A DNA stretch of 64,000 nucleotides from Sporichthya polymorpha DSM 43042. Lineage in GTDB: Bacteria; Actinomycetota; Actinomycetes; Sporichthyales; Sporichthyaceae. The notes beneath the pieces are model-generated. The model did not search any database and had not been told where the DNA came from. It saw nothing but the letters and a program-made list of their open reading frames with translations. The position numbers and the translations under genes were made by a program. Position 1 is the stretch's first letter; each line of letters begins with the position of its first letter. Below, piece by piece: positions 1-64,000 of the stretch. The DNA lies in assembly GCF_000384115.1 (NCBI RefSeq), contig NZ_KB913029.1, positions 4,749,057 to 4,813,056 of the forward strand, written 5' to 3'.

Positions 1-1010
1 CCCGGGGCGAGGAAGGTCTGCAGGAACGCGTGCCCGTTGGAGGCGGGCGGATCGCTCGGCGGATCGAGCGGCCGGTGCAAGGACCAGTCCGCCACCGGCA
101 GCGCGGTCGTCACGCCGGTGACCAGGTTGCCGAGGTCGACGCGAACCGCGTTGAGCCGGTCCAGGACCGCGCTGCGGGCGAGGGCGTAACCGAGGCCCTC
201 GCCGAAGGCCGCCAGCACCTCGCGGTCGGTCTCGTCGAGGTTGCGCTTCTGGTAGTAGCAGTCGGCGTGGAGGAACCCGACCACGCTCCCGTGCGCGACA
301 ATCGGCGCGGCGACGTAGGACCGGGACAGCGAGGTCTCCGCGATCGGCCGGTTGACGCCGGGGTTCTCCTGGGCGTCCGAGATCAGCAGCGCGGTCCCGC
401 GGCGGACCATGTCCCACTCCGGCACGCTCTCGTCGAGCACGACGGGGTTCTCCCGGCCGGCGGCGAGGATCTCCTCCGCCCACCGCGCGTCACGCCCCAC
501 GTACACCGTCTCCGGGAGCCAGCGGCCGTGGTCGATGCGCGAGACGATCGCGCGGTCGAAGCCGAGGCTGCACACCGCGACCGCGGCCTCGTTGACCAGC
601 GTCGCCGTCGCGTCGATCCGCCGGAGGGCGGCCAGCGCCTCCCGCACGCGGGCCAGAGCGGCGTCGCGCAGGAGCAGACGCTCGTCACGGATGTCGTCGT
701 CGAAGGCCTTGAGAGCGCGGAGCAGCTCGATCAGCTCGTCCGGCACCGGCCCGGACCCGTTGACGGGCGCGCCCGCCGACCCGTTCGTCCCGACCGGGTG
801 CGCTCCGAGGGCGCCGAGGAGGATCTCCCACCCGGCGGCGAGCACGTCATGGGCGGCGGCGTAGTCGACGACGAGCGCGGGGTCCCAGAGGTCGTCGCGT
901 CCCGTCAGGTCGGCGACGCGGCCCAGCAACGCGCGCAGCTGCTCGCGGCGCCCGGCGGGCAGCAGGTAGCCACGGCCGGGCCAGGGGGCACCGGGGTCCC
1001 GGGAGCGCAT
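1..1010 (-). CDS. GAF-domain transcriptional regulator, 3' end off window
   Basis: This reading frame starts with ATG at 1010 (GGAG four bases upstream) and stays open to the left edge, giving about 336 residues without a stop. The middle third is a GAF-type sensor domain: it carries DGRWLPE, SYVAAPIVAHGSVVGFLHAD and a DETDRE segment followed by a helical EGLGYAL stretch. These line up with the second-position GAF-LuxR regulators at 25291-26433 and 57225-58343, which end in a LuxR helix-turn-helix. The DNA-binding domain would lie beyond the window, so the LuxR assignment is by homology to those paralogs, not seen. It starts 28 bases after the SDR stop on the same strand and may be cotranscribed with it. 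Its ligand is unknown. Confidence 0.8.
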   Translation of the reverse strand, partial: MRSRDPGAPWPGRGYLLPAGRREQLRALLGRVADLTGRDDLWDPALVVDYAAAHDVLAAGWEILLGALGAHPVGTNGSAGAPVNGSGPVPDELIELLRALKAFDDDIRDERLLLRDAALARVREALAALRRIDATATLVNEAAVAVCSLGFDRAIVSRIDHGRWLPETVYVGRDARWAEEILAAGRENPVVLDESVPEWDMVRRGTALLISDAQENPGVNRPIAETSLSRSYVAAPIVAHGSVVGFLHADCYYQKRNLDETDREVLAAFGEGLGYALARSAVLDRLNAVRVDLGNLVTGVTTALPVADWSLHRPLDPPSDPPASNGHAFLQTFLAP

Positions 1011-1038
1011 GAACTCCACACGGGAGCTGCTCACGGCG

Positions 1039-1869
1039 TCAGCTCACGGAGTCGACGAACAGGTCCGGGGCGAAATCAGGGCCGGCACCGTACTTCGACA
1101 GATCGGTGACGCCGGCCGCGGCGAGCACGTCGTCGTCGATGAGGCACTCCCCGGACCGCCACGGACCCGTGAAGATCGCGACCGCCGCGTCGCCCATGAT
1201 CTCCGGCGACCGCGAGGCGTTCGCGGCGTCGGGGATCAGGTTGATCACCGCCGCCGTCGCGATCGTCGTGCGCGGCCACAGGCAGTTCGCCGCGATGCCG
1301 TCGGACTCGAACTCGGCCGCGAAGCCCAGCGTCAGCAGCGTCATGCCGTACTTGGAGAGCGTGTAGGCCGGGTGCGGGCCGAGCCAGTGCGGCGCCAGGC
1401 TGATCGGCGGCGACAGGGTGAGGATCTGCGCGGCGTCGGAGCGCTTCAGGTGCGGGATGCAGGCCTTCGTCAGCACGAACGTGCCGCGGGTGTTGATCTG
1501 CTGCATCAGGTCGAAGCGCTTGACCGGCAGCTCCTCGGTGCCGGTCAGGTTGAGCGCGCTCGCGTTGTTCACGCAGATGTCGATGCCGCCGAACGTCTCG
1601 ACCGCGGTGTCGACCGCGCGCTGGACGTCCTCCTCGTTGCGCACGTCGCCGACGACCGCGACGGCCTTGCCACCCGCGGCCTCGATCTCGGCGACCGCGG
1701 TATGCACGGTGCCGGGCAGCCGCGGATCCGGCTGATCGGTCTTCGCGAGGAAGACCGTGTTCGCGCCCTCGCGCGCGGCGGCGACCAGGATCGCCAGCCC
1801 GATGCCACGACTTCCGCCGGACATGACGAGCGTCCGGCCGGCCAGCTTCTGGGACGGTGCCGTACCCAA
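1039..1869 (-). CDS. Short-chain dehydrogenase, HSDL2-like
   Basis: A 276-residue classical SDR fold enzyme. The cofactor glycine motif GGSRGIG lies near residue 18, the NNAS motif is in place of NNAG, and the catalytic YxxxK is seen as YTLSK. Its overall pattern (KTDQPDPRLPGT after the first beta strand, LSPPISLAPHW before the catalytic tyrosine) matches the hydroxysteroid dehydrogenase-like 2 subgroup. In that family a C-terminal SCP2 domain may follow, but it is absent here. The start looks like TTG at 1869 with AAGGAG six bases upstream. It is divergent from the thiolase gene at 2058, which suggests a shared lipid or sterol side-chain role. Substrate is not determined. Confidence 0.85.
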   Translation of the reverse strand: MGTAPSQKLAGRTLVMSGGSRGIGLAILVAAAREGANTVFLAKTDQPDPRLPGTVHTAVAEIEAAGGKAVAVVGDVRNEEDVQRAVDTAVETFGGIDICVNNASALNLTGTEELPVKRFDLMQQINTRGTFVLTKACIPHLKRSDAAQILTLSPPISLAPHWLGPHPAYTLSKYGMTLLTLGFAAEFESDGIAANCLWPRTTIATAAVINLIPDAANASRSPEIMGDAAVAIFTGPWRSGECLIDDDVLAAAGVTDLSKYGAGPDFAPDLFVDSVS

Positions 1870-2004
1870 GGGGGACTCCTTCGCCGGGTACTACGCGGGG
1901 TACTCCCGCGGCGTCCGGGGGGATGAACCGGACGGCCGGAGCCTAGTGGGCTGGGTCATACACCGGAAACCTTGACATCGGCTCCAGTCAACGGTGACTG
2001 TTTG

Positions 2005-2016
2005 AGGGAGCTCCCT
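2005..2016. promoter_or_regulatory. 12-bp palindrome in divergent SDR/thiolase promoter region
   Basis: AGGGAGCTCCCT is a perfect 12-bp palindrome about 40 bases before the thiolase start. A TTGACA hexamer lies at 1972-1977, so the palindrome sits where an operator just downstream of a promoter would be. No good -10 hexamer is visible, so the promoter itself is uncertain. Confidence 0.35.
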
Positions 2017-2057
2017 TACTGGCGAGTACACCGCCCCCGACCACTGGAGACCGACAC

Positions 2058-3218
2058 ATGCGCGATGCGGTCATCGTCGATGCAGTCCGTACCCCCCTCG
2101 GCAAGCGCAACGGCGCCCTGGCGGGCGTCCACCCCGCCGAGCTGTCCGCCCACGTCCTGACCTCCCTCGTCGAGCGCACCGGCATCGACCCCGTCGTCGT
2201 CGACGACGTCGTGTGGGGCTGCGTCATGCAGGTCAACGAGCAGGCGATGAACATCGCCCGTACCGCGGTGCTCTCCGCCGGCTGGCCCGAGTCGGTCACC
2301 GGCACGACGGTCGACCGCGCCTGCGGTTCCTCGCAGCAGGCAGTCCACTTCGCGGCCGCCGGCCTGATCTCCGGCCAGTACGACGTCGCCGTCGCCGGCG
2401 GTGTCGAGTCGATGACCCGCGTCCCGATGTTCTCCTCGTTCGCCCCCGGCGAGCCGTTCGGCGCGAGCTTCAACGCCCGCTACCCCGGCGACGCCCCGAA
2501 CCAGGGCATCGGCGCCGAGATGATGGTCGACCGCTGGGGCTTCAGCCGCACCGAGCTCGACCAGTTCGCGCTCGACTCGCACGCCAAGGCCGCGGCCGCG
2601 CAGGACTCCGGCGCGTTCGACTCCCAGATCGTTCCGGTCAAGGCTCCCGACGCCGAGGGCAACCTTCAGCTCGTCACCAGCGACGAGGGCGTCCGCCGGG
2701 GCGGCACCCTGGAGGCCCTGGCCGGCCTCAAGACGGTCTTCCGCCCCGAGGGTGGCTCGATCACCGCCGCCAACAGCTCGCAGATCACCGACGGCGCCTC
2801 GGCGCTGCTGATGATGACCTCGGAGAAGGCCCAGGCCCTCGGCCTCACCCCGATCGCCCGCATCCACACCGCGGTGCTCGCCGGTGACGACCCGGTCATC
2901 ATGCTCACCGCGCCGATCCCGGCCACCCAGAAGGCGCTGGCCAAGTCGGGCCTGAAGATCAGCGACATCGGCGCGTTCGAGGTCAACGAGGCGTTCGCCC
3001 CGGTGCCGATGGCGTGGCTGAAGGAGCTCGGCGCCGACCCCGCGGCCCTCAACCCGAACGGTGGCGCGATCGCCCTCGGCCACCCGCTCGGTGGCTCTGG
3101 CGCCCGCCTCATGACCACCCTTGTCCACCACATGAAGGCCAACGGCATCCAGTACGGCCTGCAGACCATGTGCGAGGCCGGCGGCATGGCCAACGCCACG
3201 ATCGTCGAGCTGCTGTAG
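2058..3218 (+). CDS. Thiolase (acetyl-CoA C-acyltransferase), FadA5-like
   Basis: A 386-residue thiolase that cleaves 3-ketoacyl-CoA with CoA in the last step of beta-oxidation. The nucleophile is Cys88 in DRACGSSQQA. The C-terminal catalytic blocks NEAFAPV, GGAIALGHPLGGSGARL and CEAGGMANA supply the active-site His and second Cys. Length and motifs fit the degradative class of thiolases, and the sequence resembles the FadA5 group that shortens steroid side chains in mycobacteria; the steroid link is inference. GGAGA lies seven bases before the ATG. The gene is monocistronic, closed by a very strong hairpin at 3249-3298, and divergent from an HSDL2-like SDR. Confidence 0.92.
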   Translation: MRDAVIVDAVRTPLGKRNGALAGVHPAELSAHVLTSLVERTGIDPVVVDDVVWGCVMQVNEQAMNIARTAVLSAGWPESVTGTTVDRACGSSQQAVHFAAAGLISGQYDVAVAGGVESMTRVPMFSSFAPGEPFGASFNARYPGDAPNQGIGAEMMVDRWGFSRTELDQFALDSHAKAAAAQDSGAFDSQIVPVKAPDAEGNLQLVTSDEGVRRGGTLEALAGLKTVFRPEGGSITAANSSQITDGASALLMMTSEKAQALGLTPIARIHTAVLAGDDPVIMLTAPIPATQKALAKSGLKISDIGAFEVNEAFAPVPMAWLKELGADPAALNPNGGAIALGHPLGGSGARLMTTLVHHMKANGIQYGLQTMCEAGGMANATIVELL

Positions 3219-3248
3219 TACCGGCGCGCTCCGCGCGCGCCCACTGTC

Positions 3249-3298
3249 AAAAAAGGGTGACACCCCTTACTGCGGAGTAGGGGGTGTCACCCTTTTTT
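3249..3298. terminator. Bidirectional intrinsic terminator, 23-bp stem
   Basis: Six A residues, a 17-base arm starting GGGTGACACCCC, a GCGG loop, the complementary arm and six T residues form a stem of about 23 base pairs with one G-T wobble. The flanking A and T tracts make it an intrinsic terminator for both the thiolase (plus) and the PRC-barrel gene (minus). The minus-strand gene ends inside the stem. Confidence 0.93.
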
Positions 3299-3631
3299 CA
3301 CGGCCGGCAGGTGCCAGTAGTCGCGCAGCAGGGCCTCGTCGTCGGCGGTGAGCTCGCGGCGGGGGCGGAGGGGGGCCTCGACGATCTTCTCCCGTGGGTA
3401 CGGCACGGTGACCGCGCCGCCCGCGACGTTGATCCGCGTCAGCGGGACGAGGTGGCGCTTCCGGCGAAAGCGGCTCGTCCGCACCTCGAGGAACTCCGCC
3501 CGGCCGGAGTCCGGATCGACGTAGACGTCGTCGATCCGGCCGACGGTCTCCCCGTCGGCGTCGACCAGCGGCTGACCTTTGAGCACCGAGCTGTCCGGCA
3601 TCGTCCCCACCCCCATGACCCAGTGTGGCAC
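3287..3631 (-). CDS. PRC-barrel domain protein
   Basis: A protein of up to 114 residues with one PRC-barrel domain: the pattern LKGQPLVDADGETVGRIDDV followed by a beta-rich RAEFLEVRT segment is the usual signature. PRC barrels are small beta domains found in photosynthetic reaction centres, RimM and many stress-linked actinobacterial proteins; no specific role can be stated here. Start may be the first ATG or the ATG at residue 11 (MPDSS), since the domain begins only after that. The last codons, reading AVKKG and the stop TGA, are part of the terminator stem at 3249-3298, so translation ends within the hairpin. Confidence 0.75.
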   Translation of the reverse strand: MPHWVMGVGTMPDSSVLKGQPLVDADGETVGRIDDVYVDPDSGRAEFLEVRTSRFRRKRHLVPLTRINVAGGAVTVPYPREKIVEAPLRPRRELTADDEALLRDYWHLPAVKKG

Positions 3632-3665
3632 CGGGATTGCTTACGGGGACGGGCTTACCCGAGCC

Positions 3666-4895
3666 TCAGCCGGTGATGCCGGCGAACTCCAGGGCGTCCT
3701 GCCAGGACGCGCGCTGGGCGATCATGCGCTTGTACTTCATGATCTGGTTCTGTCGGTCGATGGTGAGGACACCACCGAGGCGGTCGCCGCGCCGGTAGAG
3801 CGCGAGGAACTTCTCCTCGCCGAGCTCCTCGGAGACCACGCGGACCTCCTCGGACTGCGGAATCCCGACGAACTGAATCCGGGACTCGTACCAGTCCGAC
3901 CAGAAGTACGGCACGGCCTGCGAGGGCTTGGCCTCGTCGGGGAACAGCGCGTTCTTGGCCGCCAGGGCGCCCTGCTCGGCCGCGTTGGTCCACTGCTCGA
4001 CGCGCATCATCTCGCCGTCGAAGAGCGGGTTCGGGAAGTGCGCGACGTCGCCCGCGGCATAGACGCCGGGCAGGCTGGTACGCAGGAACTCGTCGCAGAG
4101 GATCCCGCCGTCGCGCTCGTGCAGCGCGATCCCGGAACTCTCCAGCCACCTCGTGGACGGGCGGACGCCGATGCCGACGACGACGAGGTCGGCCTCGATG
4201 ACCGTGCCGTCGTCGAGCACGACCTTCTCGACGCGCGTCGAGCCCTCGAGCGCCTTGACGCCGATCCCGCAGCGCAGGTCGGTGCCGTACTTGCGGTGGA
4301 GTTCGGCCGCGACCTTGCCGGTCTCGGGCCCGACCGACCGGACGAGCGGGACCGGCAGCGCCTCGAGCACCGTGCACTCCAGCCCGCGCTTGCGCGCGGC
4401 GGAAGCCACCTCGCTGCCGATGAAGCCGGCGCCGATGACGACGGTCCGCGCGCCCGCGTCGAGCGCCTTGCGGACGGCGAGGGCGTCGTCGAGGGTCCGC
4501 AGCACGTGGACGCCCTCGAGCGACTCGCCACCGGGCAGGTTCCGGGCGTCGCCACCCGTGGCAATAATCAGCTGGGTGTAGGGAACGGCGTCGCCGTCGA
4601 GGAGGACGACCTGGCCGGCGGGCGCGAGTGCCGTGGCCGGCGCCCCCAGCCGCAGGTCGACGTTCATCTCGTCGCGGAGCGTGGCCTCGTCGCGGAACGT
4701 CGGCACCACCGGCGCGCCGTTCTCGTCCTCGTCGGAGTCGAGGAACGCCTTGGACAACGGGGGCCGGTCGTAGGGCAGATGCGGCTCGTTGCCGATCAGC
4801 GTGATGGGGCCGTCATAGCCGGATCGGCGTGCGGCCTCGATGGCCCGCAGACCAGCCAGAGAGGCGCCGACGACGACGAGTCGGGAGTTCCGCAC
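3666..4895 (-). CDS. NAD(P)H-dependent ferredoxin reductase (FAD)
   Basis: A 409-residue flavoprotein of the rubredoxin/putidaredoxin reductase family. It should pass electrons from NAD(P)H through FAD to the ferredoxin encoded directly upstream. The N-terminal FAD dinucleotide fold has VVVGASLAGLRA. A second glycine-rich fold VVIGAGFIGSEVA binds the nicotinamide cofactor, and GVYAAGDVAHFPNP is the typical second FAD contact. The C-terminal part (YESRIQFVG onward) is the reductase C domain. The start is GTG, six bases after the ferredoxin stop. It is the last gene of an ADH-P450-ferredoxin-reductase unit, so it most likely serves the P450 at 5100. Confidence 0.93.
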   Translation of the reverse strand: MRNSRLVVVGASLAGLRAIEAARRSGYDGPITLIGNEPHLPYDRPPLSKAFLDSDEDENGAPVVPTFRDEATLRDEMNVDLRLGAPATALAPAGQVVLLDGDAVPYTQLIIATGGDARNLPGGESLEGVHVLRTLDDALAVRKALDAGARTVVIGAGFIGSEVASAARKRGLECTVLEALPVPLVRSVGPETGKVAAELHRKYGTDLRCGIGVKALEGSTRVEKVVLDDGTVIEADLVVVGIGVRPSTRWLESSGIALHERDGGILCDEFLRTSLPGVYAAGDVAHFPNPLFDGEMMRVEQWTNAAEQGALAAKNALFPDEAKPSQAVPYFWSDWYESRIQFVGIPQSEEVRVVSEELGEEKFLALYRRGDRLGGVLTIDRQNQIMKYKRMIAQRASWQDALEFAGITG

Positions 4896-4901
4896 GGGTG
4901 C

Positions 4902-5099
4902 TTAGTCCTCCACCAGAGTCAGGGCCTCGGTCGGGCACGCGTCGACCGCCGCCTGCGCCGCCGCGAGCTCGTCGGAACCCGGGGTGTCGTTGAGCACCTT
5001 CAGGCTGCCGTCGTCCTGGACCTCGAACAGGTCAGGCGCCTCGGCCTCGCACATGCCGAGGCCGGTGCACTTGTTGTAGTCGACCACGATGCGTGGCAT
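4902..5099 (-). CDS. 3Fe-4S ferredoxin, P450 redox partner
   Basis: A 65-residue ferredoxin. The cluster ligands are Cys11, Cys17 and Cys55 (KCTGLGMC and DACPTEA). The position that would hold a fourth cysteine is Leu14, which is the pattern of single 3Fe-4S ferredoxins that feed bacterial P450s. Its ATG follows the P450 stop codon with no gap (TGA then ATG), so the two are translationally coupled. The next gene is its reductase. Family and partner assignment are secure from motif plus context. Confidence 0.94.
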   Translation of the reverse strand: MPRIVVDYNKCTGLGMCEAEAPDLFEVQDDGSLKVLNDTPGSDELAAAQAAVDACPTEALTLVED

Positions 5100-6437
5100 T
5101 CATGTCTCCTTGCGCTCGGGCGTGAACTCGAAGTCCAGGTGGGTGACCGCCCGCATGAAGTTTGTCCCCATGAAGCGCGGGTTGCTGATCTGAAACTCCG
5201 GGATCCGGAACAGCAACTCCTTCAGTGCGTGCCGGAGCATCATTTTCGCAAGCTGGCTGCCGAGGCAGTAATGCACCCCTCCCCCGCCGAAGCCGCAGTG
5301 CGGATTGGGATCCCGGGACAGGTCCAGCTCCCACGGGCGGTCGATCAACGTGTCGTCACGATTGCCCGACGCGTAGAGGAAAACCACCTTGTCACCAGGC
5401 ATGATGCGCTGCCCGGCGATCTCCGTCTCCCGCACCGCGGTGCGCCGGAAGGTCATCACCGGCGTGCCGAAACGGATGAACTCCTCGACCGCCCCGTCAA
5501 TGCGGTTGTCGAAGTCCTCGAGCAGCCACTTCTTCTGCTCGGGGAATTCCGTGAGCCCCATCACGGCGAATGTCGTGGTGTGCTGCGTGGTGTCGGTGCC
5601 GGCCACGGACATCAACACGAAGAAGGCGCCGATCTGCGCCTCGTCGAGCTGTTCGCCGTCGATCTCGGCGTCCATCAGCGCCTGCATGAGGTCGTCGCGC
5701 CGGTTCTGCCGTCGCTCCGAGATCATCTCGGCGGCGATGTCGTGCAGGCGGGCGCAGGCCTCGACCTGGACCTCCTGCGGGTCCCGGCCGGCGAGCAGGT
5801 CCGGGTCGGCCCAGGCGACGACGTCGCGGGCCGCGGCCCCGGTCTCCTCGGCGAGGTGGTCCGGCACGCCCCAGATCGCGCAGTGGACTCTCAGCGGGAA
5901 GCGGCTCGAGAACTCGGCCGGAAAGTCGATCTTCCCCCGGCCGACGATGTCGTCGACGCACTGCGTGGTGATCTCGCGGATCTTGTCCTCCATGCGCCGG
6001 ACCTGCCTCGGGGTGAAGGCCGAGGACACCAGCCGGCGCAGCTTCGCGTGCTCCGGGTCGTCCATCGCGAGGAAGGACTGCGACATCTCCAGGAAGATCG
6101 GCGGGAGCATGTCGAACAGCACGCCCTGCCCCGAGATGAAGGTCTCGTTGTCGCGGCTGACCCGCTGGATGTCCTCCAGGCGGGTCAGCGCCCAGAAGCC
6201 GGGGTCGTCCGGGTCCGGGGTCACCGCGTCCTCGACGGGACGCTGCCAGGACACCGGACGCTCCCGGCGCAGGATCGCGAACGAGCGGTCCTGATCCTCG
6301 AGCAACTGGCTCCAGAACGCCTTCGACGAGACGTCCACCGGGTCGTAGTCCGGCTTGTTCAGGTTCGTCGCCGGGAGGAAGTCGGCCTGGCCGTCGTCAT
6401 CCCAGTCGATGTCGGGAAGCTGGTGCTCGATCGTCAT
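5100..6437 (-). CDS. Cytochrome P450, CYP124/125/142-like clan
   Basis: A 445-residue soluble bacterial P450. The heme-binding loop FGGGGVHYCLG places the thiolate ligand at Cys391. The I-helix oxygen-activation motif is AGTDTT, and the ExxR pair is seen in EEFIRF and the following helix. The N-terminal region and YASGNRD resemble the CYP124/125/142 group, which hydroxylates sterol side chains or methyl-branched lipids at the terminal carbon. The neighbouring Zn alcohol dehydrogenase, SCP2 sterol-carrier protein and thiolase agree with that, but the substrate is inferred. Electrons would come from the coupled ferredoxin and reductase genes. The exact CYP family needs sequence identity values that cannot be computed here. 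Confidence 0.93.
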   Translation of the reverse strand: MTIEHQLPDIDWDDDGQADFLPATNLNKPDYDPVDVSSKAFWSQLLEDQDRSFAILRRERPVSWQRPVEDAVTPDPDDPGFWALTRLEDIQRVSRDNETFISGQGVLFDMLPPIFLEMSQSFLAMDDPEHAKLRRLVSSAFTPRQVRRMEDKIREITTQCVDDIVGRGKIDFPAEFSSRFPLRVHCAIWGVPDHLAEETGAAARDVVAWADPDLLAGRDPQEVQVEACARLHDIAAEMISERRQNRRDDLMQALMDAEIDGEQLDEAQIGAFFVLMSVAGTDTTQHTTTFAVMGLTEFPEQKKWLLEDFDNRIDGAVEEFIRFGTPVMTFRRTAVRETEIAGQRIMPGDKVVFLYASGNRDDTLIDRPWELDLSRDPNPHCGFGGGGVHYCLGSQLAKMMLRHALKELLFRIPEFQISNPRFMGTNFMRAVTHLDFEFTPERKET

Positions 6438-6484
6438 TTCTGGTGCTCCTGTCCGGGACGTGACGGAGAGTCAGATGATCAGGA

Positions 6485-7540
6485 TCAGCGTGCGGGGTCG
6501 AGCAGGATCTTCGTGGCCTCGCGAGCCTCGAACATGCGGTACGCCTCGGCCGCCTCGGTGAGCGGCAAGGTGTGCGAGATGACGGCGGAGGGCGAGAGCT
6601 TGCCGGCGGCGATGAGGTTGATGACCTCGTCCATGTAGAGCGTGAAGTTCGAGATGCCGCCGGAGATGTTGAGGCTCTTCATCCACATCTCGCCCCACGG
6701 CAGCTCCAGCGACTCCTCGGCGTAGGCGCCGGGGATGTAGAGCGAGCCGCCGAAGCGCGGCAGCTTCAGCGCGGTCTCCAGGGCCGACGGGTGACCCACG
6801 GCGTCGATCACGAGGTCGGCGCCGCGCCACTCGGTAAGGTCGTAGACGGCGTCGACGACGTTGGTCTCGTCGGCGTTGATACCGATGGCGCCGAAGGCCT
6901 CGGCCTCCTTCAGCCGGGAGGCGACCTTGTCGATCACGATGACCTTGCCCATGCCGAGCGCCTGGGCGGCCATCGCCGCACACATGCCGACCGGGCCGGC
7001 GCCGACGATCGCGACGATGTCGCCGGGGCGGCCGAAGTGCCGGACCGACTCGTAGCCGGTGGTCATGATGTCGCCGACGAACAGGAAGTCGTCGTCGGTG
7101 CCGGCGGTGCCCTCGGGGACCTTCCGCATCGAGAGGTCCGCGGCGGGGACGATCACGTACTCGGACTGACCACCGTCGAGTCCGCCGAACGTCAGGCCCA
7201 TGCCGTACATACGCACGCCCTGGCACTTGCCGGGCTGCTGGCGGCGGCACTGGTGGCAGAAGCCGCAGTTGACGACGCAGGACGCGACGCCGCGGTCACC
7301 TTCACTGAACAGGCCGACGGCGGAACCGACCTCGACGACCGTGCCGAGGAACTCGTGGCCGAGTCGCAGGTCGGGCTCGAGCTCCATGCGCCCGTCGTAG
7401 ACGTGGAGGTCGGTGCCGCAGATGGCGGTCTTCTCGACCTTCAGCAGGACCTCGTCGGGGCCGATCTCGGAGGGGACGGGCACCTCCTCGACGACCACGT
7501 CGTGCGGGCCCCGCAGCACCACCGCTTTCATCGTCGCCAC
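6485..7540 (-). CDS. Zinc-dependent medium-chain alcohol dehydrogenase
   Basis: A 351-residue MDR-family dehydrogenase. Catalytic zinc ligands are Cys41 in AICGTD and the His-Glu of GHEF. The structural zinc lobe is CGFCHQCRRQQPGKC. The Rossmann motif IVGAGPVGMCAAM binds NAD(P). It precedes the P450 gene by 47 bases in the same direction, so it would act on the alcohol made by the P450, oxidising it to the aldehyde. A cluster of TGTCCGG repeats lies just upstream and may be its operator. The aldehyde dehydrogenase needed for the following step is not in this unit. Confidence 0.93.
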   Translation of the reverse strand: MATMKAVVLRGPHDVVVEEVPVPSEIGPDEVLLKVEKTAICGTDLHVYDGRMELEPDLRLGHEFLGTVVEVGSAVGLFSEGDRGVASCVVNCGFCHQCRRQQPGKCQGVRMYGMGLTFGGLDGGQSEYVIVPAADLSMRKVPEGTAGTDDDFLFVGDIMTTGYESVRHFGRPGDIVAIVGAGPVGMCAAMAAQALGMGKVIVIDKVASRLKEAEAFGAIGINADETNVVDAVYDLTEWRGADLVIDAVGHPSALETALKLPRFGGSLYIPGAYAEESLELPWGEMWMKSLNISGGISNFTLYMDEVINLIAAGKLSPSAVISHTLPLTEAAEAYRMFEAREATKILLDPAR

Positions 7541-7572
7541 GATTGCTCTCCTTCGTCTCGGACCCCGTCGCT

Positions 7573-7601
7573 CGGACAGGCTGTCCGGATTTTATGTCCG
7601 G
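7573..7601 (-). promoter_or_regulatory. TGTCCGG repeat cluster upstream of alcohol dehydrogenase
   Basis: CGGACAG-G-CTGTCCG forms an inverted repeat at 7573-7587. TGTCCGG then occurs twice as a direct repeat (7582-7588 and 7595-7601) flanking ATTTTA, which reads TAAAAT on the minus strand and resembles a -10 box. The cluster lies 33-61 bases before the alcohol dehydrogenase start and looks like a repressor site over a promoter. No -35 hexamer is clear. Confidence 0.4.
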
Positions 7602-7615
7602 GAAGCTGCGCGGCG

Positions 7616-7644
7616 GGCGCCGGGTCCGGGTGGTGCCCGGCGCC
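7616..7644 (-). terminator. GC-rich hairpin after the SCP2 gene
   Basis: GGCGCCGGG and CCCGGCGCC form a perfect 9-bp stem with an 11-base loop, 48 bases past the SCP2 stop on the minus strand. There is no U tract, so it may only attenuate read-through into the alcohol dehydrogenase unit. Confidence 0.4.
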
Positions 7645-7691
7645 GCCGCGGCTGCAGTACGACGGCGCCGGTACGGCCGACGCCGGGGAGG

Positions 7692-8090
7692 TCAGCCCTG
7701 GGCGTCCTTCTCCGCGATCGCCTCGCGGTACATCGGGAACAGCGGCTTGGTCAGCGGGACGAGCTTGAGGATCTTGTTGACCGGGCCCTTGGCCTTGACC
7801 TCGCCCTTGGCCATGCCGACGGCGAGGTTGTACTCACCGCGCCAGAACTTGTCGGCGGTGTCGGCCTTCATCATCAGCGTCACGTCGGCCTCCTCGTCGA
7901 TCGGACCGAGGACGACCTGCATCGGGTCGCGCATGACGATGTTCATCTCGACGTCGGGGTCCGTGTAGAGGACCTTCATCACGATGCCCGCGGACTTGAA
8001 CTTCGGGCCGTTCTCCGGGTGCTCCGCGGCAGCGCGGAAGACACCACCGATGTACTTGTCGACCTCGTTGGCGTCGGCGAAGTAAGCCAT
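7692..8090 (-). CDS. SCP2 sterol-binding-fold protein
   Basis: A 132-residue single-domain protein of the SCP2 sterol transfer family. It has the alternating beta pattern of the fold and the segment FWRGEYNLAVGMAKGEVKAKGP, written here as the stretch around residues 86-106, where small hydrophobic ligands are usually held. It shares length and pattern with a second copy at 63306-63719. SCP2 proteins carry sterols or fatty acyl-CoA in the cytoplasm. Here it sits upstream of the alcohol dehydrogenase-P450 unit. AAGGAG precedes the ATG. Ligand is unknown. Confidence 0.85.
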   Translation of the reverse strand: MAYFADANEVDKYIGGVFRAAAEHPENGPKFKSAGIVMKVLYTDPDVEMNIVMRDPMQVVLGPIDEEADVTLMMKADTADKFWRGEYNLAVGMAKGEVKAKGPVNKILKLVPLTKPLFPMYREAIAEKDAQG

Positions 8091-8265
8091 GCTGAGCTGC
8101 TCCTTTGGCTAGTCGGTCGGCTGCCGGCCCGGGACGGCGAACCTGCAGCCTCCGCCCGAGCAGCATCCGTTACGTGTGCATCAGACCACATCTGCCTACG
8201 GTGGTGTTCAACGCGCCGAACGGGATATCTCCTGGCAGGACGAGGGGTATTCCGGCCCCGTTCAC

Positions 8266-8271
8266 TACGCT
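8266..8271 (+). promoter_or_regulatory. -10 element of a leaderless TetR transcript
   Basis: TACGCT fits the actinobacterial TANNNT -10 box and ends seven bases before the GTG at 8279. No Shine-Dalgarno sequence precedes that GTG. Together these suggest a leaderless mRNA; a -35 box is not obvious. Confidence 0.4.
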
Positions 8272-8278
8272 GACGTGC

Positions 8279-8947
8279 GTGACGGACCCTGCGCAGGCCC
8301 CCTCCTCCGGCGGTCCCACCGACGGAGCGCCGGGCGCCGGCCGCCGACGCGGGGACCGGAGCGCGGACAGCCGCGCCCTGATCCTTGAGGCCGCCGTGAA
8401 CTGCCTGGCCGAGAAGGGCTACGCGGACACGACGACGCTCGCGATCCAGGCGCGCGCCGGAGTCTCCCGCGGCCGTCTGCTGCACCACTTCCCCTCCCGC
8501 GACGCGCTGCTGGTCGCGGCCGCCCAGCACCTGGCCGCGGAGCGCCTGCTCGACGGCGAGCGTTGGGCCGCGGGGCTGGGTCCGGAGTCCGGCGGTGACC
8601 GCGAGCGGGTGATCGCGGCCGTCAAGCGGTGCTGGTCGACGTTCGAGCAGCCCTACTTCTGGGCCGCGGTCGAGCTCTGGGTCGCCTGCCGCACCCGTCC
8701 GGAGCTGCGGGAGACGCTCCGCCCCGAGGAGCATCGCCTCGGCGCGGCGATCCGGCAGACCGTCGCGGTCATGTACGGGCCCAAGCTCTCGGCGCACCCG
8801 AACTTCCCGGCGGTGCGCGACCTGCTCTTCACCTCGATGCGCGGGGTCATGCTCACCTACACCTTCGACGCCCGGGACCCGGCCGCGGACCGGCACCTAC
8901 CGATCTGGATCGACGCGGCGCTGACCCTGCTGGAAGTTGAGGACTGA
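8279..8947 (+). CDS. TetR-family transcriptional regulator
   Basis: A 222-residue repressor-type protein when read from GTG 8279. The N-terminal helix-turn-helix runs through ILEAAVNCLAEKGYADTT and AGVSRGRLLHHFPSRDALL, which is the classic TetR pattern. The C-terminal ligand domain is helical with no recognised subgroup. The frame stays open further upstream, but those residues are not TetR-like, and a leaderless promoter fits GTG 8279. Its stop codon is directly followed by the GTG of pheA, so the two are coupled. It is divergent from the SCP2-alcohol dehydrogenase-P450 genes and could control them; its effector is unknown. Confidence 0.85.
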   Translation: MTDPAQAPSSGGPTDGAPGAGRRRGDRSADSRALILEAAVNCLAEKGYADTTTLAIQARAGVSRGRLLHHFPSRDALLVAAAQHLAAERLLDGERWAAGLGPESGGDRERVIAAVKRCWSTFEQPYFWAAVELWVACRTRPELRETLRPEEHRLGAAIRQTVAVMYGPKLSAHPNFPAVRDLLFTSMRGVMLTYTFDARDPAADRHLPIWIDAALTLLEVED

Positions 8948-9826
8948 GTGAGTTCACCGTCTCCCGGTCGATCCCCCGGCCGGATCGCCTACCAGGGTGA
9001 GCCCGGCTCCAACTCGCAGCTGGCGTGCGCTCAGGCGTGGCCGGACCACCCGACCGTGCCGCTGCCGACCTTCGAGGACGTCTTCGCCGCCGTGGTCGAC
9101 GGTGAGGTCGAGCGCGCGCTGATCCCCATCGAGAACTCCGTGGCCGGTCGCGTGGCCGACATCCACCACCTGCTGCCCACGTCCGGGCTGCACATCGTCG
9201 GCGAGCACTTCCTGCCGATCCACTTCCACCTGATGGTGCTGCCCGGCGCCCCGGTGGAGAAGCTGCGCACCGCGCACAGCCACGCTCACGCGCTCGGCCA
9301 GTGCCGCAAGGCGATCCGCCGCCTCGGGCTGCGTCCGGTCGTCGCCGGCGACACCGCCGGCGCGGCGCGCGAGATCGCGGAGGCGGGCGACCCGACCGCG
9401 GCCGCCCTCTCCCCCGAGCCGGCCGCGGAGCTCTACGGGCTCGAGATCGCCGAGCGCAACGTCGAGGACGAGGCGCACAACGCGACCCGGTTCGTCATGC
9501 TCGCCCGCGAGCCCGCCGACGTCCTCCCGGACGCTCCGGACGTCGTGACCGCGTTCGTCTTCCGCGTCCGCAACCTGCCGGCCGCGCTCTACAAGGCGCT
9601 CGGCGGGTTCGCCACCAACGGCGTGAACATGACCAAGCTCGAGTCGTACATGGTCGACGGGCAGTTCGCGGCGACCCAGTTCTACGCCGAGGTGGACGGC
9701 CACCCCGCCTCCCCCGGCCTGGCCCGGGCACTCGAGGAGCTGACCTTCTTCGCGGCCGAGCTCAAGATGCTCGGCACGTTCTCCGGCTCGCCGCTCCGGC
9801 ACGAGTTCGTCAACGCCGGTGACTGA
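8948..9826 (+). CDS. pheA: Prephenate dehydratase
   Basis: A 292-residue enzyme that converts prephenate to phenylpyruvate for phenylalanine synthesis. The dehydratase domain has IAYQGEPGSNS at the start and the catalytic NATRF motif near residue 180. A C-terminal ACT domain gives feedback control. The usual ESRP phenylalanine-binding motif reads ESYM here, and the segment ATQFYAEVDGHP is, from memory, characteristic of the alphaproteobacterial type of PheA rather than the common actinobacterial one. Start is GTG, immediately after the TetR stop. Function is secure; the odd ACT motif may alter regulation. Confidence 0.93.
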   Translation: MSSPSPGRSPGRIAYQGEPGSNSQLACAQAWPDHPTVPLPTFEDVFAAVVDGEVERALIPIENSVAGRVADIHHLLPTSGLHIVGEHFLPIHFHLMVLPGAPVEKLRTAHSHAHALGQCRKAIRRLGLRPVVAGDTAGAAREIAEAGDPTAAALSPEPAAELYGLEIAERNVEDEAHNATRFVMLAREPADVLPDAPDVVTAFVFRVRNLPAALYKALGGFATNGVNMTKLESYMVDGQFAATQFYAEVDGHPASPGLARALEELTFFAAELKMLGTFSGSPLRHEFVNAGD

Positions 9827-9849
9827 CTCCCCGGGATGGTGACAGGGCG

Positions 9850-10644
9850 TCAGGCGACGCGGGCGACGAAGGCCGCGACCTCGTCGAGAACCTCGCCCTT
9901 GTTGGTCTCGTTGAAGACCTCGTGCGCGGCGCCCGGGTACGAGCGGGCGACCAGGTCGTTGCCGGCGACCTTCTCGACGAGGACCTTCGCCGACGGGTAG
10001 TCGGCGAGCTGGTCGGCCTCGCCGTGCACCCACAGCACCGGGAGCGAGAGCACCGGGCCGGCGGCGACGGCCTCGACGGCGGCGAACATGCCGACGAACG
10101 ACTCCTTGATCAACGGGCCGTGGTAGACCAGCGGGTCCGCCGCGTAGGCCTCGCCCACGGCGGGGTCGCGCGAGAGCGCGGCCGGGTCGATGGGGATGTC
10201 CGGCAGGACCTCCATGTCGAGCAGCGGCGCCATCGCCGGGTTGCCGAGGAACGGGCCGGAGACGACGAGCCCGGTCAGCGCCGAGCCGTACCGCTGGGCG
10301 TAGCGCAGCGACATCAGCCCGCCCATCGAGTGGCCGATGAGCACCAGCGGCAGGCCGGGGTTCTCCTCGGCGGCGCGCGCCACGACCAGGTTCAGGTCGT
10401 CCGCCATCGCCTCCACGTCGTCCACGACCGCCCGCGGGCCGTCGGACCGGCCGTGGCCCCGGTGGTCCGGGGCGTACACGACGGCCCCGTCGGCGACCAG
10501 GCGGTCGATGACGTGCGCGTACCGGCCGGAGTGCTCACCGAAGCCGTGCGCGATCACGACGACGCGCTGTGCCGTGGCCGGCGTCGCCTGGCGGACGACG
10601 AGCTTGCCCTGGGAGCCGGTGAGCTCGAAGTCGGTGGAAGTCAT
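9850..10644 (-). CDS. Alpha/beta hydrolase, monoacylglycerol lipase-like
   Basis: A 264-residue serine hydrolase. The N-terminal HGFGEHSGRYAHV and the nucleophile elbow GHSMGG are typical of monoacylglycerol lipases; the acid and His follow in HGEADQLADY and GAAHEVFNE. The ATG at 10644 overlaps the stop of the preceding hydrolase by four bases (ATGA), which fixes this start although the frame is open further upstream. It ends the glycerolipid operon that begins at 17356 and could release fatty acids from stored lipids made by the upstream acyltransferases. It converges on pheA with only 23 bases between the stops and no clear terminator. Confidence 0.9.
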   Translation of the reverse strand: MTSTDFELTGSQGKLVVRQATPATAQRVVVIAHGFGEHSGRYAHVIDRLVADGAVVYAPDHRGHGRSDGPRAVVDDVEAMADDLNLVVARAAEENPGLPLVLIGHSMGGLMSLRYAQRYGSALTGLVVSGPFLGNPAMAPLLDMEVLPDIPIDPAALSRDPAVGEAYAADPLVYHGPLIKESFVGMFAAVEAVAAGPVLSLPVLWVHGEADQLADYPSAKVLVEKVAGNDLVARSYPGAAHEVFNETNKGEVLDEVAAFVARVA

Positions 10645-11504
10645 TCGGCGGGTTCCTCCGTCGCACGTGGGGTGATTGGTGGGGTGGTGGGTGGGGTGGT
10701 GGGATGGTCGACGCGATCGGTGAACTCCAGGATCGTGCGGGTCACCAACGCGGGGTCGTCGTACATGGGCACGTGCCCGATGCCCGGCATCGTGAGGAAC
10801 TCCGCGCCGGGCAGGATCTCCCGCCACGGCGCGCCGTAGCGCTTGTACGGGATCGTGCGGTCGCGCTCGGCCCACACGATGCGGACGGGGCAGTCGGCCG
10901 CGATCGCGAGCTCGCGGGTCGGGCCGGTCTGCCGAAGCGAGGCGAGCAGGCCGTCGAGCATCGTGCAGGCCTGCAGGTCCTCGTTCATGCCGGCGAGGTC
11001 CTCAGCCGGGATGAGGTCGCCGCGCAGCATCGCGGAGCGCAGCAGCACCTTCCGGGTACGCGGCTTCGCCATCAGGCGGGCGACGGACTTCCGATGCGCG
11101 GTCGCCTTCGCCACCTTGAGCAGCGTCCCGATCCGGCGCAGGTCGCGCTCGGAGGTGTACGTGCCCGCCGGCGAGAACGCGACGACGGACCGCCCGCGGC
11201 CGCGGGCCGCCATCTCCAGCGCGAGCCAGCCACCCAGGGAGTTGCCGACCAGATGGGCGCGGGAGATCCCCGCCTTGTCCATCCGGTTCTCCATGTCGTC
11301 CGCGATGACGCGGATGCCGTTGGGGCCGGCCGCGAGCTCCGGGCCGCCCCGGTGTCCGATCAGCGTCGGGACGAACAGCGCATGCCGCTGCTCGAGCGTC
11401 GGGATCACCGGGCGCCAGATGCGCCAGGACCCGTTGATGCCGTGGAAGAGCACCATCGGGGTCCCGGTGCCGCCCACGTAGGCATCGGTCAACGGCTCGC
11501 TCAT
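10641..11504 (-). CDS. Alpha/beta hydrolase
   Basis: A 287-residue alpha/beta hydrolase. The oxyanion region is LFHGINGSW, the nucleophile elbow is GNSLGG, and the catalytic acid and His lie in WAERDRTIP and PGIGHVPMY. It is unlike the neighbouring monoacylglycerol lipase-type enzyme in sequence. The C-terminal 20 residues are a Pro/Thr repeat encoded by a 12-bp tandem repeat. The start lies ten bases from the WS/DGAT stop, with AGGAGGG overlapping that stop, so expression is coupled. Substrate is likely a lipid ester, by context only. Confidence 0.88.
   Translation of the reverse strand: MSEPLTDAYVGGTGTPMVLFHGINGSWRIWRPVIPTLEQRHALFVPTLIGHRGGPELAAGPNGIRVIADDMENRMDKAGISRAHLVGNSLGGWLALEMAARGRGRSVVAFSPAGTYTSERDLRRIGTLLKVAKATAHRKSVARLMAKPRTRKVLLRSAMLRGDLIPAEDLAGMNEDLQACTMLDGLLASLRQTGPTRELAIAADCPVRIVWAERDRTIPYKRYGAPWREILPGAEFLTMPGIGHVPMYDDPALVTRTILEFTDRVDHPTTPPTTPPITPRATEEPAE
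10678..10701. repeat. 12-bp G-rich tandem repeat in hydrolase C-terminus
   Basis: GGTGGGGTGGTG occurs twice in perfect tandem, with a decayed third copy just before it. It encodes the PTTP repeats at the end of the hydrolase at 10641. The plus strand has several G runs and could fold as a G-quadruplex. Confidence 0.7.
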
Positions 11505-11514
11505 CGCCGCCCTC

Positions 11515-12951
11515 CTAGCGCGCCAGCACCGGCGGCGGGTTGTCGCCGCCGACCCGCAGCACCTCGTCGAACCCGCCCACGAGCGAGCGGACGAAGGTCT
11601 CCGGGTCGGTGAACGACGCCGCGTCGTAGTTGACGCCGACGCACGCGACCGGGCCGTGCGTCGCGAGGGTGATCATCGCGGGACACCCCGGCAGCGGGGC
11701 GTACCCGTACAACCGCTCCACGCGCACCCCGGCGAGGTGGACCTCGACCCGGGGACCGGGGACGTTGCTCGCCTGGAGGTCGTTCGCCCTCGTCATGCCG
11801 CCCGCGATCTGGGCGATGACGCCCGCGGGGAGCCGGGCGATCGCCGGGGCGATCACGCTGAGGTTGTTTCGCGCCGGCTCAGCGCGGGCGCGGCGCACCT
11901 GGTCCCCGATCTCGAGCATCCGCTTCGCGGGGTCGACGATCTCCATCGGTCCGGCGAGGCGGGCGCTGGCGATCTCGTTGCCGCCGTTCGCGGCCTCCGC
12001 GGGACGCAGCGACATCGGGATGGCGATCGGCACCGGCTGCGGGGGCACCCCCATCGCCTCGTGGTAGAGCCGGTACCCGCCGAGCAGGGCGGCGAGGTAG
12101 GCGTCGTTGATCGAGGCGCCGACGGTCTTCGCGGCCGCGCGCAGCGCGGCGAAGTCGACGTCCAGCGCGGCGAAGCGCCAGTTGGTGCTCCGCTCCGCCA
12201 GCAGCGGGGACGGTTCCGCCGCGGGCGGCGAGAGCACCCGCTTGAGCGAGGACGTGTAACGCACCGAGGAGCGGACCGACTCCGGCGGGTTCGACAGCGC
12301 CCGCAGCGCGGTGCTGCCGGCCTTGCGCAGGACGTCCGGCGTCCCGAGCGCGCCCTCGACCGCGTGCGCCCGCAGGGCGTCCAGGGGCGTCATCACTTTG
12401 TTCGGACGGGGCGTCAGTTCCGGCCCCACCGGGGTCTCCAGCCCGGCCGGCGGGTGCAGGTACGTCAGCAGCTTCATGATCCCGAGACCGTCGGAGATCG
12501 AGTGGTGCAGCTTCAGGACGTACGCGGACTTGCCGTCGGGCATGCCCTCGTAGAGCACGGCCTCCCACGGTGGGCGCGCCCGATCGAAGCCACGCATCGC
12601 CGCCTTCTCGGCGGCGGCGAGCAGGCCCGCCCAGCCCGCGTCGTCGGGCAGACGCGTCCGGCGCAAGTGGTAGTGCAGGTCGAAGTTGGGGTCCTCGGCC
12701 CATCGCGGCGGCGCCAGCCCCATCGGCGGGGACACGACGCGGTGCCGCAGGCGCGGGATCAGCCGGGTCAGGCGGTGGTGCGTCTCGACCACCGCGTTCC
12801 AGTTCGGCGTGCCGTCGAGCAGCTCGATCCCGACGCAGGTCGACCGAACCGGGGAGGCGTCCTCGACCCGCCACATGAGCGCCTCGAAGGCGTTCATCAC
12901 GTCGCTGCCGCCGCCCCACTCGGCGCTCGCCATGGGGGCTTCGGTGGTCAC
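11515..12951 (-). CDS. Wax ester synthase/diacylglycerol acyltransferase (WS/DGAT)
   Basis: A 478-residue acyltransferase that esterifies diacylglycerol or fatty alcohol with acyl-CoA. The catalytic HHxxxDG motif is HHSISDG at residues 149-155. The C-terminal half has the second conserved region (NDVxLA-like INDAYLAALLGGYR, then SNVPGP). The GTG start at 12951 overlaps the stop of the HAD-PlsC gene as GTGA; a longer open frame upstream lies over that gene and is not used. It is the triacylglycerol-forming step of an operon that also encodes PlsB and PlsC activities. A clade similar to mycobacterial tgs genes is likely. Confidence 0.93.
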   Translation of the reverse strand: MTTEAPMASAEWGGGSDVMNAFEALMWRVEDASPVRSTCVGIELLDGTPNWNAVVETHHRLTRLIPRLRHRVVSPPMGLAPPRWAEDPNFDLHYHLRRTRLPDDAGWAGLLAAAEKAAMRGFDRARPPWEAVLYEGMPDGKSAYVLKLHHSISDGLGIMKLLTYLHPPAGLETPVGPELTPRPNKVMTPLDALRAHAVEGALGTPDVLRKAGSTALRALSNPPESVRSSVRYTSSLKRVLSPPAAEPSPLLAERSTNWRFAALDVDFAALRAAAKTVGASINDAYLAALLGGYRLYHEAMGVPPQPVPIAIPMSLRPAEAANGGNEIASARLAGPMEIVDPAKRMLEIGDQVRRARAEPARNNLSVIAPAIARLPAGVIAQIAGGMTRANDLQASNVPGPRVEVHLAGVRVERLYGYAPLPGCPAMITLATHGPVACVGVNYDAASFTDPETFVRSLVGGFDEVLRVGGDNPPPVLAR

Positions 12952-14432
12952 GGCGTCGCCTTTCCGGCGCCGTCGGTCACCGACTCGGGAGCGGAGGGCC
13001 GGCCCGGCCAGTGCGCGAGCGTGTGCAGCCAGTCGTTGCGGATCGCCTCGGCGTGCGCGCTGACGTCCTCGGCCTTCCAGTCGGTGGTCTCGACCGGTGG
13101 GAGCACGACGACCTCGATGACACCGGACCGCACGGTCTGAGAACCCCGCCACATGACCTCGTTCTGACCCTTCATCACCATCGAGACGATGGGGACGCCG
13201 GCCTGCATCGCCATGTGGAAGGCGCCCTTCTTGAAAGGGCCGAGACGGGGCGTGGGCGAGCGGGTTCCCTCCGGGGACAGGACGATCGACAGGCCGCTGC
13301 GCAGCTTCTCGACGGCCGGCGCCAGCGCCGCCTTCGGGTCCTGAACGTTGCCGCGGTCGATGAAGGCCACGTCGGCGATCTGGAACAGCTGGCCGAAGCC
13401 CGGGATGTTCTTCGCCTCCTTCTTCGCCACGCCCGTGTAGCTCTGGCGCACCAGCTTCATCGCGACGACCGCGTCGATGTTGCTCTGGTGGTTGAAGATG
13501 AAGACCGCCGGCCGGTGCGACCACAGGTGCTCGGCGCCGGAGATGACCTTCACCTCCACGCCGGCGAGCGCGAAGCCGAGGTCGGTGCCGATCGTCGAGG
13601 TGATGTCGATGACCTGTGTCCGCTTGCGGTTGAGCAGACCGGCGCCGAGGCCGGCGACGAAGGCCCCCGCGAAGGCGCCGTAGAACGCGCCGGTGCGGGC
13701 GACGTCGACGACACCCGGCCGCTTCCCGCGCGGCACGCAGTCGAGCACCGGCCAGCCGCGTCGCTCGGCCTCCTCGCGCAGCCCCTTGTCGGGCGCGACG
13801 GCGGTGGGGTGCGCGACCGCCGAGAGGAACGGGACGTCCTCGTCGCCGTTGCTGTACGCGAACGACCGCGTCAGGTCGATGCCCTTGGCGCGGGCGAGAT
13901 CGACGACGGCGTTGGCCTTCTGACTCCCCCACAGCGGGGTGCCCCCGGTACGGCCGGTGAGCACACCGTCGACCGACTCGAGCGGGGTGCAGAGCACGTG
14001 GTCGGCACCGATCGCCTCGGCCATCGGTTCGACTTGGAACCGTGTCGCCGAGGAGGCGAGCACGATCGTGTGCCCCATGGCGCGGTGGGCCTCGACCAGT
14101 TCCCAGATCTCGGTGTGGAGCTTGCCGGCGATCTCCGAGACGAAGAGCTTCTGACCGAGCTTGGTCATGTCCTCCTCGGTCTTGCCGCTCCACGCCCCGA
14201 GGGAGAGCTCGAGCAGCGCAGCGAAGTCCTCCTCGGTGTGAATGCCGCGCACCGCGGTCCACAGCGTCCTGGCCAGCTCCTGCGGACCGATGTCGAGGTC
14301 CTTGAAGCGCTGGTTGTAGAAGGTCGTCGCCGAGTAGCCCGTGATCAGCGTGCCGTCGTAGTCGAAGAACGCGCCGATCTCCGGTCCGCGGGGCGAGGAG
14401 AAGACGTCCGCGAGCAGCTTGTCCAGCGTCAT
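12948..14432 (-). CDS. plsC: Bifunctional HAD phosphatase-1-acylglycerol-3-phosphate acyltransferase
   Basis: A 494-residue two-domain protein. Residues about 1-230 are a HAD-IB (SerB-like) phosphatase with the nucleophile motif DYDGT at 24-28 and the NGDEDVPFL acid motif. A short hydrophobic segment follows. Residues about 280-494 are a PlsC-type acyltransferase with NHQSNID, FIDRGN and SPEGTRSP. It could acylate lysophosphatidate and also dephosphorylate phosphatidate, joining two steps. The same fusion occurs in the mycobacterial PlsC encoded next to PlsB2. Its ATG overlaps the PlsB stop as ATGA, and its own stop overlaps the WS/DGAT GTG. Confidence 0.92.
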   Translation of the reverse strand: MTLDKLLADVFSSPRGPEIGAFFDYDGTLITGYSATTFYNQRFKDLDIGPQELARTLWTAVRGIHTEEDFAALLELSLGAWSGKTEEDMTKLGQKLFVSEIAGKLHTEIWELVEAHRAMGHTIVLASSATRFQVEPMAEAIGADHVLCTPLESVDGVLTGRTGGTPLWGSQKANAVVDLARAKGIDLTRSFAYSNGDEDVPFLSAVAHPTAVAPDKGLREEAERRGWPVLDCVPRGKRPGVVDVARTGAFYGAFAGAFVAGLGAGLLNRKRTQVIDITSTIGTDLGFALAGVEVKVISGAEHLWSHRPAVFIFNHQSNIDAVVAMKLVRQSYTGVAKKEAKNIPGFGQLFQIADVAFIDRGNVQDPKAALAPAVEKLRSGLSIVLSPEGTRSPTPRLGPFKKGAFHMAMQAGVPIVSMVMKGQNEVMWRGSQTVRSGVIEVVVLPPVETTDWKAEDVSAHAEAIRNDWLHTLAHWPGRPSAPESVTDGAGKATP

Positions 14433-16708
14433 CCCAGCACCTCTTCGAGCAGGTCAGCCTCGAGCCGGTCGATCCGGCCGAGCCGTTCGAGGACGTCGGT
14501 CACCTCGGCGAGATAGTCGTGCCGGGCGGCCTGCACGGCCTCGTCCTCGCCGGATCCCGGGGCCGCCGTCTCCAGCAGCCCGCGGTGCCGGGCCAGGCGG
14601 AGCGCCGACGAGTAGAGCTCGCGCGACACGGAGTCCGCGCGGTGCAAGCGCCCGCGCAGCAGCATCTGCTGCCCGAGGCCGAGGCACTCCTCCAGGAACG
14701 GGCCGGTCACGACCTCGGCGGCCGGGTCGCGTTCGGCGAGCGCGGTCGCGACGACCAGCTGAGCGTCGAAGAACGACCGCAGCGCGCGGTGGGCGACGAG
14801 CAGACGCGAGGAGGACAGGATCTTCGCGCCGCCGTCGGGCCCGTCCTGGTTCTCCCAGTTCGGGTCGAGCAACTGAAGCTCTTTCACCACGTCGGCGCGG
14901 AACTGCTCGCTCGGCGGGAAGAAGAACTCGAACTTGAGCAGGTCGCGCATGCGCTGCGCCTCGGCCCACGCCTCGGCGATGGAGGATTCGCACACCGGCT
15001 TGGCCGAGACCTCGAGCAGGGCGAGCTCGACGATCGCGCGCGTGACCAGGTGGTGCAGCGCGCCGTTGCGGTAGAAGGCGGCGACTCGATGCTGCCCGGC
15101 CTGGATCGACCACACCGGCTCGGGGCCACCGGTGAACACCGTCGCGACACCGACGGCGACCAGCTGGTCGAGCGCGGCGCGCAGACCGGCCTGCTCGCGG
15201 AGGGAGTGCGGCGACGCGGGGTCGCTGTCGGTCCGTGGGATCCCCCGGGCGTCGAGGTAGTCGAGCAGCGGAGCCAGCACGCGACCGACCTCGGCGAGGG
15301 TCAGCGCCCGGTCGTGGCTGCCGAGCAGCGTGAACGTCATCAGTGCCGACGACGTCACCGGCGTCGCCCGGTTGATGCCGTCGCAGATGCGGAAGGCGAC
15401 CTTGTCCAGCTGGGCAGGGCCCTCCCCCGCCTCGTCGAGCGCGGAGCGGAGCGAGAACGGCTCACCGAAGCGGATCCAGGCGTTGCCGCTCATCCGCTGC
15501 TGGCCGCGCACGTACCGCGCGAGCCACCGCGTGCTCTCGGCCGCCTTGGCGGCGCCGCCCTGCTCGGCGTCCAGCGCGCGCACCTCGGCCATGTGGTCGT
15601 AGACGATCGAGACCGGGACCATCGCGACGTCCTCGGTCCGTTCGTCCTGCAGCGCGCGGACGAGGTAGGCGAGCAGGCCCATCTTCGGCGGCCGCAGCTT
15701 GCCGGTCCGGGTGCGGCCGCCCTCGATGTACCACTCGAGGTTGAACTTCTTGGCCGTCAGATACCCGAGGTACTCACGCAACGCGAACTTGTAGATGGCG
15801 TCGCCGGCGGCGTCGGTGTCCGCGCGACGGATGAAGATGACGCCCGCCCGCTTGCCGAGCGGCCCGATCGGCCAGAACGACATGTTGTTGCCACCGAGCA
15901 GGTGGTTGCGCGGGAAGTCCTGCTCGTGAAGCACTTCGGCCAGCACCAGCGGGTCGACGTAGGACCGGTGCGCCGGGAGGAAGACCAGCGCCTGCTCCTT
16001 GTTCATCGCACGCAGGCGTTCGAGGTTCGAGGTGTCGACCTGCACCTTCCAGGCCCGCGAGTGCATGGGCGACAGGACGGTGCGGAAGGCGTCGATCGCC
16101 GCCGGGCTCTGCACGGTGACGAGCTCGTTGAGGCACTCGCGCAGGTCGGCGAGCACGTCGGCCTCGGGGCGGTCGAGCTGCTTCGCGAGCTCGGCCGCCT
16201 TGGCCCGGAAGCGCGACGACGCGGTGATCTGCTCGACCACCTGGCGCGGGACCTTGTAGCGGTCACCGATCAGGCGGCGCTCCGCCCGGTCGACGGCCAC
16301 CGTGGCCACCCGGCTCACGTACGTCGCGAACGACGACGCGTTGCCGGTCTCCTCGGCGAACCGGGCGCGCAGGTCACCGACCGTCGCGGGCTCGCCGCGG
16401 ACGACGCCGGCCCGGCCCGGGGAGTTGCGCATGAGCACCTTCTGCAGCGGGCCCGGTGGGCGGCGCGGCGAGAGGTGCGCGAGCAGCTCGGAGGGCCGGC
16501 GCGACGAGGACGCCGTCGAGACCCAGGTGACCCGGACGGGCACCAGCAGGGTGTCGTCGGACAGGTCGTCGAAGCTCGCGTCGGAGTCGAGGTCGCGAAT
16601 CGGGGCGCCGCGGTGATTCGCGGCGACCCACTCGCGGATCAGCTGCTGTTCGGTCCGTGTGCGCCCCTGCGCCAGCACGACGACCGGGACATCCGGGGGG
16701 ACGCTCAC
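14429..16708 (-). CDS. plsB: Glycerol-3-phosphate 1-O-acyltransferase
   Basis: A 759-residue PlsB-type enzyme that makes lysophosphatidate from glycerol-3-phosphate and acyl-CoA. The acyltransferase blocks are HRSYVD (catalytic His and Asp), GVIFIRRA, and YIEGGRTRTGKLRPPKMGLL, whose key residues are Glu-Gly-Gly-Arg. A long N-terminal extension and a helical C-terminal part are normal for this family. GTG start with AGGAG six bases upstream. It lies 42 bases after the flavin reductase gene and overlaps the next gene by four bases. It sets up the operon for de novo glycerolipid synthesis. Confidence 0.95.
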   Translation of the reverse strand: MSVPPDVPVVVLAQGRTRTEQQLIREWVAANHRGAPIRDLDSDASFDDLSDDTLLVPVRVTWVSTASSSRRPSELLAHLSPRRPPGPLQKVLMRNSPGRAGVVRGEPATVGDLRARFAEETGNASSFATYVSRVATVAVDRAERRLIGDRYKVPRQVVEQITASSRFRAKAAELAKQLDRPEADVLADLRECLNELVTVQSPAAIDAFRTVLSPMHSRAWKVQVDTSNLERLRAMNKEQALVFLPAHRSYVDPLVLAEVLHEQDFPRNHLLGGNNMSFWPIGPLGKRAGVIFIRRADTDAAGDAIYKFALREYLGYLTAKKFNLEWYIEGGRTRTGKLRPPKMGLLAYLVRALQDERTEDVAMVPVSIVYDHMAEVRALDAEQGGAAKAAESTRWLARYVRGQQRMSGNAWIRFGEPFSLRSALDEAGEGPAQLDKVAFRICDGINRATPVTSSALMTFTLLGSHDRALTLAEVGRVLAPLLDYLDARGIPRTDSDPASPHSLREQAGLRAALDQLVAVGVATVFTGGPEPVWSIQAGQHRVAAFYRNGALHHLVTRAIVELALLEVSAKPVCESSIAEAWAEAQRMRDLLKFEFFFPPSEQFRADVVKELQLLDPNWENQDGPDGGAKILSSSRLLVAHRALRSFFDAQLVVATALAERDPAAEVVTGPFLEECLGLGQQMLLRGRLHRADSVSRELYSSALRLARHRGLLETAAPGSGEDEAVQAARHDYLAEVTDVLERLGRIDRLEADLLEEVLG

Positions 16709-16750
16709 CGAGGCTCCTGTCGACGGGCCACCGGCCGGGACCGGCCGTGG

Positions 16751-17356
16751 TCAGACCGTACCGGCCACTGCCAGGTCCGTGACCAGCCCCGCCTTGCGCA
16801 GCTTGGCAAACTCGACGACCTGCTTGGCCACGGTCTCCAGGCCGAACTTGGCTCGCTCGTCGATGCAGGCGCCGTCGCCGTCGAAGATCTTCTCCGTCGC
16901 GTTGATGGTGGCGCCGAACGGGCTCGGCCACCCGCGCAGCGCGTGCACGGTCGTGCGCAGGCTCTGCAGCGTCGAGACCGTGGCCTGCCAGCCGTAGGAC
17001 ACGGCGATGCAGCCCACCGGGACGCCGTCGAGGTACACCCGCTCGTCGGCGTTCGTGTCCTCCAGGTAGTCGAGGACGTTCTTGATCATCCCCGACATCG
17101 TCCCGTGGTAGCCGGGCGAGGCAATGATCAGCGCGTCGGCCGCCCGGGCCGCGGCGACGAACCGCTGGGCCTCCGGGGTCCGGTCCGGCGTCTCCGTGTC
17201 GTAGATGGGGAGCATCAGGTCGCGGCTGACGATCAGGTCGACCACCGCGCCCTCGGCCTCCGCGGCCGCGGCACTGACCCGCACCGCCTTCTCCGAACTC
17301 GAGTTCGGGCGCGTCGAGCCCCCGATGCAGAGCACCCGGATCGGGCTTTCGGTCAT
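16751..17356 (-). CDS. NADPH-dependent FMN reductase
   Basis: A 201-residue flavodoxin-like reductase. The phosphate-binding loop is CIGGSTRPNSSSEKA near the N-terminus and the isoalloxazine loop is SPGYHGTMSGMIKN in the middle, both typical of the FMN_red family (YieF/ArsH group). The ATG at 17356 is chosen because AAGGAGG lies eight bases upstream; an earlier in-frame start has no such site. It reduces FMN or quinones with NADPH. Why it heads a glycerolipid operon is not clear; it might supply reduced flavin to a monooxygenase elsewhere. Confidence 0.88.
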   Translation of the reverse strand: MTESPIRVLCIGGSTRPNSSSEKAVRVSAAAAEAEGAVVDLIVSRDLMLPIYDTETPDRTPEAQRFVAAARAADALIIASPGYHGTMSGMIKNVLDYLEDTNADERVYLDGVPVGCIAVSYGWQATVSTLQSLRTTVHALRGWPSPFGATINATEKIFDGDGACIDERAKFGLETVAKQVVEFAKLRKAGLVTDLAVAGTV

Positions 17357-17394
17357 GCCACTCGCCTCCTTGTCCCGGTCGCGCCGCAAATCAA

Positions 17395-17436
17395 CACCGG
17401 CGCAGACGCTCAACCTATCGGGCGTCTACGCCGGTG
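17395..17436 (-). promoter_or_regulatory. Inverted repeat in the leader of the flavin reductase operon
   Basis: CACCGGCG-c-AGACGC pairs with GCGTCT-a-CGCCGGTG across a 12-base loop, 14 paired bases with one mismatch. It lies 39 bases upstream of the start at 17356, so it may be an operator, an attenuator or part of the termination region of the preceding gene. Confidence 0.4.
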
Positions 17437-17468
17437 CCCACGCCTGTTCGTTGCAGCGGGACAGAGAT

Positions 17469-17526
17469 CGGGAGGCGCAGCCGGCCGCCGCACGACTGCC
17501 CCGGTCGCGCCTCCCGTCGTTTCCCG
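17469..17526 (-). terminator. Hairpin after the NTF2-like gene
   Basis: CGGGAGGCGC and GCGCCTCCCG form a perfect 10-bp stem with a 38-base loop region, starting 15 bases after the stop codon at 17542. No U tract follows. Confidence 0.45.
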
Positions 17527-17541
17527 AGAAGAGTCCGAGCG

Positions 17542-18510
17542 TCAGCCGCCCAGGCTCGCAACGAAGGCCTCCATGTCGAAGTCGGCCTCCCAGTAGTGCG
17601 GACGCAGGATCGGCACACCGAGTTCGACGAAGATGGTGTTGTCCTCCCAGATCGTGGACTCGAGCAGGATCCGCCCCTCGGAGTCGAACTCGTGGAAGGT
17701 CGACCCGATCGTGGTCAGGGTCTTGCCGCCGGTCGGGAGGCCCCGGAACGTGGTGGCGCCCTCGATGGTGACCGTCCAGTGCGTCAGCTGGTGCCCGTTG
17801 CCCTCGAACACCTCGCGAGGCGTGAACGTGTAGGTTCCGTTCTCCTTGCTGGAGATGCCGCCGAGCGCGTTCGCGAGCATGTCGCTGTCCGTGACCGTGT
17901 CCTGCTCGTGGTCGTCGACCACGGTCCACTCCAGGGTGAACCAGTCCGAGTACATGGCGCGCAACGCGGCGAGATCGTTGCCGAGCGCGTCGCACCAACG
18001 CTGGGCGTGCTCCATGCCCGAGCCCGCGCGGGTGAACGTGCCACCCTCCGGCGAAGCGATCGAGGTCTTGCCGGTCAGGCTCTTGGTCGGGCTGACCGGG
18101 CCGACCGCGCGCAGCACCGCCGCGGCGTCCCACCAGGACGACTCGCGGACGATCAGGCCCTGCTCGTTGTACTGGTGGAACGTGTGGCCCTGGGTACCGA
18201 ACGGCTTGCCCGCGACGTCCAGGCCCAGGAAGGAGCCGGCGTGCTCCGGGAACCACTCCCAGCGCAGCAGCCCCGACCGGCGGTCGCCGGTGTACGAGCG
18301 GATCCGGAAGTTGTGGATCCCGACGCCGTTCTCCGGGTCCTTGTTCGCGTACGGGGCGAAATTGCGCAGCAGGTCGCCGTAGTCGGTGATGTTGTGCTGG
18401 TCGAGCATGACGTCTTCGAAGACGAACCCATCGCGGTCGTACAGAGCACAGACCTTCTCCGCGCTCTCACGAAAGGCCTTCAGCCACTCGATCCCGAAGT
18501 TGTAGTGCAC
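17542..18510 (-). CDS. Tandem NTF2/SnoaL-like protein
   Basis: A 322-residue protein that appears to hold two NTF2-like (SnoaL) cone-shaped domains. The first has FEDVMLDQHNITDYGDLL and the second SDWFTLEWTVVDDHEQDTV; each ends with a WxD/WED strand followed by a leucine-rich close (SSWWDAAAVLRAVG and STIWEDNTIFVELG). SnoaL domains bind polyketide, steroid or other hydrophobic ligands and often act as cyclases or isomerases. Here the repeated WWD/WED blocks suggest internal duplication. The catalytic residues cannot be assigned. It is monocistronic with a GTTTATC-containing box about 55 bases upstream. Confidence 0.75.
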   Translation of the reverse strand: MHYNFGIEWLKAFRESAEKVCALYDRDGFVFEDVMLDQHNITDYGDLLRNFAPYANKDPENGVGIHNFRIRSYTGDRRSGLLRWEWFPEHAGSFLGLDVAGKPFGTQGHTFHQYNEQGLIVRESSWWDAAAVLRAVGPVSPTKSLTGKTSIASPEGGTFTRAGSGMEHAQRWCDALGNDLAALRAMYSDWFTLEWTVVDDHEQDTVTDSDMLANALGGISSKENGTYTFTPREVFEGNGHQLTHWTVTIEGATTFRGLPTGGKTLTTIGSTFHEFDSEGRILLESTIWEDNTIFVELGVPILRPHYWEADFDMEAFVASLGG

Positions 18511-18563
18511 GTCGAGGTCCCTCCGGTTGGGGTGATCGCGTGGAACGCGGACGGCGTCCTCAC

Positions 18564-18579
18564 GTTTATCGTCATTAAC
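18564..18579. promoter_or_regulatory. GTTTATCnnnATTWAC box upstream of NTF2-like gene
   Basis: GTTTATCGTCATTAAC lies 54 bases before the start at 18510. The same pattern, GTTTATCACGATTTAC, occurs upstream of the AveC-like gene at 59570. It is an AT-rich island in a GC-rich background and may be a shared operator. Confidence 0.4.
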
Positions 18580-18769
18580 GCTAACGTGGGTCCCCCGAGT
18601 GGCGCAAGCGCAGGAGACGGATCTCGTGGAGTTAATTGCGATTCAGCAGCGGCCAGCCGCCTGGACACGTGATCTCGCGCCGGCGTCGATCGGTGGTCGC
18701 GATGCCGCGGGGGCCCGCGCAGCCACGGGGAACAAGCCGGCGCTCCACGAGCGGCTCGGAACGGAGAAG

Positions 18770-18812
18770 GCCGTCGGGTCGGTTCCCGTCCCGGTGGAAC
18801 CGACCCGACGGC
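18770..18812. terminator. 17-bp perfect hairpin in a divergent intergenic region
   Basis: GCCGTCGGGTCGGTTCC pairs perfectly with GGAACCGACCCGACGGC across a nine-base loop. There is no protein gene ending next to it. It could close an unrecognised small RNA or be a leader structure of the gene at 19097. Confidence 0.5.
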
Positions 18813-19096
18813 ACGCGGGGAGTTCGAAGCCTCCGCATGCGGTCGCGGCTTCTCCGGCTCACCATCCCCAGTGCGCCGGCTCCCCGTCGGGCCCGGTGCG
18901 GCTGACATCCGCGATGGGCACCGTCGAAGGGGGTGGGCAGCGGGACCCTCCCGGGGGACAGGTTACTGACGGCCAAACACAGCTGACAAGGTAGAAGAGC
19001 CGGCGTTCGGCGCCGACCCCGATGCGAACCGCGTCGTTAGACTTCAGGGCCCCTCCGGGGCGCCCAGCCCAGGACCCCTCGCAGGATGCGGAGATC

Positions 19097-20311
19097 ATGG
19101 CTCGTCGACCCGGCCGGGTGACCGGTAAAGCCGCCCGGCGCAACCGCTGGTACAGCAAGCGGCGCAATCAGTGGATCGCGGCGGTGGTCGCGCTCGTCGT
19201 CCTGTGCGCGGGCGGGGTCGCCCTGGCCCTGAGCGGCTCGGACGACGAAGAGGGGACCCCCGGCGACCGCTGGAAGGGCGAGGTCGTCGGCGACTTCGCG
19301 GGGATGTCCCAGGGTGCCGTCGGCTACCTCCAGACGATCAACAACTGGCGGACGGGCAAGGCCGACGAGAAGGCGGTCGACGCGGCGGCGGACCTCGCCC
19401 TGCGCCAGTTCCTGGACTCGCGCGCCCTACTCGCCGAGCGCAAGCCGTTCCCCCGGGCTCCCCGCGCGCTGGACAACTACCGGGACGCGGTCGAGCTCTA
19501 CATCGCCCACGCTCGACTCGCGAAGCTGGGTGCCGCGCTCCGGGGGAAGGACGAGGAGCAGCTCAACCGGCAGGTGCAGCTGATCATGGGCCGGCTCCGC
19601 TATGTCGCCGACCGCCTCTACGACCTCGGCAGCGACGAGCTCGAGCCCTTCGTCACCGCTGAGCAGGAGGTCCCCGGCTTCGAGTACTCCCGCGCCGTGG
19701 ACGTGCCCTCGTTCGCCGGGACCGACCTCGCGCCCGGCCCGCCGCTGGCCCAAGCTCAGCCGGGGGTCCCGCAGAACCGCGAGTACCAGAACGAGCGGCC
19801 CGAGGACACGGCCGAGACGTGGAAGGCCGCGGTCGAGGCAGCGAAGATCCCGACCATCGAGGCCGAGGTGAAGGCCATCGCCGACGGATCGTCCGAGGAC
19901 CTGGACCGGCTTGCCAAGGAGCTCACCGCCGCCTCCGACGCCCTCTACGCCGCTCCGGACCCGCAGGACGAACGCGAGCTCAACACCCGGGTGATGCTCG
20001 GCCTGCTCACCCAGGCCGAGGCGATGCGCGTGGCGCAGGTCAGCCGACTGGTCCCGGCGAAGCTTCGGACCGAGGCCACCGAGATCACCCAGATCCTGGC
20101 GCTGCTCGGCAACGACATGTGGGACGACGCCCGGCTCGGCGACCGCGACCCCGGCTACCCGCGGACGCTGCTCTCCGAGCGTCCCAAGGTCGCCCCGCCG
20201 GAGATTCCCGAGGGGACGCTCCCGCCGAGCCCGGAATCGAGCCCGGAAGCCAGCCCGGAAGCCAGCCCGGAAGCCAGCCCGGAGCCGAGCGCTACGCCGG
20301 TCGCCGGATAG
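19097..20311 (+). CDS. Membrane-anchored secreted protein, Ser-Pro-Glu-Ala tail
   Basis: A 404-residue protein of no recognised family. The N-terminus is strongly basic ([17 protein letters not shown]), followed by one hydrophobic segment [20 protein letters not shown] at about residues 24-43, which should anchor it with the rest outside. The exported part is mostly helical with many Asp/Glu/Arg residues. The end is a run of SPEA repeats. ATG 19097 is preferred over an in-frame ATG 75 bases upstream because it has GGAG before it and gives a normal anchor. Its last 20 bases overlap the convergent Pta-like gene. Function unknown; a cell-envelope role is a guess. Confidence 0.75.
20228..20288. 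repeat. 12-bp tandem repeat encoding SPEA units
   Basis: AGCCCGGAAGCC and close variants repeat about five times and encode [20 protein letters not shown]. Copy number may vary between strains. Confidence 0.8.
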
Positions 20312-21230
20312 CGGCGGCCTGGAGCGCGGTGACGCAGGCGAGGTCCACGATCTCGTCGGCGTTCGCGCCGCGCGACAGGTCGTTCATCGGGAGTGCGAGG
20401 CCCTGCAGCACGGGGCCGACCGCGACCGCCCCGCCGAGACGGGCGACGAGCTTGTAGGCGATGTTGCCGGCGTCGAGGTCCGGGAAGACCAGGACGTTCG
20501 CGGCACCGGCGACGGAGCTCCCCGGGGCCTTGGCGGCACCGACGACGGCGTCGAGGGCGGCGTCGCCCTGGAGCTCGCCGTCGATCGCGAGGTCGGGCCG
20601 CCGCTCCCCCGCGAGCGCGCAGGCCCGGCGGACCTTCTCGACCCGGGCGTGCTCCGCGCTGCCCTTGGTGGAGAAGCTGAGCAGCGCCACCCGCGCCGGC
20701 TCACCGAGCAGGGCTTCGGCACTCGCGGCGCTCGCGATCGCGATGTCGGCGAGTTGCTCGGCGGTCGGGTCGGGGACGACGCCACAGTCGGAGAAGACGA
20801 CCGTCCGGGGGCCGCCGGCAGCGTGCGGGCATTCCATGAGGAAGAAGCTGGAGACGGTCGAGACGCCCGGCGCGGGCCCGATGCCCCGGAGCGCGGCGCG
20901 CACGGTCGCCGCGGTCGTCGCCACGGCACCGGCAGCGGCTCCGTCGGCGAGACCGGCCCGGACCATCAGCGCACCGACGAGGAGCGGGTCGTCGAGCTCG
21001 GCGGCCGCGTCCTCGGCGGAGACACCGCGGGCGGTGCGGCGCTCGACATGACCCGGCGTCAGGTCGGGTCGGACCTGCTCCCGCAGTTCGGCGGTCAGCA
21101 ACACCGGCGTGCCGAGACCGTCCCCGAAAGTCTTGGCGGCGGCCTGGACGCGCGGGTCGTCCGCCTCGCAGAAGACGATCCGTGCGGGCCGGGCCGCAGC
21201 ACCGGCCCGCAGGTGCTCCGAGAGCGTCAC
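20292..21230 (-). CDS. Phosphate acetyl/acyltransferase, Pta-like domain protein
   Basis: A 312-residue PTA/PTB-family enzyme, expected to interconvert acyl-CoA and acyl phosphate. The C-terminal half is well conserved: [14 protein letters not shown], then [20 protein letters not shown]. It lacks the long N-terminal DRTGG-type region of the larger Pta enzymes. The GTG at 21230 overlaps the AtuA stop as GTGA, so the two are coupled; a longer open frame upstream runs through the AtuA gene and is not used. No acetate kinase gene is nearby. The acyl group could be acetyl or a product of the AtuA pathway. Confidence 0.85.
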
Positions 21231-23044
21231 GCGGCGGTGGCCACCAGCGCGGCCGGGACGGTGACCTCCATGGAAAGCAGGTACTGGGAGAAGGTCTTGC
21301 CCTGGGCGTCGAAGCGCAGGGAGTTCGCGCCGCCGCCGCCGAGGCTCTCGTGGAGCAGGAAGTTCAGGGCGAGCAGGTTGGGCAGTTCGAAGCGCTCGAC
21401 CTCGCCGTAGCAGATGTCCTTGAACTGCTGCTTGACCACCTCGGCGGTGATGTTGGCCTTGATCCAGTGGTAGATCTCGGGGCTGCGGGCGCGGATGCCG
21501 ACGTTGCCGGTGTCGCCCTTGTCCCCGGAGCGGCCGATGCACAGCTGCAGAAGCGGGACGGTGATGGTCTCGCCCTCGGCGGAAAGCTCCTCGAGCGGGC
21601 GGGCACTGTCGGCCGGGGTGGGCTTGTGCAGCGGGGCCACCGGGACGCGGACGTCGGTGTAGGCGGCGGCGGAGGAGGAGACCGGTTCGGTGACCCCGTC
21701 CACGGTGACGGTGGCCTTGACCGCGTCCCGGGAGATCAGCGCGGGCCAGTGGGCCACGACCTCGGCCACGCGGGGGCGGCCCTGATCGGCCGGGACGGTC
21801 ATGCCGGGCAGGGCCTGGAGCATGACGCCGACGACCATGGGGGCGAAGTGCGCCTCGATCTTGGCCTTGTCCCGGTCGCGGACACCGAACTGGATCAGGA
21901 CCTCACTGGGCTCGGTCGCGGTCAGCGAGGGGTGGGAGGCGTCCCAGCCGATGAACTGGGTCGAGGCCTCCTCATACAGGTCCTGACCGCCCGCGGCGTG
22001 CCAGAACACCTCGGCGACCTTGTTCGCCTTGCGCAGCGTGTCCGGACCCGAGAGCAGCAACCGCCCCACCGAGCGGTACCCGTCGGAGTAGGACACGGCG
22101 ACCTTGAGCAACTCGGGCGGCGGGGCGCCCACGATCCCGGAGACGCGGACCCGGTCCGGGCCCTCCTGGGTCAACTCGATCGAGTCGAAACGGGCGATGC
22201 AGTCCGGGGACAGGTACGCCGGGCCGCCCATCTCATACAGCAGCTGCTCCGAAACGGTGTGCACGGACACCAGGCCACCGGTGCCGGGGTGCTTGGTCAC
22301 CACGAACTCACCGCTGGGGTAGACCTCGACCAGCGGGTAACCCATGTTGCGGTGGTCCGGGACCAGGTGCCAGTCAGTGAAGTTCCCACCCGTGCACTGG
22401 CAGCCGCACTCGATGATGTGCCCGGCCACCACACCGGCGGCGAGCTTGTCCCAGTCATCGGGGGCCCAGCCGAAGCGGTGGATCATCGGCGCCATCGCCA
22501 CCGAGGTGTCAGTCACCCGACCGGCCACGATCACGTTCGCGCCCAGCTCCAACGCCCGCACGATCGCCGGCGCCCCGATGTAGACGTTCGCCGAGGACAC
22601 CGCGTCCCGCACGTCCGAGAGCGGCCGGCCGGTCTCCATGTTCGTCAGAACCTGACCCGAGGCCAGCAGGTCGTCCAGGTCGGAGTACAGGTCATCACCG
22701 GACACCACACCGAGCTGAACCTTGTCCCGAACCCCGAGCTCCTCGGCGAGCTTCTCCACCGCCGCCGCACACGCATGCGGGTTCACCCCACCGGCGTTCG
22801 CGATGATCGTGACGCCCTTGTCCATGCACGGCACCAGCACATCCCGCAGCTGGGTCAGGAAGTCCCCCGCGTACCCCAGCTCCGGGCGCTTGGCCTTCTG
22901 CTTCTGCAGAATCGCCATCGTCACCTCGGCCAGGTAATCCATGACCAGGTAGTCGATCGGACCACCCTCCACCTGACGCCGGGCCGCCGTGGGGTCATCC
23001 CCCCAGAACCCGCCACAGTTGGCAATGACGATCTTCTCGGTCAC
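21227..23044 (-). CDS. AtuA-like protein (DUF1446)
   Basis: A 605-residue protein of the acyclic terpene utilisation AtuA family. The N-terminal DUF1446 domain starts [14 protein letters not shown] and contains [16 protein letters not shown] and [15 protein letters not shown] short C-terminal AtuA-like domain begins near residue 500 with [16 protein letters not shown]. In Pseudomonas atu genes serve citronellol and geraniol degradation; the biochemical role of AtuA itself is not settled. GTG start with GGAGG five bases upstream. Two adjacent 10-bp repeats containing GTTAAC lie 29-48 bases before the start. It is coupled to a Pta-like acyltransferase. Confidence 0.9.
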
Positions 23045-23072
23045 GGGAACCTCCGGGTGAGACGGTGTCCGG

Positions 23073-23092
23073 CCCAGTTAACCACAGTTAAC
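23073..23092 (-). promoter_or_regulatory. Direct repeat CCCAGTTAAC-CACAGTTAAC upstream of AtuA gene
   Basis: Two adjacent 10-bp repeats differ at one position and each carries GTTAAC, itself a palindrome. They lie 29-48 bases before the GTG at 23044. Binding of one face of the helix by a dimer pair is a reasonable reading. Confidence 0.5.
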
Positions 23093-23132
23093 GTGCGCCG
23101 CCGGATGGAGCTTCTGGGAGCTTAAACACATC

Positions 23133-23160
23133 CGCCCGCCGGCGAGAAAGCCGGCGGGCG
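23133..23160. terminator. Hairpin terminator after the AveC-like gene
   Basis: CGCCCGCCGGC and GCCGGCGGGCG form a perfect 11-bp stem with a GAGAAA loop, 21 bases after the stop at 23181 on the minus strand. On that strand a short GTGTTTAAG follows rather than a full U tract. Confidence 0.65.
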
Positions 23161-23180
23161 AACGTACCAACTATCGGTCG

Positions 23181-24065
23181 TCAGACGACGGGGGCGGCGA
23201 TCTGCTCGATACGACTCGTCGGCGAGAGCGACGGCGCCCGGCCCTCGAGCTCGGCGAGCCGCTGGACCGCGAACAGCGCCTGGCTAGTCCAGTACAGGCC
23301 GGCCGCCGCGAGGCCGATGCTGACCGGAGCCATGGCCCACATGACCGCGGTCGAGGGGTTCGGAGCGTTCATCGCCACCAGCGTCGGGAATCCGGCGCCC
23401 AGGCACTCGAAGGCGAAGTTCGCCGGGAACACCAGAAAGACGATCAGGTTGTGCTGCCACTTGGTGGCCCGCAGCTTGATCACCGCGCACAGCACCGCGA
23501 AGCCGGTGATCTGCGCGCACTCCATGAAGGCGATGAACAGCGGGTAGTTGAGGAAGCGCATCGGCGCCTCCCCGTAGTAGGTGTACAGGCCAGAGTTCAC
23601 CGCGATGGTCTCGAACAGCGCCGTCGTGAATGCGGTCAGCGCCGCGTACTGGTAAATCTTCTTGAGCGTCACACCGCCGGCGAACGTGCGGTACAGGAGG
23701 ACCGCCGGCAACGCGAACACGACGACGTAGGCCGGCATCACCCAGACCGGCTGCGGCAAGCCGAAGGACGTGAAGAGCGTCCACTGCGGTCCGTTGCCCT
23801 CGGGATCCGCGCCGAGCCAGTGCAGGTGGTACGTGATGTCGTAGATGGGCTCGAAGATGCTGCCCGCGGCGACGGCCAGGACGATGAACACAGGAAGCGG
23901 CGAGCGCTCCTGGCGGCCGATCCGGGCGGCGTAGATGAGCAGGGCGATCGTGCCCGCCCACAGGCCGACGGTGGCGATGGTCTGCATGACCTCGTTGAGG
24001 TCACGGGTGTAGGTCTCTGGCGCGGGGAGCGGGATCGGTCCCGCGTCGCCCTGGAATCGGATCAT
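23181..24065 (-). CDS. AveC-like (spirocyclase family) multipass membrane protein, module A
   Basis: A 294-residue integral membrane protein with about seven hydrophobic segments. Conserved points are FEPIYD after the second segment, QPVW before the third, and a block containing TYYG, NYP and a Glu (LYTYYGEAPMRFLNYP). These match the general pattern of the AveC spirocyclase family, from memory, in which the avermectin member forms a spiroketal. A homolog lies at 59570-60430. It is transcribed away from a tandem pair of GAF-LuxR regulators, 80 bases apart. The short GAGAGAGG before ATG is a weak ribosome site. Enzymatic activity is inferred from family only. Confidence 0.7.
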   Translation of the reverse strand: MIRFQGDAGPIPLPAPETYTRDLNEVMQTIATVGLWAGTIALLIYAARIGRQERSPLPVFIVLAVAAGSIFEPIYDITYHLHWLGADPEGNGPQWTLFTSFGLPQPVWVMPAYVVVFALPAVLLYRTFAGGVTLKKIYQYAALTAFTTALFETIAVNSGLYTYYGEAPMRFLNYPLFIAFMECAQITGFAVLCAVIKLRATKWQHNLIVFLVFPANFAFECLGAGFPTLVAMNAPNPSTAVMWAMAPVSIGLAAAGLYWTSQALFAVQRLAELEGRAPSLSPTSRIEQIAAPVV

Positions 24066-24096
24066 CGCTGCCTCTCTCCGGGTCGGGGCCCTTGAA

Positions 24097-24114
24097 CGTT
24101 AATGCCCGTTATCG
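24097..24114. promoter_or_regulatory. CGTTA repeats between AveC-like gene and GAF-LuxR pair
   Basis: CGTTAATG and CGTTATCG repeat with a 10-base step in the 80-base divergent region. Their position lets them control both directions. They resemble the GTTAAC repeats before the AtuA gene. Confidence 0.45.
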
Positions 24115-24145
24115 CGCTGAGGCGTCCTCCTGAAGTCGTAATCCC

Positions 24146-25294
24146 ATGAGTCTTCGGGGATACTTCCGACGTATGGAGCCCCCACCGGCTGCGGCCGCCC
24201 TGAAGCTCGTTGGCCGGGTTCGAGTTCTGCTCGCGACGTCCGGTCGGTCGGACGCCGTCGAGGTCGTCGAGGCGGCCGCGGGCCTGGAGTCCACCGCCCA
24301 GCAGCTGGTCGCTCAGTTACGGGCCGCTAACCCCGCGGACCCGCAAACGGTCGCGGCCGCGGGGCGTGCCCTGACCGAGGTCACCCGGCTGCGGGCGCAT
24401 CTGATCGAATCCACGGTGCAACGCCGGTTCGCCACCCTGCCGCGGATTCACGAGAGCCTGTCCCGCCTGCGGCGCATCGCCGACGTCCGGCACCTGCTGG
24501 AAGCCGCGGCCGAGGAGCTCGCCCGATGTTGCGACTTCGACCGCACGGTGATCTCACGCCGGCGTGGGTCGACCTGGCAGGCCGCAGCGATCTGGATCAG
24601 CCCAGAGGTCGATCCCCGCGTCGCCGCCGAGACCCGGGCATACCTGACACGGCAGTGGATTCCTCTGCGTCCGGGCACGTTGGAGAGCGACCTGGTGCAC
24701 CGGCGGACCGCTGCGGTCATTTCAGCGACGGATCCGCGGGTCGATCGCGACCTGGTCGCCGCCACCTACAGCTCCGCCTACGTCGCATCTCCGGTGATGC
24801 CGAGCGGCGAGGTCATTGGGTTTCTCCAGGTGGACTGTTCGCTCGGTCGCCGAGTGTTGACGGAGGTCGACCGCGACAACCTCTGGACCTTCGCCGAGGG
24901 ATTCGGCCTCATCTTCGAACACGTCGCACGCCTGGAGCGGCTGCAGGCGCAGCGAGAACGCGTGCACTCCGCCTTCGCCACGGCCGAGCAGGAACTTGCC
25001 GCGCTCAACTCCGCCGAGCTGATGCTCGTCGGCCGCGAATTGGAGTCACTCGGCGTCACTTCCGGCGCAGAAACGGCGAGTGACGCACCGTCGGACACTC
25101 CTCTCTCCCGCCGCGAACGCGAGGTGATGGAACTGATCGTCACCGGGGCGGGCAATTTGGAGATTGCGGAGCGCCTCTTCCTGTCCGAGGCGACGGTGAA
25201 GGCGCACGCGACTCGGATCTACCGCAAGCTCGGCGCGACCGGCCGCGCCGACGCCGTGGCTCGCTATCTGCGCCGCCTGCAAGGTACGACGTGA
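24146..25294 (+). CDS. GAF-LuxR transcriptional regulator, first of tandem pair A
   Basis: A 382-residue regulator with a GAF sensor domain at about 95-260 and a LuxR/FixJ helix-turn-helix at about 320-375 ([25 protein letters not shown], with [15 protein letters not shown]). The GAF part holds [31 protein letters not shown] and [14 protein letters not shown]. It is very close to the first gene of pair B at 58327, sharing long identical blocks such as [14 protein letters not shown]. No receiver domain is present, so it should answer to a small ligand. Start may be ATG 24146 or ATG 24173. Its stop overlaps the next gene by GTGA. Confidence 0.9.
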
Positions 25295-26433
25295 GCACCT
25301 CGGGCGATCCGGCCGAACGTCGGGCGGCGTTGATCTCCGCTGCCCACTCGCTGCACAATCGAGCCCGCGCGCTCCTCGGCAGCAGAGCAGACCCGGCGCG
25401 CCGACCGGACGAAGCCCCGGACCTCGAGTCACTGACCGAGACGTGCCTGGCCGCGCTCGGCTCCCCCGGCGCCGACGTCGTCGGTCTCGGCAGGGTCGTC
25501 GCAGATGCGCAACGAATAGCTCTGCTGCTCCGTGAGCACGACCTGGTCAGCGGAGTCTCCCGGCTGGCCAGGGCGGAGCAAGGCCTCGCCCGACTCCGCG
25601 CTTGCCCGTCCACCGCCACGCTCCTCGCCGAGGTGTGCCCCGAGGTGACCCGGAGCTGCGGATTCGCGCGCGTGCTGCTGTCCCGGGTGGAGGACGGCCG
25701 ATGGCTCCCCTGGCAGGTCAACGATGCTGTCGCCGGTGAACCCTGGGTCGCTGCCTGGAGCATGAACTCCATCCCGCTGGACGAATCGATCCGCGAGACA
25801 CAGCTCCTGCGTGAGCACAGAGCGGCGCTCGTGAACGATGTGACCGCACCCGACATCCACCCGATCATCCGCGAAGGGCGGTCCCACTCCTACGTCGTCG
25901 CCCCGATCGTGCCCGCCGGGCGGGTGCTCGGCTTTCTGCACGCCGACCACGAGGCGGAGAGCCGCGCCTGCGACGAGACGGATCGCGACATCCTCGGTCG
26001 CTTCGCGGAAGGGTTCGGCCATCTCTACGAGCGCACGGCCCTGCTCGAACAGATGCGCGCGCGGCGAGGACGCGTGCGCGAACTGCTCGCGTCCGTCGAC
26101 CGGGCGCTGTTGGACCTGACCGAGGCCGAGCTCGAACTGGGGACGCCGACGTCAGCGACCGCGACGCCGGTTCGCGCACTTCGGGAGCCGCCGCCGGAAC
26201 TCACACCACGGGAGACCGAGGTGCTCGAGCTGATCGTGGCCGGCGCCAGCAACCGCGAGATAGCGGCGCGACTGGTGGTGGGTGAGGGAACGGTCAAGAC
26301 CCATGTGAAGCGCATCTTCGCCAAGCTCGGCAATCTGAACCGGGCTCAGGTGATTGCGCGTTACGCGGCAGCGGAGCCCCCGCGCGTAAACGCATCTGGC
26401 CGCCGACCCCGAGGGGTCGGCGGCCAGAGATGA
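25291..26433 (+). CDS. GAF-LuxR transcriptional regulator, second of tandem pair A
   Basis: A 380-residue regulator with GTG start inside the stop of the preceding paralog. The GAF domain spans about 100-260 with [27 protein letters not shown] and [17 protein letters not shown]. The C-terminal LuxR helix-turn-helix is [20 protein letters not shown] through [14 protein letters not shown]. It is a different subtype from its partner and matches the second gene of pair B (57225) and the partial gene at 1-1010. The two may work as a heterodimer; that is inference. The final codons form the hairpin 26395-26428. Confidence 0.9.
26395..26428. terminator. 16-bp hairpin inside the end of the GAF-LuxR gene
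   Basis: TCTGGCCGCCGACCCC pairs perfectly with GGGGTCGGCGGCCAGA, with a two-base GA centre. It ends two bases before the TGA at 26431, so it is made from the last 11 codons. It separates two convergent genes; no U tract. Confidence 0.75.
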
Positions 26434-26442
26434 CCGTTCGGC

Positions 26443-27825
26443 TCAGGCGTTACGGGCCGCAGCGAGGCGGGTGAACATGAAGTGCCCGCCGAGAACCGTG
26501 ATTCCCGCGAGAACGAGCATGGCGTAGAGCCACTCGCTACCGTCGCCGGTCTGACCCGGCTTCACCGAGAACCCGAGGCTGCGGACGACGTCACCCGAGA
26601 CCGGAGCGGCACCCGGCAAGGTCTGAACACCGGTGTCGGTGACCAGCGCGAGCGTGGACGGGACCTCAGCCGCCTGCGCGGCCAGGTCGTCGGGCAGGCC
26701 GGCGACAGCCGGCAGAGCCGTGTCCACGGCTGCCGCGTCGGTGGTGCTGTTGGTCCCGCTGCCGGAGGCCGATCCGGCGCTGCTGTCGGAGGTGCCGGCC
26801 GAGGTGGTCCCGGCACTGGCGGCGTAACCGAGCTTGGCGAACGAGGCGCCAACCTTGGCGCGGCCCAGGATGTAGGTGATCTCGAAGTTGCCGGCACCGG
26901 TGGGGCTGGCCTGGGTGGTGGTGACCATCAGGCCGCCGATGGTGTACGTCGTCTTCCCGGTCTCGTCCTTGTCGGTGAGAACCGGGGCCAGCTCGAGCTT
27001 GATGCCGGCGTTCTTGAGGACGTCGTTGGCCTGGGCGATGGCCTGCTTGCTGTCCTGGCCCTGGCCGAGGTAGCGGAAGCCGTTCTGGTCGAAGCCGAAG
27101 TCCTGGCCGTTGACCGAGAACCGCCCGAAGGTCTTGGCCTCGATCTTCGGAGCGCCACTGACCGCCTGGGTGATGGACGCCAGCGCCGTGGAGTTGCCGA
27201 CCTCGAGCGGACCGGAGACGAACCCGGCCGAGCTGCCGGAGGCAACGGCGGTGACGCTGTTGCCCTTGGCCTCCGTACTGGCGTTCGCGCTCTGCTGCTG
27301 GTTGGGTGCGGGGACGTTCGGCGGTGCGCCGTAGGCCGCCGAGGCGGAGGAAGCCGTGTCGGTGCTCGTGGACTTGATACGCCCGTAGCCGAAGTCTTCC
27401 GAGGCCTCCTGGGTGGCGTTGGAGGCGGTCTGGACGTAGCCGGGCAGGACGGCGAAGGGGATCTGGACCTGACCGGCGCCGAACTGGTTCGGGATGCCGT
27501 TGGCCGTGCCCGGCAGGGTCTGCACGGTGTTGCCCCAGTAGGGCATGCCCGCGAAGCCCTGGCTGCCGCCGGAGTTGGTGGTCTGCGCCGAGGCGGTGAG
27601 CGAGCCGGCGTCGTTCTTCGGGGACGCCGGGATCTCGTCGCCGTTGACCTCGAAGTAGAACGCGTCACCGCGGGCTTCGAGGTTGTAGCGGGTGTCCTCC
27701 GCCGAGGCGGATCCGGGCAGGGCGATCACTGCGGCGGACGCGCCGACGGCGCCCAGGGTGCCGAGCGCGGTCAGGGCCAGGGCCCAGCGGGGGGCGCGGT
27801 TCCGGGTGCTCATGCGGGCGGTCAT
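26443..27825 (-). CDS. Secreted, C-terminally anchored protein of the ABC transporter operon
   Basis: A 460-residue protein of no known family. A signal peptide is seen at about 1-42 (basic start, then LALTALGTLGAVGASAAVIAL and a SASA cleavage region). The exported body is rich in Ser, Thr, Ala, Gly and Gln and looks beta-rich and repetitive. A Ser/Thr/Gly linker (about 345-375) precedes a C-terminal hydrophobic helix WLYAMLVLAGITVLGGHFMF ending in RLAAARNA, like a membrane or wall anchor without an LPxTG motif. It overlaps the LivF-like stop as ATGA, so it is coupled to the transporter. It may act at the surface in substrate handling; that is unproven. Confidence 0.75.
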   Translation of the reverse strand: MTARMSTRNRAPRWALALTALGTLGAVGASAAVIALPGSASAEDTRYNLEARGDAFYFEVNGDEIPASPKNDAGSLTASAQTTNSGGSQGFAGMPYWGNTVQTLPGTANGIPNQFGAGQVQIPFAVLPGYVQTASNATQEASEDFGYGRIKSTSTDTASSASAAYGAPPNVPAPNQQQSANASTEAKGNSVTAVASGSSAGFVSGPLEVGNSTALASITQAVSGAPKIEAKTFGRFSVNGQDFGFDQNGFRYLGQGQDSKQAIAQANDVLKNAGIKLELAPVLTDKDETGKTTYTIGGLMVTTTQASPTGAGNFEITYILGRAKVGASFAKLGYAASAGTTSAGTSDSSAGSASGSGTNSTTDAAAVDTALPAVAGLPDDLAAQAAEVPSTLALVTDTGVQTLPGAAPVSGDVVRSLGFSVKPGQTGDGSEWLYAMLVLAGITVLGGHFMFTRLAAARNA

Positions 27826-28520
27826 GAGGCCAACGACCCGAGGTAGCTGTTCATGATTTTCTCCTCACTGATCTCTCCGGGCTCGCCGGCAAAACTGATG
27901 CGTCCTCGGTCGAGGATGTAGACGTAATCGGCCATCTTCAGTGCCTGTCCGACGTACTGCTCGACCAACAGCTGTGCGACGCCCTGGCGTCCGAGGTCGG
28001 TCAGGTACTCGAAGATCTCCTCGACGATCTTCGGCGCCAGTCCCATCGATACCTCGTCGAGCAGGACCACGTTGGGGTTGGCGACGTAGGCGTGGGACAG
28101 CGCGAGCATCTGCTGCTCGCCACCACTCATCGTCCCGGCGATCTGCCGCGCCCGCTCCCCCAACCGGGGGAACGTCGCCGTCGCGGTCTTGTAGGACTTG
28201 CGGTAGTCCCCCGCCGGCGACTGCAGCAGGATGTTGTCCGCCACCGTCAACGACGGGAAGATTCCCCGGCCCTCGGGAACGTGGATGATCCCCTTGCGCG
28301 AGAGCTTGTACGGTGCCTGCCCGGTCACGTCCTGACCGTCGATCAGAATCTGGCCCGAGTAGGGCTTGAGCAGTCCCGAGGCGACCCGCAGCAGCGTGGT
28401 CTTGCCGGCGCCGTTCGGCCCCAGCAGTGCCACGACCGCGTTGTCGGGGACCACGATCGAGACGTCGCGCAGGACGGTGCCGGTGTCGTAGCCGGCGGTG
28501 ATGTTGCGCAGCTCAAGCAA
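27822..28520 (-). CDS. Branched-chain-type ABC transporter ATPase, LivF-like
   Basis: A 232-residue ABC ATPase. Walker A is GPNGAGKTT, the signature is MSGGEQQMLALSHA, and Walker B is VVLLDEVSMGLAP, which is typical of LivF proteins. The start is TTG with GGGGAGG six bases upstream, overlapping the end of the LivG-like gene. It should power uptake through the fused permease at 29289. LivF/LivG systems carry branched-chain amino acids, amides, urea or aromatic and steroid-derived acids; the substrate is not known here. Confidence 0.95.
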   Translation of the reverse strand: MLELRNITAGYDTGTVLRDVSIVVPDNAVVALLGPNGAGKTTLLRVASGLLKPYSGQILIDGQDVTGQAPYKLSRKGIIHVPEGRGIFPSLTVADNILLQSPAGDYRKSYKTATATFPRLGERARQIAGTMSGGEQQMLALSHAYVANPNVVLLDEVSMGLAPKIVEEIFEYLTDLGRQGVAQLLVEQYVGQALKMADYVYILDRGRISFAGEPGEISEEKIMNSYLGSLAS

Positions 28521-29292
28521 CAGAGACCTCCCCGAGGTAGGCAGCGCGCACGATGTCGCTGCGCAGGGCTTCCTGGGTCGGGCCGGAGTAGATGATCTTC
28601 CCGAAGTCCAGGACGTAGATGAACTCGCAGATCTCGGCCACCAGGGCCATGTCGTGCTCGACGATCAGGATCCCGTTGCCGGTCTCGGCGACCCAGTCGG
28701 TCAGAACCTTGCCGAACGCGTGCGTCTCGGACACGTCCAGACCCGAGGACGGTTCGTCCAGAAGCAGGAACTTGAACGGCGTGGCGATAGCCCGCGCCAA
28801 CTCCACCAGCCGCCGCTGGCCCGTGGACAGGTCACCGACGACCTTGTTCGACAAGTGCTCGATGCCGCAGTGCGCCATCGCCTCAGCGGCGCGAGCGTTG
28901 ATCTCCTTGGTCTCCTTGCGCGTGGAGTACATCAACCCCAGGGGGCGGAAGCTGGAGAAGTAGGCGGCCGGACCGGTCCGCACGTTCTCCACCACGGTCA
29001 GCGACTCGAACAGTTCCATCCGCTGGAACGTGCGGCCCAGCCCACGGTGGGCTCGGTGCGAGGAGCGGTGACCGTGCAGGTCCTTGCCCCCCAGTCGCAC
29101 CGTGCCCGACTGCGGATGGTTACGACCGGTGCACGCGTTGAAGAACGTGGTCTTCCCCGCGCCGTTCGGGCCGATCAGACCGGTGATCTGCCCGCCCTTC
29201 GCGTACAGGGTCGCGTCGTTCACCGCCACGATGCCGCCGAAACGGACCGTCACGTTCTGGACGTCGAGGTCGACAGTCATTCCGCCAGTCAT
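28513..29292 (-). CDS. Branched-chain-type ABC transporter ATPase, LivG-like
   Basis: A 259-residue ABC ATPase. Walker A is GPNGAGKTT, the signature motif reads LSTGQRRLVELARA (Thr where Gly is usual), and Walker B is FLLLDEPSSGLD. The C-terminal VEHDMALVAEICEFIYVLDFG matches LivG. ATG 29292 overlaps the permease stop as ATGA, so this start is preferred over an upstream in-frame one; an ATG 12 bases later is also possible. It pairs with the LivF-like ATPase downstream. Confidence 0.94.
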   Translation of the reverse strand: MTGGMTVDLDVQNVTVRFGGIVAVNDATLYAKGGQITGLIGPNGAGKTTFFNACTGRNHPQSGTVRLGGKDLHGHRSSHRAHRGLGRTFQRMELFESLTVVENVRTGPAAYFSSFRPLGLMYSTRKETKEINARAAEAMAHCGIEHLSNKVVGDLSTGQRRLVELARAIATPFKFLLLDEPSSGLDVSETHAFGKVLTDWVAETGNGILIVEHDMALVAEICEFIYVLDFGKIIYSGPTQEALRSDIVRAAYLGEVSVA

Positions 29293-31388
29293 GACGAGCG
29301 CTCCTTCCCACCGACGAGGGCGAGGTCGGCGTCGGTGCGGACCGTGATCGGTTGGCCGGGGGTGATGTCGATCCGCTCGCGCCACTGCGTGCTACCGGTT
29401 CCGCTGTCCTCGCCGTCGCGTTCCTTGCCCCGCGGCCCGAGGAACCGGCCGAGGTTGAGGGCGGGTGCGATCGCCACGAAGATGGCCAGGGCGCCAAAGA
29501 TGACGCCGCGGTAGTCGATCATCGTGGGGCTGTCGAACGGCGGGTAGATCTTGACCACGGCGAAGGCGAAGGCAGCCAGCAGCGGGGACACGATCGGCCG
29601 GCGGCCGCAGAAGCCGAGGATGGCGACGAACACCAGCGAGGTCGTGTAGTCGAACACGCCGCCGGGCGAGCCACTGGCGGACTGGGTGACGCCGGCGAGT
29701 ACGCCTCCACCGACGCCGGCCATGAACGCCGACAGGCAGAACACCGCCACGCGCATCACGTTCGTGTTCGCCCCGTGCGCTTCGAGAGCGACCCCGGAGT
29801 CCGACATCGCCCGCAGCAGCGCCCCGAGGCGGCTACGGCGGATGATGAGCACGATCGCGGCCATCAGGAAGAACACCGTCAGCGCGAGGTAGTAGTAGTT
29901 CTTCTCGTTGTTGAAGTCGATCCCGAACAGGCCCGCGGTCGTGCCCTCGACCGGCTCGAACCGCTTCGAGGTTCCCGGAACGCTGAACTCCGTGCCCGGC
30001 CGGGGGTGCTGCACCAACGCACCGTTGTCGAACATGACGGGAGCGAGGTAGAAGGCCTGCTGCAGCAGGATCCCGAAGCCGAAGGTCGCCACCGCGACGT
30101 AGATGCCGGCCAGACGGATCGCCGGGATCGCGACGATCGCGCCGAACGGCACGGCCACCAGACCGCCGATCAGGATCGCGACCGGCCACGACACCGTCTT
30201 GTCCCCGATCAGCGGCAGCCAGCCGAAGAACCCGAGGGTCATCAACTTGCCGGAGGTCGTCGCGCCCAGGGCTGCGAAACCCAGGTGGCACAGCGAGATC
30301 ATCCCGGACATGTAGAGCAACATGCCGAGGGAGAGGAAGATGATCGCGTAGGCCAAAAAGCCCGAGTACACGGTGACGTCGGTGTCGGTGACGACGTGCG
30401 GAACCGCGATCAGCAGCAGCGCCAGCGCCGCCATTCCGCCGCGGGTCACCGGCGGGGAGAACTGCCGCGGCGGCTTGAACCGCCGCGCATTGCGGACGCC
30501 GCGCTCGGTGAGCTTACGCGCCGGCACGAACAGGAACACCAGCAGCAGCACCAGGAACGGAATGTTGCGCGGCAGGCTCTGCAGGAACAGTGAGTCGGTC
30601 TTCTGCGCCTGCGAGGGGAAGTAGTTGACCAGGATGCCGATCACGAACGCACCGCCGACCGTCAACGGCAGGTTCTGGAACAGACCCACCGCCGCCGCGC
30701 CGTAGGCCGCGATGACGATCAGCACCAGGACGTTGACCGAGACACCGAGCTTCGGGGCGAGCAGCATCCCTGAGGTCGAGGCGAAGCAGGCACCGAGCAC
30801 CCAGGACAGCCGGCGAACGACCGAAGGGTTCCCCTTCTGCAGCGAGAGCAGGTTGGGGTCGTCCACGACCGCGGTCATGGCCTTGCCCATGCGGGTGCGG
30901 TCGAAGAACACGAACAACCCAGCAGCGGCGGCCAGGCAGAAACCGGTGACCATCATGTCGCCGTAGGAGATCCTCACATCGCCCACGGTTGGACCGCCGG
31001 TGGGGAGGAAGTCACCACTCTTCTTGTCCGCCGCCCCGTAGATCGCCGTCATCAGCGACTGGAGGAGAACGAGCAGACCCACGGTCGCGACGACGGTGGT
31101 CACGGTCGGCGCCGAGGACAACAGGGACGCCATGCGTTCGAGCAGAAGGCCGCCGATGACGCCGACGAGCAACAGGCTGAGCAGGAACGCGACCGGCCAC
31201 GGCCAATCCTGCTCGACGTAGCCCTCGTAGAACACGTACGCCGCGGTCGCGGCCAACGCGCCGTGGGCGAAGTTGAACACGCCCGAGGTCTTGTAGGTCA
31301 GCACCAGGCCGAGCGCGGCCAGGGCGTAGACCGACCCGTCCGCGATGCCGGGGACCAGGTAATTGAGGAACTGGTTCATGGCTTGCAC
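29289..31388 (-). CDS. Fused LivH-LivM-type ABC permease
   Basis: A 699-residue integral membrane protein in which both permease halves are one chain. Residues about 1-300 match LivH (GIADGSVYALAALGLVLTYK at the start, then the EAA-like region). Residues about 325-640 match LivM (LAYAIIFLSLGMLLYMSGMI, then GIYVAVATFGFGILL). In the classic system these are two proteins. The tail of about 55 residues is hydrophilic and cytoplasmic. The gene is coupled to the LivG-like ATPase downstream and preceded by a small membrane protein. No binding protein is in this operon; one is encoded at 43811-45421. Confidence 0.94.
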   Translation of the reverse strand: MQAMNQFLNYLVPGIADGSVYALAALGLVLTYKTSGVFNFAHGALAATAAYVFYEGYVEQDWPWPVAFLLSLLLVGVIGGLLLERMASLLSSAPTVTTVVATVGLLVLLQSLMTAIYGAADKKSGDFLPTGGPTVGDVRISYGDMMVTGFCLAAAAGLFVFFDRTRMGKAMTAVVDDPNLLSLQKGNPSVVRRLSWVLGACFASTSGMLLAPKLGVSVNVLVLIVIAAYGAAAVGLFQNLPLTVGGAFVIGILVNYFPSQAQKTDSLFLQSLPRNIPFLVLLLVFLFVPARKLTERGVRNARRFKPPRQFSPPVTRGGMAALALLLIAVPHVVTDTDVTVYSGFLAYAIIFLSLGMLLYMSGMISLCHLGFAALGATTSGKLMTLGFFGWLPLIGDKTVSWPVAILIGGLVAVPFGAIVAIPAIRLAGIYVAVATFGFGILLQQAFYLAPVMFDNGALVQHPRPGTEFSVPGTSKRFEPVEGTTAGLFGIDFNNEKNYYYLALTVFFLMAAIVLIIRRSRLGALLRAMSDSGVALEAHGANTNVMRVAVFCLSAFMAGVGGGVLAGVTQSASGSPGGVFDYTTSLVFVAILGFCGRRPIVSPLLAAFAFAVVKIYPPFDSPTMIDYRGVIFGALAIFVAIAPALNLGRFLGPRGKERDGEDSGTGSTQWRERIDITPGQPITVRTDADLALVGGKERSS

Positions 31389-31891
31389 ACTCCGCAGGCG
31401 ATCCGGCCGGCACCCTCGTGCACGGAACGGTCAACGGCCGGCCAGTCACGACCGGAGGCCATCACGCAGTCAGCCCGGTGGAAATGGACCAGACCCTCGC
31501 CCGCGATCAACGAGCCCGACGCGGCCGGCACGACCGTCACGACCTCGACCTCCTCGACGACCTTGGGCACCGCGCCGAGGACCCGGACACGACGGGCGAG
31601 CACTGCGCGGCGCCCGGCCAGCAGCAGCAGCGCCCCCGCTGCGTTCGCCAGGACCACGCCGACGATGGCGAGGTTGATCCCGGGAACCTGGTCGTCGTAG
31701 AGAGTCTCGGAACTGACCAGGCTCGTCCCGACGACGAACAGCACGGCGCCGAGACCGGCGATCCCGGCGTACACGGCATACATCTGAGTCGTCCACGGGG
31801 ACGGGGCGACACCCACCCCGACCGGCGAAGCGGCCCGGGCGAAACCGGTCTGGCCCGCGGCGCGACTCTGCCTCCGGCTATGCGTGGTCAC
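31376..31891 (-). CDS. Two-TM protein with Ada-like zinc-binding tail
   Basis: A 171-residue protein with two hydrophobic helices (about 38-60, MYAVYAGIAGLGAVLFVVG, and 70-95, NLAIVGVVLANAAGALLLLAG). The hydrophilic tail has FHRADCVMASGRDW and then GRIACGVCKP. The His, three Cys and closing CKP resemble the metal-binding segment of Ada and related small zinc domains. GTG 31891 overlaps the upstream gene by 14 bases. The last 13 bases overlap the permease start at 31388, so it is coupled to the transporter. A zinc-dependent assembly or sensing role is a guess. Confidence 0.65.
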   Translation of the reverse strand: MTTHSRRQSRAAGQTGFARAASPVGVGVAPSPWTTQMYAVYAGIAGLGAVLFVVGTSLVSSETLYDDQVPGINLAIVGVVLANAAGALLLLAGRRAVLARRVRVLGAVPKVVEEVEVVTVVPAASGSLIAGEGLVHFHRADCVMASGRDWPAVDRSVHEGAGRIACGVCKP

Positions 31892-32279
31892 GGGAAGCAG
31901 CCGCGTGCGCCAGCCCGGACCGGGCGGAAGCACCATTGGTGTTGGTGACCGGGATCTCCGTCGCGGTACGTGAATTCGCGTCCGCCACGTCCCGAACGAC
32001 GTCGGTGTCCCACCGCAGCACACCCTCGCCGAGCGCACGCTCGATCCGGTCGAGCTTGCGCCACTCGTCACGCAGGTCGGCCGAGATCCAGAGGGTCGCG
32101 CCGAGGCCCAGCAGGAAGATCCCGCCGATGCCACCCGAGACGATGTAGCGGGTCTGCTCGGCGAGGTAGGCCGAGTCGGCCACGCCGGCGTATCCCAACA
32201 GGAAGCAGACCGCTCCCGCGATCGTCAGCGCGATGGCGGCGGTGCGGTCCCACTGGCTCTTGAGGACCTTCAAGTCCAT
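31878..32279 (-). CDS. Small two-TM protein heading the ABC transporter operon
   Basis: A 133-residue protein with two membrane helices (IALTIAGAVCFLLGYAGVA near residue 13 and YIVSGGIGGIFLLGLGATLWI near 40) and a charged cytoplasmic tail (DEWRKLDRIERALGEG). ATG 32279 has GGAG six bases upstream; a longer open frame upstream is rich in Arg/Ser and lies across the promoter at 32410-32438, so it is not used. It is the first gene of the operon that runs to 26443. No family is recognised. Confidence 0.75.
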   Translation of the reverse strand: MDLKVLKSQWDRTAAIALTIAGAVCFLLGYAGVADSAYLAEQTRYIVSGGIGGIFLLGLGATLWISADLRDEWRKLDRIERALGEGVLRWDTDVVRDVADANSRTATEIPVTNTNGASARSGLAHAAASRDHA

Positions 32280-32663
32280 GACAACTCCGGGGCTAGCTGG
32301 ATGACGAGGGTCCGCGCACCCAGGGCTGGCGCGGCCGACTCTTTTCGAATTTCGGATGTGGGCCACCCGTGCGGTCTGGTGACGTACGACCGCGAGGCGA
32401 GACGCTGTGACGCTAGTAACGGATAACTTCGCTGTCAAGACATAACGGACTTTGCCGACCTGGGATCGCGCTTACCACCCTTCTCGCTGCTGTCGTTAAC
32501 GCAGGTCAGAGAGGTGTCGGCCGCTGTGTTCAGGAATCTATAAATGTTAGAGACGCAGGGCGGCCATCGGCTGCTAGGCTGTTAGTGACCAGTTACGCAA
32601 GGCAGCTCTGGTGCTTCTGGCGGGTTCGCCGGGTACTTTTGCGCCTGCCGGAAGGAGTTCGCC
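32280..32663. other. 384-base intergenic region with divergent promoters
   Basis: No gene. It holds a near-consensus promoter for the ABC operon on the minus strand (32410-32438) and, on the plus strand, TACTTT at 32634-32639 plus AAGGAG at 32652-32657 before the TetR GTG. The middle part is unusually AT-rich with several TAAC/GTTA words. Confidence 0.6.
32410..32438 (-). promoter_or_regulatory. Promoter of the ABC transporter operon
   Basis: On the minus strand TTGACA (32438-32433), a 17-base spacer and TAGCGT (32415-32410) form a near-ideal housekeeping promoter. The spacer contains GTTATCCGTTAC, a possible operator. The predicted transcript has a leader of about 125 bases. Confidence 0.7.
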
Positions 32664-33383
32664 GTGTCCGCAGCGACCGAGGAAATCCGCACGCCGCGTC
32701 AACGCGAGCTGATCGCGGTCGCGGCGCGCCTGTTCGCGAAGCACGGCTACCACGCGGTCGGGATCAACGACATCAGCGGCGAACTCGGTCTCACGGGCCC
32801 CGCGTTCTACCGGCACTACCCGAGCAAGGAAGCGCTGCTCATCGCGTGCCTGGACGACGCGATCACCTCCCACCTCGAAGCGGTGGTCGAGGTCGTCCGC
32901 GCGGTCTCGGACCCACTGGACGCGCTTGAGGCCGTGATCGAGAACCACGTCGACTTCGTCTTCGACCAGACCGAGAACATCCAGGTCTGGCGGACCGAGT
33001 TCCGTAGCCTCCCGGAGGCGGACCGGCACCGTCTGCGCTATCTGCAGCGCCTGTACACCGAGGAATGGGTGCGGATCGTCCGCGAACTGCGCACCGACCT
33101 CGACGTCGAGCAGGTGCGCACCATGTGCCAGGGCGCGATCTCGCTCATCCAGTCCGCGACCGAGTTCCACAACCGGCTCCCGCGTGAGGTCGTCGGTCCC
33201 ACGCTGGGCCGGATGGCGCTGCACGCTCTCATCGGGACCCCGGCGGCCGCCCTCCCGAAGATGCCGGCCGAGGGCGTCGTGAAGACGTCCTCCAACGGCA
33301 AGGCCGGATCGACTCGGAGCGCTCGGGCGGCCGCCAACCACGAGGGCAAGGCGCCGGTCGAATCTACCGCGGCCGCCGGCTGA
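32664..33383 (+). CDS. TetR-family regulator
   Basis: A 239-residue repressor-type protein. The helix-turn-helix is IAVAARLFAKHGYHAVGIND through LGLTGPAFYRHYPSKEALL. The C-terminal domain contains IQVWRTEFRSLPEADRHRLR, a feature of regulators of lipid catabolism such as the FadR/KstR-type group in actinobacteria (from memory). GTG start with AAGGAG six bases upstream. It converges on the other TetR gene with only four bases between stops. It is divergent from the ABC transporter operon and is the natural candidate for its control. Confidence 0.9.
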   Translation: MSAATEEIRTPRQRELIAVAARLFAKHGYHAVGINDISGELGLTGPAFYRHYPSKEALLIACLDDAITSHLEAVVEVVRAVSDPLDALEAVIENHVDFVFDQTENIQVWRTEFRSLPEADRHRLRYLQRLYTEEWVRIVRELRTDLDVEQVRTMCQGAISLIQSATEFHNRLPREVVGPTLGRMALHALIGTPAAALPKMPAEGVVKTSSNGKAGSTRSARAAANHEGKAPVESTAAAG

Positions 33384-33387
33384 TCGG

Positions 33388-34041
33388 TCAGGAGCCGGAC
33401 AGGCTCCGGATCCAGATCGAAGCGAGGACTCGGGCGAGCTGTTCGTCGGAGGTCCCGAACGGGCTGTTCGGGACACTGACCGCGAGGTACACGCATCGCT
33501 CGAACACGGAGATCATCGCCGGGACCGTCATCGCGTCGTCCGGCTGCAGCGGGCGGAATCGCTCCACCCGCGCCGTCACCGCGACGCGGAAGCGCTCAAG
33601 AACTGCGCTCCAAGCGTCGTGGATCTCCTGGTCGCTGTGCCAGCCTTCGATGGTCGCGGCGAACAAGGCGCCCCGCTCGCGCCACCGACTCAGCGTCGCC
33701 ATGGCGACGTTGAAGAGCTCTTCCTCGGTGAAAGGGCCGTCCGCCTCCAGCACCGGCCGCCAGTCACGGTAGACCGCCGCCCCCATCTCCTCGACGAGCG
33801 CGGCCACGACCGAGTACTTGGTCTCGAAGTGGGAGTAGAACGTCGGGCGCGAAATCTCTGCGCGTTCGACGATCTCATTGACCGTCAGTTCGTCAAGGCG
33901 ACGTTCGGAGAGCAACTCCTTGACTGCCTCACAGATCGCGGCGCGCGACTGGAGGCTCCGGCGACGCTGGCTGCGGTATCGAGGCGGAATTGCGGGCGGG
34001 ACGACGGCATCGGCCGCCTGGGTCCCCAGCGGAGTGGTCAC
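33388..34041 (-). CDS. TetR-family regulator, EthR-like
   Basis: A 217-residue repressor-type protein. The helix-turn-helix has LTVNEIVERAEISRPTFYSHFETKYSV. SRPTFYSHF and the C-terminal WSAVLERF through VLASIWIRSL resemble EthR, the mycobacterial repressor of the Baeyer-Villiger monooxygenase gene ethA. A Baeyer-Villiger monooxygenase is indeed encoded in the divergent operon (36109). A TTGACATCTGTAAA palindrome lies 36-49 bases before its start and recurs before the operon, so it probably represses both its own gene and the operon. Ligand unknown. Confidence 0.88.
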   Translation of the reverse strand: MTTPLGTQAADAVVPPAIPPRYRSQRRRSLQSRAAICEAVKELLSERRLDELTVNEIVERAEISRPTFYSHFETKYSVVAALVEEMGAAVYRDWRPVLEADGPFTEEELFNVAMATLSRWRERGALFAATIEGWHSDQEIHDAWSAVLERFRVAVTARVERFRPLQPDDAMTVPAMISVFERCVYLAVSVPNSPFGTSDEQLARVLASIWIRSLSGS

Positions 34042-34076
34042 GGGAAAAGTCTAACCGGAAATCCCTGACGCCTCTA

Positions 34077-34090
34077 TTGACATCTGTAAA
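34077..34090. promoter_or_regulatory. TTnACAtcTGTnAA operator, copy 1
   Basis: TTGACATCTGTAAA is a 14-bp imperfect palindrome (TTnACA-TC-TGTnAA) between the EthR-like gene and the small gene at 34153. Its reverse-complement form recurs at 34475-34488 with two differences. TTGACA may also be a -35 box. Confidence 0.65.
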
Positions 34091-34152
34091 GGCACGCGAG
34101 AAGTATGTGCTCCGGACCACAGAAGAGCTGGACCCGGCCCACGGAGACGCCC

Positions 34153-34437
34153 ATGAGCGTGCACGTCGAGATGGTCGAAGCTTCACAACCCATTCCCTCG
34201 CAGCCCCGCGCATCGCTGCAGGTGGTGGTCGACCTCGGCTCGACCACCGACCTCGACGAGTCGCTGATCAGCAGGTTGAACCACGCCTTCCACCGGGCCG
34301 CCGCCACCGGGTACACCTTCCAAGTCGTCCCACCGGAGGCCGCGGCCCCGCGCCACGCTTTCCTGCGCGCCGCTCTCCGCGGCCAGTTCGCGTGGGCCGC
34401 CGGCACCGCACTGCACCCGGTCGCGCAACAGATCTGA
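34153..34437 (+). CDS. Small protein of unknown function
   Basis: A 94-residue protein from ATG 34153, which has GGAG seven bases upstream; an in-frame ATG at 34105 lacks one. It begins MSVHVEMVEASQ and has a beta-alpha pattern (LQVVVDLG, a helix LISRLNHAFHRAAATG, then YTFQVVPPE) reminiscent of a STAS-like fold, but no motif proves it. It lies alone between two copies of the TTnACAtcTGTnAA palindrome, so it is likely controlled with the monooxygenase operon. Function not assigned. Confidence 0.6.
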   Translation: MSVHVEMVEASQPIPSQPRASLQVVVDLGSTTDLDESLISRLNHAFHRAAATGYTFQVVPPEAAAPRHAFLRAALRGQFAWAAGTALHPVAQQI

Positions 34438-34474
34438 TCCCGCTCACGGCCGTCGGGCTTTCGCTTGCATTGAA

Positions 34475-34488
34475 TTAACAGATGTAAA
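34475..34488. promoter_or_regulatory. TTnACAtcTGTnAA operator, copy 2
   Basis: TTAACAGATGTAAA, which reads TTTACATCTGTTAA on the minus strand, lies 41-54 bases before the start at 34529. It is the second copy of the palindrome at 34077-34090. Confidence 0.65.
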
Positions 34489-34528
34489 GACACCCATTAA
34501 CCCACGCGACGCTTTTCGAGGAGTTCTC

Positions 34529-35614
34529 ATGAAACTCGGCCTCCTGCAGGTCATGCAGAACTGGCACAAGGATCTGGACGACTACCAGACCTGGCAGTAC
34601 GAGATCGGCATGGCCCTGGAGGCCGACCGGTTGGGCTTCGACTCGCTCTGGTGCGTCGAGCACCACTTCGAGGCGTACGGCATGTGCGGCGACAACATGC
34701 AGTACCTGTCCTACCTGGCGGGCCTCACCAAGAACATCCGGCTGGTCCCGGGTGCGGTGATCCTGCCCTGGAACGACCCCCTGCGCGTCATCGAGAAAAT
34801 GGCGATGCTCGAGTACGTCGCTCCGGGCCGTGTCGCGCTCGGTGTCGGCCGCGGCCTGTCCCGCAAGGAGTACCGCGGGATGCGCCAGGACATGAACGAG
34901 TCGCGCGAGCGCTTCGACGAAGCCATCGAGATGATCCTGCGCGGCCTGGACACGGGCATCGCGGAGAACGACGGCGCCTTCTACCGGCAACCCCGGGTGG
35001 AGATCCGGCCGCGGCCGCGCAAGGGCTACCGCGACAGCTTGTTCTGCGTGGCGATGTCACCCGACTCGCAGATGGCCGCAGCCCGTTGCGGAGCAACGAT
35101 GATGACGTTCATTCAGCACGCCATCGAGAACCACGTTCCCGGCATCGAGGCCTGGCGCGAGGAATTCGCCAAGCACAACCCCGGCCGAGCGGTCCCGGCG
35201 CCCAAGCTCACCGATGTGACGCTGTGTCACGAGGATCCGGAGGAAGCCGAGCGGTTGGCTCACCAGTACATCGGCGCCCACTTCAGTTCGGTCATGGAGC
35301 ACTACGACTTCGCCGGCGACCACTTCAAGGACACCAAGGGCTACGAGGCGTACCAGCAGGGCGCGGACCTCATCAAGGCCGCCGGTCTCGACGGCGCCCG
35401 GACTGCTTACATCAACGCGCAGAACTGGGGCACGCCCGAGCAGATCATCGAGAAGTACCGGGAGCGTCAGCGGATTGTCGGCGACTTCGAGCCGCTGATC
35501 GTCCTCTCCTACGCGGGCATGCCGGATGATGTCGCCCGCAACAGCCTGCGTCTGTTCGGTGAGAAGGTGATTCCGGCCATCAGCAAAATGCAGCTGGAAC
35601 CGGCGGGGGTCTGA
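34529..35614 (+). CDS. Luciferase-like (LLM) flavin-dependent oxidoreductase
   Basis: A 361-residue bacterial luciferase-like monooxygenase or reductase with the TIM-barrel pattern: FDSLWCVEHHFEAYG, LVPGAVILPWNDPLRVIEKMAMLE and GRVALGVGRG. It uses FMNH2 or F420; which one is not evident. It is the first gene of a run of ten closely spaced genes ending at 43752. ATG with GAGGAG upstream. The preceding palindrome suggests TetR control. It may add the first oxygen or act on an intermediate made by the Baeyer-Villiger enzyme. Confidence 0.9.
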   Translation: MKLGLLQVMQNWHKDLDDYQTWQYEIGMALEADRLGFDSLWCVEHHFEAYGMCGDNMQYLSYLAGLTKNIRLVPGAVILPWNDPLRVIEKMAMLEYVAPGRVALGVGRGLSRKEYRGMRQDMNESRERFDEAIEMILRGLDTGIAENDGAFYRQPRVEIRPRPRKGYRDSLFCVAMSPDSQMAAARCGATMMTFIQHAIENHVPGIEAWREEFAKHNPGRAVPAPKLTDVTLCHEDPEEAERLAHQYIGAHFSSVMEHYDFAGDHFKDTKGYEAYQQGADLIKAAGLDGARTAYINAQNWGTPEQIIEKYRERQRIVGDFEPLIVLSYAGMPDDVARNSLRLFGEKVIPAISKMQLEPAGV

Positions 35615-35616
35615 TC

Positions 35617-36096
35617 GTGGGCCCGCTGTCCGTCGAGGACCGGATCCGAGCTCTCGAGGACCGCAACGCGGTCATCGAGTTGGCGGCCACCTACAACCGC
35701 GCAGTCGACTCGTACGACGAGGCCCTGTGGCTGTCCGTGTGGCACGACGACGCGGAGTACCTCATAGGCGAGACGTTCGGCAACCACTACGGCCTCGAGC
35801 AGATCCGAACGATCCTGCACACCCTCCGAGAGTACTTCCACGAGATGCACCACTACGCAACGAACGTCGTGGTCAGGCTGGACGGTGACAGCGCTCGGAT
35901 GTTGGTAGATGCCGATGTCACCGCGACCGACCGGAGCGGCCGAGCGCTCATGCTTGCCGCGTCGTACGTGGACACCTGCGAACGCCGTAGGGGCAGGTGG
36001 GGGTTCACCAAGAGGGAGATCTCCCTGCACTACGCGACGCCCGTGACTCAACCCTGGACGCTCACGCCCGACGAGCGCTTCGTGCTCGACGCCTGA
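35617..36096 (+). CDS. NTF2/SnoaL-like protein
   Basis: A 159-residue protein with one SnoaL_4-type NTF2-like domain: LEDRNAVIELAATYNRAVDS at the start, WHDDAEYLIGETFG in the middle and RGRWGFTKREIS near the end. Such proteins act as small subunits, isomerases or dehydratases for hydrophobic substrates. It starts with GTG two bases after the luciferase-like gene and ends 12 bases before the Baeyer-Villiger gene. Catalytic residues were not identified. Confidence 0.82.
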   Translation: MGPLSVEDRIRALEDRNAVIELAATYNRAVDSYDEALWLSVWHDDAEYLIGETFGNHYGLEQIRTILHTLREYFHEMHHYATNVVVRLDGDSARMLVDADVTATDRSGRALMLAASYVDTCERRRGRWGFTKREISLHYATPVTQPWTLTPDERFVLDA

Positions 36097-36108
36097 GAGG
36101 ACCGCAGC

Positions 36109-37713
36109 ATGACAGCCCTCCAGTTCGACGTGGTCGTGGTGGGCGCCGGATTTGCCGGCCTCCGGGCCCTGCACACGTTGCGCACCCGCGGTCGCAGCGT
36201 GGCAGTCCTCGAGGCCGGCGACGGCATCGGCGGCGTCTGGCGGTGGAATCGCTACCCCGGTGCCCGGTGCGACATCGAGAGCTACGACTACTCGTACTCC
36301 TTCTCCCCCGAGCTCGAGCAGGAATGGCGCTGGACTCAGCGCTACGCGACGCAGCCGGAGATCCTTGCGTACATCGAGCACGTCGCCGATCGCTTCGACC
36401 TGCGTCGGGACATTCACCTCAACCGGCGCGTGGTCAGCGCCCAGTGGGACGACGACGCCGGCCGCTGGATCGCTACGACGACGAGGGGGGAGCATTGGTC
36501 CGGCCGACACCTGATCTGGGCGGTCGGCAACCTCTCCACCACGAAACGTCCGGAACTACCGGGACGGGAGACGTTCCGAGGCCGAGTACTGCACACCGCC
36601 GAATGGCCCCGCGACCCCGTCGACGTGGCGGGCCAGCGGGTCGGCGTGATCGGAACCGGGTCGTCTGGCATGCAGTCCGTGCCGATCCTCGCTGAGGATG
36701 CGCTGCACCTGACGGTCTTTCAGCGCACGCCCAACTTCAGTGTGCCGGCGATGCACCAGGAGATCACGCACGAGCAGGACGTCGCCGTGAAGACGGACTA
36801 CGCCGCGCGTCGTCAGCGCATCCTCGCCTCACCCAGTGGTCTCGGGTTCCGTCCTCGCAAGGAGGCGACGGTCGAGGTTCCGGAGGACCGGCGCAACGAG
36901 ATCTTCGAGGAAGCCTGGAACGGGGCCGGATTCGGCTTCGGTCTCGCCTTCCGCGATCTGCTGATCGACGAAGAGGCGAACGCTCTAGCGGCCGACTTCA
37001 TACGCAGCAAGATCGCGGCGATCGTGGAGGACCCAGATGTTCGGGAGAAGCTGACGCCTCGCGACCACCCGTTCGGCGCGAAGCGGCCGGTTGTCGACAA
37101 CGGATACTTCGCGACGTTCAACCGACCGAACGTGACCCTGGTCGACATCCGCAGCGACCCGATCGCTGAGCTCCGGCCTGAGGGTCTGGCGCTGTCCTCC
37201 GGCGAGGTCCACCACTTGGACGTTCTGGTGTTCGCCACGGGTTTCGACGCCATCACCGGGTCGCTGCTGCGCCCTGAGATCGTCGGGCGAAACGGTCTGA
37301 CGCTCCGGAAGGCCTGGTCCAGCAGTCCCGAGACCTACCTCGGGCTGGGTACTCACGGATTCCCCAACATGTTCGCCGTCGCCGGCCCGGGCAGCCCCGG
37401 TCTTCTCATCAACGTCCTCGTCGGGATCGAGCTTCACGTCGACTGGCTGGCCGACCTGTTCGAGGACATGGACGCGCGCGGAGCCACCCGGGTGGAGGTC
37501 GAGCCGCAGGCGCAGAGGGACTGGACACGTCATCTGCTGCGGCGTGCGGAGCAGACCCTCTACCCGAAGGCCCGCTCGTACTACATGGGCGACGACGTTC
37601 CGGGCAAACCGCGCGTCTTCATGCTCTACACCGGCGGTCTGCGCGACTACCGCGACGTCATCTCCAAGTGCGCCGCTGACGGCTATCCCGGCTACTCCTT
37701 CCGGAAGGACTGA
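36109..37713 (+). CDS. Baeyer-Villiger-type flavin monooxygenase
   Basis: A 534-residue flavoprotein that should insert oxygen next to a ketone to give an ester or lactone. FAD site GAGFAGL near residue 12, the fingerprint FRGRVLHTAEWP at about 157-168, and the NADPH site GVIGTGSSGMQ at about 182-192 identify a Baeyer-Villiger monooxygenase. The fingerprint here has the consensus FxGxxxHTxxWP. Downstream genes encode an esterase of the HSL family, an acyl-CoA ligase and beta-oxidation-type enzymes, which fit opening of a ring ketone or cleavage of a ketone side chain. Regulation by the EthR-like repressor is likely. Confidence 0.92.
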   Translation: MTALQFDVVVVGAGFAGLRALHTLRTRGRSVAVLEAGDGIGGVWRWNRYPGARCDIESYDYSYSFSPELEQEWRWTQRYATQPEILAYIEHVADRFDLRRDIHLNRRVVSAQWDDDAGRWIATTTRGEHWSGRHLIWAVGNLSTTKRPELPGRETFRGRVLHTAEWPRDPVDVAGQRVGVIGTGSSGMQSVPILAEDALHLTVFQRTPNFSVPAMHQEITHEQDVAVKTDYAARRQRILASPSGLGFRPRKEATVEVPEDRRNEIFEEAWNGAGFGFGLAFRDLLIDEEANALAADFIRSKIAAIVEDPDVREKLTPRDHPFGAKRPVVDNGYFATFNRPNVTLVDIRSDPIAELRPEGLALSSGEVHHLDVLVFATGFDAITGSLLRPEIVGRNGLTLRKAWSSSPETYLGLGTHGFPNMFAVAGPGSPGLLINVLVGIELHVDWLADLFEDMDARGATRVEVEPQAQRDWTRHLLRRAEQTLYPKARSYYMGDDVPGKPRVFMLYTGGLRDYRDVISKCAADGYPGYSFRKD

Positions 37714-37717
37714 GCTC

Positions 37718-39469
37718 ATGGGCCGCCTCCCCTCCCTGGCCGATCGTCGGGCTGCGCTCCAGTCGCGCCACCCGCACTGGGTGCCGCGAACGCTGCACGG
37801 GCAGCTGGACGACGTCGCCGCTCGGTGGCCCGACCGACCGTACGTCATCACCGACGACCACTCCTGGACCTACGCCGAGATGCGCGACTGGTCCGAGGTG
37901 TTGGCCCGCGGTCTGGTGGCAGCGGGCATCCGCCCGGGCGAGCACGTCGCGCTGGAGATGGCGAACTACGCAGAGTTCGTCGCCGCGACGTTCGCGATCT
38001 CTCGCACCGGCGCGACCAAGATCCCGGTGAACTTTCTCAACCGCCGCGACGAACTGGCGTACGTCCTCGAACAGTCGCAGGCAGTTGGGTTGATCGTCAT
38101 GGCGCGGCTCCGCAACACGGATTACCTCGCGATGCTGGACGACATCGCGCCGGGGTGGCCGACCGGCGGTGGCGGGGAACGCCTGCCCCACTTGCGCGAC
38201 GTGATCGTTTTCGACAACGACGGCAAGGGCGTACCCACCGGCGTCCGGACGCTCTCCGAGCTCGACGCGGCGGCCGACGACGGCGTCGTGTTACCGGAAG
38301 TCGATCCGAGGTCGGACGCGGACATCCTCTACACCTCCGGCACGACGGGCGGCCCGAAGGGCGTGCAACTGACGCACGACATGCTGCTGCGCACCGCCTA
38401 CGGCGCGGCCTACGGACGAGGATTCGAGGACGCTCGCCGGATCCACTTCGCGCTGCCGATGTACCACGTGTTCGGGTACGTCGAGGGCATGCTGCCGGCC
38501 ATCTTCGTCGGCGGCGCGATCGTCCCGCACGTCGCCTTCGACCCCCACGCCAGCCTGGACGCGATCGAGCGCCACCGGTGCACCGACATGCTGGCCATCC
38601 CGCTGATGACGCAGGCGGTGCTGGACGCCCAGCAGGAACGGATCCGAGCCGGACGGCCCGCGGATCTCTCGTCGTTGGCCTCGGTGATCTCCTCGGGCAC
38701 CGCCACTCCCCCGGGGCTGTGGGACCGCATCGACGCGGAGCTCGGCGCGGATGAGATCACGACCGGCTACGGGATGTCAGAGACGACCGCCTCCACCACC
38801 GTGACCCGTCCCAACGACGGCCCGGAGAAGCGGCGGACGACCAACGGTCGGTTGCGCGACGTCGGTGTCGCCGGCGATCCGGACCTCGGCGGCCGTCTGG
38901 TCGTGTACCGCGCCGTCGACCCCGACACAGGACTGGACCTCGGCCGAAACCGGGTCGGCGAGCTGCAGGCGTTCGGCCCCGGTGTCACTCGCGGCTACTG
39001 GGACAAACCCGAGGCGACCGCGGCGAGCTTCACGGCCGACGGGTGGTTGCGCACCGGAGATCTCGGGCTGCTCGACGACGACGACTACGTCGTCCTCGTC
39101 GGACGGGCGAAGGACTGCTACCGCTGCGGCGGCGAACAGGTCGTACCCGCCGAGGCCGAGGCGGTGCTCCTGACGCACCCCGCGGTGGCACAGGCACACA
39201 TCGCGCCGGTCCCCGATCGGAGAATGGGCGAGACCGGCGCCGCGTTTGTCGTGCTCCGGCCGGGCGTCGAGGTCACGGCGCAGGAACTGACCGACCTCGT
39301 GGCCGCCAACCTGGCCCGGTTCAAGGTCCCCCGACACGTCTTCTTCGTCGCCGCCGAGGAGATCCCCCTGACCCCGAGCGGCCGCGCACGCAAGTTCCTG
39401 CTGTCCGAACGCGCCAAAGCGTTGATGAGTTCGTCGGCGAATCCGCCGCGAGAAGGAGTTTCGGCATGA
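37718..39469 (+). CDS. Acyl-CoA synthetase (AMP-binding)
   Basis: A 583-residue adenylate-forming ligase that makes acyl-CoA. The P-loop is YTSGTTGGPKG, the adenylation block is TTGYGMSETT, and the hinge reads DGWLRTGDLG with GRAKDCYRCGGEQVVP. ATG 37718 lies four bases after the monooxygenase stop; earlier in-frame residues overlap that gene and are not used. It would activate the acid released from the Baeyer-Villiger product. Its stop overlaps the next start as ATGA. Confidence 0.92.
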   Translation: MGRLPSLADRRAALQSRHPHWVPRTLHGQLDDVAARWPDRPYVITDDHSWTYAEMRDWSEVLARGLVAAGIRPGEHVALEMANYAEFVAATFAISRTGATKIPVNFLNRRDELAYVLEQSQAVGLIVMARLRNTDYLAMLDDIAPGWPTGGGGERLPHLRDVIVFDNDGKGVPTGVRTLSELDAAADDGVVLPEVDPRSDADILYTSGTTGGPKGVQLTHDMLLRTAYGAAYGRGFEDARRIHFALPMYHVFGYVEGMLPAIFVGGAIVPHVAFDPHASLDAIERHRCTDMLAIPLMTQAVLDAQQERIRAGRPADLSSLASVISSGTATPPGLWDRIDAELGADEITTGYGMSETTASTTVTRPNDGPEKRRTTNGRLRDVGVAGDPDLGGRLVVYRAVDPDTGLDLGRNRVGELQAFGPGVTRGYWDKPEATAASFTADGWLRTGDLGLLDDDDYVVLVGRAKDCYRCGGEQVVPAEAEAVLLTHPAVAQAHIAPVPDRRMGETGAAFVVLRPGVEVTAQELTDLVAANLARFKVPRHVFFVAAEEIPLTPSGRARKFLLSERAKALMSSSANPPREGVSA

Positions 39470-39909
39470 CACCCCAGAACGGCGCTCCGCCGGCCGACGG
39501 CCTGATCACCCGAGACACTCCGATCGGCCACGAACTGGTCGGGGTCAAGAAGAAGGCCGCGATCCAACTGATGGGAAACCGGCTGTGGGGCCGCTTCAAC
39601 CCGAATCATTGGGATCCGGTGTACGCGGCGGAGACCGGGCTGCGCGCCCCGATTCAAACCGGGGAGATGAACACCGCCTACCTGGCGGAGATGTGCGTCA
39701 ACCATTTCGGCCGGCACTTCTTCGCCAACGCCCGGATGCAGTGCAAGTACGTCGCCTCCACCTACGCCGACGAGGTGATCACCACCTACGGCGTCGTGCG
39801 TGACAAGGCGCCGATGGACAACGGGATGCGCTTCTCCGTCGAGATCTGGGCGGCGAACGACGAGGGCGAGACCAAGACCGTGGGACTTGTGGAGGTGACC
39901 GTTCCGTGA
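39466..39909 (+). CDS. MaoC-like hotdog protein, subunit 1
   Basis: A 147-residue protein that resembles one half of a MaoC (hotdog fold) enoyl-CoA hydratase: NPNHWDPVYAAETGLRAPIQTGEMNTAYLAEM is centred on the usual ligand-binding helix, and IETTYGVV-like strands follow. ATG overlaps the previous stop (ATGA) and its stop overlaps the next start (GTGA). With the following gene it probably forms a two-subunit hydratase, as known for actinobacterial ChsH1-ChsH2-type pairs. Catalytic Asp/His dyad is not complete by eye. Confidence 0.8.
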   Translation: MTPQNGAPPADGLITRDTPIGHELVGVKKKAAIQLMGNRLWGRFNPNHWDPVYAAETGLRAPIQTGEMNTAYLAEMCVNHFGRHFFANARMQCKYVASTYADEVITTYGVVRDKAPMDNGMRFSVEIWAANDEGETKTVGLVEVTVP

Positions 39910-40442
39910 ACACGCAAGCCCCCGCGACCGACTCGCTGCGCCCCATGACCGAGATCCAGGTGCAGCAGACCCGCGATTTCATCGAGAGCCTGCAGGAGGA
40001 GTGCCAGACGTACTGGGACATGGTGGAGGTCGGTGACGAACTCTCCCGCGACCTCCACGTCACCCCGGAGCTGGTGATCCTCTACGCCGACGCTGTGGAG
40101 GACTTCAACCCCTGGTACGAGGGGTGGCGGATGAACACCTGGTACATCCCGGGCGAGTCCCCGTTCGGCGGTGCGATCGTTCCGCCGACGCTCGTGTCGC
40201 ACTTCGTCCTGTCGGTGCAGTTCGACCATACGAAGCCGTTCGCGATCGGGTCGATCCACACCTTCCACGACTCGACGATCCACGCACCCATCCCGGTCGG
40301 CGCGACCGTGCGCATCACCACCAAGGCGATCAACAAGTTCGTCAAGCGCGAGCGGCGGTACGTCCGGCACGAGGTGACGGTCACGGACGTCGCGGACGGA
40401 ACCCTCTACTTCACCGAGACCCGGGACATCTTGTCGCTGTGA
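39906..40442 (+). CDS. MaoC-like hotdog protein, subunit 2
   Basis: A 178-residue hotdog protein. YADAVEDFNPWYEGW and FGGAIVPPTLVSHF fit the MaoC dehydratase pattern in which a Asp and His near the N-terminus of the helix act on the enoyl-CoA. It follows the first MaoC-like gene with a four-base overlap. The pair is followed by DUF35 and a thiolase-like gene, the same order as in steroid side-chain clusters, where hydratase, DUF35 and aldolase-type proteins associate. The precise substrate is not known. Confidence 0.82.
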   Translation: MNTQAPATDSLRPMTEIQVQQTRDFIESLQEECQTYWDMVEVGDELSRDLHVTPELVILYADAVEDFNPWYEGWRMNTWYIPGESPFGGAIVPPTLVSHFVLSVQFDHTKPFAIGSIHTFHDSTIHAPIPVGATVRITTKAINKFVKRERRYVRHEVTVTDVADGTLYFTETRDILSL

Positions 40443-40852
40443 ATGCCGTTGCGGACGACCTCCTCACCTTCGACGACGCTGGCGTCGCCCTGGCGGGCTC
40501 GCACTGCACCGGGTGCGGCGCGAACTACTTCCCGCGCGCCGTCAGCTGTCGCAACCCGGAGTGCGACGACAAGACGCTCGTCGACACGGCCCTTGGCCGC
40601 TCCGGCACCCTCTTCAGCTGGACGGTGCAGTACTACCGACCGCCGGCCTTGTTCCGCGCCGACGCCTGGGAACCCTCAGCGGTCGGACTGGTCGAGCTGC
40701 CCGAAGGACTGCGCGTGATGGCCCCCCTGACCGACGCGCCCCCGGGCGAGATTCCCATCGGCTCGGCGGTCCAGCTGACGACACTCCCGCTCTACACCGA
40801 CGACGGCGGCCGCTTGGTCGTCACCTATGCCTACGAACCGGTGCCCCGATGA
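40439..40852 (+). CDS. DUF35 OB-fold/zinc-ribbon protein
   Basis: A 137-residue protein with an N-terminal zinc ribbon (CTGCGANYFPRAVSCRNPEC, with four cysteines) and a C-terminal OB fold (GRSGTLFSWTVQYYRPP through VVTYAYEPV). Proteins of this type bind thiolase-like or aldolase partners and help with acyl-CoA substrates. GTG 40439 overlaps the previous stop. The next gene, a thiolase-like protein, is its expected partner and starts with a four-base overlap. Confidence 0.9.
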   Translation: MNAVADDLLTFDDAGVALAGSHCTGCGANYFPRAVSCRNPECDDKTLVDTALGRSGTLFSWTVQYYRPPALFRADAWEPSAVGLVELPEGLRVMAPLTDAPPGEIPIGSAVQLTTLPLYTDDGGRLVVTYAYEPVPR

Positions 40853-42042
40853 GACCTGTCTACGTACTCGGCGTCGCTGCACACCGATGGGGCAAGTGGC
40901 CGGACAAGACCCAGCTCGAGCTCGCGGTCGGGGCGCTCGCCGCTGCGACGGCCGACGCCGGCCTGCGGTGGCGCGACCTGCAGGGCCTGGTCGCGGCGAG
41001 CTCCCGCTTCGAGGGCGGGATGGGCTGGGGGCTGCACGCCAACGAGGTGCTCCAGGCGGTCAGTGAGAACGGCGCCGCGGCCGTCAATGTCGGCGGCGGA
41101 TGCGCGGCCGGCGGGGTCGCTGTGCACACCGCCGCATCATTGGTCGCCTCCGGAGAACTCGAGATCGTGGCCGCGCTCGGGGCGGAGAAAATGCCTAAGG
41201 GCTTCATCCCGCGGCCGCCGGGCTCGCCCGACGACATCCGGGACAGCGACTACCTGCGCTGGGTCGCAGTCGGCGCGACGAATCCGGCCTACTGGGCGAT
41301 GGAGGCGCGACGCCGGATGCACGAGCACGGCACCACCGCGGAGACCTTCGCTGCCGCCGCGGTGCTGATGCGCCGTCACGCCGCGGGCAATCCGCGAGCC
41401 CGCTTCCGCGGCGAGTCGAGCGTCGCCGACGTCCTCGCCTCACCGATGGTCTCCGACCCTTTGCATCTCCTGGAGATCTGCCCCGTCAGTGACGGAGCCG
41501 CCGCCGTCGTCCTCGGGTCCGAGGAAACGGCCCGCAGGCTCGGGGTTCCCCTCGTGCAGGTCGCTGGATCCGCCGTCGCGACCGGACAGTTCGGCGATCC
41601 CGCGATCCGGATCCCGACCGTGGCCCAGAACGTCACCGACGCGTCAGTCCCCCACACGAGCGAGGTCGCCGGCGCCGTCGCCCGGGCTCAGGCCGCGGCG
41701 GGGATCGAGCCGGCCGATGTCGACGTTCTCGAACTGGCCGACAACACCGCCTGGCACGTCCTGGCCTGGCCGGAGAGCTTCGGCTTCGTGGAGCCCGGCA
41801 AGGCTGACTGGATGCTGGAGCGCGGCGAGCTCACGATCGGGGGGTCCCTGCCGATCAATCCCAGCGGCGGATTCCTCTCCTTCGGGGAGGCCACCACCGC
41901 TCAGGGCGTGCTGCAGGTTTGCGAGATTGCCTGGCAGCTGCGGGGCCAGGCGACGGGCCGTCAGGTTCCGAACGCCCGCGTGGCCCAGACCGCGGTCCTC
42001 GGCCTCGGCGCGAACGGCGCGTCGATCGTGCTCACCGCATGA
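40849..42042 (+). CDS. Thiolase-like lipid-transfer protein, DUF35 partner
   Basis: A 397-residue thiolase-superfamily protein. It has the general thiolase fold but lacks the complete catalytic set: GGGCAAGGVAVHTAAS holds a Cys at the nucleophile position and GGSLPINPSGGFLSFGEATTAQG replaces the GHPLG loop. Members of this group act with DUF35 partners as thiolases or retro-aldolases (Ltp2-like) on steroid side chains. ATG 40849 overlaps the DUF35 stop as ATGA; a longer open frame lies over earlier genes. Either thiolysis or retro-aldol cleavage is possible. Confidence 0.85.
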   Translation: MRPVYVLGVAAHRWGKWPDKTQLELAVGALAAATADAGLRWRDLQGLVAASSRFEGGMGWGLHANEVLQAVSENGAAAVNVGGGCAAGGVAVHTAASLVASGELEIVAALGAEKMPKGFIPRPPGSPDDIRDSDYLRWVAVGATNPAYWAMEARRRMHEHGTTAETFAAAAVLMRRHAAGNPRARFRGESSVADVLASPMVSDPLHLLEICPVSDGAAAVVLGSEETARRLGVPLVQVAGSAVATGQFGDPAIRIPTVAQNVTDASVPHTSEVAGAVARAQAAAGIEPADVDVLELADNTAWHVLAWPESFGFVEPGKADWMLERGELTIGGSLPINPSGGFLSFGEATTAQGVLQVCEIAWQLRGQATGRQVPNARVAQTAVLGLGANGASIVLTA

Positions 42043-42812
42043 GCGCGCGTCTGGAAGGCCGGGTCGCCATCGTGACCGGCGGCTCCAGCGCCATCGGACG
42101 CGCCATCGCGATCCGCTTCGCCGAAGCCGGAGCGTCCGCGGTGATCGTCGCCGACCTGCAGGAGGGGCCGCGCGAGGGCGGCGAACCGACCCACGCACTC
42201 ATCCGGGCGGCCGGCTCCAAGGCTGAGTTCGTACGCACCGACGTGACCAAGCCGGCCGACCTGCAACGGGCCGTAGAGGCAGCCGAAAGTCACGGCGGGG
42301 TCGACGTCCTGGTCAACAACGCCGGCCTGCTGAGGGCCGCCCGAGTCCTCGACATGATCGAGGACGACTTCGACGCCGTGCTCGACGTCAACCTCAAGGG
42401 CGTGTTCTTCGCGTGTCAGGCGGCCGCCCGGTCGATGGTGGCCGCGCAGCGCCCCGGGGTGATCGTGAATCTGTCGTCCATCGGCGGCCTGCAGGGGGTG
42501 CCGGGCATCTCGGCCTACTGCGCCGCCAAGGGCGCGGTTCGGACCCTGACCTACTCCTTGGCCAAGGAACTGGGGCATCGCGGGATCCGGGTCTGCGCTC
42601 TGCACCCGGGCGTCATCGACACCTCCATGACACGAGTCGACGTGCCGGTCCCCCGGGACCGCGACGGCGCCGCCGGCCGCGACATCGTGCTGCGCCGACT
42701 CGGCAGCCCGGACGACGTCGCCGCCGCCGCGGTTTTCCTCGCCTCCCCCGAGGCGTCCTTCATCACCGGGCCCTCGCTGACTGTCGACGGGGGCCAACTG
42801 TGCATCGGCTGA
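42039..42812 (+). CDS. Short-chain dehydrogenase
   Basis: A 257-residue classical SDR. Cofactor motif VTGGSSAIGRA, NNAG motif, catalytic Ser in NLSSIGGLQG, YxxxK as YCAAK and LHPGVIDT. It probably oxidises a 3-hydroxyacyl-CoA or a hydroxy intermediate of the pathway. ATG overlaps the previous stop (ATGA). The next gene lies 46 bases on. Confidence 0.92.
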   Translation: MSARLEGRVAIVTGGSSAIGRAIAIRFAEAGASAVIVADLQEGPREGGEPTHALIRAAGSKAEFVRTDVTKPADLQRAVEAAESHGGVDVLVNNAGLLRAARVLDMIEDDFDAVLDVNLKGVFFACQAAARSMVAAQRPGVIVNLSSIGGLQGVPGISAYCAAKGAVRTLTYSLAKELGHRGIRVCALHPGVIDTSMTRVDVPVPRDRDGAAGRDIVLRRLGSPDDVAAAAVFLASPEASFITGPSLTVDGGQLCIG

Positions 42813-42858
42813 TCCGACAGGAATTTCACCAACCCGAACTCGTGAGGAGTGGCGCGAC

Positions 42859-43752
42859 ATGAGCGCTGAGCAGGAAAAGGTACGTCAGTTGTGGCAGGGC
42901 CTGTTGGAGGCCCTCGCGCCACCGGCCGGGGTCCCCGAGTACCGCGAGGGGTACGAACAACTGCTCGCATCGTTCCCGGTGCCGGACGGGACGAGCATCG
43001 AGGAGGTGGACGCGAACGGCGTCCCCGCCCTCCTGGTCACGGCCGAGGGTGCCGATCGGGGTCGCGTCGTGCAGTGGACGCACTCGGGCGGTTACGTCTT
43101 CGGTTCGGCGCACGGTTACCGCTTCTTCGGCGCAGGGCTCTCCGCGGCTGCCGGAGCGTCGGTCCTGCTGGTCGACTACCGACTGGCGCCGGAGCACGCC
43201 TACCCGGCCGCTCTCGACGACGCGAAGGCCGCGTACCGCTGGCTGCTCAACCGAGGGTTTCCGCCGGACCGGATCGTCGTCGCGGGTGACTCCGCCGGCG
43301 GCGGTCTCGCCGCCGCCACGTTGCTGGCGCTGAAGGACGAGGGCGCCCCGCTCCCCGCGGCGGGTGTCTTCGTCTCCCCCATGGCCGACTTCACGCTGTC
43401 CGGCGGATCGATTCGGACGCGCGCCGACGTCGACCCGATCGCGTCGGCGGACATGCTCGCCGGACTCGGCGGCCTGTACGCCGGATCGGAACCGCTCGAC
43501 TCGCGCTACATCTCCCCCGCGCTGGCCGACCTCGAGGGACTGCCGCCGCTCCTCGTGCTAGTCGGCTCCGACGAGATCCTGCACGACGACTCGGTCCGGA
43601 TCGTCGAGGGCGCTCAGGCGGTCGGTGTCACCGCGCGCCTCATCGTGGGCGAGGGCCAGGCGCACATCTGGCCGCTCTTCCACCAGATCCTTCCCGAGGG
43701 GCGCCGATCGCTCGACGAGATCGGCGCGTTCGTCCGGGAACGCACCGCCTGA
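42859..43752 (+). CDS. Alpha/beta hydrolase fold-3 esterase, HSL family
   Basis: A 297-residue hormone-sensitive lipase-type esterase. The oxyanion motif reads HSGGYVFGSA (HGGG in most members), the nucleophile elbow GDSAGGG is at about 142-148, and the acid and His lie in LVGSDEILHDDS and GEGQAHIWPL. It should hydrolyse the ester or lactone formed by the Baeyer-Villiger monooxygenase in the same operon. GAGGAGT precedes the ATG. It is the last gene before a strong terminator. Confidence 0.9.
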   Translation: MSAEQEKVRQLWQGLLEALAPPAGVPEYREGYEQLLASFPVPDGTSIEEVDANGVPALLVTAEGADRGRVVQWTHSGGYVFGSAHGYRFFGAGLSAAAGASVLLVDYRLAPEHAYPAALDDAKAAYRWLLNRGFPPDRIVVAGDSAGGGLAAATLLALKDEGAPLPAAGVFVSPMADFTLSGGSIRTRADVDPIASADMLAGLGGLYAGSEPLDSRYISPALADLEGLPPLLVLVGSDEILHDDSVRIVEGAQAVGVTARLIVGEGQAHIWPLFHQILPEGRRSLDEIGAFVRERTA

Positions 43753-43758
43753 GCACAA

Positions 43759-43803
43759 CACGAAGCGGCGGCCGGAGTGAGTGCTCCGGCCGCCGCTTTC
43801 GTG
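43759..43803. terminator. Bidirectional hairpin terminator
   Basis: CACGAAGCGGCGGCCGGAG pairs with CTCCGGCCGCCGCTTTCGTG around a TGAGTG loop, a stem of about 19 bp with one bulged base. It lies between the convergent esterase and binding-protein genes and serves both. Confidence 0.85.
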
Positions 43804-43810
43804 CGTGCGC

Positions 43811-45421
43811 CTACTTCCCCTGGGGGTCGCTCGGCGCGAACTTGTTGGTGCACTTCGGCTTGCTGATGGCCTTCGCCCAGCCGGTGTTGTCGGCGTTCGC
43901 GATGCCGGCGAAGAGGCAGTACGGAACCTTCGGCGTACCGCCCTCGTTGAAGGTCAGCGGACCGGTCAGGCCGCCAAGCTCCGTGAACTTCTGACCCTTG
44001 AACTGGTAGAGCACCTTGAGCAGGTCGGCCGTGGTCGGGTTCTCGGCCGGCAGCTCGGCGGCCGCCGCGACCAGGAGCGCGCCCGCGGTCCAGCCGAGGC
44101 TCGCCGCGCCACCCGAGGTGAAGCCCGGGTTGAACTTCTTGATCGAGGCCTGCCAGTACTTCTCCGCCGGCGTCGAGTTCCCGAACCACGGGAAGTGGTT
44201 CATGGTGACGTAGGCATCGCCCAGCCACTTGTTCCCCTGGAGGAACTGCTTCTCGTTACCGACACCCAGCGGATACGGCAGGACCTTCGGGAAGTACTGT
44301 GCCTGCGAGCAGGATCGGGCGAGCCGGTTCATCGACGCCGCGTCGAAGGTCATCGCGAGGACCTCCACACCGGCCGCCTTGAAGTCCAGGCACTGCTGGA
44401 CGTACGACGGCGAGGTGATGGACACCTGGATGTCCTTCTTGAAGGTGGCGCCGAACTCCGGTGCCAGTTCCTTCATCGCGCGGTTGATCTGCTCGCACGC
44501 GCGCGGAACCTCGATGCACCAGATGTTGCCGACGTTCTTCTTCTTGAAGTAGTTCACCGCACCGTCGAGGTAACCGAAGGCGACGCCGAATCCGGGCGGG
44601 CCCTGGGGGAACAGCTTGTCGCTGCCGAACCACGTCGCGTTGGTGATGTCGGCACCGATGATCGGAATCCCGGAGCGCTCGATCACGGGCTTGACGGCGT
44701 CGACCGTCAGGACCTGGATGTTGCCGACGAAGGCGAGAACCTTCTTCGACTGAATCATCGCCTGGACCTTCGAGGAAGCCGTCGACGGGTCGCCCTGGTC
44801 GTCCTCGATGTAGAGCCGGATCTTGTGCCCGTTCAGACCGCCGCAGGCGTTCTGGGAGGCGACCCAGGTCTCCAGAGCCGGCCGCACCGGTGAGAAGAGC
44901 TCGCCGAGAACACCCGACAGGGTGCTGACGTTGCCGATCGCCACCTCCGACAGCGTCGCCGGCTTGCACGGCGCGTTGCCACCGAAGATCGCGTGGCTGG
45001 CGACTGTCCTCTCGACGGCGGACCCGCCGGCAGCGGCTGCGCCGCCGGCCTTGCCACCGCCGGCGGCGTTACCCGCCTTGCCGCCCTTGGTGCCCGGCGC
45101 CGCGGCGCCGCCCGTGGTGCCGCCGGCGGCTGCGCCCGCGTTGGCTGCGGTACCCGCGTTGGCGGCCGCTGCGGGGTCAGTCCCCGTCTGTGCCCCGGGC
45201 GCCGCCGCACCGGTGTCGCCCGTCGCGGCGCCCGTGGTGCCGGTGGTGCCGGAGTCGATGGCGCCCGTGTCGGCACTGGTGCCCGTGTCGCCCCCGGCGG
45301 CAACGCCGGGCGCCTGGGCCTCGGTGATGTCCGAGCCACCACAGCCTGCAACGAGCGCCACCGAGAGAAGAGTTGCCGCGGCGGCTGTGATCAGGCGCCG
45401 CGGCCTCGTGGTAGCTGCCAT
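43811..45421 (-). CDS. ABC transporter substrate-binding lipoprotein
   Basis: A 536-residue exported lipoprotein. A signal peptide with the lipobox LVAGC ends at about residue 27. It is followed by about 110 residues of low-complexity Ala/Gly/Thr (TGTTGAATGDTG, AAAGGTTGGAAAPG). The C-terminal part is a LivJ-type periplasmic-binding fold (VAIGNVSTLSGVLG, then AYGYLD-like segments). ATG 45421 has GGGAGGG nine bases upstream; earlier in-frame residues are not signal-like. The fused permease operon at 26443-32279 lacks a binding protein, so this is a candidate partner, by inference. Confidence 0.88.
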   Translation of the reverse strand: MAATTRPRRLITAAAATLLSVALVAGCGGSDITEAQAPGVAAGGDTGTSADTGAIDSGTTGTTGAATGDTGAAAPGAQTGTDPAAAANAGTAANAGAAAGGTTGGAAAPGTKGGKAGNAAGGGKAGGAAAAGGSAVERTVASHAIFGGNAPCKPATLSEVAIGNVSTLSGVLGELFSPVRPALETWVASQNACGGLNGHKIRLYIEDDQGDPSTASSKVQAMIQSKKVLAFVGNIQVLTVDAVKPVIERSGIPIIGADITNATWFGSDKLFPQGPPGFGVAFGYLDGAVNYFKKKNVGNIWCIEVPRACEQINRAMKELAPEFGATFKKDIQVSITSPSYVQQCLDFKAAGVEVLAMTFDAASMNRLARSCSQAQYFPKVLPYPLGVGNEKQFLQGNKWLGDAYVTMNHFPWFGNSTPAEKYWQASIKKFNPGFTSGGAASLGWTAGALLVAAAAELPAENPTTADLLKVLYQFKGQKFTELGGLTGPLTFNEGGTPKVPYCLFAGIANADNTGWAKAISKPKCTNKFAPSDPQGK

Positions 45422-45578
45422 GAATGAATTCCCTCCCCGGACCGAACCGGTCCGGATCAGTTGGCTCGCGGCCCCGCCATCCGGGTGAGCCGCGCGGTTA
45501 GTGTGTGAAAACGTGAGTGAAGCGTCCGAGTGGATCCCGACGACAATAGAGACCGGCGCCACACCGACGCAAGACCTA

Positions 45579-45598
45579 ATGTTAGATCTCAATAACAT
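45579..45598. promoter_or_regulatory. ATGTTA-N8-TAACAT inverted repeat
   Basis: Perfect 6-bp arms with an 8-base centre (GATCTCAA) lie about 160 bases before the binding-protein start. Arms and spacing match GTTA-N8-TAAC upstream of the aldehyde dehydrogenase at 53735-53750. Confidence 0.5.
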
Positions 45599-45736
45599 GA
45601 TCTTGATCCGGGACGGATCGCCGCAGGTCATACCAGCTGCAGCCGAAACATCGACCCGAGCTGCGACGTAACACGGCGATCACGTCGGATCGGCGGTGCC
45701 CAGCCTCAAACCCGCCTCCGTCACACCAGCACCCGG

Positions 45737-45765
45737 TTGTCTCCACGACAGTTAACCGCTATAAA
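45737..45765 (+). promoter_or_regulatory. Promoter of the carboxylase operon
   Basis: TTGTCT, a 17-base spacer and TATAAA form a plausible housekeeping promoter whose start would leave a leader of about 30 bases before GTG 45804. GTTAACC lies inside the spacer, so a repressor bound there would block it. Confidence 0.55.
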
Positions 45766-45803
45766 CCTCTTAACGCCCCGCTGTGTGTCCTGGAGGCTCT
45801 CGC

Positions 45804-47399
45804 GTGCCCATCTTGCGTTCGGATATCGACGTCAACACCAACGACTACCTGAGCAACCGGACCCACAACCTCGGCATGCTCAAGCTGCTCGAGGAGCAGC
45901 TGAGCGAGGCCCGGGCCGGCGGCGGCGAGGCGTACATGCGCCGCCACCGCGAGCGGGGTCGCCTCACCTGTCGTGAGCGGATCGACCTGCTCGTCGACCC
46001 CGGGTCAGCCTTCCTCGAACTCTCCCCCCTCGCCGCGTGGGGCACCGCCTTCAAGGTCGGTGCCAGCGTGGTCACCGGGATCGGGGTCGTCCACGGCGTC
46101 GAGTGCCTGCTGATCGCGAACGACGGGACGATCAAGGGCGGCACGTCGAACCCGTACACGTGGAAGAAGATGCTGCGCGCGCTGCACATCGCGCGACTGA
46201 ACCGGCTCCCCGTGATCAACCTCGTCGAGTCCGGCGGCGCCGACCTCCCCACCCAGGCCGACCTGTTCGTGCCGGCGGGTCAGCTCTTCCGCGACCTGAC
46301 GCAGCTCTCGTCGATGGGCATCCCCACCGTCGCGCTCGTCTTCGGCAACTCCACCGCCGGCGGGGCATACGTGCCCGGCATGTGCGACTACAACGTAATG
46401 ATCGACCAGCAGTCGAAGGTGTTCCTCGGCGGCCCGCCGCTGGTCAAGATGGCGACCGGTGAGGTGTCCACGGACGAGGAGCTCGGCGGCGCGCGGATGC
46501 ACTCCACCGTCTCCGGTCTGTCCGACTACCTCGCGACCGACGAGCGCGACGCGATTCGCCTCGGCCGTCAGATCGTCAAGAGCTGGAACTGGACCAAACT
46601 CGGTCCCCGTCCCAAGCCCGTGGTGGAGCCGCTCTACGACCCGGCGGAACTGCTGGGCATCGCCTCCGCCGACCTTCGCGTGCCGTTCAGCCCGCACGAG
46701 GTGCTCGCCCGACTGCTCGACGGCTCCGAATTCGAGGAGTACAAGCCCGAGTACGGCACCAGCCTGATCACGGGCTGGGGCAGCCTCCACGGGTACCCGG
46801 TCGGCATTCTCGCCAACGCCCGCGGCGTCATCTTCAGCGAGGAGGCGGAGAAGGCGACCGAGTTCATCCAGAAGTCGAACCAGGTCGACACTCCCCTGAT
46901 CTTCCTGCAGAACACGACCGGCTACATCGTCGGCAAGAGCTTCGAGCAGGGCGGCATCATCAAGGACGGCGCGAAGATGATCAACGCCGTCGCGAACAGC
47001 GCCGTCCCCCACATCACCGTGATCATGGGCGCGTCCTACGGCGCCGGGAACTACGGCATGTGCGGCCGGGCGTACGACCCGCGCTTCCTGTTCGCCTGGC
47101 CGAACTCGCGCACGGCCGTGATGGGGCCTCAGCAACTCGCCGGTGTGCTCTCCATCGTGGGCCGCGAGGCCGCGGCCGCCGCGGGCAAGGAGTTCGACGA
47201 GAACCGCGACCGCGAGCGCACCGCCGCCATCGAGGCGCAGATCGAGAAGGAGTCGCACGCCTTCTACATGAGCGGCAAGGTCTACGACGACGGGATCATC
47301 GACCCGACCGACACCCGGACCGTCCTCGGCATCTCCCTGTCCGCCGTCCACAACAACGTCGTCGAAGGGCGCCGCGGCTACGGCGTCTTCAGAATGTAG
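45804..47399 (+). CDS. Acyl-CoA carboxylase carboxyltransferase (beta) subunit
   Basis: A 531-residue carboxyltransferase of the methylcrotonyl/geranyl-CoA carboxylase beta type. Motifs include GGTSNPYTWKKMLRA, NLVESGGADLPTQ, and TAGGAYVPGMCDYN, and the second crotonase-like half has TTGYIVGKSFEQGG and GASYGAGNYGMCGRAYDPRFLF. GTG 45804 has GGAGG seven bases upstream and is preferred over ATG 45783. It pairs with the biotin-containing subunit ten bases downstream. The later ligase and acyl-CoA dehydrogenase suggest a branched-chain acyl-CoA pathway (leucine, isovalerate or terpenoid). Confidence 0.92.
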   Translation: MPILRSDIDVNTNDYLSNRTHNLGMLKLLEEQLSEARAGGGEAYMRRHRERGRLTCRERIDLLVDPGSAFLELSPLAAWGTAFKVGASVVTGIGVVHGVECLLIANDGTIKGGTSNPYTWKKMLRALHIARLNRLPVINLVESGGADLPTQADLFVPAGQLFRDLTQLSSMGIPTVALVFGNSTAGGAYVPGMCDYNVMIDQQSKVFLGGPPLVKMATGEVSTDEELGGARMHSTVSGLSDYLATDERDAIRLGRQIVKSWNWTKLGPRPKPVVEPLYDPAELLGIASADLRVPFSPHEVLARLLDGSEFEEYKPEYGTSLITGWGSLHGYPVGILANARGVIFSEEAEKATEFIQKSNQVDTPLIFLQNTTGYIVGKSFEQGGIIKDGAKMINAVANSAVPHITVIMGASYGAGNYGMCGRAYDPRFLFAWPNSRTAVMGPQQLAGVLSIVGREAAAAAGKEFDENRDRERTAAIEAQIEKESHAFYMSGKVYDDGIIDPTDTRTVLGISLSAVHNNVVEGRRGYGVFRM

Positions 47400-47408
47400 G
47401 GGTCGTAC

Positions 47409-49388
47409 GTGCAGAAGATCCTCATCGCCAACCGGGGCGAGATCGCCCGCCGCGTCATCCGCGCGGCCCGCGGGCTCGGCATCCGGACGGCCGTGGTGTA
47501 CTCCGACGCCGACGCGGACGCGCTGTTCGTCCGCGAGGCCGACGAGTCGGTCCGGCTCGAGGGCACGGCCGCGGCCGACACCTATCTGATGGCCAATCTG
47601 ATTATCGAGGCCGCGCAGCAGGTCGGTGCCGACGCCGTCCACCCCGGCTACGGCTTCCTCTCCGAGAACGCGGACTTCGCCGAGGCGTGCGTGGCCGCGG
47701 GGATGACCTTCATCGGTCCCCCGCCGGCCGCGATCCGCAGCATGGGCGACAAGGTCACGTCGAAGGAGATCATGGCCGCCTCGGGCGTGCCGACGCTCCA
47801 GGGCGTGACGGTCACCGACGGCGAGGGCCAGGACCTGCGGGCAGCGCTCGCGGACATCGGCCTGCCCGCGATCGTCAAGGCCTCCGCCGGCGGTGGCGGC
47901 CGCGGCATGCGCGTGGTGAACACGGCCGACGAGCTGCTCGGCGCGGTCGAGAGTGCCCAGCGCGAGGCCAAGGCGGCGTTCGGCGACGGCACCGTGTTCA
48001 TCGAGCGGTACATCGCGCCGTCCCGGCACATCGAGGTCCAGATCGTCGCCGACGACCACGGCCAGGTCGCCGCACTGTTCGAGCGGGAATGCTCGATCCA
48101 GCGGCGTCACCAGAAGGTCGTGGAGGAGGCTCCTTCCCCCGTCGTTGACGAGGCCTGGCGCGCGCGGCTGATGGACGCGGCGGTCAAGGCCGCTCGTGCC
48201 GTGGACTACCGCGGCGCCGGCACCGTCGAGTTCATCGCCGGCAACGACGGCACCTTCGCGTTCCTCGAGATGAACACCCGTCTCCAGGTCGAGCACCCGG
48301 TGACCGAGTGCATCACCGGGCTGGACCTCGTCGCGTTGCAGATCGCCGTTGCCCGGGGCGAGGCGCTGCCGGCCGAGGCCCTGAACCCGACGATCGACGG
48401 GCACGCGATCGAGGTCCGGCTCTGCGCCGAGGACCCGGCGGCCGGCTATCTCCCGGTCTCCGGCACCTTCGAGGTCTTCGAGTTCGGGGGCGAGGGCATC
48501 CGCGTCGACACCGGTGTCGAGTCCGGTTCCGTCGTCTCGCCCTACTACGACTCGATGGTCGCCAAGGTCATCGCCCACGGGCCGACGCGTCGGATCGCGG
48601 CGGACCGCCTCGCGGACGCCCTCGCCCGGGCGCGCCTGCACGGCCTGACGACGAACCGCGACCTGCTCGTGCGCATCCTGCGCAGCCCGGAATTCCTCGC
48701 CGGCGACACGACGACCGACTTCCTGCAGCGGGTTGACGGACTCACTGACCCGCTCACCAGCGAACTGACGCACCGTCATCATGCCGTGGCGGCCGCGCTC
48801 GCTGTCGCATCGGCCCGCGCCGCGGGCCGCGACGTCCAGACCGGGCTGCCGATCGGCTGGCGCAACAACCGCGCCACGCTGGAGTCCGTCGAGCTCAAGG
48901 GCGAGGGCGACCCGATCAAGGTCGCGTACCACCTGCAGAACCCGACGGCCCCGATCGTCGAGGTCAACGACGAGCCGGTCAGTATCGAGCTCCACGCGGC
49001 CGGGGCGGGGCAGGTCGACCTCACCATCGGCGGGGTCCGGCGCTGCTACCGCGTCCAGTTGCTCGGCGTTGCCGGCAGTGACGGCGTGCTCGTCGACAGC
49101 GTCAACGGCTCCTCCGCCTTCGCTCTCGTCGACCCGCTGCCGGCTCCCGGCGCGAACGGTCCGGCCGGCGGCCTGATTGCGCCCATGCCGGGCGCCATCG
49201 TCCGGGTCCTCGTCGCGGAGGGCGACGCCGTCGCCGCGGGGACGCCCCTGCTGGTGATGGAGGCCATGAAGATGGAGCACACCATCACGAGCCCCGCGGA
49301 CGGAGTCGTCCGCTCGATCAACGTCGCGCAGGGAACTCAAGTCGAGCGCGGAGCCGTTCTGGTGGAAATGGCTGAGGAGGCGTCATGA
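47409..49388 (+). CDS. Acyl-CoA carboxylase biotin carboxylase/BCCP (alpha) subunit
   Basis: A 659-residue fused subunit. The N-terminal biotin carboxylase has ANRGEIARRVIRAAR, the ATP-grasp KASAGGGGRGMR, and EMNTRLQVEHPVTE. A linker domain follows. The C-terminal biotinyl domain has EAMKMEH with the biotinylated Lys621. GTG start. It overlaps the next gene as ATGA. With the subunit upstream it makes a two-subunit carboxylase, as in methylcrotonyl-CoA or geranyl-CoA carboxylase. Confidence 0.94.
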   Translation: MQKILIANRGEIARRVIRAARGLGIRTAVVYSDADADALFVREADESVRLEGTAAADTYLMANLIIEAAQQVGADAVHPGYGFLSENADFAEACVAAGMTFIGPPPAAIRSMGDKVTSKEIMAASGVPTLQGVTVTDGEGQDLRAALADIGLPAIVKASAGGGGRGMRVVNTADELLGAVESAQREAKAAFGDGTVFIERYIAPSRHIEVQIVADDHGQVAALFERECSIQRRHQKVVEEAPSPVVDEAWRARLMDAAVKAARAVDYRGAGTVEFIAGNDGTFAFLEMNTRLQVEHPVTECITGLDLVALQIAVARGEALPAEALNPTIDGHAIEVRLCAEDPAAGYLPVSGTFEVFEFGGEGIRVDTGVESGSVVSPYYDSMVAKVIAHGPTRRIAADRLADALARARLHGLTTNRDLLVRILRSPEFLAGDTTTDFLQRVDGLTDPLTSELTHRHHAVAAALAVASARAAGRDVQTGLPIGWRNNRATLESVELKGEGDPIKVAYHLQNPTAPIVEVNDEPVSIELHAAGAGQVDLTIGGVRRCYRVQLLGVAGSDGVLVDSVNGSSAFALVDPLPAPGANGPAGGLIAPMPGAIVRVLVAEGDAVAAGTPLLVMEAMKMEHTITSPADGVVRSINVAQGTQVERGAVLVEMAEEAS

Positions 49389-50944
49389 AGGAACTGGTCT
49401 TTCCCCGCACGCTGCTGCCGACCTGGCGTCAGCGCGCCGACGAGGTCGGCTTCATCAACGCGGCCACCGGCGAGCAGCGCACGTTCGGTGAGCACGCCGA
49501 CCGTGTGTCGCAGCTGTGCGACGCGGTCGCGACCAAGCTCGGCGTCGGTCCACAGGACCGCGTCGCCGTGCTGAGCATGAACAGCATGGAGTACCTCGAG
49601 CTCTGGCACGCGGGCTTCCTCGGCGCGTTCGTCGTGAACCCGCTGAACCTGCGGTTCTCCCCCGACGAGCTGACCTACGTCCTGCGGGACGCCGAGTCCA
49701 CGGTCTGCTTCGTGGACTCGAACTTCGCGCCGGTCATCGAAAAGATCCGCGAGGCGGCCGGGCTGAAGCACGTGGTGCTCATCGGCGGCGGCGACGGCAC
49801 CGCGGACATCCGCTACGAGGAACTGCTCGCCGACGCCGGCAATCGCTGGCCGGAGGTACCGGAGGAGGACGACCTCGCCGTCGTCATGTACACCGGCGGG
49901 ACCACGGGCAAGCCCAAGGGCGTCATGCTCGACCAGCGCGCCGAGGTGCTGAACCAGTACCACATTGCGATGAGCATCCCGTGGGAGCGCGGCGACACCT
50001 ACATCATCTCGACGCCCATGTTCCACGGCGCGACGATGCTCGGCGTCGTGGGCGCCTCGATGTTCGGCGTCCCGGTCGTCATCCAGTCGATGTTCGAGCC
50101 CGCCGGATTTCTCAAGGCCTGCGAGACCTACAACTGCACCGTCACCGTGCTCGTGCCGACGATGATCGGCATGGTGCTGACGCACCCCGAGTTCGCCCCG
50201 GAGCGGATCTCGTCGCTGAAGCGCCTCATCTACGGCGCCTCGCCGATGCCGAAGGCACTGCTGCAGAAGCTCCTCGCGCTCCTGCCGGACACCCGGATCA
50301 TCCAGGGCTACGGCATGACCGAGGCGGCCACCGTCCTCACGTTCTTCCACGACGAGGACCACCGCGAGGGTTCGCGCCTCGGCTCCTGCGGTCGCGCGCT
50401 GCCCGGCATCGAGATCAAGGTCGTCGACGCCGAGGGCAACGATCTCCCGCCCGGTGAGGCCGGCGAGGTCTACGCCCGCGGAGGCAACTTCATGCAGGGC
50501 TACCTCAAGCTCCCGGAGGAGACCGCCAAGGCCCTCTGCGACGGCTGGTACGCCAGCGGCGACGTCGGCTATCTCGACGAGGCCGGATACCTGTTCCTCG
50601 TCGACCGGGCGAAGGACATGATCATCTCCGGCGGCGAAAACATCTACTCGGTCGAGGTCGAGAACGCGATCGCCTCGCACCCGGAGGTGCTCCAGGTCGC
50701 GGTCATCGGTATCCCGCACGAGACGTGGGGCGAGGCCGTCCACGCGATCTGCGTGGTGACGGAGGGCTCGACTCTCACGGCCGACGACGTGATCGCGCAC
50801 GCCCGGAACTCGATCGGCGGTTACAAGGTCCCCCGTTCGGTGGACTTCCGCACCGAGCCGCTCCCCCTGTCCGGGGCAATGAAGGTGCTGAAGAAGGACC
50901 TGCGCGCCCCGTTCTGGGCGGGCCAGGACCGCGCCATCAACTAG
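49385..50944 (+). CDS. Acyl-CoA synthetase (AMP-binding)
   Basis: A 519-residue adenylate-forming ligase. The P-loop is YTGGTTGKPKG, the adenylation block GYGMTEAAT, and the hinge DVGYLDEAGYLFLVDRAKDMIISGGENIYSVEVE with the catalytic Lys toward the end in LPLSGAMKVLKKDLR. It would load branched or terpenoid acids as CoA esters for the neighbouring carboxylase and dehydrogenase. Start overlaps the previous stop (ATGA). Confidence 0.94.
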   Translation: MKELVFPRTLLPTWRQRADEVGFINAATGEQRTFGEHADRVSQLCDAVATKLGVGPQDRVAVLSMNSMEYLELWHAGFLGAFVVNPLNLRFSPDELTYVLRDAESTVCFVDSNFAPVIEKIREAAGLKHVVLIGGGDGTADIRYEELLADAGNRWPEVPEEDDLAVVMYTGGTTGKPKGVMLDQRAEVLNQYHIAMSIPWERGDTYIISTPMFHGATMLGVVGASMFGVPVVIQSMFEPAGFLKACETYNCTVTVLVPTMIGMVLTHPEFAPERISSLKRLIYGASPMPKALLQKLLALLPDTRIIQGYGMTEAATVLTFFHDEDHREGSRLGSCGRALPGIEIKVVDAEGNDLPPGEAGEVYARGGNFMQGYLKLPEETAKALCDGWYASGDVGYLDEAGYLFLVDRAKDMIISGGENIYSVEVENAIASHPEVLQVAVIGIPHETWGEAVHAICVVTEGSTLTADDVIAHARNSIGGYKVPRSVDFRTEPLPLSGAMKVLKKDLRAPFWAGQDRAIN

Positions 50945-50953
50945 TCTCGTCCC

Positions 50954-52126
50954 ATGGTCGCGACCTCGACGATCGACAACGAGAGCCCGGAACGGGTGCT
51001 GCTGCGCAAGAGCGTGGCGGCCGCGGTGGCCCCGTTCGGACCGAGCTACTTCCGCCAAAAGGCGGCGGCGGGCGAGCCCACGCACGACCTGTGGGCGGCC
51101 GTCGTCAAGGGCGGGTTCACCTCGGTGAACCTGCCTGAGGAGTTCGGCGGCGGTGGCGCCGGGCTGTCCGAGCTCGCCGTCGTGTGCGAGGAGATCGCGA
51201 CCGCCGGCGGTCCCCTGCTGCTGATGGTGGTGCACTCCGCGATCTGCGGTCCGGTCATCGCCGAGTTCGGCACGGCCGAGCAGCGCGCCGAATGGCTACC
51301 GCGGTGGACCGAGCCGGACTTCCGGATGTGCTTCGCCATCACGGAACCTGACGCCGGGTCGAACTCGCACAACCTCTCGCTGCGGGCGACGAAGCAGCCC
51401 GACGGCGACTGGGTGCTTCACGGCTCGAAGATCTACATCTCCGGCGTCGACGAGTCGCAGGCGATGCTCGTCGTCGCCAAGATCGGCACCGACGAGCGGA
51501 CCGGCAAGGGTCAGCTCGCGCTGTTCATCGTCGACACCGACGCCCCCGGGCTCGGCAAGTCGCACATCCCGACCGAGCTCGTCCTGCCGGAGAAGCAGTT
51601 CCTGCTCAGCTTCGACGACGTCCGCGTTCCGGCGAACCGCGTCGTCGGCGACCCGGGCGACGGCCTGAAGCAGATCTTCCACGGACTCAACCCGGAGCGG
51701 ATCACCGGCGCCGCGCTCTGCAACGGCATCAGCCGCTACGTCCTCGACCGGGCGGTCCGCTACGCCAACGAGCGTTCGGTGTGGGGCACCCCGATCGGCA
51801 CGCACCAGGGCGTCGCGCACCCGTTGGCCGAGTCGAAGATCAACCTCGAGCTGGCGCGGCTGATGACCTTCCGCGCCGCGGATCTCTACGACAGCCGCGC
51901 CGACGCCGGCGAGGCCGCGAACATGGCGAAGTTCGCCTCCGCCGAGGCCGCGATGAAGTGCGTCGACCAGGCGATCCAGACCCACGGCGGCAACGGCCTC
52001 GCCACCGAGTACGGCGTCGCCCACCTCTGGGGCCTCGCCCGGCTGATCAAGATCGCCCCCGTCTCCCGGGAGATGATCCTCAACCACGTCGCCCAGCACA
52101 GCCTCGGTCTCCCGAAGTCCTACTGA
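50954..52126 (+). CDS. Acyl-CoA dehydrogenase
   Basis: A 390-residue flavoprotein for alpha,beta-dehydrogenation of acyl-CoA. FAITEPDAGSNSHN and the C-terminal QTHGGNGLATEYGVAHLWGLAR with SREMIL are FAD and CoA contacts of the family. ATG starts ten bases after the ligase stop. In branched-chain degradation it would make the enoyl-CoA that the carboxylase uses (as in leucine or citronellyl-CoA breakdown). Chain-length preference cannot be told. Confidence 0.94.
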   Translation: MVATSTIDNESPERVLLRKSVAAAVAPFGPSYFRQKAAAGEPTHDLWAAVVKGGFTSVNLPEEFGGGGAGLSELAVVCEEIATAGGPLLLMVVHSAICGPVIAEFGTAEQRAEWLPRWTEPDFRMCFAITEPDAGSNSHNLSLRATKQPDGDWVLHGSKIYISGVDESQAMLVVAKIGTDERTGKGQLALFIVDTDAPGLGKSHIPTELVLPEKQFLLSFDDVRVPANRVVGDPGDGLKQIFHGLNPERITGAALCNGISRYVLDRAVRYANERSVWGTPIGTHQGVAHPLAESKINLELARLMTFRAADLYDSRADAGEAANMAKFASAEAAMKCVDQAIQTHGGNGLATEYGVAHLWGLARLIKIAPVSREMILNHVAQHSLGLPKSY

Positions 52127-52251
52127 ACGAGCGGGGCGCGACAACGTGCGGCGGGCGGCGCAGCCGCGCTCGCCTGAGGGGCTCTAAGCGACCCGCGTGG
52201 CCGAAGGACACGCGAAAGCGAGCGCCAGCGAGCGGGAGCCTGTCCCCGAAG

Positions 52252-52283
52252 GTGAGTGCGGCGGAGTCGACCGCCGCACTCAC
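52252..52283. terminator. 13-bp hairpin between convergent genes
   Basis: GTGAGTGCGGCGG and CCGCCGCACTCAC pair perfectly around an AGTCGA loop, between the acyl-CoA dehydrogenase and aldehyde dehydrogenase stops. No T tract is present on either side. Confidence 0.7.
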
Positions 52284-52294
52284 TCGCGGATTGG

Positions 52295-53704
52295 CTAGGC
52301 CAGCTTGCGCAGGATCTTCTGGTCGCGCTCGCTGTACGGCGGGTACATCAGTTTGAGGTCGGGCTTGGTCGGCATCTTCAGCGTGGCCTTGCGGTGGCTG
52401 AAGGCCTCGTAGCCCCACTTGCCGTGGTAGGCACCCATGCCGGAGTAGCCGACGCCGCCGAACGGCAGCTGCGGCGCGAGCACGTGCATGGCGATGTGGT
52501 TGGCCACCGCACCACCGCAGGGGACCTCGCTGAACAAGCGCTCGATCTCAGCCTTCGACTTGCTGAAGATGTAGGCCGCGAGCGGCTTCTCGCCCTCGTT
52601 GATGATCGCGATCGCGTGGTCGAGGGAGTCGACGTCGATGATCGGGAGGATCGGGCCGAAGATCTCGCCCTGCATGACCGGAGCGGTGCGGTCCGGGTTG
52701 AGGACGACGGTCGGCTCGATTGCGATCGAGGCCGGGTCCGCGTTGCCGCCGGTCTCGGGCTTGAGGCCCGTGAGCAGGCCGGTCAGCCGCTGGAACTGAC
52801 GGTCGTTCACGATGCGCTGCTTCTCCGGCGCGCCGGCGCGCATGTCGGACATGGCCTTCTTGAGCTCCGCGGCGAACTCTTCGCGAACGCTCTTCTCGAC
52901 CAGCAGGTAGTCCGGCGCGACGCAGGTCTGACCCGAGTTCAGCAGCTTGCCGAAGGAGATGCGGCGGGCGGCGACGCCGAGGTCGGCGTTCTTGGTGACG
53001 ATGACCGGGCTCTTGCCACCAAGCTCGAGGACGACCGGGGTCAGGTGCGGTGCACACGCCTCGGCGATCTTGCGGCCGATCTCGGTGCCGCCGGTGAAGA
53101 AGACCAGGTCCATCTTCTGGTCGATGATCTGCTGGGTGATCGCGGCGTCACCCTCCAGGACCGCGATCGCCTCGGAGTCGAGGTACTCGGGAATGAGGCG
53201 GGCCAGCGCGGCCGACGCGGCCGGCGCGTGCTCGGACGGCTTGACGACGCAGCAGTTGCCGGCGGCGACGGCGCCGATGAGCGGGCCGAGCGTCAGGTAG
53301 AAGGGGTAGTTCCACGGACCGATCACCAGGACGGTGCCCAGCGGCTCGTACCGGTAGGAGGCCTTGCCCGGCATCAGGGCCAGGGGCACGCCGGTACGGG
53401 TCGGCTTCATCCACTTCTTCAGGTGCTTGAGCGCGTACTCGGCCTCACCGACCGTCGACGCGATGTCGCCGAACCACGTCTCGTGCGGCGTACGCCCGAG
53501 GTCGGAGGCCAGCGCCTCGGCGAGCTCGGACTCGCGCTCGGTGACCAGCCGGATGATGCCTTCGAGCTGACGCTTGCGCCACTCCAGCGGAAGCGTGCGG
53601 CCCGTGCGGTGCACGGCACGCAGGCGCGCCACCGTCTCGGCGGCCAGCTGGGCGCCCGGGTCCGTCGTGGTGCTCGCGGTGGACCGGTCGGCGACTGAGG
53701 TCAT
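52295..53704 (-). CDS. Aldehyde dehydrogenase, class 3 (fatty aldehyde) type
   Basis: A 469-residue NAD(P)-dependent aldehyde dehydrogenase. The catalytic Glu lies in LELGGKSPVIV, the nucleophilic Cys in NSGQTCVAPDYLL, and the cofactor loop in FTGGTEIGRKIA. The C-terminal PFGGVGYSGMGAYHG and length match the class 3/CoA-independent fatty aldehyde group. It could finish oxidation of the aldehyde made by the P450 and alcohol dehydrogenase unit. ATG start. A GTTA-N8-TAAC element lies 31-46 bases upstream. Confidence 0.94.
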   Translation of the reverse strand: MTSVADRSTASTTTDPGAQLAAETVARLRAVHRTGRTLPLEWRKRQLEGIIRLVTERESELAEALASDLGRTPHETWFGDIASTVGEAEYALKHLKKWMKPTRTGVPLALMPGKASYRYEPLGTVLVIGPWNYPFYLTLGPLIGAVAAGNCCVVKPSEHAPAASAALARLIPEYLDSEAIAVLEGDAAITQQIIDQKMDLVFFTGGTEIGRKIAEACAPHLTPVVLELGGKSPVIVTKNADLGVAARRISFGKLLNSGQTCVAPDYLLVEKSVREEFAAELKKAMSDMRAGAPEKQRIVNDRQFQRLTGLLTGLKPETGGNADPASIAIEPTVVLNPDRTAPVMQGEIFGPILPIIDVDSLDHAIAIINEGEKPLAAYIFSKSKAEIERLFSEVPCGGAVANHIAMHVLAPQLPFGGVGYSGMGAYHGKWGYEAFSHRKATLKMPTKPDLKLMYPPYSERDQKILRKLA

Positions 53705-53734
53705 GGGATAACCGTCCTGGATCTCGTCTGCGGC

Positions 53735-53750
53735 GTTAGTGATGGATAAC
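53735..53750 (-). promoter_or_regulatory. GTTA-N8-TAAC inverted repeat upstream of aldehyde dehydrogenase
   Basis: GTTAGTGATGGATAAC has 4-bp arms and the same 8-base gap as the repeat at 45579-45598. It sits in the promoter region of the minus-strand aldehyde dehydrogenase gene. Confidence 0.4.
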
Positions 53751-53813
53751 TCTGACCGGCAATCCTATCCCGCACGAAGGGCCCGCGGCTAGGCCCGATG
53801 TCGCCCGGAACCA

Positions 53814-53843
53814 TTGACGGGCGACGTGATTCGTCGTTAACGT
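53814..53843 (+). promoter_or_regulatory. Promoter of leaderless DinB/MDMPI-like gene
   Basis: TTGACG, an 18-base spacer and TAACGT end six bases before the ATG at 53850, with no ribosome-binding sequence. This is the pattern of a leaderless actinobacterial transcript. Confidence 0.7.
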
Positions 53844-53849
53844 GACCCC

Positions 53850-54635
53850 ATGGCACTGGATCGGGCTGCGGCCTTTCAGAACGACCGGGTTCACATCCTC
53901 ACCCTGCTCCGCGACCTGCGCGAGGACGAGTGGGCGGCGCCGAGCAAGTGCGCCGGCTGGGCGGTCCGCGACGTGGTCTCCCACATGGGCGCGGCGTGTC
54001 ACGGGACGTTCACTCCGTGGGTGCTCAAGCTCCTGGCGGGCAAGGACATCGAGGCGGCGAACAACCGCGACGCCGAGAAGCGGCGCTCGTGGGAGCCGGC
54101 CAAGCTCCTCCGCGAGTACGAGGTGTGGGGCAACCGGTGCGTGCCGGTGATGAAGGTGGTCCAGGCTCCCGGTGCCCGTTCGCTGCCCGTGCGTGTCGCC
54201 GAGGTCGGTGCCTACCCGGCGAAGCTGTTGACGAGCGCCTTCGTCTTCGACCACGGTCTCCACGCCCGCTACGACATCGCCGCCGCCCTCGGCCGCACGA
54301 TGCCCGCGCAGGACGAGAACGCTCTCGCCACCTCGATCGAGTGGATGATCGCCGGCCTCTCCCCCATGAGCGGCGACCGCCTGTCCTGGCTCTCCGCCCC
54401 GGTCGAGTTCCGCCTCGTCGGCCCCGGTGGCGGGACGTGGACCGTCGCACCCGGCGCGAAGCGGGTGAAGGTGACGGAGGGCCCGTCCTCCAGCGCCGCC
54501 GTCACGATCGAGGGCCCGGCCACCACCTTCCCGATCTGGGGCACCGACCGCGAACCCTGGCGCGAGGCCGGCATCGCCATCAAGGGCGACGAGGAGATCG
54601 GCACCAGGTTCCTCGACACCAAGCGGATCATCTGA
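53850..54635 (+). CDS. Mycothiol-dependent maleylpyruvate isomerase-like protein
   Basis: A 261-residue DinB/MDMPI superfamily protein. The N-terminal helix pair with HILTLLRDLREDEWAAPSKCAGWAVRDVVSHM holds the first metal-ligand region, and the later AFVFDHGLHARYDIAAAL holds a DH...HxxD-type set of ligands. A C-terminal SCP2-like beta part follows. The family includes mycothiol-dependent isomerases and S-transferases, which are actinobacterial. The ATG is fixed by a leaderless promoter. It is monocistronic with a terminator at 54666. Confidence 0.85.
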   Translation: MALDRAAAFQNDRVHILTLLRDLREDEWAAPSKCAGWAVRDVVSHMGAACHGTFTPWVLKLLAGKDIEAANNRDAEKRRSWEPAKLLREYEVWGNRCVPVMKVVQAPGARSLPVRVAEVGAYPAKLLTSAFVFDHGLHARYDIAAALGRTMPAQDENALATSIEWMIAGLSPMSGDRLSWLSAPVEFRLVGPGGGTWTVAPGAKRVKVTEGPSSSAAVTIEGPATTFPIWGTDREPWREAGIAIKGDEEIGTRFLDTKRII

Positions 54636-54665
54636 GGCCGCGAACGACGCTTCGTCGAACCCGCG

Positions 54666-54696
54666 AGGTCGGGCCAGAACTCTTCTGGCCCGACCT
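54666..54696 (+). terminator. 14-bp hairpin terminator
   Basis: AGGTCGGGCCAGAA and TTCTGGCCCGACCT pair perfectly around CTC, 30 bases past the stop at 54635. It is followed by CTTG rather than a long T run. Confidence 0.75.
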
Positions 54697-54698
54697 CT

Positions 54699-54726
54699 TG
54701 CGTTCCGGAGCGGACCGGGGTAGTCT
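54699..54726 (+). promoter_or_regulatory. Promoter of the LexA-controlled HNH gene
   Basis: TTGCGT, a 16-base spacer and TAGTCT end eight bases before the ATG at 54735, so the transcript should be leaderless. The LexA-type box begins at the next base after the -10 element. Confidence 0.5.
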
Positions 54727-54742
54727 TCGAACATATGTTCGA
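54727..54742. promoter_or_regulatory. LexA (SOS) box over the start codon
   Basis: TCGAACATATGTTCGA is a perfect 16-bp palindrome matching the actinobacterial SOS-box consensus TCGAAC-N4-GTTCGA. The start codon ATG is at its centre-right (54735-54737). A bound repressor would cover the transcription and translation start. Confidence 0.9.
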
Positions 54743-56342
54743 GCAGCTGATCCAACCGGACGAGGTCGACGGGATCGACCTCGCTGAGCTGCGCGCGGGT
54801 CTGTGGCACGTTCCGGAGGACGAACCGCCCGCCGAGCATGTGGAGGCCACGCTGGCGCGGGTGCTCGCGGAGGCGGACGCGCGGGTGTGGGACGACCCGC
54901 CGCCGGAGGTCGCGGCGCTGCTCGACCGGTGCTCGCGTGAGGAGTCCGAGCAGACGGAGAGGTCGTTCTCGGCCGCGGATGCGGAGCGGTGGCGGGAGCG
55001 GGAGGCGACCGCGTTCGCGTTGTGGGAGCAGGAGTACGCCACCACCGACGGGATGCTCCAGCGCATCGTCCGCTCGCGGGCCGATGCGGCCCGGTGCAAC
55101 GGTGCTGAGTTGCGGGGGATGGCGGAGTTCGCGATGCAGCGGGCGCAGGAGGCCGCGGTTGCGGTCGCGCAGGCCGCGGCCGAGGGCGCCACCCGTGAGG
55201 AGTTGGAGGCGGTGATCGAGGCCGCGGAGTCCTCCGCCGCGGCCGAGCTCGGTGTGGTGTTGCACCTGTCCCCGTCCGCGGCCCGCGCGCGCAGTGATTT
55301 CGCCTCCGGGTTGTTGCGGCGCCTGCCTGAGACCTTGAAGGCCCTGGAGGCCGGGGTGCTCACCGAACGGGCGGCGAAGGTTCTGTGGGAGGAGACCCGG
55401 GACCTGAATGTCGCCGATGCGGCGCGGGTCGAGCGGGACTGCCTGGACAAGGCGAAGAACCTGACCCCGGCCTCGTTCGGGCGCCGGGTGCGTAAGCGGG
55501 TGGAGGAGCTCGACCCCGCCGCCGCGCGTAAGCGGCACGAGCGGGCCCGCACCGAACGCCGGGTCTCGATGAGTCCGGCCGGGGACGGGATGGCGTGGAT
55601 CTCCCTGTTGCTGCCGGCCGAGGAGGCGATGGCGGTCTACGGGGTGATCGATGCCGCCGCCCGCCTGAAGGTCCCCGGCGACCCCAGGACCCTGGATCAG
55701 CGCAAGGCCGACGCCGCGGTCGACCTGATCACCCGCCCCGGCAACCAGGACCCCCGCGTCGGCTATGTCGTGCACATGCACGGCGAGAACGCATCTGGCG
55801 AAAGCTCGTCTGAGCCTGAGGACTCCGGGTTCGTGCAGGTTCAGGGTGGGGAACGGATCCCGGCGGCGCGGGCGCGGGCCAAGGCGGACCTGACGGTGTA
55901 TCACCCGTCAGTGCCGGTGGACATCGCCGCGCTGCTCGCGGACTACAACTCCCGCGCCGACGTCTACCGACCCCCGGCCAGGCTCAAGCGGGCGATCCGG
56001 GCGCGGGACCGGCACTGCCGGTTCCCCGGCTGCCGGGTCCCGGCCGACCGGTGCGAACTGGACCACACCATCGCCTTCGAGATCGGCGGCCGGACCGTCT
56101 ATTTCAATCTCTCGGCGTTGTGCAAGTTCCACCATCGGATCAAACACATGCCGGGATGGACGTGCTCGCAGGACGAGCACGGGGTCCTGACCTGGACCAC
56201 CCCCACCGGGCAAGTGTTCATCACCCGACCACCCCCACCGGTCGGGGACGAACCCCCCGACTTCGAACAACCCGCCCCCACACCCTGGGCCCGGGCTGCT
56301 TCGAGGACCGCCGATTTCGACGAGGACAACCCGCCGTTCTGA
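54735..56342 (+). CDS. DUF222/HNH endonuclease-domain protein (13E12-like)
   Basis: A 535-residue protein with the DUF222 helical domain (about residues 80-330) and a C-terminal HNH nuclease motif: RDRHCRFPGC, then CELDHTIAFEIGG, with the metal-binding His and the later CKFHHRIKHMPGW. This is the 13E12 repeat family known from mycobacteria, several members of which are LexA-controlled (from memory). Its start codon lies inside a perfect LexA box. The molecular job of the family is not established; DNA cleavage is inferred from the HNH fold. Confidence 0.92.
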   Translation: MFEQLIQPDEVDGIDLAELRAGLWHVPEDEPPAEHVEATLARVLAEADARVWDDPPPEVAALLDRCSREESEQTERSFSAADAERWREREATAFALWEQEYATTDGMLQRIVRSRADAARCNGAELRGMAEFAMQRAQEAAVAVAQAAAEGATREELEAVIEAAESSAAAELGVVLHLSPSAARARSDFASGLLRRLPETLKALEAGVLTERAAKVLWEETRDLNVADAARVERDCLDKAKNLTPASFGRRVRKRVEELDPAAARKRHERARTERRVSMSPAGDGMAWISLLLPAEEAMAVYGVIDAAARLKVPGDPRTLDQRKADAAVDLITRPGNQDPRVGYVVHMHGENASGESSSEPEDSGFVQVQGGERIPAARARAKADLTVYHPSVPVDIAALLADYNSRADVYRPPARLKRAIRARDRHCRFPGCRVPADRCELDHTIAFEIGGRTVYFNLSALCKFHHRIKHMPGWTCSQDEHGVLTWTTPTGQVFITRPPPPVGDEPPDFEQPAPTPWARAASRTADFDEDNPPF

Positions 56343-56344
56343 CC

Positions 56345-56368
56345 AGCGGGCACCTGAGGGTGCCCGCT
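56345..56368. terminator. 10-bp hairpin after the HNH gene
   Basis: AGCGGGCACC and GGTGCCCGCT form a stem with a four-base loop immediately after the stop at 56342 and before the convergent gene. Weak U tract only. Confidence 0.65.
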
Positions 56369-56378
56369 TGTCAGCGCG

Positions 56379-57176
56379 TCAGTGCGCGGCGGCAGGGGCG
56401 GGTCGACCGGGGCCGGCGGCGCCGGCGAAGGCCTGAGCGATGGTCATCCACTGCTCGGCGATCGGGCCGGTCCGGACGAGCTGAGTCTCCGCCAGATTCC
56501 GACGCTGGGTCACGACCAGGCAGAACTCGAGCGCGTCACCGGTGACGCGGTTCTCGGCGTCCTCGGGACCCCAGGTCCAGAGGCTGCCGTCCGGGGCCGT
56601 GAGCTCGACACGGACCGGGTCCTCCGGCGCCTCCAGCCGGCGCACGCGGTAGCTGTAGGCGCGCGCACCGATGCCGATGTGCGCGACGTGCTTCAGGCGC
56701 TCGGTCGCTGGCCGGGTCACGCCGAGCGTGTCGGCGATGTCCTGCCCGTGCGCCCAGGTCTCCATGATCCGCGCGGTCACCGAGGACGCGACGCTCATCG
56801 CCGGGCCGTACCAGGGCACGCGCTCCTTGGGATCGCGCTCCCCCGCCTGCGTGATCAGCTCGAGGCGCGCACGCCGGAACCAGGCGTGCAGCTCGGGCAC
56901 CGGCATCGATCGGCACTCGACGGCGATGCGGTCCGGGAAGTCCATCCCGGCGGCGATGTGCTCGGCCGCCTCGGCCTGGAAACGCTCCGGGTCGGTCATG
57001 GCGAGCGCCGCGGCCTGGTCGAAGAACGCGAGGTGCGAGATCTGGTCGCGGATCGCCCAGCCCTCGGCCGGCGTGGGCCGCTCCCAGTCGGCCTCGGTCA
57101 GCCCGGCGAGCATCTGCTCGACAATCTCGGTCTCCGCCGCCAGATCGGTGACCAGCTGCGACATCAGGCCGGACAT
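56379..57176 (-). CDS. DinB/MDMPI-like protein, TIGR03084 type
   Basis: A 265-residue metal-binding protein of the mycothiol/DinB superfamily. TPAEGWAIRDQISHLAFFDQ and METWAHGQDIADTLG (with WxHGxD) carry the metal ligands of the family, and a C-terminal beta-rich part (RVELTAPDGSLWTWGP) resembles SCP2. It fits the TIGR03084 group. It starts 48 bases from the module B regulators and reads in the same direction, so read-through from those genes is possible. Substrate unknown. Confidence 0.85.
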   Translation of the reverse strand: MSGLMSQLVTDLAAETEIVEQMLAGLTEADWERPTPAEGWAIRDQISHLAFFDQAAALAMTDPERFQAEAAEHIAAGMDFPDRIAVECRSMPVPELHAWFRRARLELITQAGERDPKERVPWYGPAMSVASSVTARIMETWAHGQDIADTLGVTRPATERLKHVAHIGIGARAYSYRVRRLEAPEDPVRVELTAPDGSLWTWGPEDAENRVTGDALEFCLVVTQRRNLAETQLVRTGPIAEQWMTIAQAFAGAAGPGRPAPAAAH

Positions 57177-57224
57177 GGGCGAGGTCCTTTCCGTCGGGAT
57201 GCGGCCGCGGACCGCAACACCATG

Positions 57225-58343
57225 TTATCCGCGATTCACATCGCTCGCGACTCTCCCCAGATAGTGCGCGATCGCCTGGGACCGGTTCGAGGCCCCCAGT
57301 TTCGCCAAGATGTGCTTCACGTGCACCTTCACCGTGCCCTCGCTCATCACCAGCCGCTCCGCGATCTCCGCGTTACGCGCCCCACTGGCGACCAGTTCGA
57401 GCACCTGGCGTTCCCGGCCGGTGAGCGCCGCCAGCCGGTCGTCCAACACGGCCGCGGCGGGCGCGATCGGCGGAACGGGGTCGGCGCCGAGGGCGGCCGT
57501 GAGCTCGATCGCCGACTCGGTCAGTTGCTCGGTCGTCGCGTTGAGCACGGCCAGCAGGTCCCGGAGTTGCTGCTGCTGCAGCCGCATGCTCTCCAGCAGC
57601 GCCGTCCGCTCGTACAGGTGCCCGAAGCCTTGGGCGAATCGGCTCAGGACGTCCCGATCGGTGGCGTCGCAGGCCGGTCCGTCCGGGCCGTGGTCGCCGT
57701 GCAGCAGGCCGATCACCGTCCCGGCCGGGGCAATGGGAGCAACCACGTACGGCGGCCCGGACGGCCATCCCGGAGCGGCCCCCGTCCGGTCCTGAACCAG
57801 GACCGCCCGGCTCTCGGCGACCACCCGGCCCTCGGGGCCGACGCGCGGACGCAGCACGAGCACCCGACCACGCAACTCCTGCCACGGGTCATCGGCGCCG
57901 GCGTGGACGATCCACGGCACCCACGCCCCCTCCTCGACCCGCGACAGCACCACGCGCTGCAGGCCGCAGCTGCGCGCGACCTCGGCACCCGCCCGGTCGA
58001 GCAGGTCCGCCGTGTACGGCGCCCCCCGCAGCCGGGCCAACCCTCGCTCGCACTGGGCCAGGCGCAGATGTCGGTCGGCGAGCTCCTGCCGACGCAGCTG
58101 CGCGTACGTCTCCTGCAGATCAGCGAACGCGCCGGCCAGCGCGGGATCCGCGTCTCCGCTCGCCGCCAGCCGCGCCAGGCAGCGATCGCTCAGCTCCGCC
58201 GCCGCCTCCGACAACGCGGTGGCGACGGCGCCCGACGGGGTGACCGGGAAGTCCGCTCCGATCACCTCCGCAAGGCCGCGCAGCCGGGTCACCACTGCGG
58301 AGTACGCGCGCCGGTTGCGACCGACGTCAGGGGGCGGCGGCAC
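57225..58343 (-). CDS. GAF-LuxR transcriptional regulator, second of tandem pair B
   Basis: A 372-residue regulator from GTG 58343 (GGAG seven bases upstream). An earlier GTG at 58385 is in frame but would overlap the first pair gene by 59 bases, so the shorter form is preferred. The GAF domain has EEGAWVPWIV, YVVAPIAPAGTVIGLLHGDH and [23 protein letters not shown]. The C-terminal LuxR helix-turn-helix is LTGRERQVLELVASGARNAE with TVKVHVKHILAKLGASN. It matches the second gene of pair A, sharing [13 protein letters not shown]. Confidence 0.9.
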   Translation of the reverse strand: MPPPPDVGRNRRAYSAVVTRLRGLAEVIGADFPVTPSGAVATALSEAAAELSDRCLARLAASGDADPALAGAFADLQETYAQLRRQELADRHLRLAQCERGLARLRGAPYTADLLDRAGAEVARSCGLQRVVLSRVEEGAWVPWIVHAGADDPWQELRGRVLVLRPRVGPEGRVVAESRAVLVQDRTGAAPGWPSGPPYVVAPIAPAGTVIGLLHGDHGPDGPACDATDRDVLSRFAQGFGHLYERTALLESMRLQQQQLRDLLAVLNATTEQLTESAIELTAALGADPVPPIAPAAAVLDDRLAALTGRERQVLELVASGARNAEIAERLVMSEGTVKVHVKHILAKLGASNRSQAIAHYLGRVASDVNRG

Positions 58344-59451
58344 GACCGCGCTCCAGCAGGAGGAATCGGGAGACCGCCTCGGCACGGTTCGCCGCCTTGA
58401 GCTTGTGCGTCACCCGGCTGACGTGGGCCTTGACCGTCGACTCACTGATCACCAGCCGCTCGGCGATGTCGGTGTTCCGCGCTCCCGCCACCATGAGCTC
58501 GAGGACCTCGCGCTCACGGCGGCTGAACATCGGCACCGCGCCGGCCGGTCCCGTGCTCTCCGTCCCCGCCGGCCGCGGTCGTTCCCGCCGCGCCAGCAGC
58601 AGCTCCGCCGAACTCAGCTCGGCAAGATTGCGCTCGGCGGCCACGAACGCCTCGCGCAGGTGCGCGCGCTGCTGGTCCAGCCGCTGCGAGAGCACCAGGT
58701 GCTGGAAGATGAGCCCGAAGCCCTCCGCGAACGTCCAGAGGTTGTCCCGGTCGTGGTCGGTGAGCTCGCGACTGCCGACCCAGCGGTCGCCCTGCAGGAA
58801 CCCGATCACCTCCCCGCTCGGCATCACCGGAGAGGCGATGTAGCCGACGCTCTCGGCCGCCTCGACGAGCTCGCGGTCGACACCGGCGTCCTGGGCGGAG
58901 ACCAGCGCGGCGCACCGGCGTCGCACCAGGTCGTTCTCCAAGGTCCCCGCCCGGAGCGGGATCCACTGCTCGGTGAGGTACGCCCGCGTGCGGGCGGCGA
59001 CGTCGGGATCGACGCCGGGTGAGATCCACACGGCCTCGGCTCGCCACGTGGAGCCGCGTCGTCGACTGACCACCGTGCGGTCGAGATCGCAGCAGTGCGC
59101 GAGTTCGGCGGCGGCAGCCTCGAGCAGCTCGCCGACGTCGGGAATCGCCCGCAGGCGGCCGAGGCTCTCGTGAATCCGGTCGACGGCCGCGAAGCGGCGC
59201 GAGACCGCGTCCTCGGCCAGGTCCGCCCCGGCCCGCGTGAGGTCGGCGAGGGCTCGCCCCAGCGCTCCAAGGTCCATCCCGGGCGCTGCCGGGCGGCGCA
59301 GGACCGCGGCGAGCTTCGCCGTCGTGTCCTCCAGCGCGTCGGTCAACCGACGCCGCCCGGCCCGGTCCTGTCGTCCGCCCCCGGCCAGCGCGGCCGCCGC
59401 CCGCTCGCGGAGCTCGGCGGCCTGCTCCAGCAGCAGCGCCAGGGACGTCAT
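58327..59451 (-). CDS. GAF-LuxR transcriptional regulator, first of tandem pair B
   Basis: A 374-residue regulator. The GAF domain (about 95-260) has [37 protein letters not shown] and [14 protein letters not shown]. The C-terminal LuxR helix-turn-helix is FSRREREVLELMVAGARNTD with TVKAHVSRVTHKLKAANRAE. It is very close to the first gene of pair A and stands in the same position, divergent from an AveC-like membrane protein gene. It overlaps its partner gene, so both should be made together. Confidence 0.92.
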   Translation of the reverse strand: MTSLALLLEQAAELRERAAAALAGGGRQDRAGRRRLTDALEDTTAKLAAVLRRPAAPGMDLGALGRALADLTRAGADLAEDAVSRRFAAVDRIHESLGRLRAIPDVGELLEAAAAELAHCCDLDRTVVSRRRGSTWRAEAVWISPGVDPDVAARTRAYLTEQWIPLRAGTLENDLVRRRCAALVSAQDAGVDRELVEAAESVGYIASPVMPSGEVIGFLQGDRWVGSRELTDHDRDNLWTFAEGFGLIFQHLVLSQRLDQQRAHLREAFVAAERNLAELSSAELLLARRERPRPAGTESTGPAGAVPMFSRREREVLELMVAGARNTDIAERLVISESTVKAHVSRVTHKLKAANRAEAVSRFLLLERGRAAAP

Positions 59452-59509
59452 GGCGACGTTTCTACCACTAATGGCTACCTAAATCGGCACGGTAGGGAGA
59501 GGCCGGCAT

Positions 59510-59525
59510 GTTTATCACGATTTAC
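59510..59525 (+). promoter_or_regulatory. GTTTATCnnnATTWAC box upstream of AveC-like gene B
   Basis: GTTTATCACGATTTAC lies 45-60 bases before ATG 59570. It matches the box at 18564-18579 at 12 of 16 positions, including all of GTTTATC and ATT.AC. Confidence 0.45.
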
Positions 59526-59569
59526 CGTTGACCGTCCGCCGTTCCGGGCCAATCGTCAAAGGAGATCGA

Positions 59570-60430
59570 ATGGGTGCTGTACCCGAGGAGGTCATGCAGC
59601 GCGAGCTGGACATGGCCTGGCAACACGTCTTCACGTGGGGCAGCTACGGGATCACCGTCGCGATGCTGGTGTGGGCCTTCTACCTCGGCCGCGCCCACCG
59701 CACCTCCTTCTACGTGCTGGCGTCGCTCGGTGTGTTCATCGGCGCCTTCGCCGAGCCGATCTACGACGTCCTGTTCGACCTCTGGTTCTACGACGTGCAC
59801 AACGGCGAGGGCGGCGCGATGTACTCGCACTTCACCGCCTTCGAACGCGTGCAGCCGGTGTGGACGCACAGCGGTTACCTGATCCTCTACGCGGGCCCGG
59901 TGCTCTACGCGGGTTGGAAGATGTACCAGGGCCTGGCGACGCCCAAGTTCCTGTTCGGGATCTGGGGCGTCGAGATCGTCACCTCCTGCGTCTTCGAGGT
60001 GATCGGCACCGGGACGAACGTCTACACGTACTACGGCCCGTACGAGATGCGGATCTGGAACTACCCGTTGGTGATCGGCGTCCTCGAGGGCACGCAGACC
60101 ATCCTGTTCACGGTGCTGGCCGTCAACCTGTGGCGCCGCATCAAGTCCGGATGGGGCATGGCGAGCCTGCTGTACGCGCACCCGTTCACGATGTTCGGCA
60201 CCAACGTCGGCATCGGCGCCCCGCTGATCGTGGCACTGCACCTCGACGACGAGGGTGGCGTCACCTTCGCGAGCGAACTGGTCTGGGTCGCCACGTTCCT
60301 CGTGTACGGCCTGTGTGCCTTGGCCGTCCTGGGCGCGACGAAGTTCCTGCCCGAGCCGCTGGATCCGGCCGAGGAGCCGACCGGCCGCCGCCGGGACGCG
60401 GCTCCGCACCGGGAGAGTGTCGGGGTCTGA
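59570..60430 (+). CDS. AveC-like (spirocyclase family) multipass membrane protein, module B
   Basis: A 286-residue membrane protein with about seven hydrophobic segments. Conserved with the module A copy: AEPIYD, QPVW, TYYG followed by NYP and a Glu. ATG 59570 with AAGGAG seven bases upstream is chosen over an in-frame start 42 bases earlier. It is divergent from the two GAF-LuxR genes of pair B, 118 bases apart. A transmembrane enzyme acting on a hydrophobic metabolite is likely from the family, but the reaction is unknown. Confidence 0.7.
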   Translation: MGAVPEEVMQRELDMAWQHVFTWGSYGITVAMLVWAFYLGRAHRTSFYVLASLGVFIGAFAEPIYDVLFDLWFYDVHNGEGGAMYSHFTAFERVQPVWTHSGYLILYAGPVLYAGWKMYQGLATPKFLFGIWGVEIVTSCVFEVIGTGTNVYTYYGPYEMRIWNYPLVIGVLEGTQTILFTVLAVNLWRRIKSGWGMASLLYAHPFTMFGTNVGIGAPLIVALHLDDEGGVTFASELVWVATFLVYGLCALAVLGATKFLPEPLDPAEEPTGRRRDAAPHRESVGV

Positions 60431-60441
60431 CGCGGCCTCAC

Positions 60442-60476
60442 CGAAGGGCCCGGCACCGTTGGTGCCGGGCCCTTCG
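60442..60476. terminator. 16-bp bidirectional hairpin
   Basis: CGAAGGGCCCGGCACC and GGTGCCGGGCCCTTCG pair perfectly around GTT between two convergent genes. It should stop both. Confidence 0.8.
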
Positions 60477-60497
60477 TCGTCCTTCGCTGACGAGAGA

Positions 60498-63161
60498 TCA
60501 GCGCACCAGGTCTGCCAGGTCCGAGCGGCGGGAGATGCCGAGCTTCGCGTAGATCCGCTGCAGGCGGTTGTCGATGGTCCGGACGGAAAGCTGCAGTTCC
60601 TCGGCGATCTCGCGATTCGTCCGGCCCGACACCGCCAGCAGCGCAGTCTCCCGCTCCGCCGGGGTGAGGGGCTCGCGGGTCGACAGCGCCATCAGGGCCG
60701 GGGTCGAGGCACCCGGGCAACTCCGCGCGAACGCCGCCGCCCGCTGGGACTCGCGGGCGGCGCGCTGGCCGCGGCCCGCGCGCTCCCACACACCCGCCGC
60801 GTCGGCCGCCGCCTCGGCCGCGAGCAGCGCGGCCCCGAGCCGGTCGAACTCCGTCGCCGCGCGCTCGAGCGCCTCGCCGTCGCCCTCGACGAGAGCGTCG
60901 ACGTGCCGGCACCGGGCCGGCGCGAGCTCGCCGCCGAGGTCGGCCGCGAGGGCACGCAGCCGCGGCGCCACGGGCTTCGGATCGCCCAGTCGCGCGATGT
61001 CGTGCAGGGCCGCCGCCGCCCCGACGAGGTCGCCGATGCGCTCGCCGATCGCGGCCGCCTCGGCCAGTTCCTCGCGCGCGGCGCCGAGCCGCCCCTCGGC
61101 CGCCGCCGCCCAGCCGCGGGCGGCCGCGTGCTCGGTCGCGCTCCACTGCGGTGGGTCGACACCGAGCGCGTCCGCCGCGACCAGCGCACTGGTCGCGCCG
61201 CGGAAGTCACCGCCCAACGCCAGCGCGAGCGCGAGCGTGGACCGCAGGCTGTGCTCGAAACCGCGACGCCCGATCCGGTGCAGGAGGGTGATCGCCTCAC
61301 GCGCCGCGCGCGCCGCGCCCTCGACGTCGCCGCGTTCCCGGACCGTGCGCGTCAGGTGCCAGAGGAAGTACGCCCGCGCCTCACTGCTGCCCTCGGCGAG
61401 GCCGCGCTCGTACTCCGCCCGCGCGAGCGCCTCCGCCTCGGCGTACCGGCCGGCGTGCGCGAGCGCCTCGCAGCGGGTGAACAGGTAGAACCACGGATAC
61501 CAGTCCCCCGGTCCCAGCTCGGTGGCGGCGGCGTACCCCTCGGCCGACCCCTCGAGCGCCGTGTCGATCCGCCCGAGCCGGCCGAGTCCGTACGCCTCGA
61601 CGAGGCGGAGCCACGACGCCGTCAGCGGGTCCGCGTGCGGAGCGAGCGCGGCGGCCGCCTCCGCCGCCGGCCCGGGGCCGGAGTTCGACAGCAGCAGACC
61701 CGGGCGCCGAGCTGAGACCTTGACGCGCAACTCGGGGTCGCAGATCGCCTCCTCCGCCCGGTCGGCGACATGCAGCCCTTCCCCGGCCCGGCCGAGCTGC
61801 ATCCAGAGGCACTCGATGTGGACGACCGCCAGCTCCGCCCGTTCGGCGTCCGTGCGCGCGAACTCGACGAGCACCGCGAGTTCGTCGACGGCGTCCTCGG
61901 GCCGTCCCTGCAGGGAAACGGTCTGCGCGGCGAGCAGACGGGCCTCGAAGCCCGCGCCGGCGTCGACCGCCGCCCGCGCGAGGCGCTCGGCCAGGGCGAA
62001 GTCGTACCGCCAGCGCGCCGCGACCGCCGCCTGCAGCAGCCGGTCCGGGTTCGTACCGCCGCCACCCTCCATGCGCCAGATGCCGACGCGCAGCACATCG
62101 TCGCTCCGCCGTGCACCGGCCGCCTCGACGGCGTCGGCGAGCTGACGTGCCATCACGCCGCGGCGCACCGCCGAGGTGTGTCGCCGGACCACGTCGGCGT
62201 ACACCGGGTGGGCGACCCGTAGCTGCAGGCGGCGCTCGTCCCGCTCGCACACGACCAGGCCGTGCTGCTCCAGTGTCTCGACGGCGTCCAGCCCCCCGGC
62301 CATCTCCAGCTCGCGGCTGCCGAGCGGCTCCGCGTACGCGGCGAGCCGGAGCAGGTCCAGGGCCGCGGGGTCGAGGTCACGGAGGCGTGCGTCGACGAGC
62401 TCCACCAGGCGGTCGGACGGCGCCAGCGCGGCCCGCAGCCGCCAGAGGCCCTCCTCCGCGACGAGCGTCCCGTCGGCCAGGGCGCCGAGTACGAGCTCAC
62501 GCAGGAACAGCACGTTGCCGCCGCTGCGCGTCGTGAACTCGACGACGGCGGCCGGGTCGACCGGCGCCCCCAGCGCGCCGGTGAGCAGGGCCTCGACCGC
62601 CTCGTGCTCCAACTGCGCGAGCTGGACGCGGTCGGCGAGGTCGTCCTTCCAGAGCGAGGTCACGGCGTCCGGCAGACGCTCGCCGCTGCGGACGGTCGCC
62701 ACCACGAGCACCGTGTCCGTGGCGACCAGTTGGTGGATCAACCCGGCCGACGGCTCGTCGAGCAGCTGCGCGTCGTCGACGAACAGCACCAGCGGGCGAC
62801 CCTTCGCCCGTTCCACCAGCTGCACCGCCGCCCGCCGCAGGAGGTCCTGCAGGGTGTCGGTCGCGGCGGAGCCCACGGCATCCGGGAGCAGGGCCGCGAA
62901 GACACCGAGCGGTGTGCGTGCGCTCGAGTGGGTCGCCGTCACCCAGAGCGTCGAACGGCCCACTCCTTCGGCCAGCCGGCGGGCCTCGCGGGCGAGCCGG
63001 GTCTTGCCGACACCCGCCGGGCCGACCAGGACGACGCTGCGAGCGCGCGGCCCGCGGAGGGCCTCACGCACCTTCTCGATCTCGCGATCGCGTCCGGAGA
63101 GCGGCCACGCCCGGCCGGCGAGGAGGTCGACGCGTGCCGCCTGCGGGTCCGTCGTCACCAC
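60498..63161 (-). CDS. LAL-type LuxR regulator with ATPase domain
   Basis: An 887-residue large ATP-binding LuxR regulator. Walker A is GPAGVGKT at residues 47-54 and Walker B is LVLFVDDAQ near 125. The middle is a long helical TPR-like region. The C-terminal helix-turn-helix is LTPAERETALLAVSGRTNREI with VRTIDNRLQRIYAKLGISRRSDL. Such MalT-like proteins switch on target genes after binding ATP and an inducer. ATG or GTG start at 63161. It stands between module B and the SCP2-acyl-CoA dehydrogenase genes and might control either. Confidence 0.93.
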   Translation of the reverse strand: MVTTDPQAARVDLLAGRAWPLSGRDREIEKVREALRGPRARSVVLVGPAGVGKTRLAREARRLAEGVGRSTLWVTATHSSARTPLGVFAALLPDAVGSAATDTLQDLLRRAAVQLVERAKGRPLVLFVDDAQLLDEPSAGLIHQLVATDTVLVVATVRSGERLPDAVTSLWKDDLADRVQLAQLEHEAVEALLTGALGAPVDPAAVVEFTTRSGGNVLFLRELVLGALADGTLVAEEGLWRLRAALAPSDRLVELVDARLRDLDPAALDLLRLAAYAEPLGSRELEMAGGLDAVETLEQHGLVVCERDERRLQLRVAHPVYADVVRRHTSAVRRGVMARQLADAVEAAGARRSDDVLRVGIWRMEGGGGTNPDRLLQAAVAARWRYDFALAERLARAAVDAGAGFEARLLAAQTVSLQGRPEDAVDELAVLVEFARTDAERAELAVVHIECLWMQLGRAGEGLHVADRAEEAICDPELRVKVSARRPGLLLSNSGPGPAAEAAAALAPHADPLTASWLRLVEAYGLGRLGRIDTALEGSAEGYAAATELGPGDWYPWFYLFTRCEALAHAGRYAEAEALARAEYERGLAEGSSEARAYFLWHLTRTVRERGDVEGAARAAREAITLLHRIGRRGFEHSLRSTLALALALGGDFRGATSALVAADALGVDPPQWSATEHAAARGWAAAAEGRLGAAREELAEAAAIGERIGDLVGAAAALHDIARLGDPKPVAPRLRALAADLGGELAPARCRHVDALVEGDGEALERAATEFDRLGAALLAAEAAADAAGVWERAGRGQRAARESQRAAAFARSCPGASTPALMALSTREPLTPAERETALLAVSGRTNREIAEELQLSVRTIDNRLQRIYAKLGISRRSDLADLVR

Positions 63162-63305
63162 CTCCTCCTCGACCGCGCTGTCTGGCGAGAGTGCCGCCCG
63201 TCACTCGAGGGAGTAGTTCCTTACTCTCCCGCCTGCTCGGGCGCCCCGGAATTCTCTCACTCAGTCAGGCAGATGGCCCGCTACGACGACGGAAAGGGAA
63301 GCCCG

Positions 63306-63719
63306 ATGGCGGTCTTCAAGGACGCGGAAGAGGTCTACAAGTACATCGGCGGGGCGTTCACCGCCGCCGTCAACGACCCGAAGTTCGTCGAGGCGACGAA
63401 GGGCACCGGACTCGTGATCCGGTTGATCCAGACCGACCCCGACTGCGAGATGACGATCGACTGGGAAGGCCAGAAGGTTCTCACCGGCGCGGCCGCGGAC
63501 AGCGTCCCCCACAACGTGCAGCTGCGCATGTCCAGCGACAACAGCAACCGGTTCTGGCAGGGCAAGCTCAACTTCACCCTCGCCATGGCGCAGCGCAAGG
63601 TCAAGCTCGACGGCAAGCGCTCGGTCGCGCTCAAGCTGCTCCCCCTCACCGGCGGGATCTTCGAGACCTACCTCGCGACGCTTCAGGCGGACGGCCGCGA
63701 GGACCTGATCGTCGGCTGA
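63306..63719 (+). CDS. SCP2 sterol-binding-fold protein, second copy
   Basis: A 137-residue protein with one SCP2 domain. YKYIGGAFTAAVNDPKF and the later NRFWQGKLNFTLAMAQRKVKLDG align with the copy at 7692-8090 (DKYIGG, DKFWRGEYNLAVGMA). ATG 63306 has AAGGGAAG upstream; a longer open frame crosses the promoter region and is not used. It is followed by an acyl-CoA dehydrogenase gene, which suggests a carrier role in lipid catabolism. Confidence 0.86.
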   Translation: MAVFKDAEEVYKYIGGAFTAAVNDPKFVEATKGTGLVIRLIQTDPDCEMTIDWEGQKVLTGAAADSVPHNVQLRMSSDNSNRFWQGKLNFTLAMAQRKVKLDGKRSVALKLLPLTGGIFETYLATLQADGREDLIVG

Positions 63720-63775
63720 CGCCCCCACACGCTCTTCCCCCCGCTCGCACGACACACTTTGATCGGAGACCCCCG

Positions 63776-64000
63776 ATGACTCTCGAGCACGGCCGCACCC
63801 TGTCGGACGAGGACTTCGAGCCCTGGTTCGCCAAGGCTCAGGAGCTTTCCGAGTACTTCCGTGAGATCGGCATGAAGTACGACGCCGAGAACACGTTCGC
63901 CTATCCGACGATCCCGCTGTTCAAGTCCTCGAAGCTCGGTTCCCTGATCGTCCCGCCGGCCTACGGCGGCCCCGGGGGCAACATCCTCCAGCTGTCCAAA
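63776..64000 (+). CDS. Acyl-CoA dehydrogenase, N-terminal part, runs off window
   Basis: The first 75 residues are present: MTLEHGRTLSDEDFEPWFAK, then SLIVPPAYGGPGGN. The latter fits the N-terminal loop (VPxxYGGxG) of acyl-CoA dehydrogenases. GGAG lies seven bases before the ATG. The rest is beyond the right edge, so catalytic residues were not seen. Confidence 0.75.
   Translation, partial: MTLEHGRTLSDEDFEPWFAKAQELSEYFREIGMKYDAENTFAYPTIPLFKSSKLGSLIVPPAYGGPGGNILQLSK

What the first reader, a model, noticed from the sequence alone, without database searches (positions are those of the whole stretch)
23181..26433. Module A: AveC-like membrane protein divergent from an ordered pair of GAF-LuxR regulators
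The membrane protein and the two regulators are arranged divergently with only 80 bases between, and the same three-gene arrangement recurs at 57225-60430. The two regulators are of different subtypes and always in the same order, with overlapping genes. This looks like a sensor-effector cassette in which an AveC-like enzyme or carrier makes or moves a ligand that GAF pairs read. It matches no named system known to me.
Basis: partly seen in the sequence, partly recalled or inferred. Interest (0 to 1): 0.85.

Follow-up and report, generated by a model that had tools for sequence, protein, structure and literature searches.

The report
Paired sensor-regulators beside AveC-like membrane proteins
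A soil-type actinobacterium carries two old copies of a small gene set, a membrane protein distantly related to the avermectin enzyme AveC next to a fixed pair of two different sensor-regulators, and the same set recurs in distant relatives, so it is probably a self-contained switch for handling some unknown oily molecule.

Summary
Module A (23181-26433) and module B (57225-60430) share one anatomy: a membrane protein ("Ave") divergent from two overlapping GAF-LuxR genes, R1 then R2. R1A/R1B share 61% identity, R2A/R2B 47%, AveA/AveB 28%.

Beyond the window, R1>R2 is an old, order-fixed pair: 39 of 41 tandem GAF-LuxR pairs in the stretches I fetched are R1>R2, none is reversed. Ave lies beside the pair at 8 loci in 5 genomes of two classes; three genomes (this one, a Frankia, a Patulibacter) each hold one A-type and one B-type trio. 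Orientation varies.

Against a strict cassette: 31 of 39 pairs lack an Ave neighbour, only 8 of 21 close Ave loci touch a pair, and a same-genus relative keeps AveA with the A pair cleanly absent.

Best reading: a two-subunit GAF-LuxR regulator that senses a hydrophobic metabolite and controls Ave, a membrane enzyme or carrier remotely related to AveC. Subunit contact, ligand, target and activity are inferred; "Ave makes the ligand" is untested. Nine library searches found no paper on the pair or trio.

The parts
23181..24065 (-). AveA: 294-aa membrane protein, remotely related to AveC
   Evidence: ORF; no Pfam or NCBIfam match; AF2 pLDDT 72, pTM 0.74, seven helices of 20 or more residues; A-type Ave clade
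24066..24145 (.). 80-bp divergent gap between AveA and R1A; presumed shared promoter region
   Evidence: ORF coordinates; the consensus scan of 23000-26600 found no sigma-70-like promoter
24146..25294 (+). R1A: type-1 GAF-LuxR regulator, 382 aa
   Evidence: GerE 70.7 bits, GAF 26.5 bits, both above cut-off; R1 clade
25291..26433 (+). R2A: type-2 GAF-LuxR regulator, 380 aa, overlaps R1A by 4 bp
   Evidence: GerE 59.4, GAF 30.0 bits; R2 clade; AF2 pLDDT 81: N-terminal helices, GAF fold, long helix, HTH
26395..26428 (.). perfect 16-bp inverted repeat with 2-nt loop at the 3' end of R2A, before a convergent gene; role unknown
   Evidence: the repeat finder I5; the terminator scan did not list it
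57225..58343 (-). R2B: type-2 GAF-LuxR regulator (longest ORF starts at 58385)
   Evidence: GerE 68.6 bits; GAF 20.4 bits, under the 22.4 cut-off; start choice
58327..59451 (-). R1B: type-1 GAF-LuxR regulator, 374 aa
   Evidence: GerE 67.6 bits; GAF 20.3 bits, under cut-off; 61% to R1A
59452..59569 (.). 118-bp divergent gap of module B; holds a dyad CTACC-N11-GGTAG at 59475-59495, which may be chance
   Evidence: 1 in 64 kb, 0.05 expected, but the dyad was picked by eye; one of 10 five-base dyads shared by two of the compared loci, none by three; also at unrelated places in other loci
59570..60430 (+). AveB: membrane protein, 286 aa from ATG (TTG 59528 possible)
   Evidence: ORF, start; 64-65% to a protein on seven Rhodococcus plasmids; B-type clade
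3..1034 (-). orphan GAF-LuxR, runs off the window start; no partner beside it
   Evidence: 37% to R1A; ortholog in the relative G298
21227..23044 (-). AtuA-family protein directly downstream of AveA on the same strand
   Evidence: Pfam AtuA 499.9 bits; 92% conserved in G298

Best explanation
Modules A and B are two old paralogous copies of a recurring actinobacterial module. R1 and R2 are made together and act as one two-subunit transcription factor (inferred from fixed order, overlapping or abutting genes and matched divergence). Their GAF domains sense a small hydrophobic metabolite, R2 through residues of its own (inferred). The complex binds the gap between the genes and switches on the neighbouring Ave gene (inferred). 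Ave is a membrane enzyme or carrier of a branch remotely related to AveC, acting on isoprenoid-, steroid- or polyketide-like molecules during their uptake or breakdown (inferred). Shown here: gene anatomy, duplication, fixed pair order, recurrent Ave association in two classes, co-occurrence by genome and replicon, a probable remote homology to AveC. Not shown: DNA binding, ligand, oligomer, activity.
For: Trio at 8 loci in 5 genomes: window A and B, L074, L109, L110, L112, L024/L244 and L225; L225 in Patulibacter is divergent like the window. Flanks differ (AtuA, ABC genes; DUF222, MDMPI; LMW-phosphatase, MIP, glyoxalase; chromate transporter, LysR, MFS; Mce-type proteins, acyl ligase), so the trio looks autonomous. 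R1>R2 in 39 of 41 tandems, 0 reversed; R1 and R2 clades hold the same 26 loci; R1-R2 distances correlate, r 0.891, 0 of 5000 permutations as high, 14 non-redundant loci. Close Ave genes (E<=1e-80) in 11 of 393 genomes, all 11 among the 23 with R matches. In the Patulibacter order 4 of 201 genomes have Ave (E<=1e-30), all 4 among the 25 with R (in two of them the Ave is of a distant type). 8 of 8 plasmid records with AveB relatives also carry R relatives. Three genomes hold one A-type and one B-type trio each. Usual context: beta-oxidation genes, Mce-type lipid import, AtuA.
Against: 31 of 39 R1>R2 loci have no Ave in the fetched stretch. 13 of 21 close Ave loci have no pair beside them (some on short contigs). 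In G298, syntenic with the window up to AveA, the A pair is cleanly missing while AveA is 94% conserved. Ave adjacency needs 6 changes on the Ave tree and is not clustered. AveA is kin to the Frankia L112 Ave, yet an R1 clade of these two loci is rejected, p-AU 0.00027, so the three genes did not always travel together. No operator shared by both modules, no promoter-like site in A. The r of 0.891 is partly species kinship.
Confidence: 0.5

Rival explanations
1. Passenger reading: R1-R2 is a general regulator pair of catabolic gene clusters, and Ave is merely one of many catabolic genes that cluster with it, without special coupling.
For: 31 of 39 R1>R2 loci lack Ave; pairs on a Rhodococcus plasmid and in Frankiaceae sit by SnoaL-type genes (53-59% to window gene 17542 at three of four loci, 34% at the fourth), acyl ligase, ALDH and TetR genes; the own genome has 7 further Ave places without pairs, some in surroundings that look catabolic by eye.
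Against: Adjacency occurs in unrelated surroundings including ones with no evident catabolic theme, in three arrangements, and A- and B-type trios recur together in three genomes.
Confidence: 0.25
2. One reading: Ave makes or moves the ligand that the GAF pair senses, a closed sensor-effector loop.
For: Recurrent adjacency and genome-level co-occurrence; AveC itself is an enzyme acting on hydrophobic polyketide intermediates (PMC13303154, abstract and passages).
Against: Most pairs that I saw have no Ave neighbour; AveA persists without the A pair in G298; nothing here bears on the ligand.
Confidence: 0.12
3. Ave is a membrane partner that holds R1-R2 inactive or relays a membrane signal, so that the trio is a membrane-coupled regulator rather than a regulator plus target.
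For: Three-gene unit in varied surroundings; the Ave model gave no confident match among solved folds.
Against: The remote AveC relation points to an enzyme; Ave genes exist far from pairs.
Confidence: 0.08

Closest known systems
AveC / AveC_like family (Pfam PF17198)
   Same: Collinear remote similarity with aligned motifs DPLYN/EPIYD, PLLW..Y/QPVW..Y, E..Y.Y
   Different: No PF17198 match in either window protein; the own genome has three separate over-cut-off PF17198 places
GAF-domain regulators of hydrocarbon catabolism, e.g. DfdR of Rhodococcus (seen only as a reference title in PMC6099782; paper not held)
   Same: GAF-like sensor domain in a transcriptional regulator; the cited title reports sensing of dibenzofuran and hydrophobic aromatics
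   Different: Membership untested; I do not recall DfdR as half of an ordered two-subtype pair
Large ATP-binding LuxR activators of catabolism such as TpdR (PMC6099782, passages)
   Same: LuxR HTH activator of a catabolic operon in an actinobacterium
   Different: 788 aa, MalT-like NTP-binding domain, single gene
Two-component LuxR/NarL response regulators
   Same: GerE/NarL-type HTH
   Different: No receiver domain match; GAF in its place; no histidine kinase in the trio

Membership tests
AveC_like (PF17198) | match to the curated profile above its cut-off (26.6 bits) | tested here: not met
   0 matches for AveA and AveB by hmmscan; the genome scan at E<=10 finds four other places, not these
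AveC superfamily in the wide sense | collinear remote homology to PF17198 members | tested here: inconclusive
   hhalign probability 78%, P 1.9e-5, 165 columns in local mode; global mode found nothing
AveC superfamily in the wide sense | spiroketal cyclase or dehydratase activity | not testable with these tools
   needs an assay
LuxR/GerE HTH regulators (PF00196) | C-terminal GerE domain over cut-off 23.5 | tested here: met
   59.4-70.7 bits in all four
GAF-domain regulators (PF01590) | GAF domain over cut-off 22.4 | tested here: met
   met by R1A 26.5 and R2A 30.0; R1B 20.3 and R2B 20.4 fall just short; R2A model matches GAF structures, e.g. 3oov TMt 0.76
Response regulators of two-component systems | N-terminal receiver domain | tested here: not met
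   no receiver domain among Pfam matches at E<=0.1
Acyl-homoserine-lactone LuxR quorum regulators | autoinducer-binding domain | tested here: not met
   no autoinducer-binding Pfam match at E<=0.1; Foldseek does list SdiA and RhlR for R2A, with rmsd above 20 A across both domains

The most novel reading that the evidence does not exclude
R1-R2 is an obligate two-subunit one-component regulator, a class spread over at least two actinobacterial classes and not yet named, in which the two GAF subtypes read different ligands or states and R2 uses an invariant H-x-D-H site; the A- and B-type trios together form one circuit in which an AveC-related membrane enzyme converts a membrane-borne molecule into the signal that the pair reads.
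Probability: 0.15. Interest if true: 0.8.

Novelty: new variant of a known kind. Interest (0 to 1): 0.5.

Why it matters
If right, actinobacteria use an order-fixed pair of distinct GAF-LuxR subunits as a recurrent switch, and one branch of it is dedicated to an uncharacterised membrane protein family remotely related to AveC. That would give a handle on proteins that are annotated as hypothetical (the plasmid relatives), and possible biosensors for hydrophobic molecules. It also makes testable why two non-interchangeable GAF subunits are kept in one order across two classes.

Tried and rejected
Membership in PF17198: not met in direct tests. Known fold for Ave: Foldseek best E 0.34; VIA-align best Z 6.7, to 7-helix receptors, which the tool's note says may mean only a common arrangement for helical bundles; no claim. 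Shared operator: among 16 upstream regions 10 five-base dyads were shared by two loci each and none by three; CTACC..GGTAG was one of them, with different spacing in window B (N11) and Protofrankia L023 (N7), absent from module A, and also present at unrelated places in five other loci, copies not counted. I keep it only as a note. Sigma-70-like promoter in 23000-26600: none. Adjacency as a clustered trait on the Ave tree: not so, 5 changes in 24 rows, 6 in 26 rows. Trio as a strictly co-inherited unit: the R1 test rejects it (p-AU 0.00027); R2 is undecided (p-AU 0.17 for A with L112, 0.23 for A with B and L074). The phylum sample gave Ave in 2 of 296 genomes, so class and order samples followed. 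Literature: searches listed no paper that I could recognise as about the pair or trio; I opened passages of PMC8784404, PMC13303154, PMC3466318, PMC6099782, PMC6498646 and PMC6678751 and judged the rest by title and abstract. The 2012 LuxR census of Actinobacteria holds the term GAF 0 times in its main text (PMC3466318).

Rows dropped before counts: L022, L023, L025 left out of the R tree as copies of L110, L109, L111, and regulators matching under 70% of the model, among them the window orphan. own_o4, o5, o7, o8 and two G055 rows left out of the later Ave trees as long or distant; L180, L181, L183 left out as near copies. One search used 14 and one search used 29 chosen loci of those held. 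Regulators more than 1 kb apart on a strand (L229, L235, L241) or singly placed were not counted as tandems; L244 not counted apart from L024. In the Patulibacter order I fetched only 18 regions round R matches out of 67 listed, strongest first in the main.
Full report
1. What is there. The window lies at G000:C1:4749057-4813056 of an unnamed 5.5 Mb genome. Its order holds only 5 genomes in the collection. I would guess Sporichthya from memory; that was not tested. Module A has AveA (23181-24065, minus), an 80-bp gap, R1A (24146-25294, plus) and R2A (25291-26433, plus; 4-bp overlap). Module B is the same set on the other strand: R2B and R1B on minus (57225-59451), AveB on plus, starting most likely at ATG 59570. 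Genes correspond one to one: R1A-R1B 61%, R2A-R2B 47%, AveA-AveB 28%, while R1 and R2 of one module share 31-36%. All four regulators carry a GerE HTH; GAF is over Pfam's cut-off in R1A and R2A and just under it in R1B and R2B. The AF2 model of R2A (pLDDT 81, pTM 0.62) shows N-terminal helices, a GAF domain, a long helix and the HTH, and matches GAF structures.

2. Is it chance? In the own genome 9 places encode Ave-family proteins. Of 28 matches to R1A only five reach into the GAF part, and all five lie within 60 kb: the two pairs and one orphan at the window start. Both pairs sit beside an Ave gene; by coordinates the other 7 Ave places do not lie beside any of the five.

3. Ave and AveC. 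Neither Ave protein matches a Pfam or NCBIfam model. The AveC_like family PF17198 has three over-cut-off places elsewhere in this genome. A local profile comparison of 12 Ave-family proteins with those three gives probability 78%, P 1.9e-5, collinear over 165 columns, with EPIYD against DPLYN, QPVW..Y against PLLW..Y and a shared E..Y.Y region; the global mode gave nothing. A remote AveC relation is likely but not proven. The AF2 model of AveA (5 sequences, pLDDT 72, pTM 0.74) has seven helices of 20 or more residues and no confident match among solved folds.

4. The regulator pair. A tree of 80 such regulators puts the first genes (R1) and the second genes (R2) in two clades that hold the same 26 loci (the deepest splits are weakly supported, 86/64 and 71/49). 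In all 26, R1 lies upstream of R2 on the same strand (at L110 a masked stretch lies between). Stretches from the order of Patulibacter add 13 more. Two further tandems, the second one on the M. paragordonae plasmid (L034) and one in L240, have both genes assigned to one type. Hence, of 41 tandems (same strand, under 1 kb apart), 39 are R1>R2 and none is reversed (recount, which sees 38 of the 39; the masked L110 is the other). Two R2-R1 neighbours lie farther apart on one strand, 1.7-1.9 kb (L229, L235), between separate pairs or genes. The loci include close copies. On 14 non-redundant loci R1 and R2 distances correlate with r 0.891, and none of 5000 permutations reaches this; species kinship contributes. 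In 21 rows of each type, P140, W141, W152, H217, H220 and R263 (R2A numbering) are invariant in R2 and variable in R1; W138 and D219 are invariant in both; D228 and H244 stand in 20 of 21 R2 rows where R1 mostly has T (21 of 21) and L (18 of 21). So the subtypes are real.

5. The trio elsewhere. Protofrankia and Patulibacter belong to Actinomycetes and Thermoleophilia. The Ave tree splits these into an A-type clade (100/99; AveA, L112, L225 and three others) and a B-type clade (100/100; AveB, L022, L023, L024, L074 and nine others) (which warns that these two clades meet on long branches). This genome, the Frankia and the Patulibacter therefore each hold one A-type and one B-type trio. A quick tree places R2A with L225's R2 and R2B with L024's R2, with support of only 83 and 81.

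6. Co-occurrence. In 393 genomes of the class, close Ave genes (E<=1e-80) occur at 17 loci in 11 genomes, and all 11 are among the 23 genomes with R matches at E<=1e-45. One further genome, G543, has only a weak Ave match and no R match. In 201 genomes of the Patulibacter order, 4 have Ave at E<=1e-30 and all 4 are among the 25 with R matches; in two of them (G764, G821) the Ave lies outside the A- and B-type clades. Of 72,556 plasmid records 8 hold an AveB relative, 7 Rhodococcus and 1 Mycobacterium; all 8 also appear in the R search. In the two plasmids that I measured the nearest pair lies about 35 and 37 kb away, and Mce-type genes stand near the Ave gene. The searches scored only a limited number of candidates per genome, so counts are lower bounds; related genomes are not independent, and I give no p-value.

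7. Results against a fixed cassette. 31 of 39 R1>R2 loci have no Ave in the fetched stretch. Of 21 close Ave loci (17 in the class sample, 4 in the other at E<=1e-50) only 8 touch a pair; some of the rest lie on short contigs. In the same-genus genome G298 the contig is 88-96% identical to the window up to exactly the AveA start, apart from about 1 kb at 78%; AveA is kept (94%), and the next 2.4 kb, the A pair, is absent with no significant remnant; the gene beyond is found at 47%. AveA's kin is the Frankia L112 Ave, but an R1 clade of the same two loci is rejected, p-AU 0.00027; R2 is undecided, p-AU 0.17. So Ave and the pair have been separated or rejoined more than once.

8. Context. Around module A: AtuA, phosphate acetyl/butyryl transferase, a SnoaL protein, a branched-chain-type ABC transporter. 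Around module B: carboxyl transferase, biotin carboxylase, acyl ligase, acyl-CoA dehydrogenase, aldehyde dehydrogenase, MDMPI-domain proteins, DUF222 and a MalT-like regulator. Pairs without Ave on Rhodococcus plasmids and in Frankiaceae sit beside SnoaL-type, acyl ligase, ALDH and TetR genes. In contrast the Frankiaceae B-type trio L109 is flanked by LMW-phosphatase, MIP and glyoxalase genes, and the divergent Patulibacter trio by chromate transporter, MFS and LysR genes, while the other Patulibacter trio sits by an acyl ligase, a luciferase-like monooxygenase and MlaD/Mce-type proteins. The trio is thus not tied to one neighbourhood, which favours a self-contained unit.

9. Mechanism. The fixed order, overlap and matched divergence fit two subunits of one regulator. 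The GAF domains suggest small-molecule sensing; lipid-catabolic surroundings and the AveC relation suggest a hydrophobic molecule. The simplest circuit is that R1-R2 sense such a molecule and activate Ave and themselves from the shared gap. DNA binding, oligomer state, ligand and activity of Ave are all inferred. I found no operator common to both modules.

10. Novelty. GAF-LuxR proteins and AveC relatives are known kinds. The two-subtype, order-fixed pair and its recurrent link to an unnamed AveC-related branch did not appear in nine library searches, which cover open-licence papers only. I rate it a new variant of a known kind.

Noticed in passing
window 3-1034 (-), continuing upstream: Orphan GAF-LuxR with no partner and no Ave beside it; its ortholog in G298 (L174 2470-3741) lies at about the same distance (22 kb) from AveA.
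   Followed up: partly
window 60498-63161 (-): MalT-like AAA-LuxR regulator, 887 aa, next to AveB; 95% identical beside module B's ortholog in G298 (L074).
   Followed up: no
window 24066-45800: Synteny with G298 is mostly 88-96% up to 24066 and again 94% from 45789, but 68-81% or absent between, as if this stretch had been exchanged in one lineage.
   Followed up: partly
L139-L145 (own genome): Seven further Ave paralogs; one lies directly beside a true PF17198 gene (L144). Some neighbours look like P450 and ABC transporter genes by eye.
   Followed up: partly
L227, L229, L235, L238 (G663, G827): Patulibacter and a relative carry many GAF-LuxR genes (9 R matches each, the scoring limit), some as neighbouring double pairs.
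   Followed up: partly
L243 9094-10836: Two different Ave genes head to head in G827 without a regulator pair beside them; the nearest listed R match is about 53 kb away.
   Followed up: no
L176 (G299): An A-type Ave lies near relatives of the MalT-like gene that flanks module B (72%) and of the small window gene 7692-8090 (39%).
   Followed up: no
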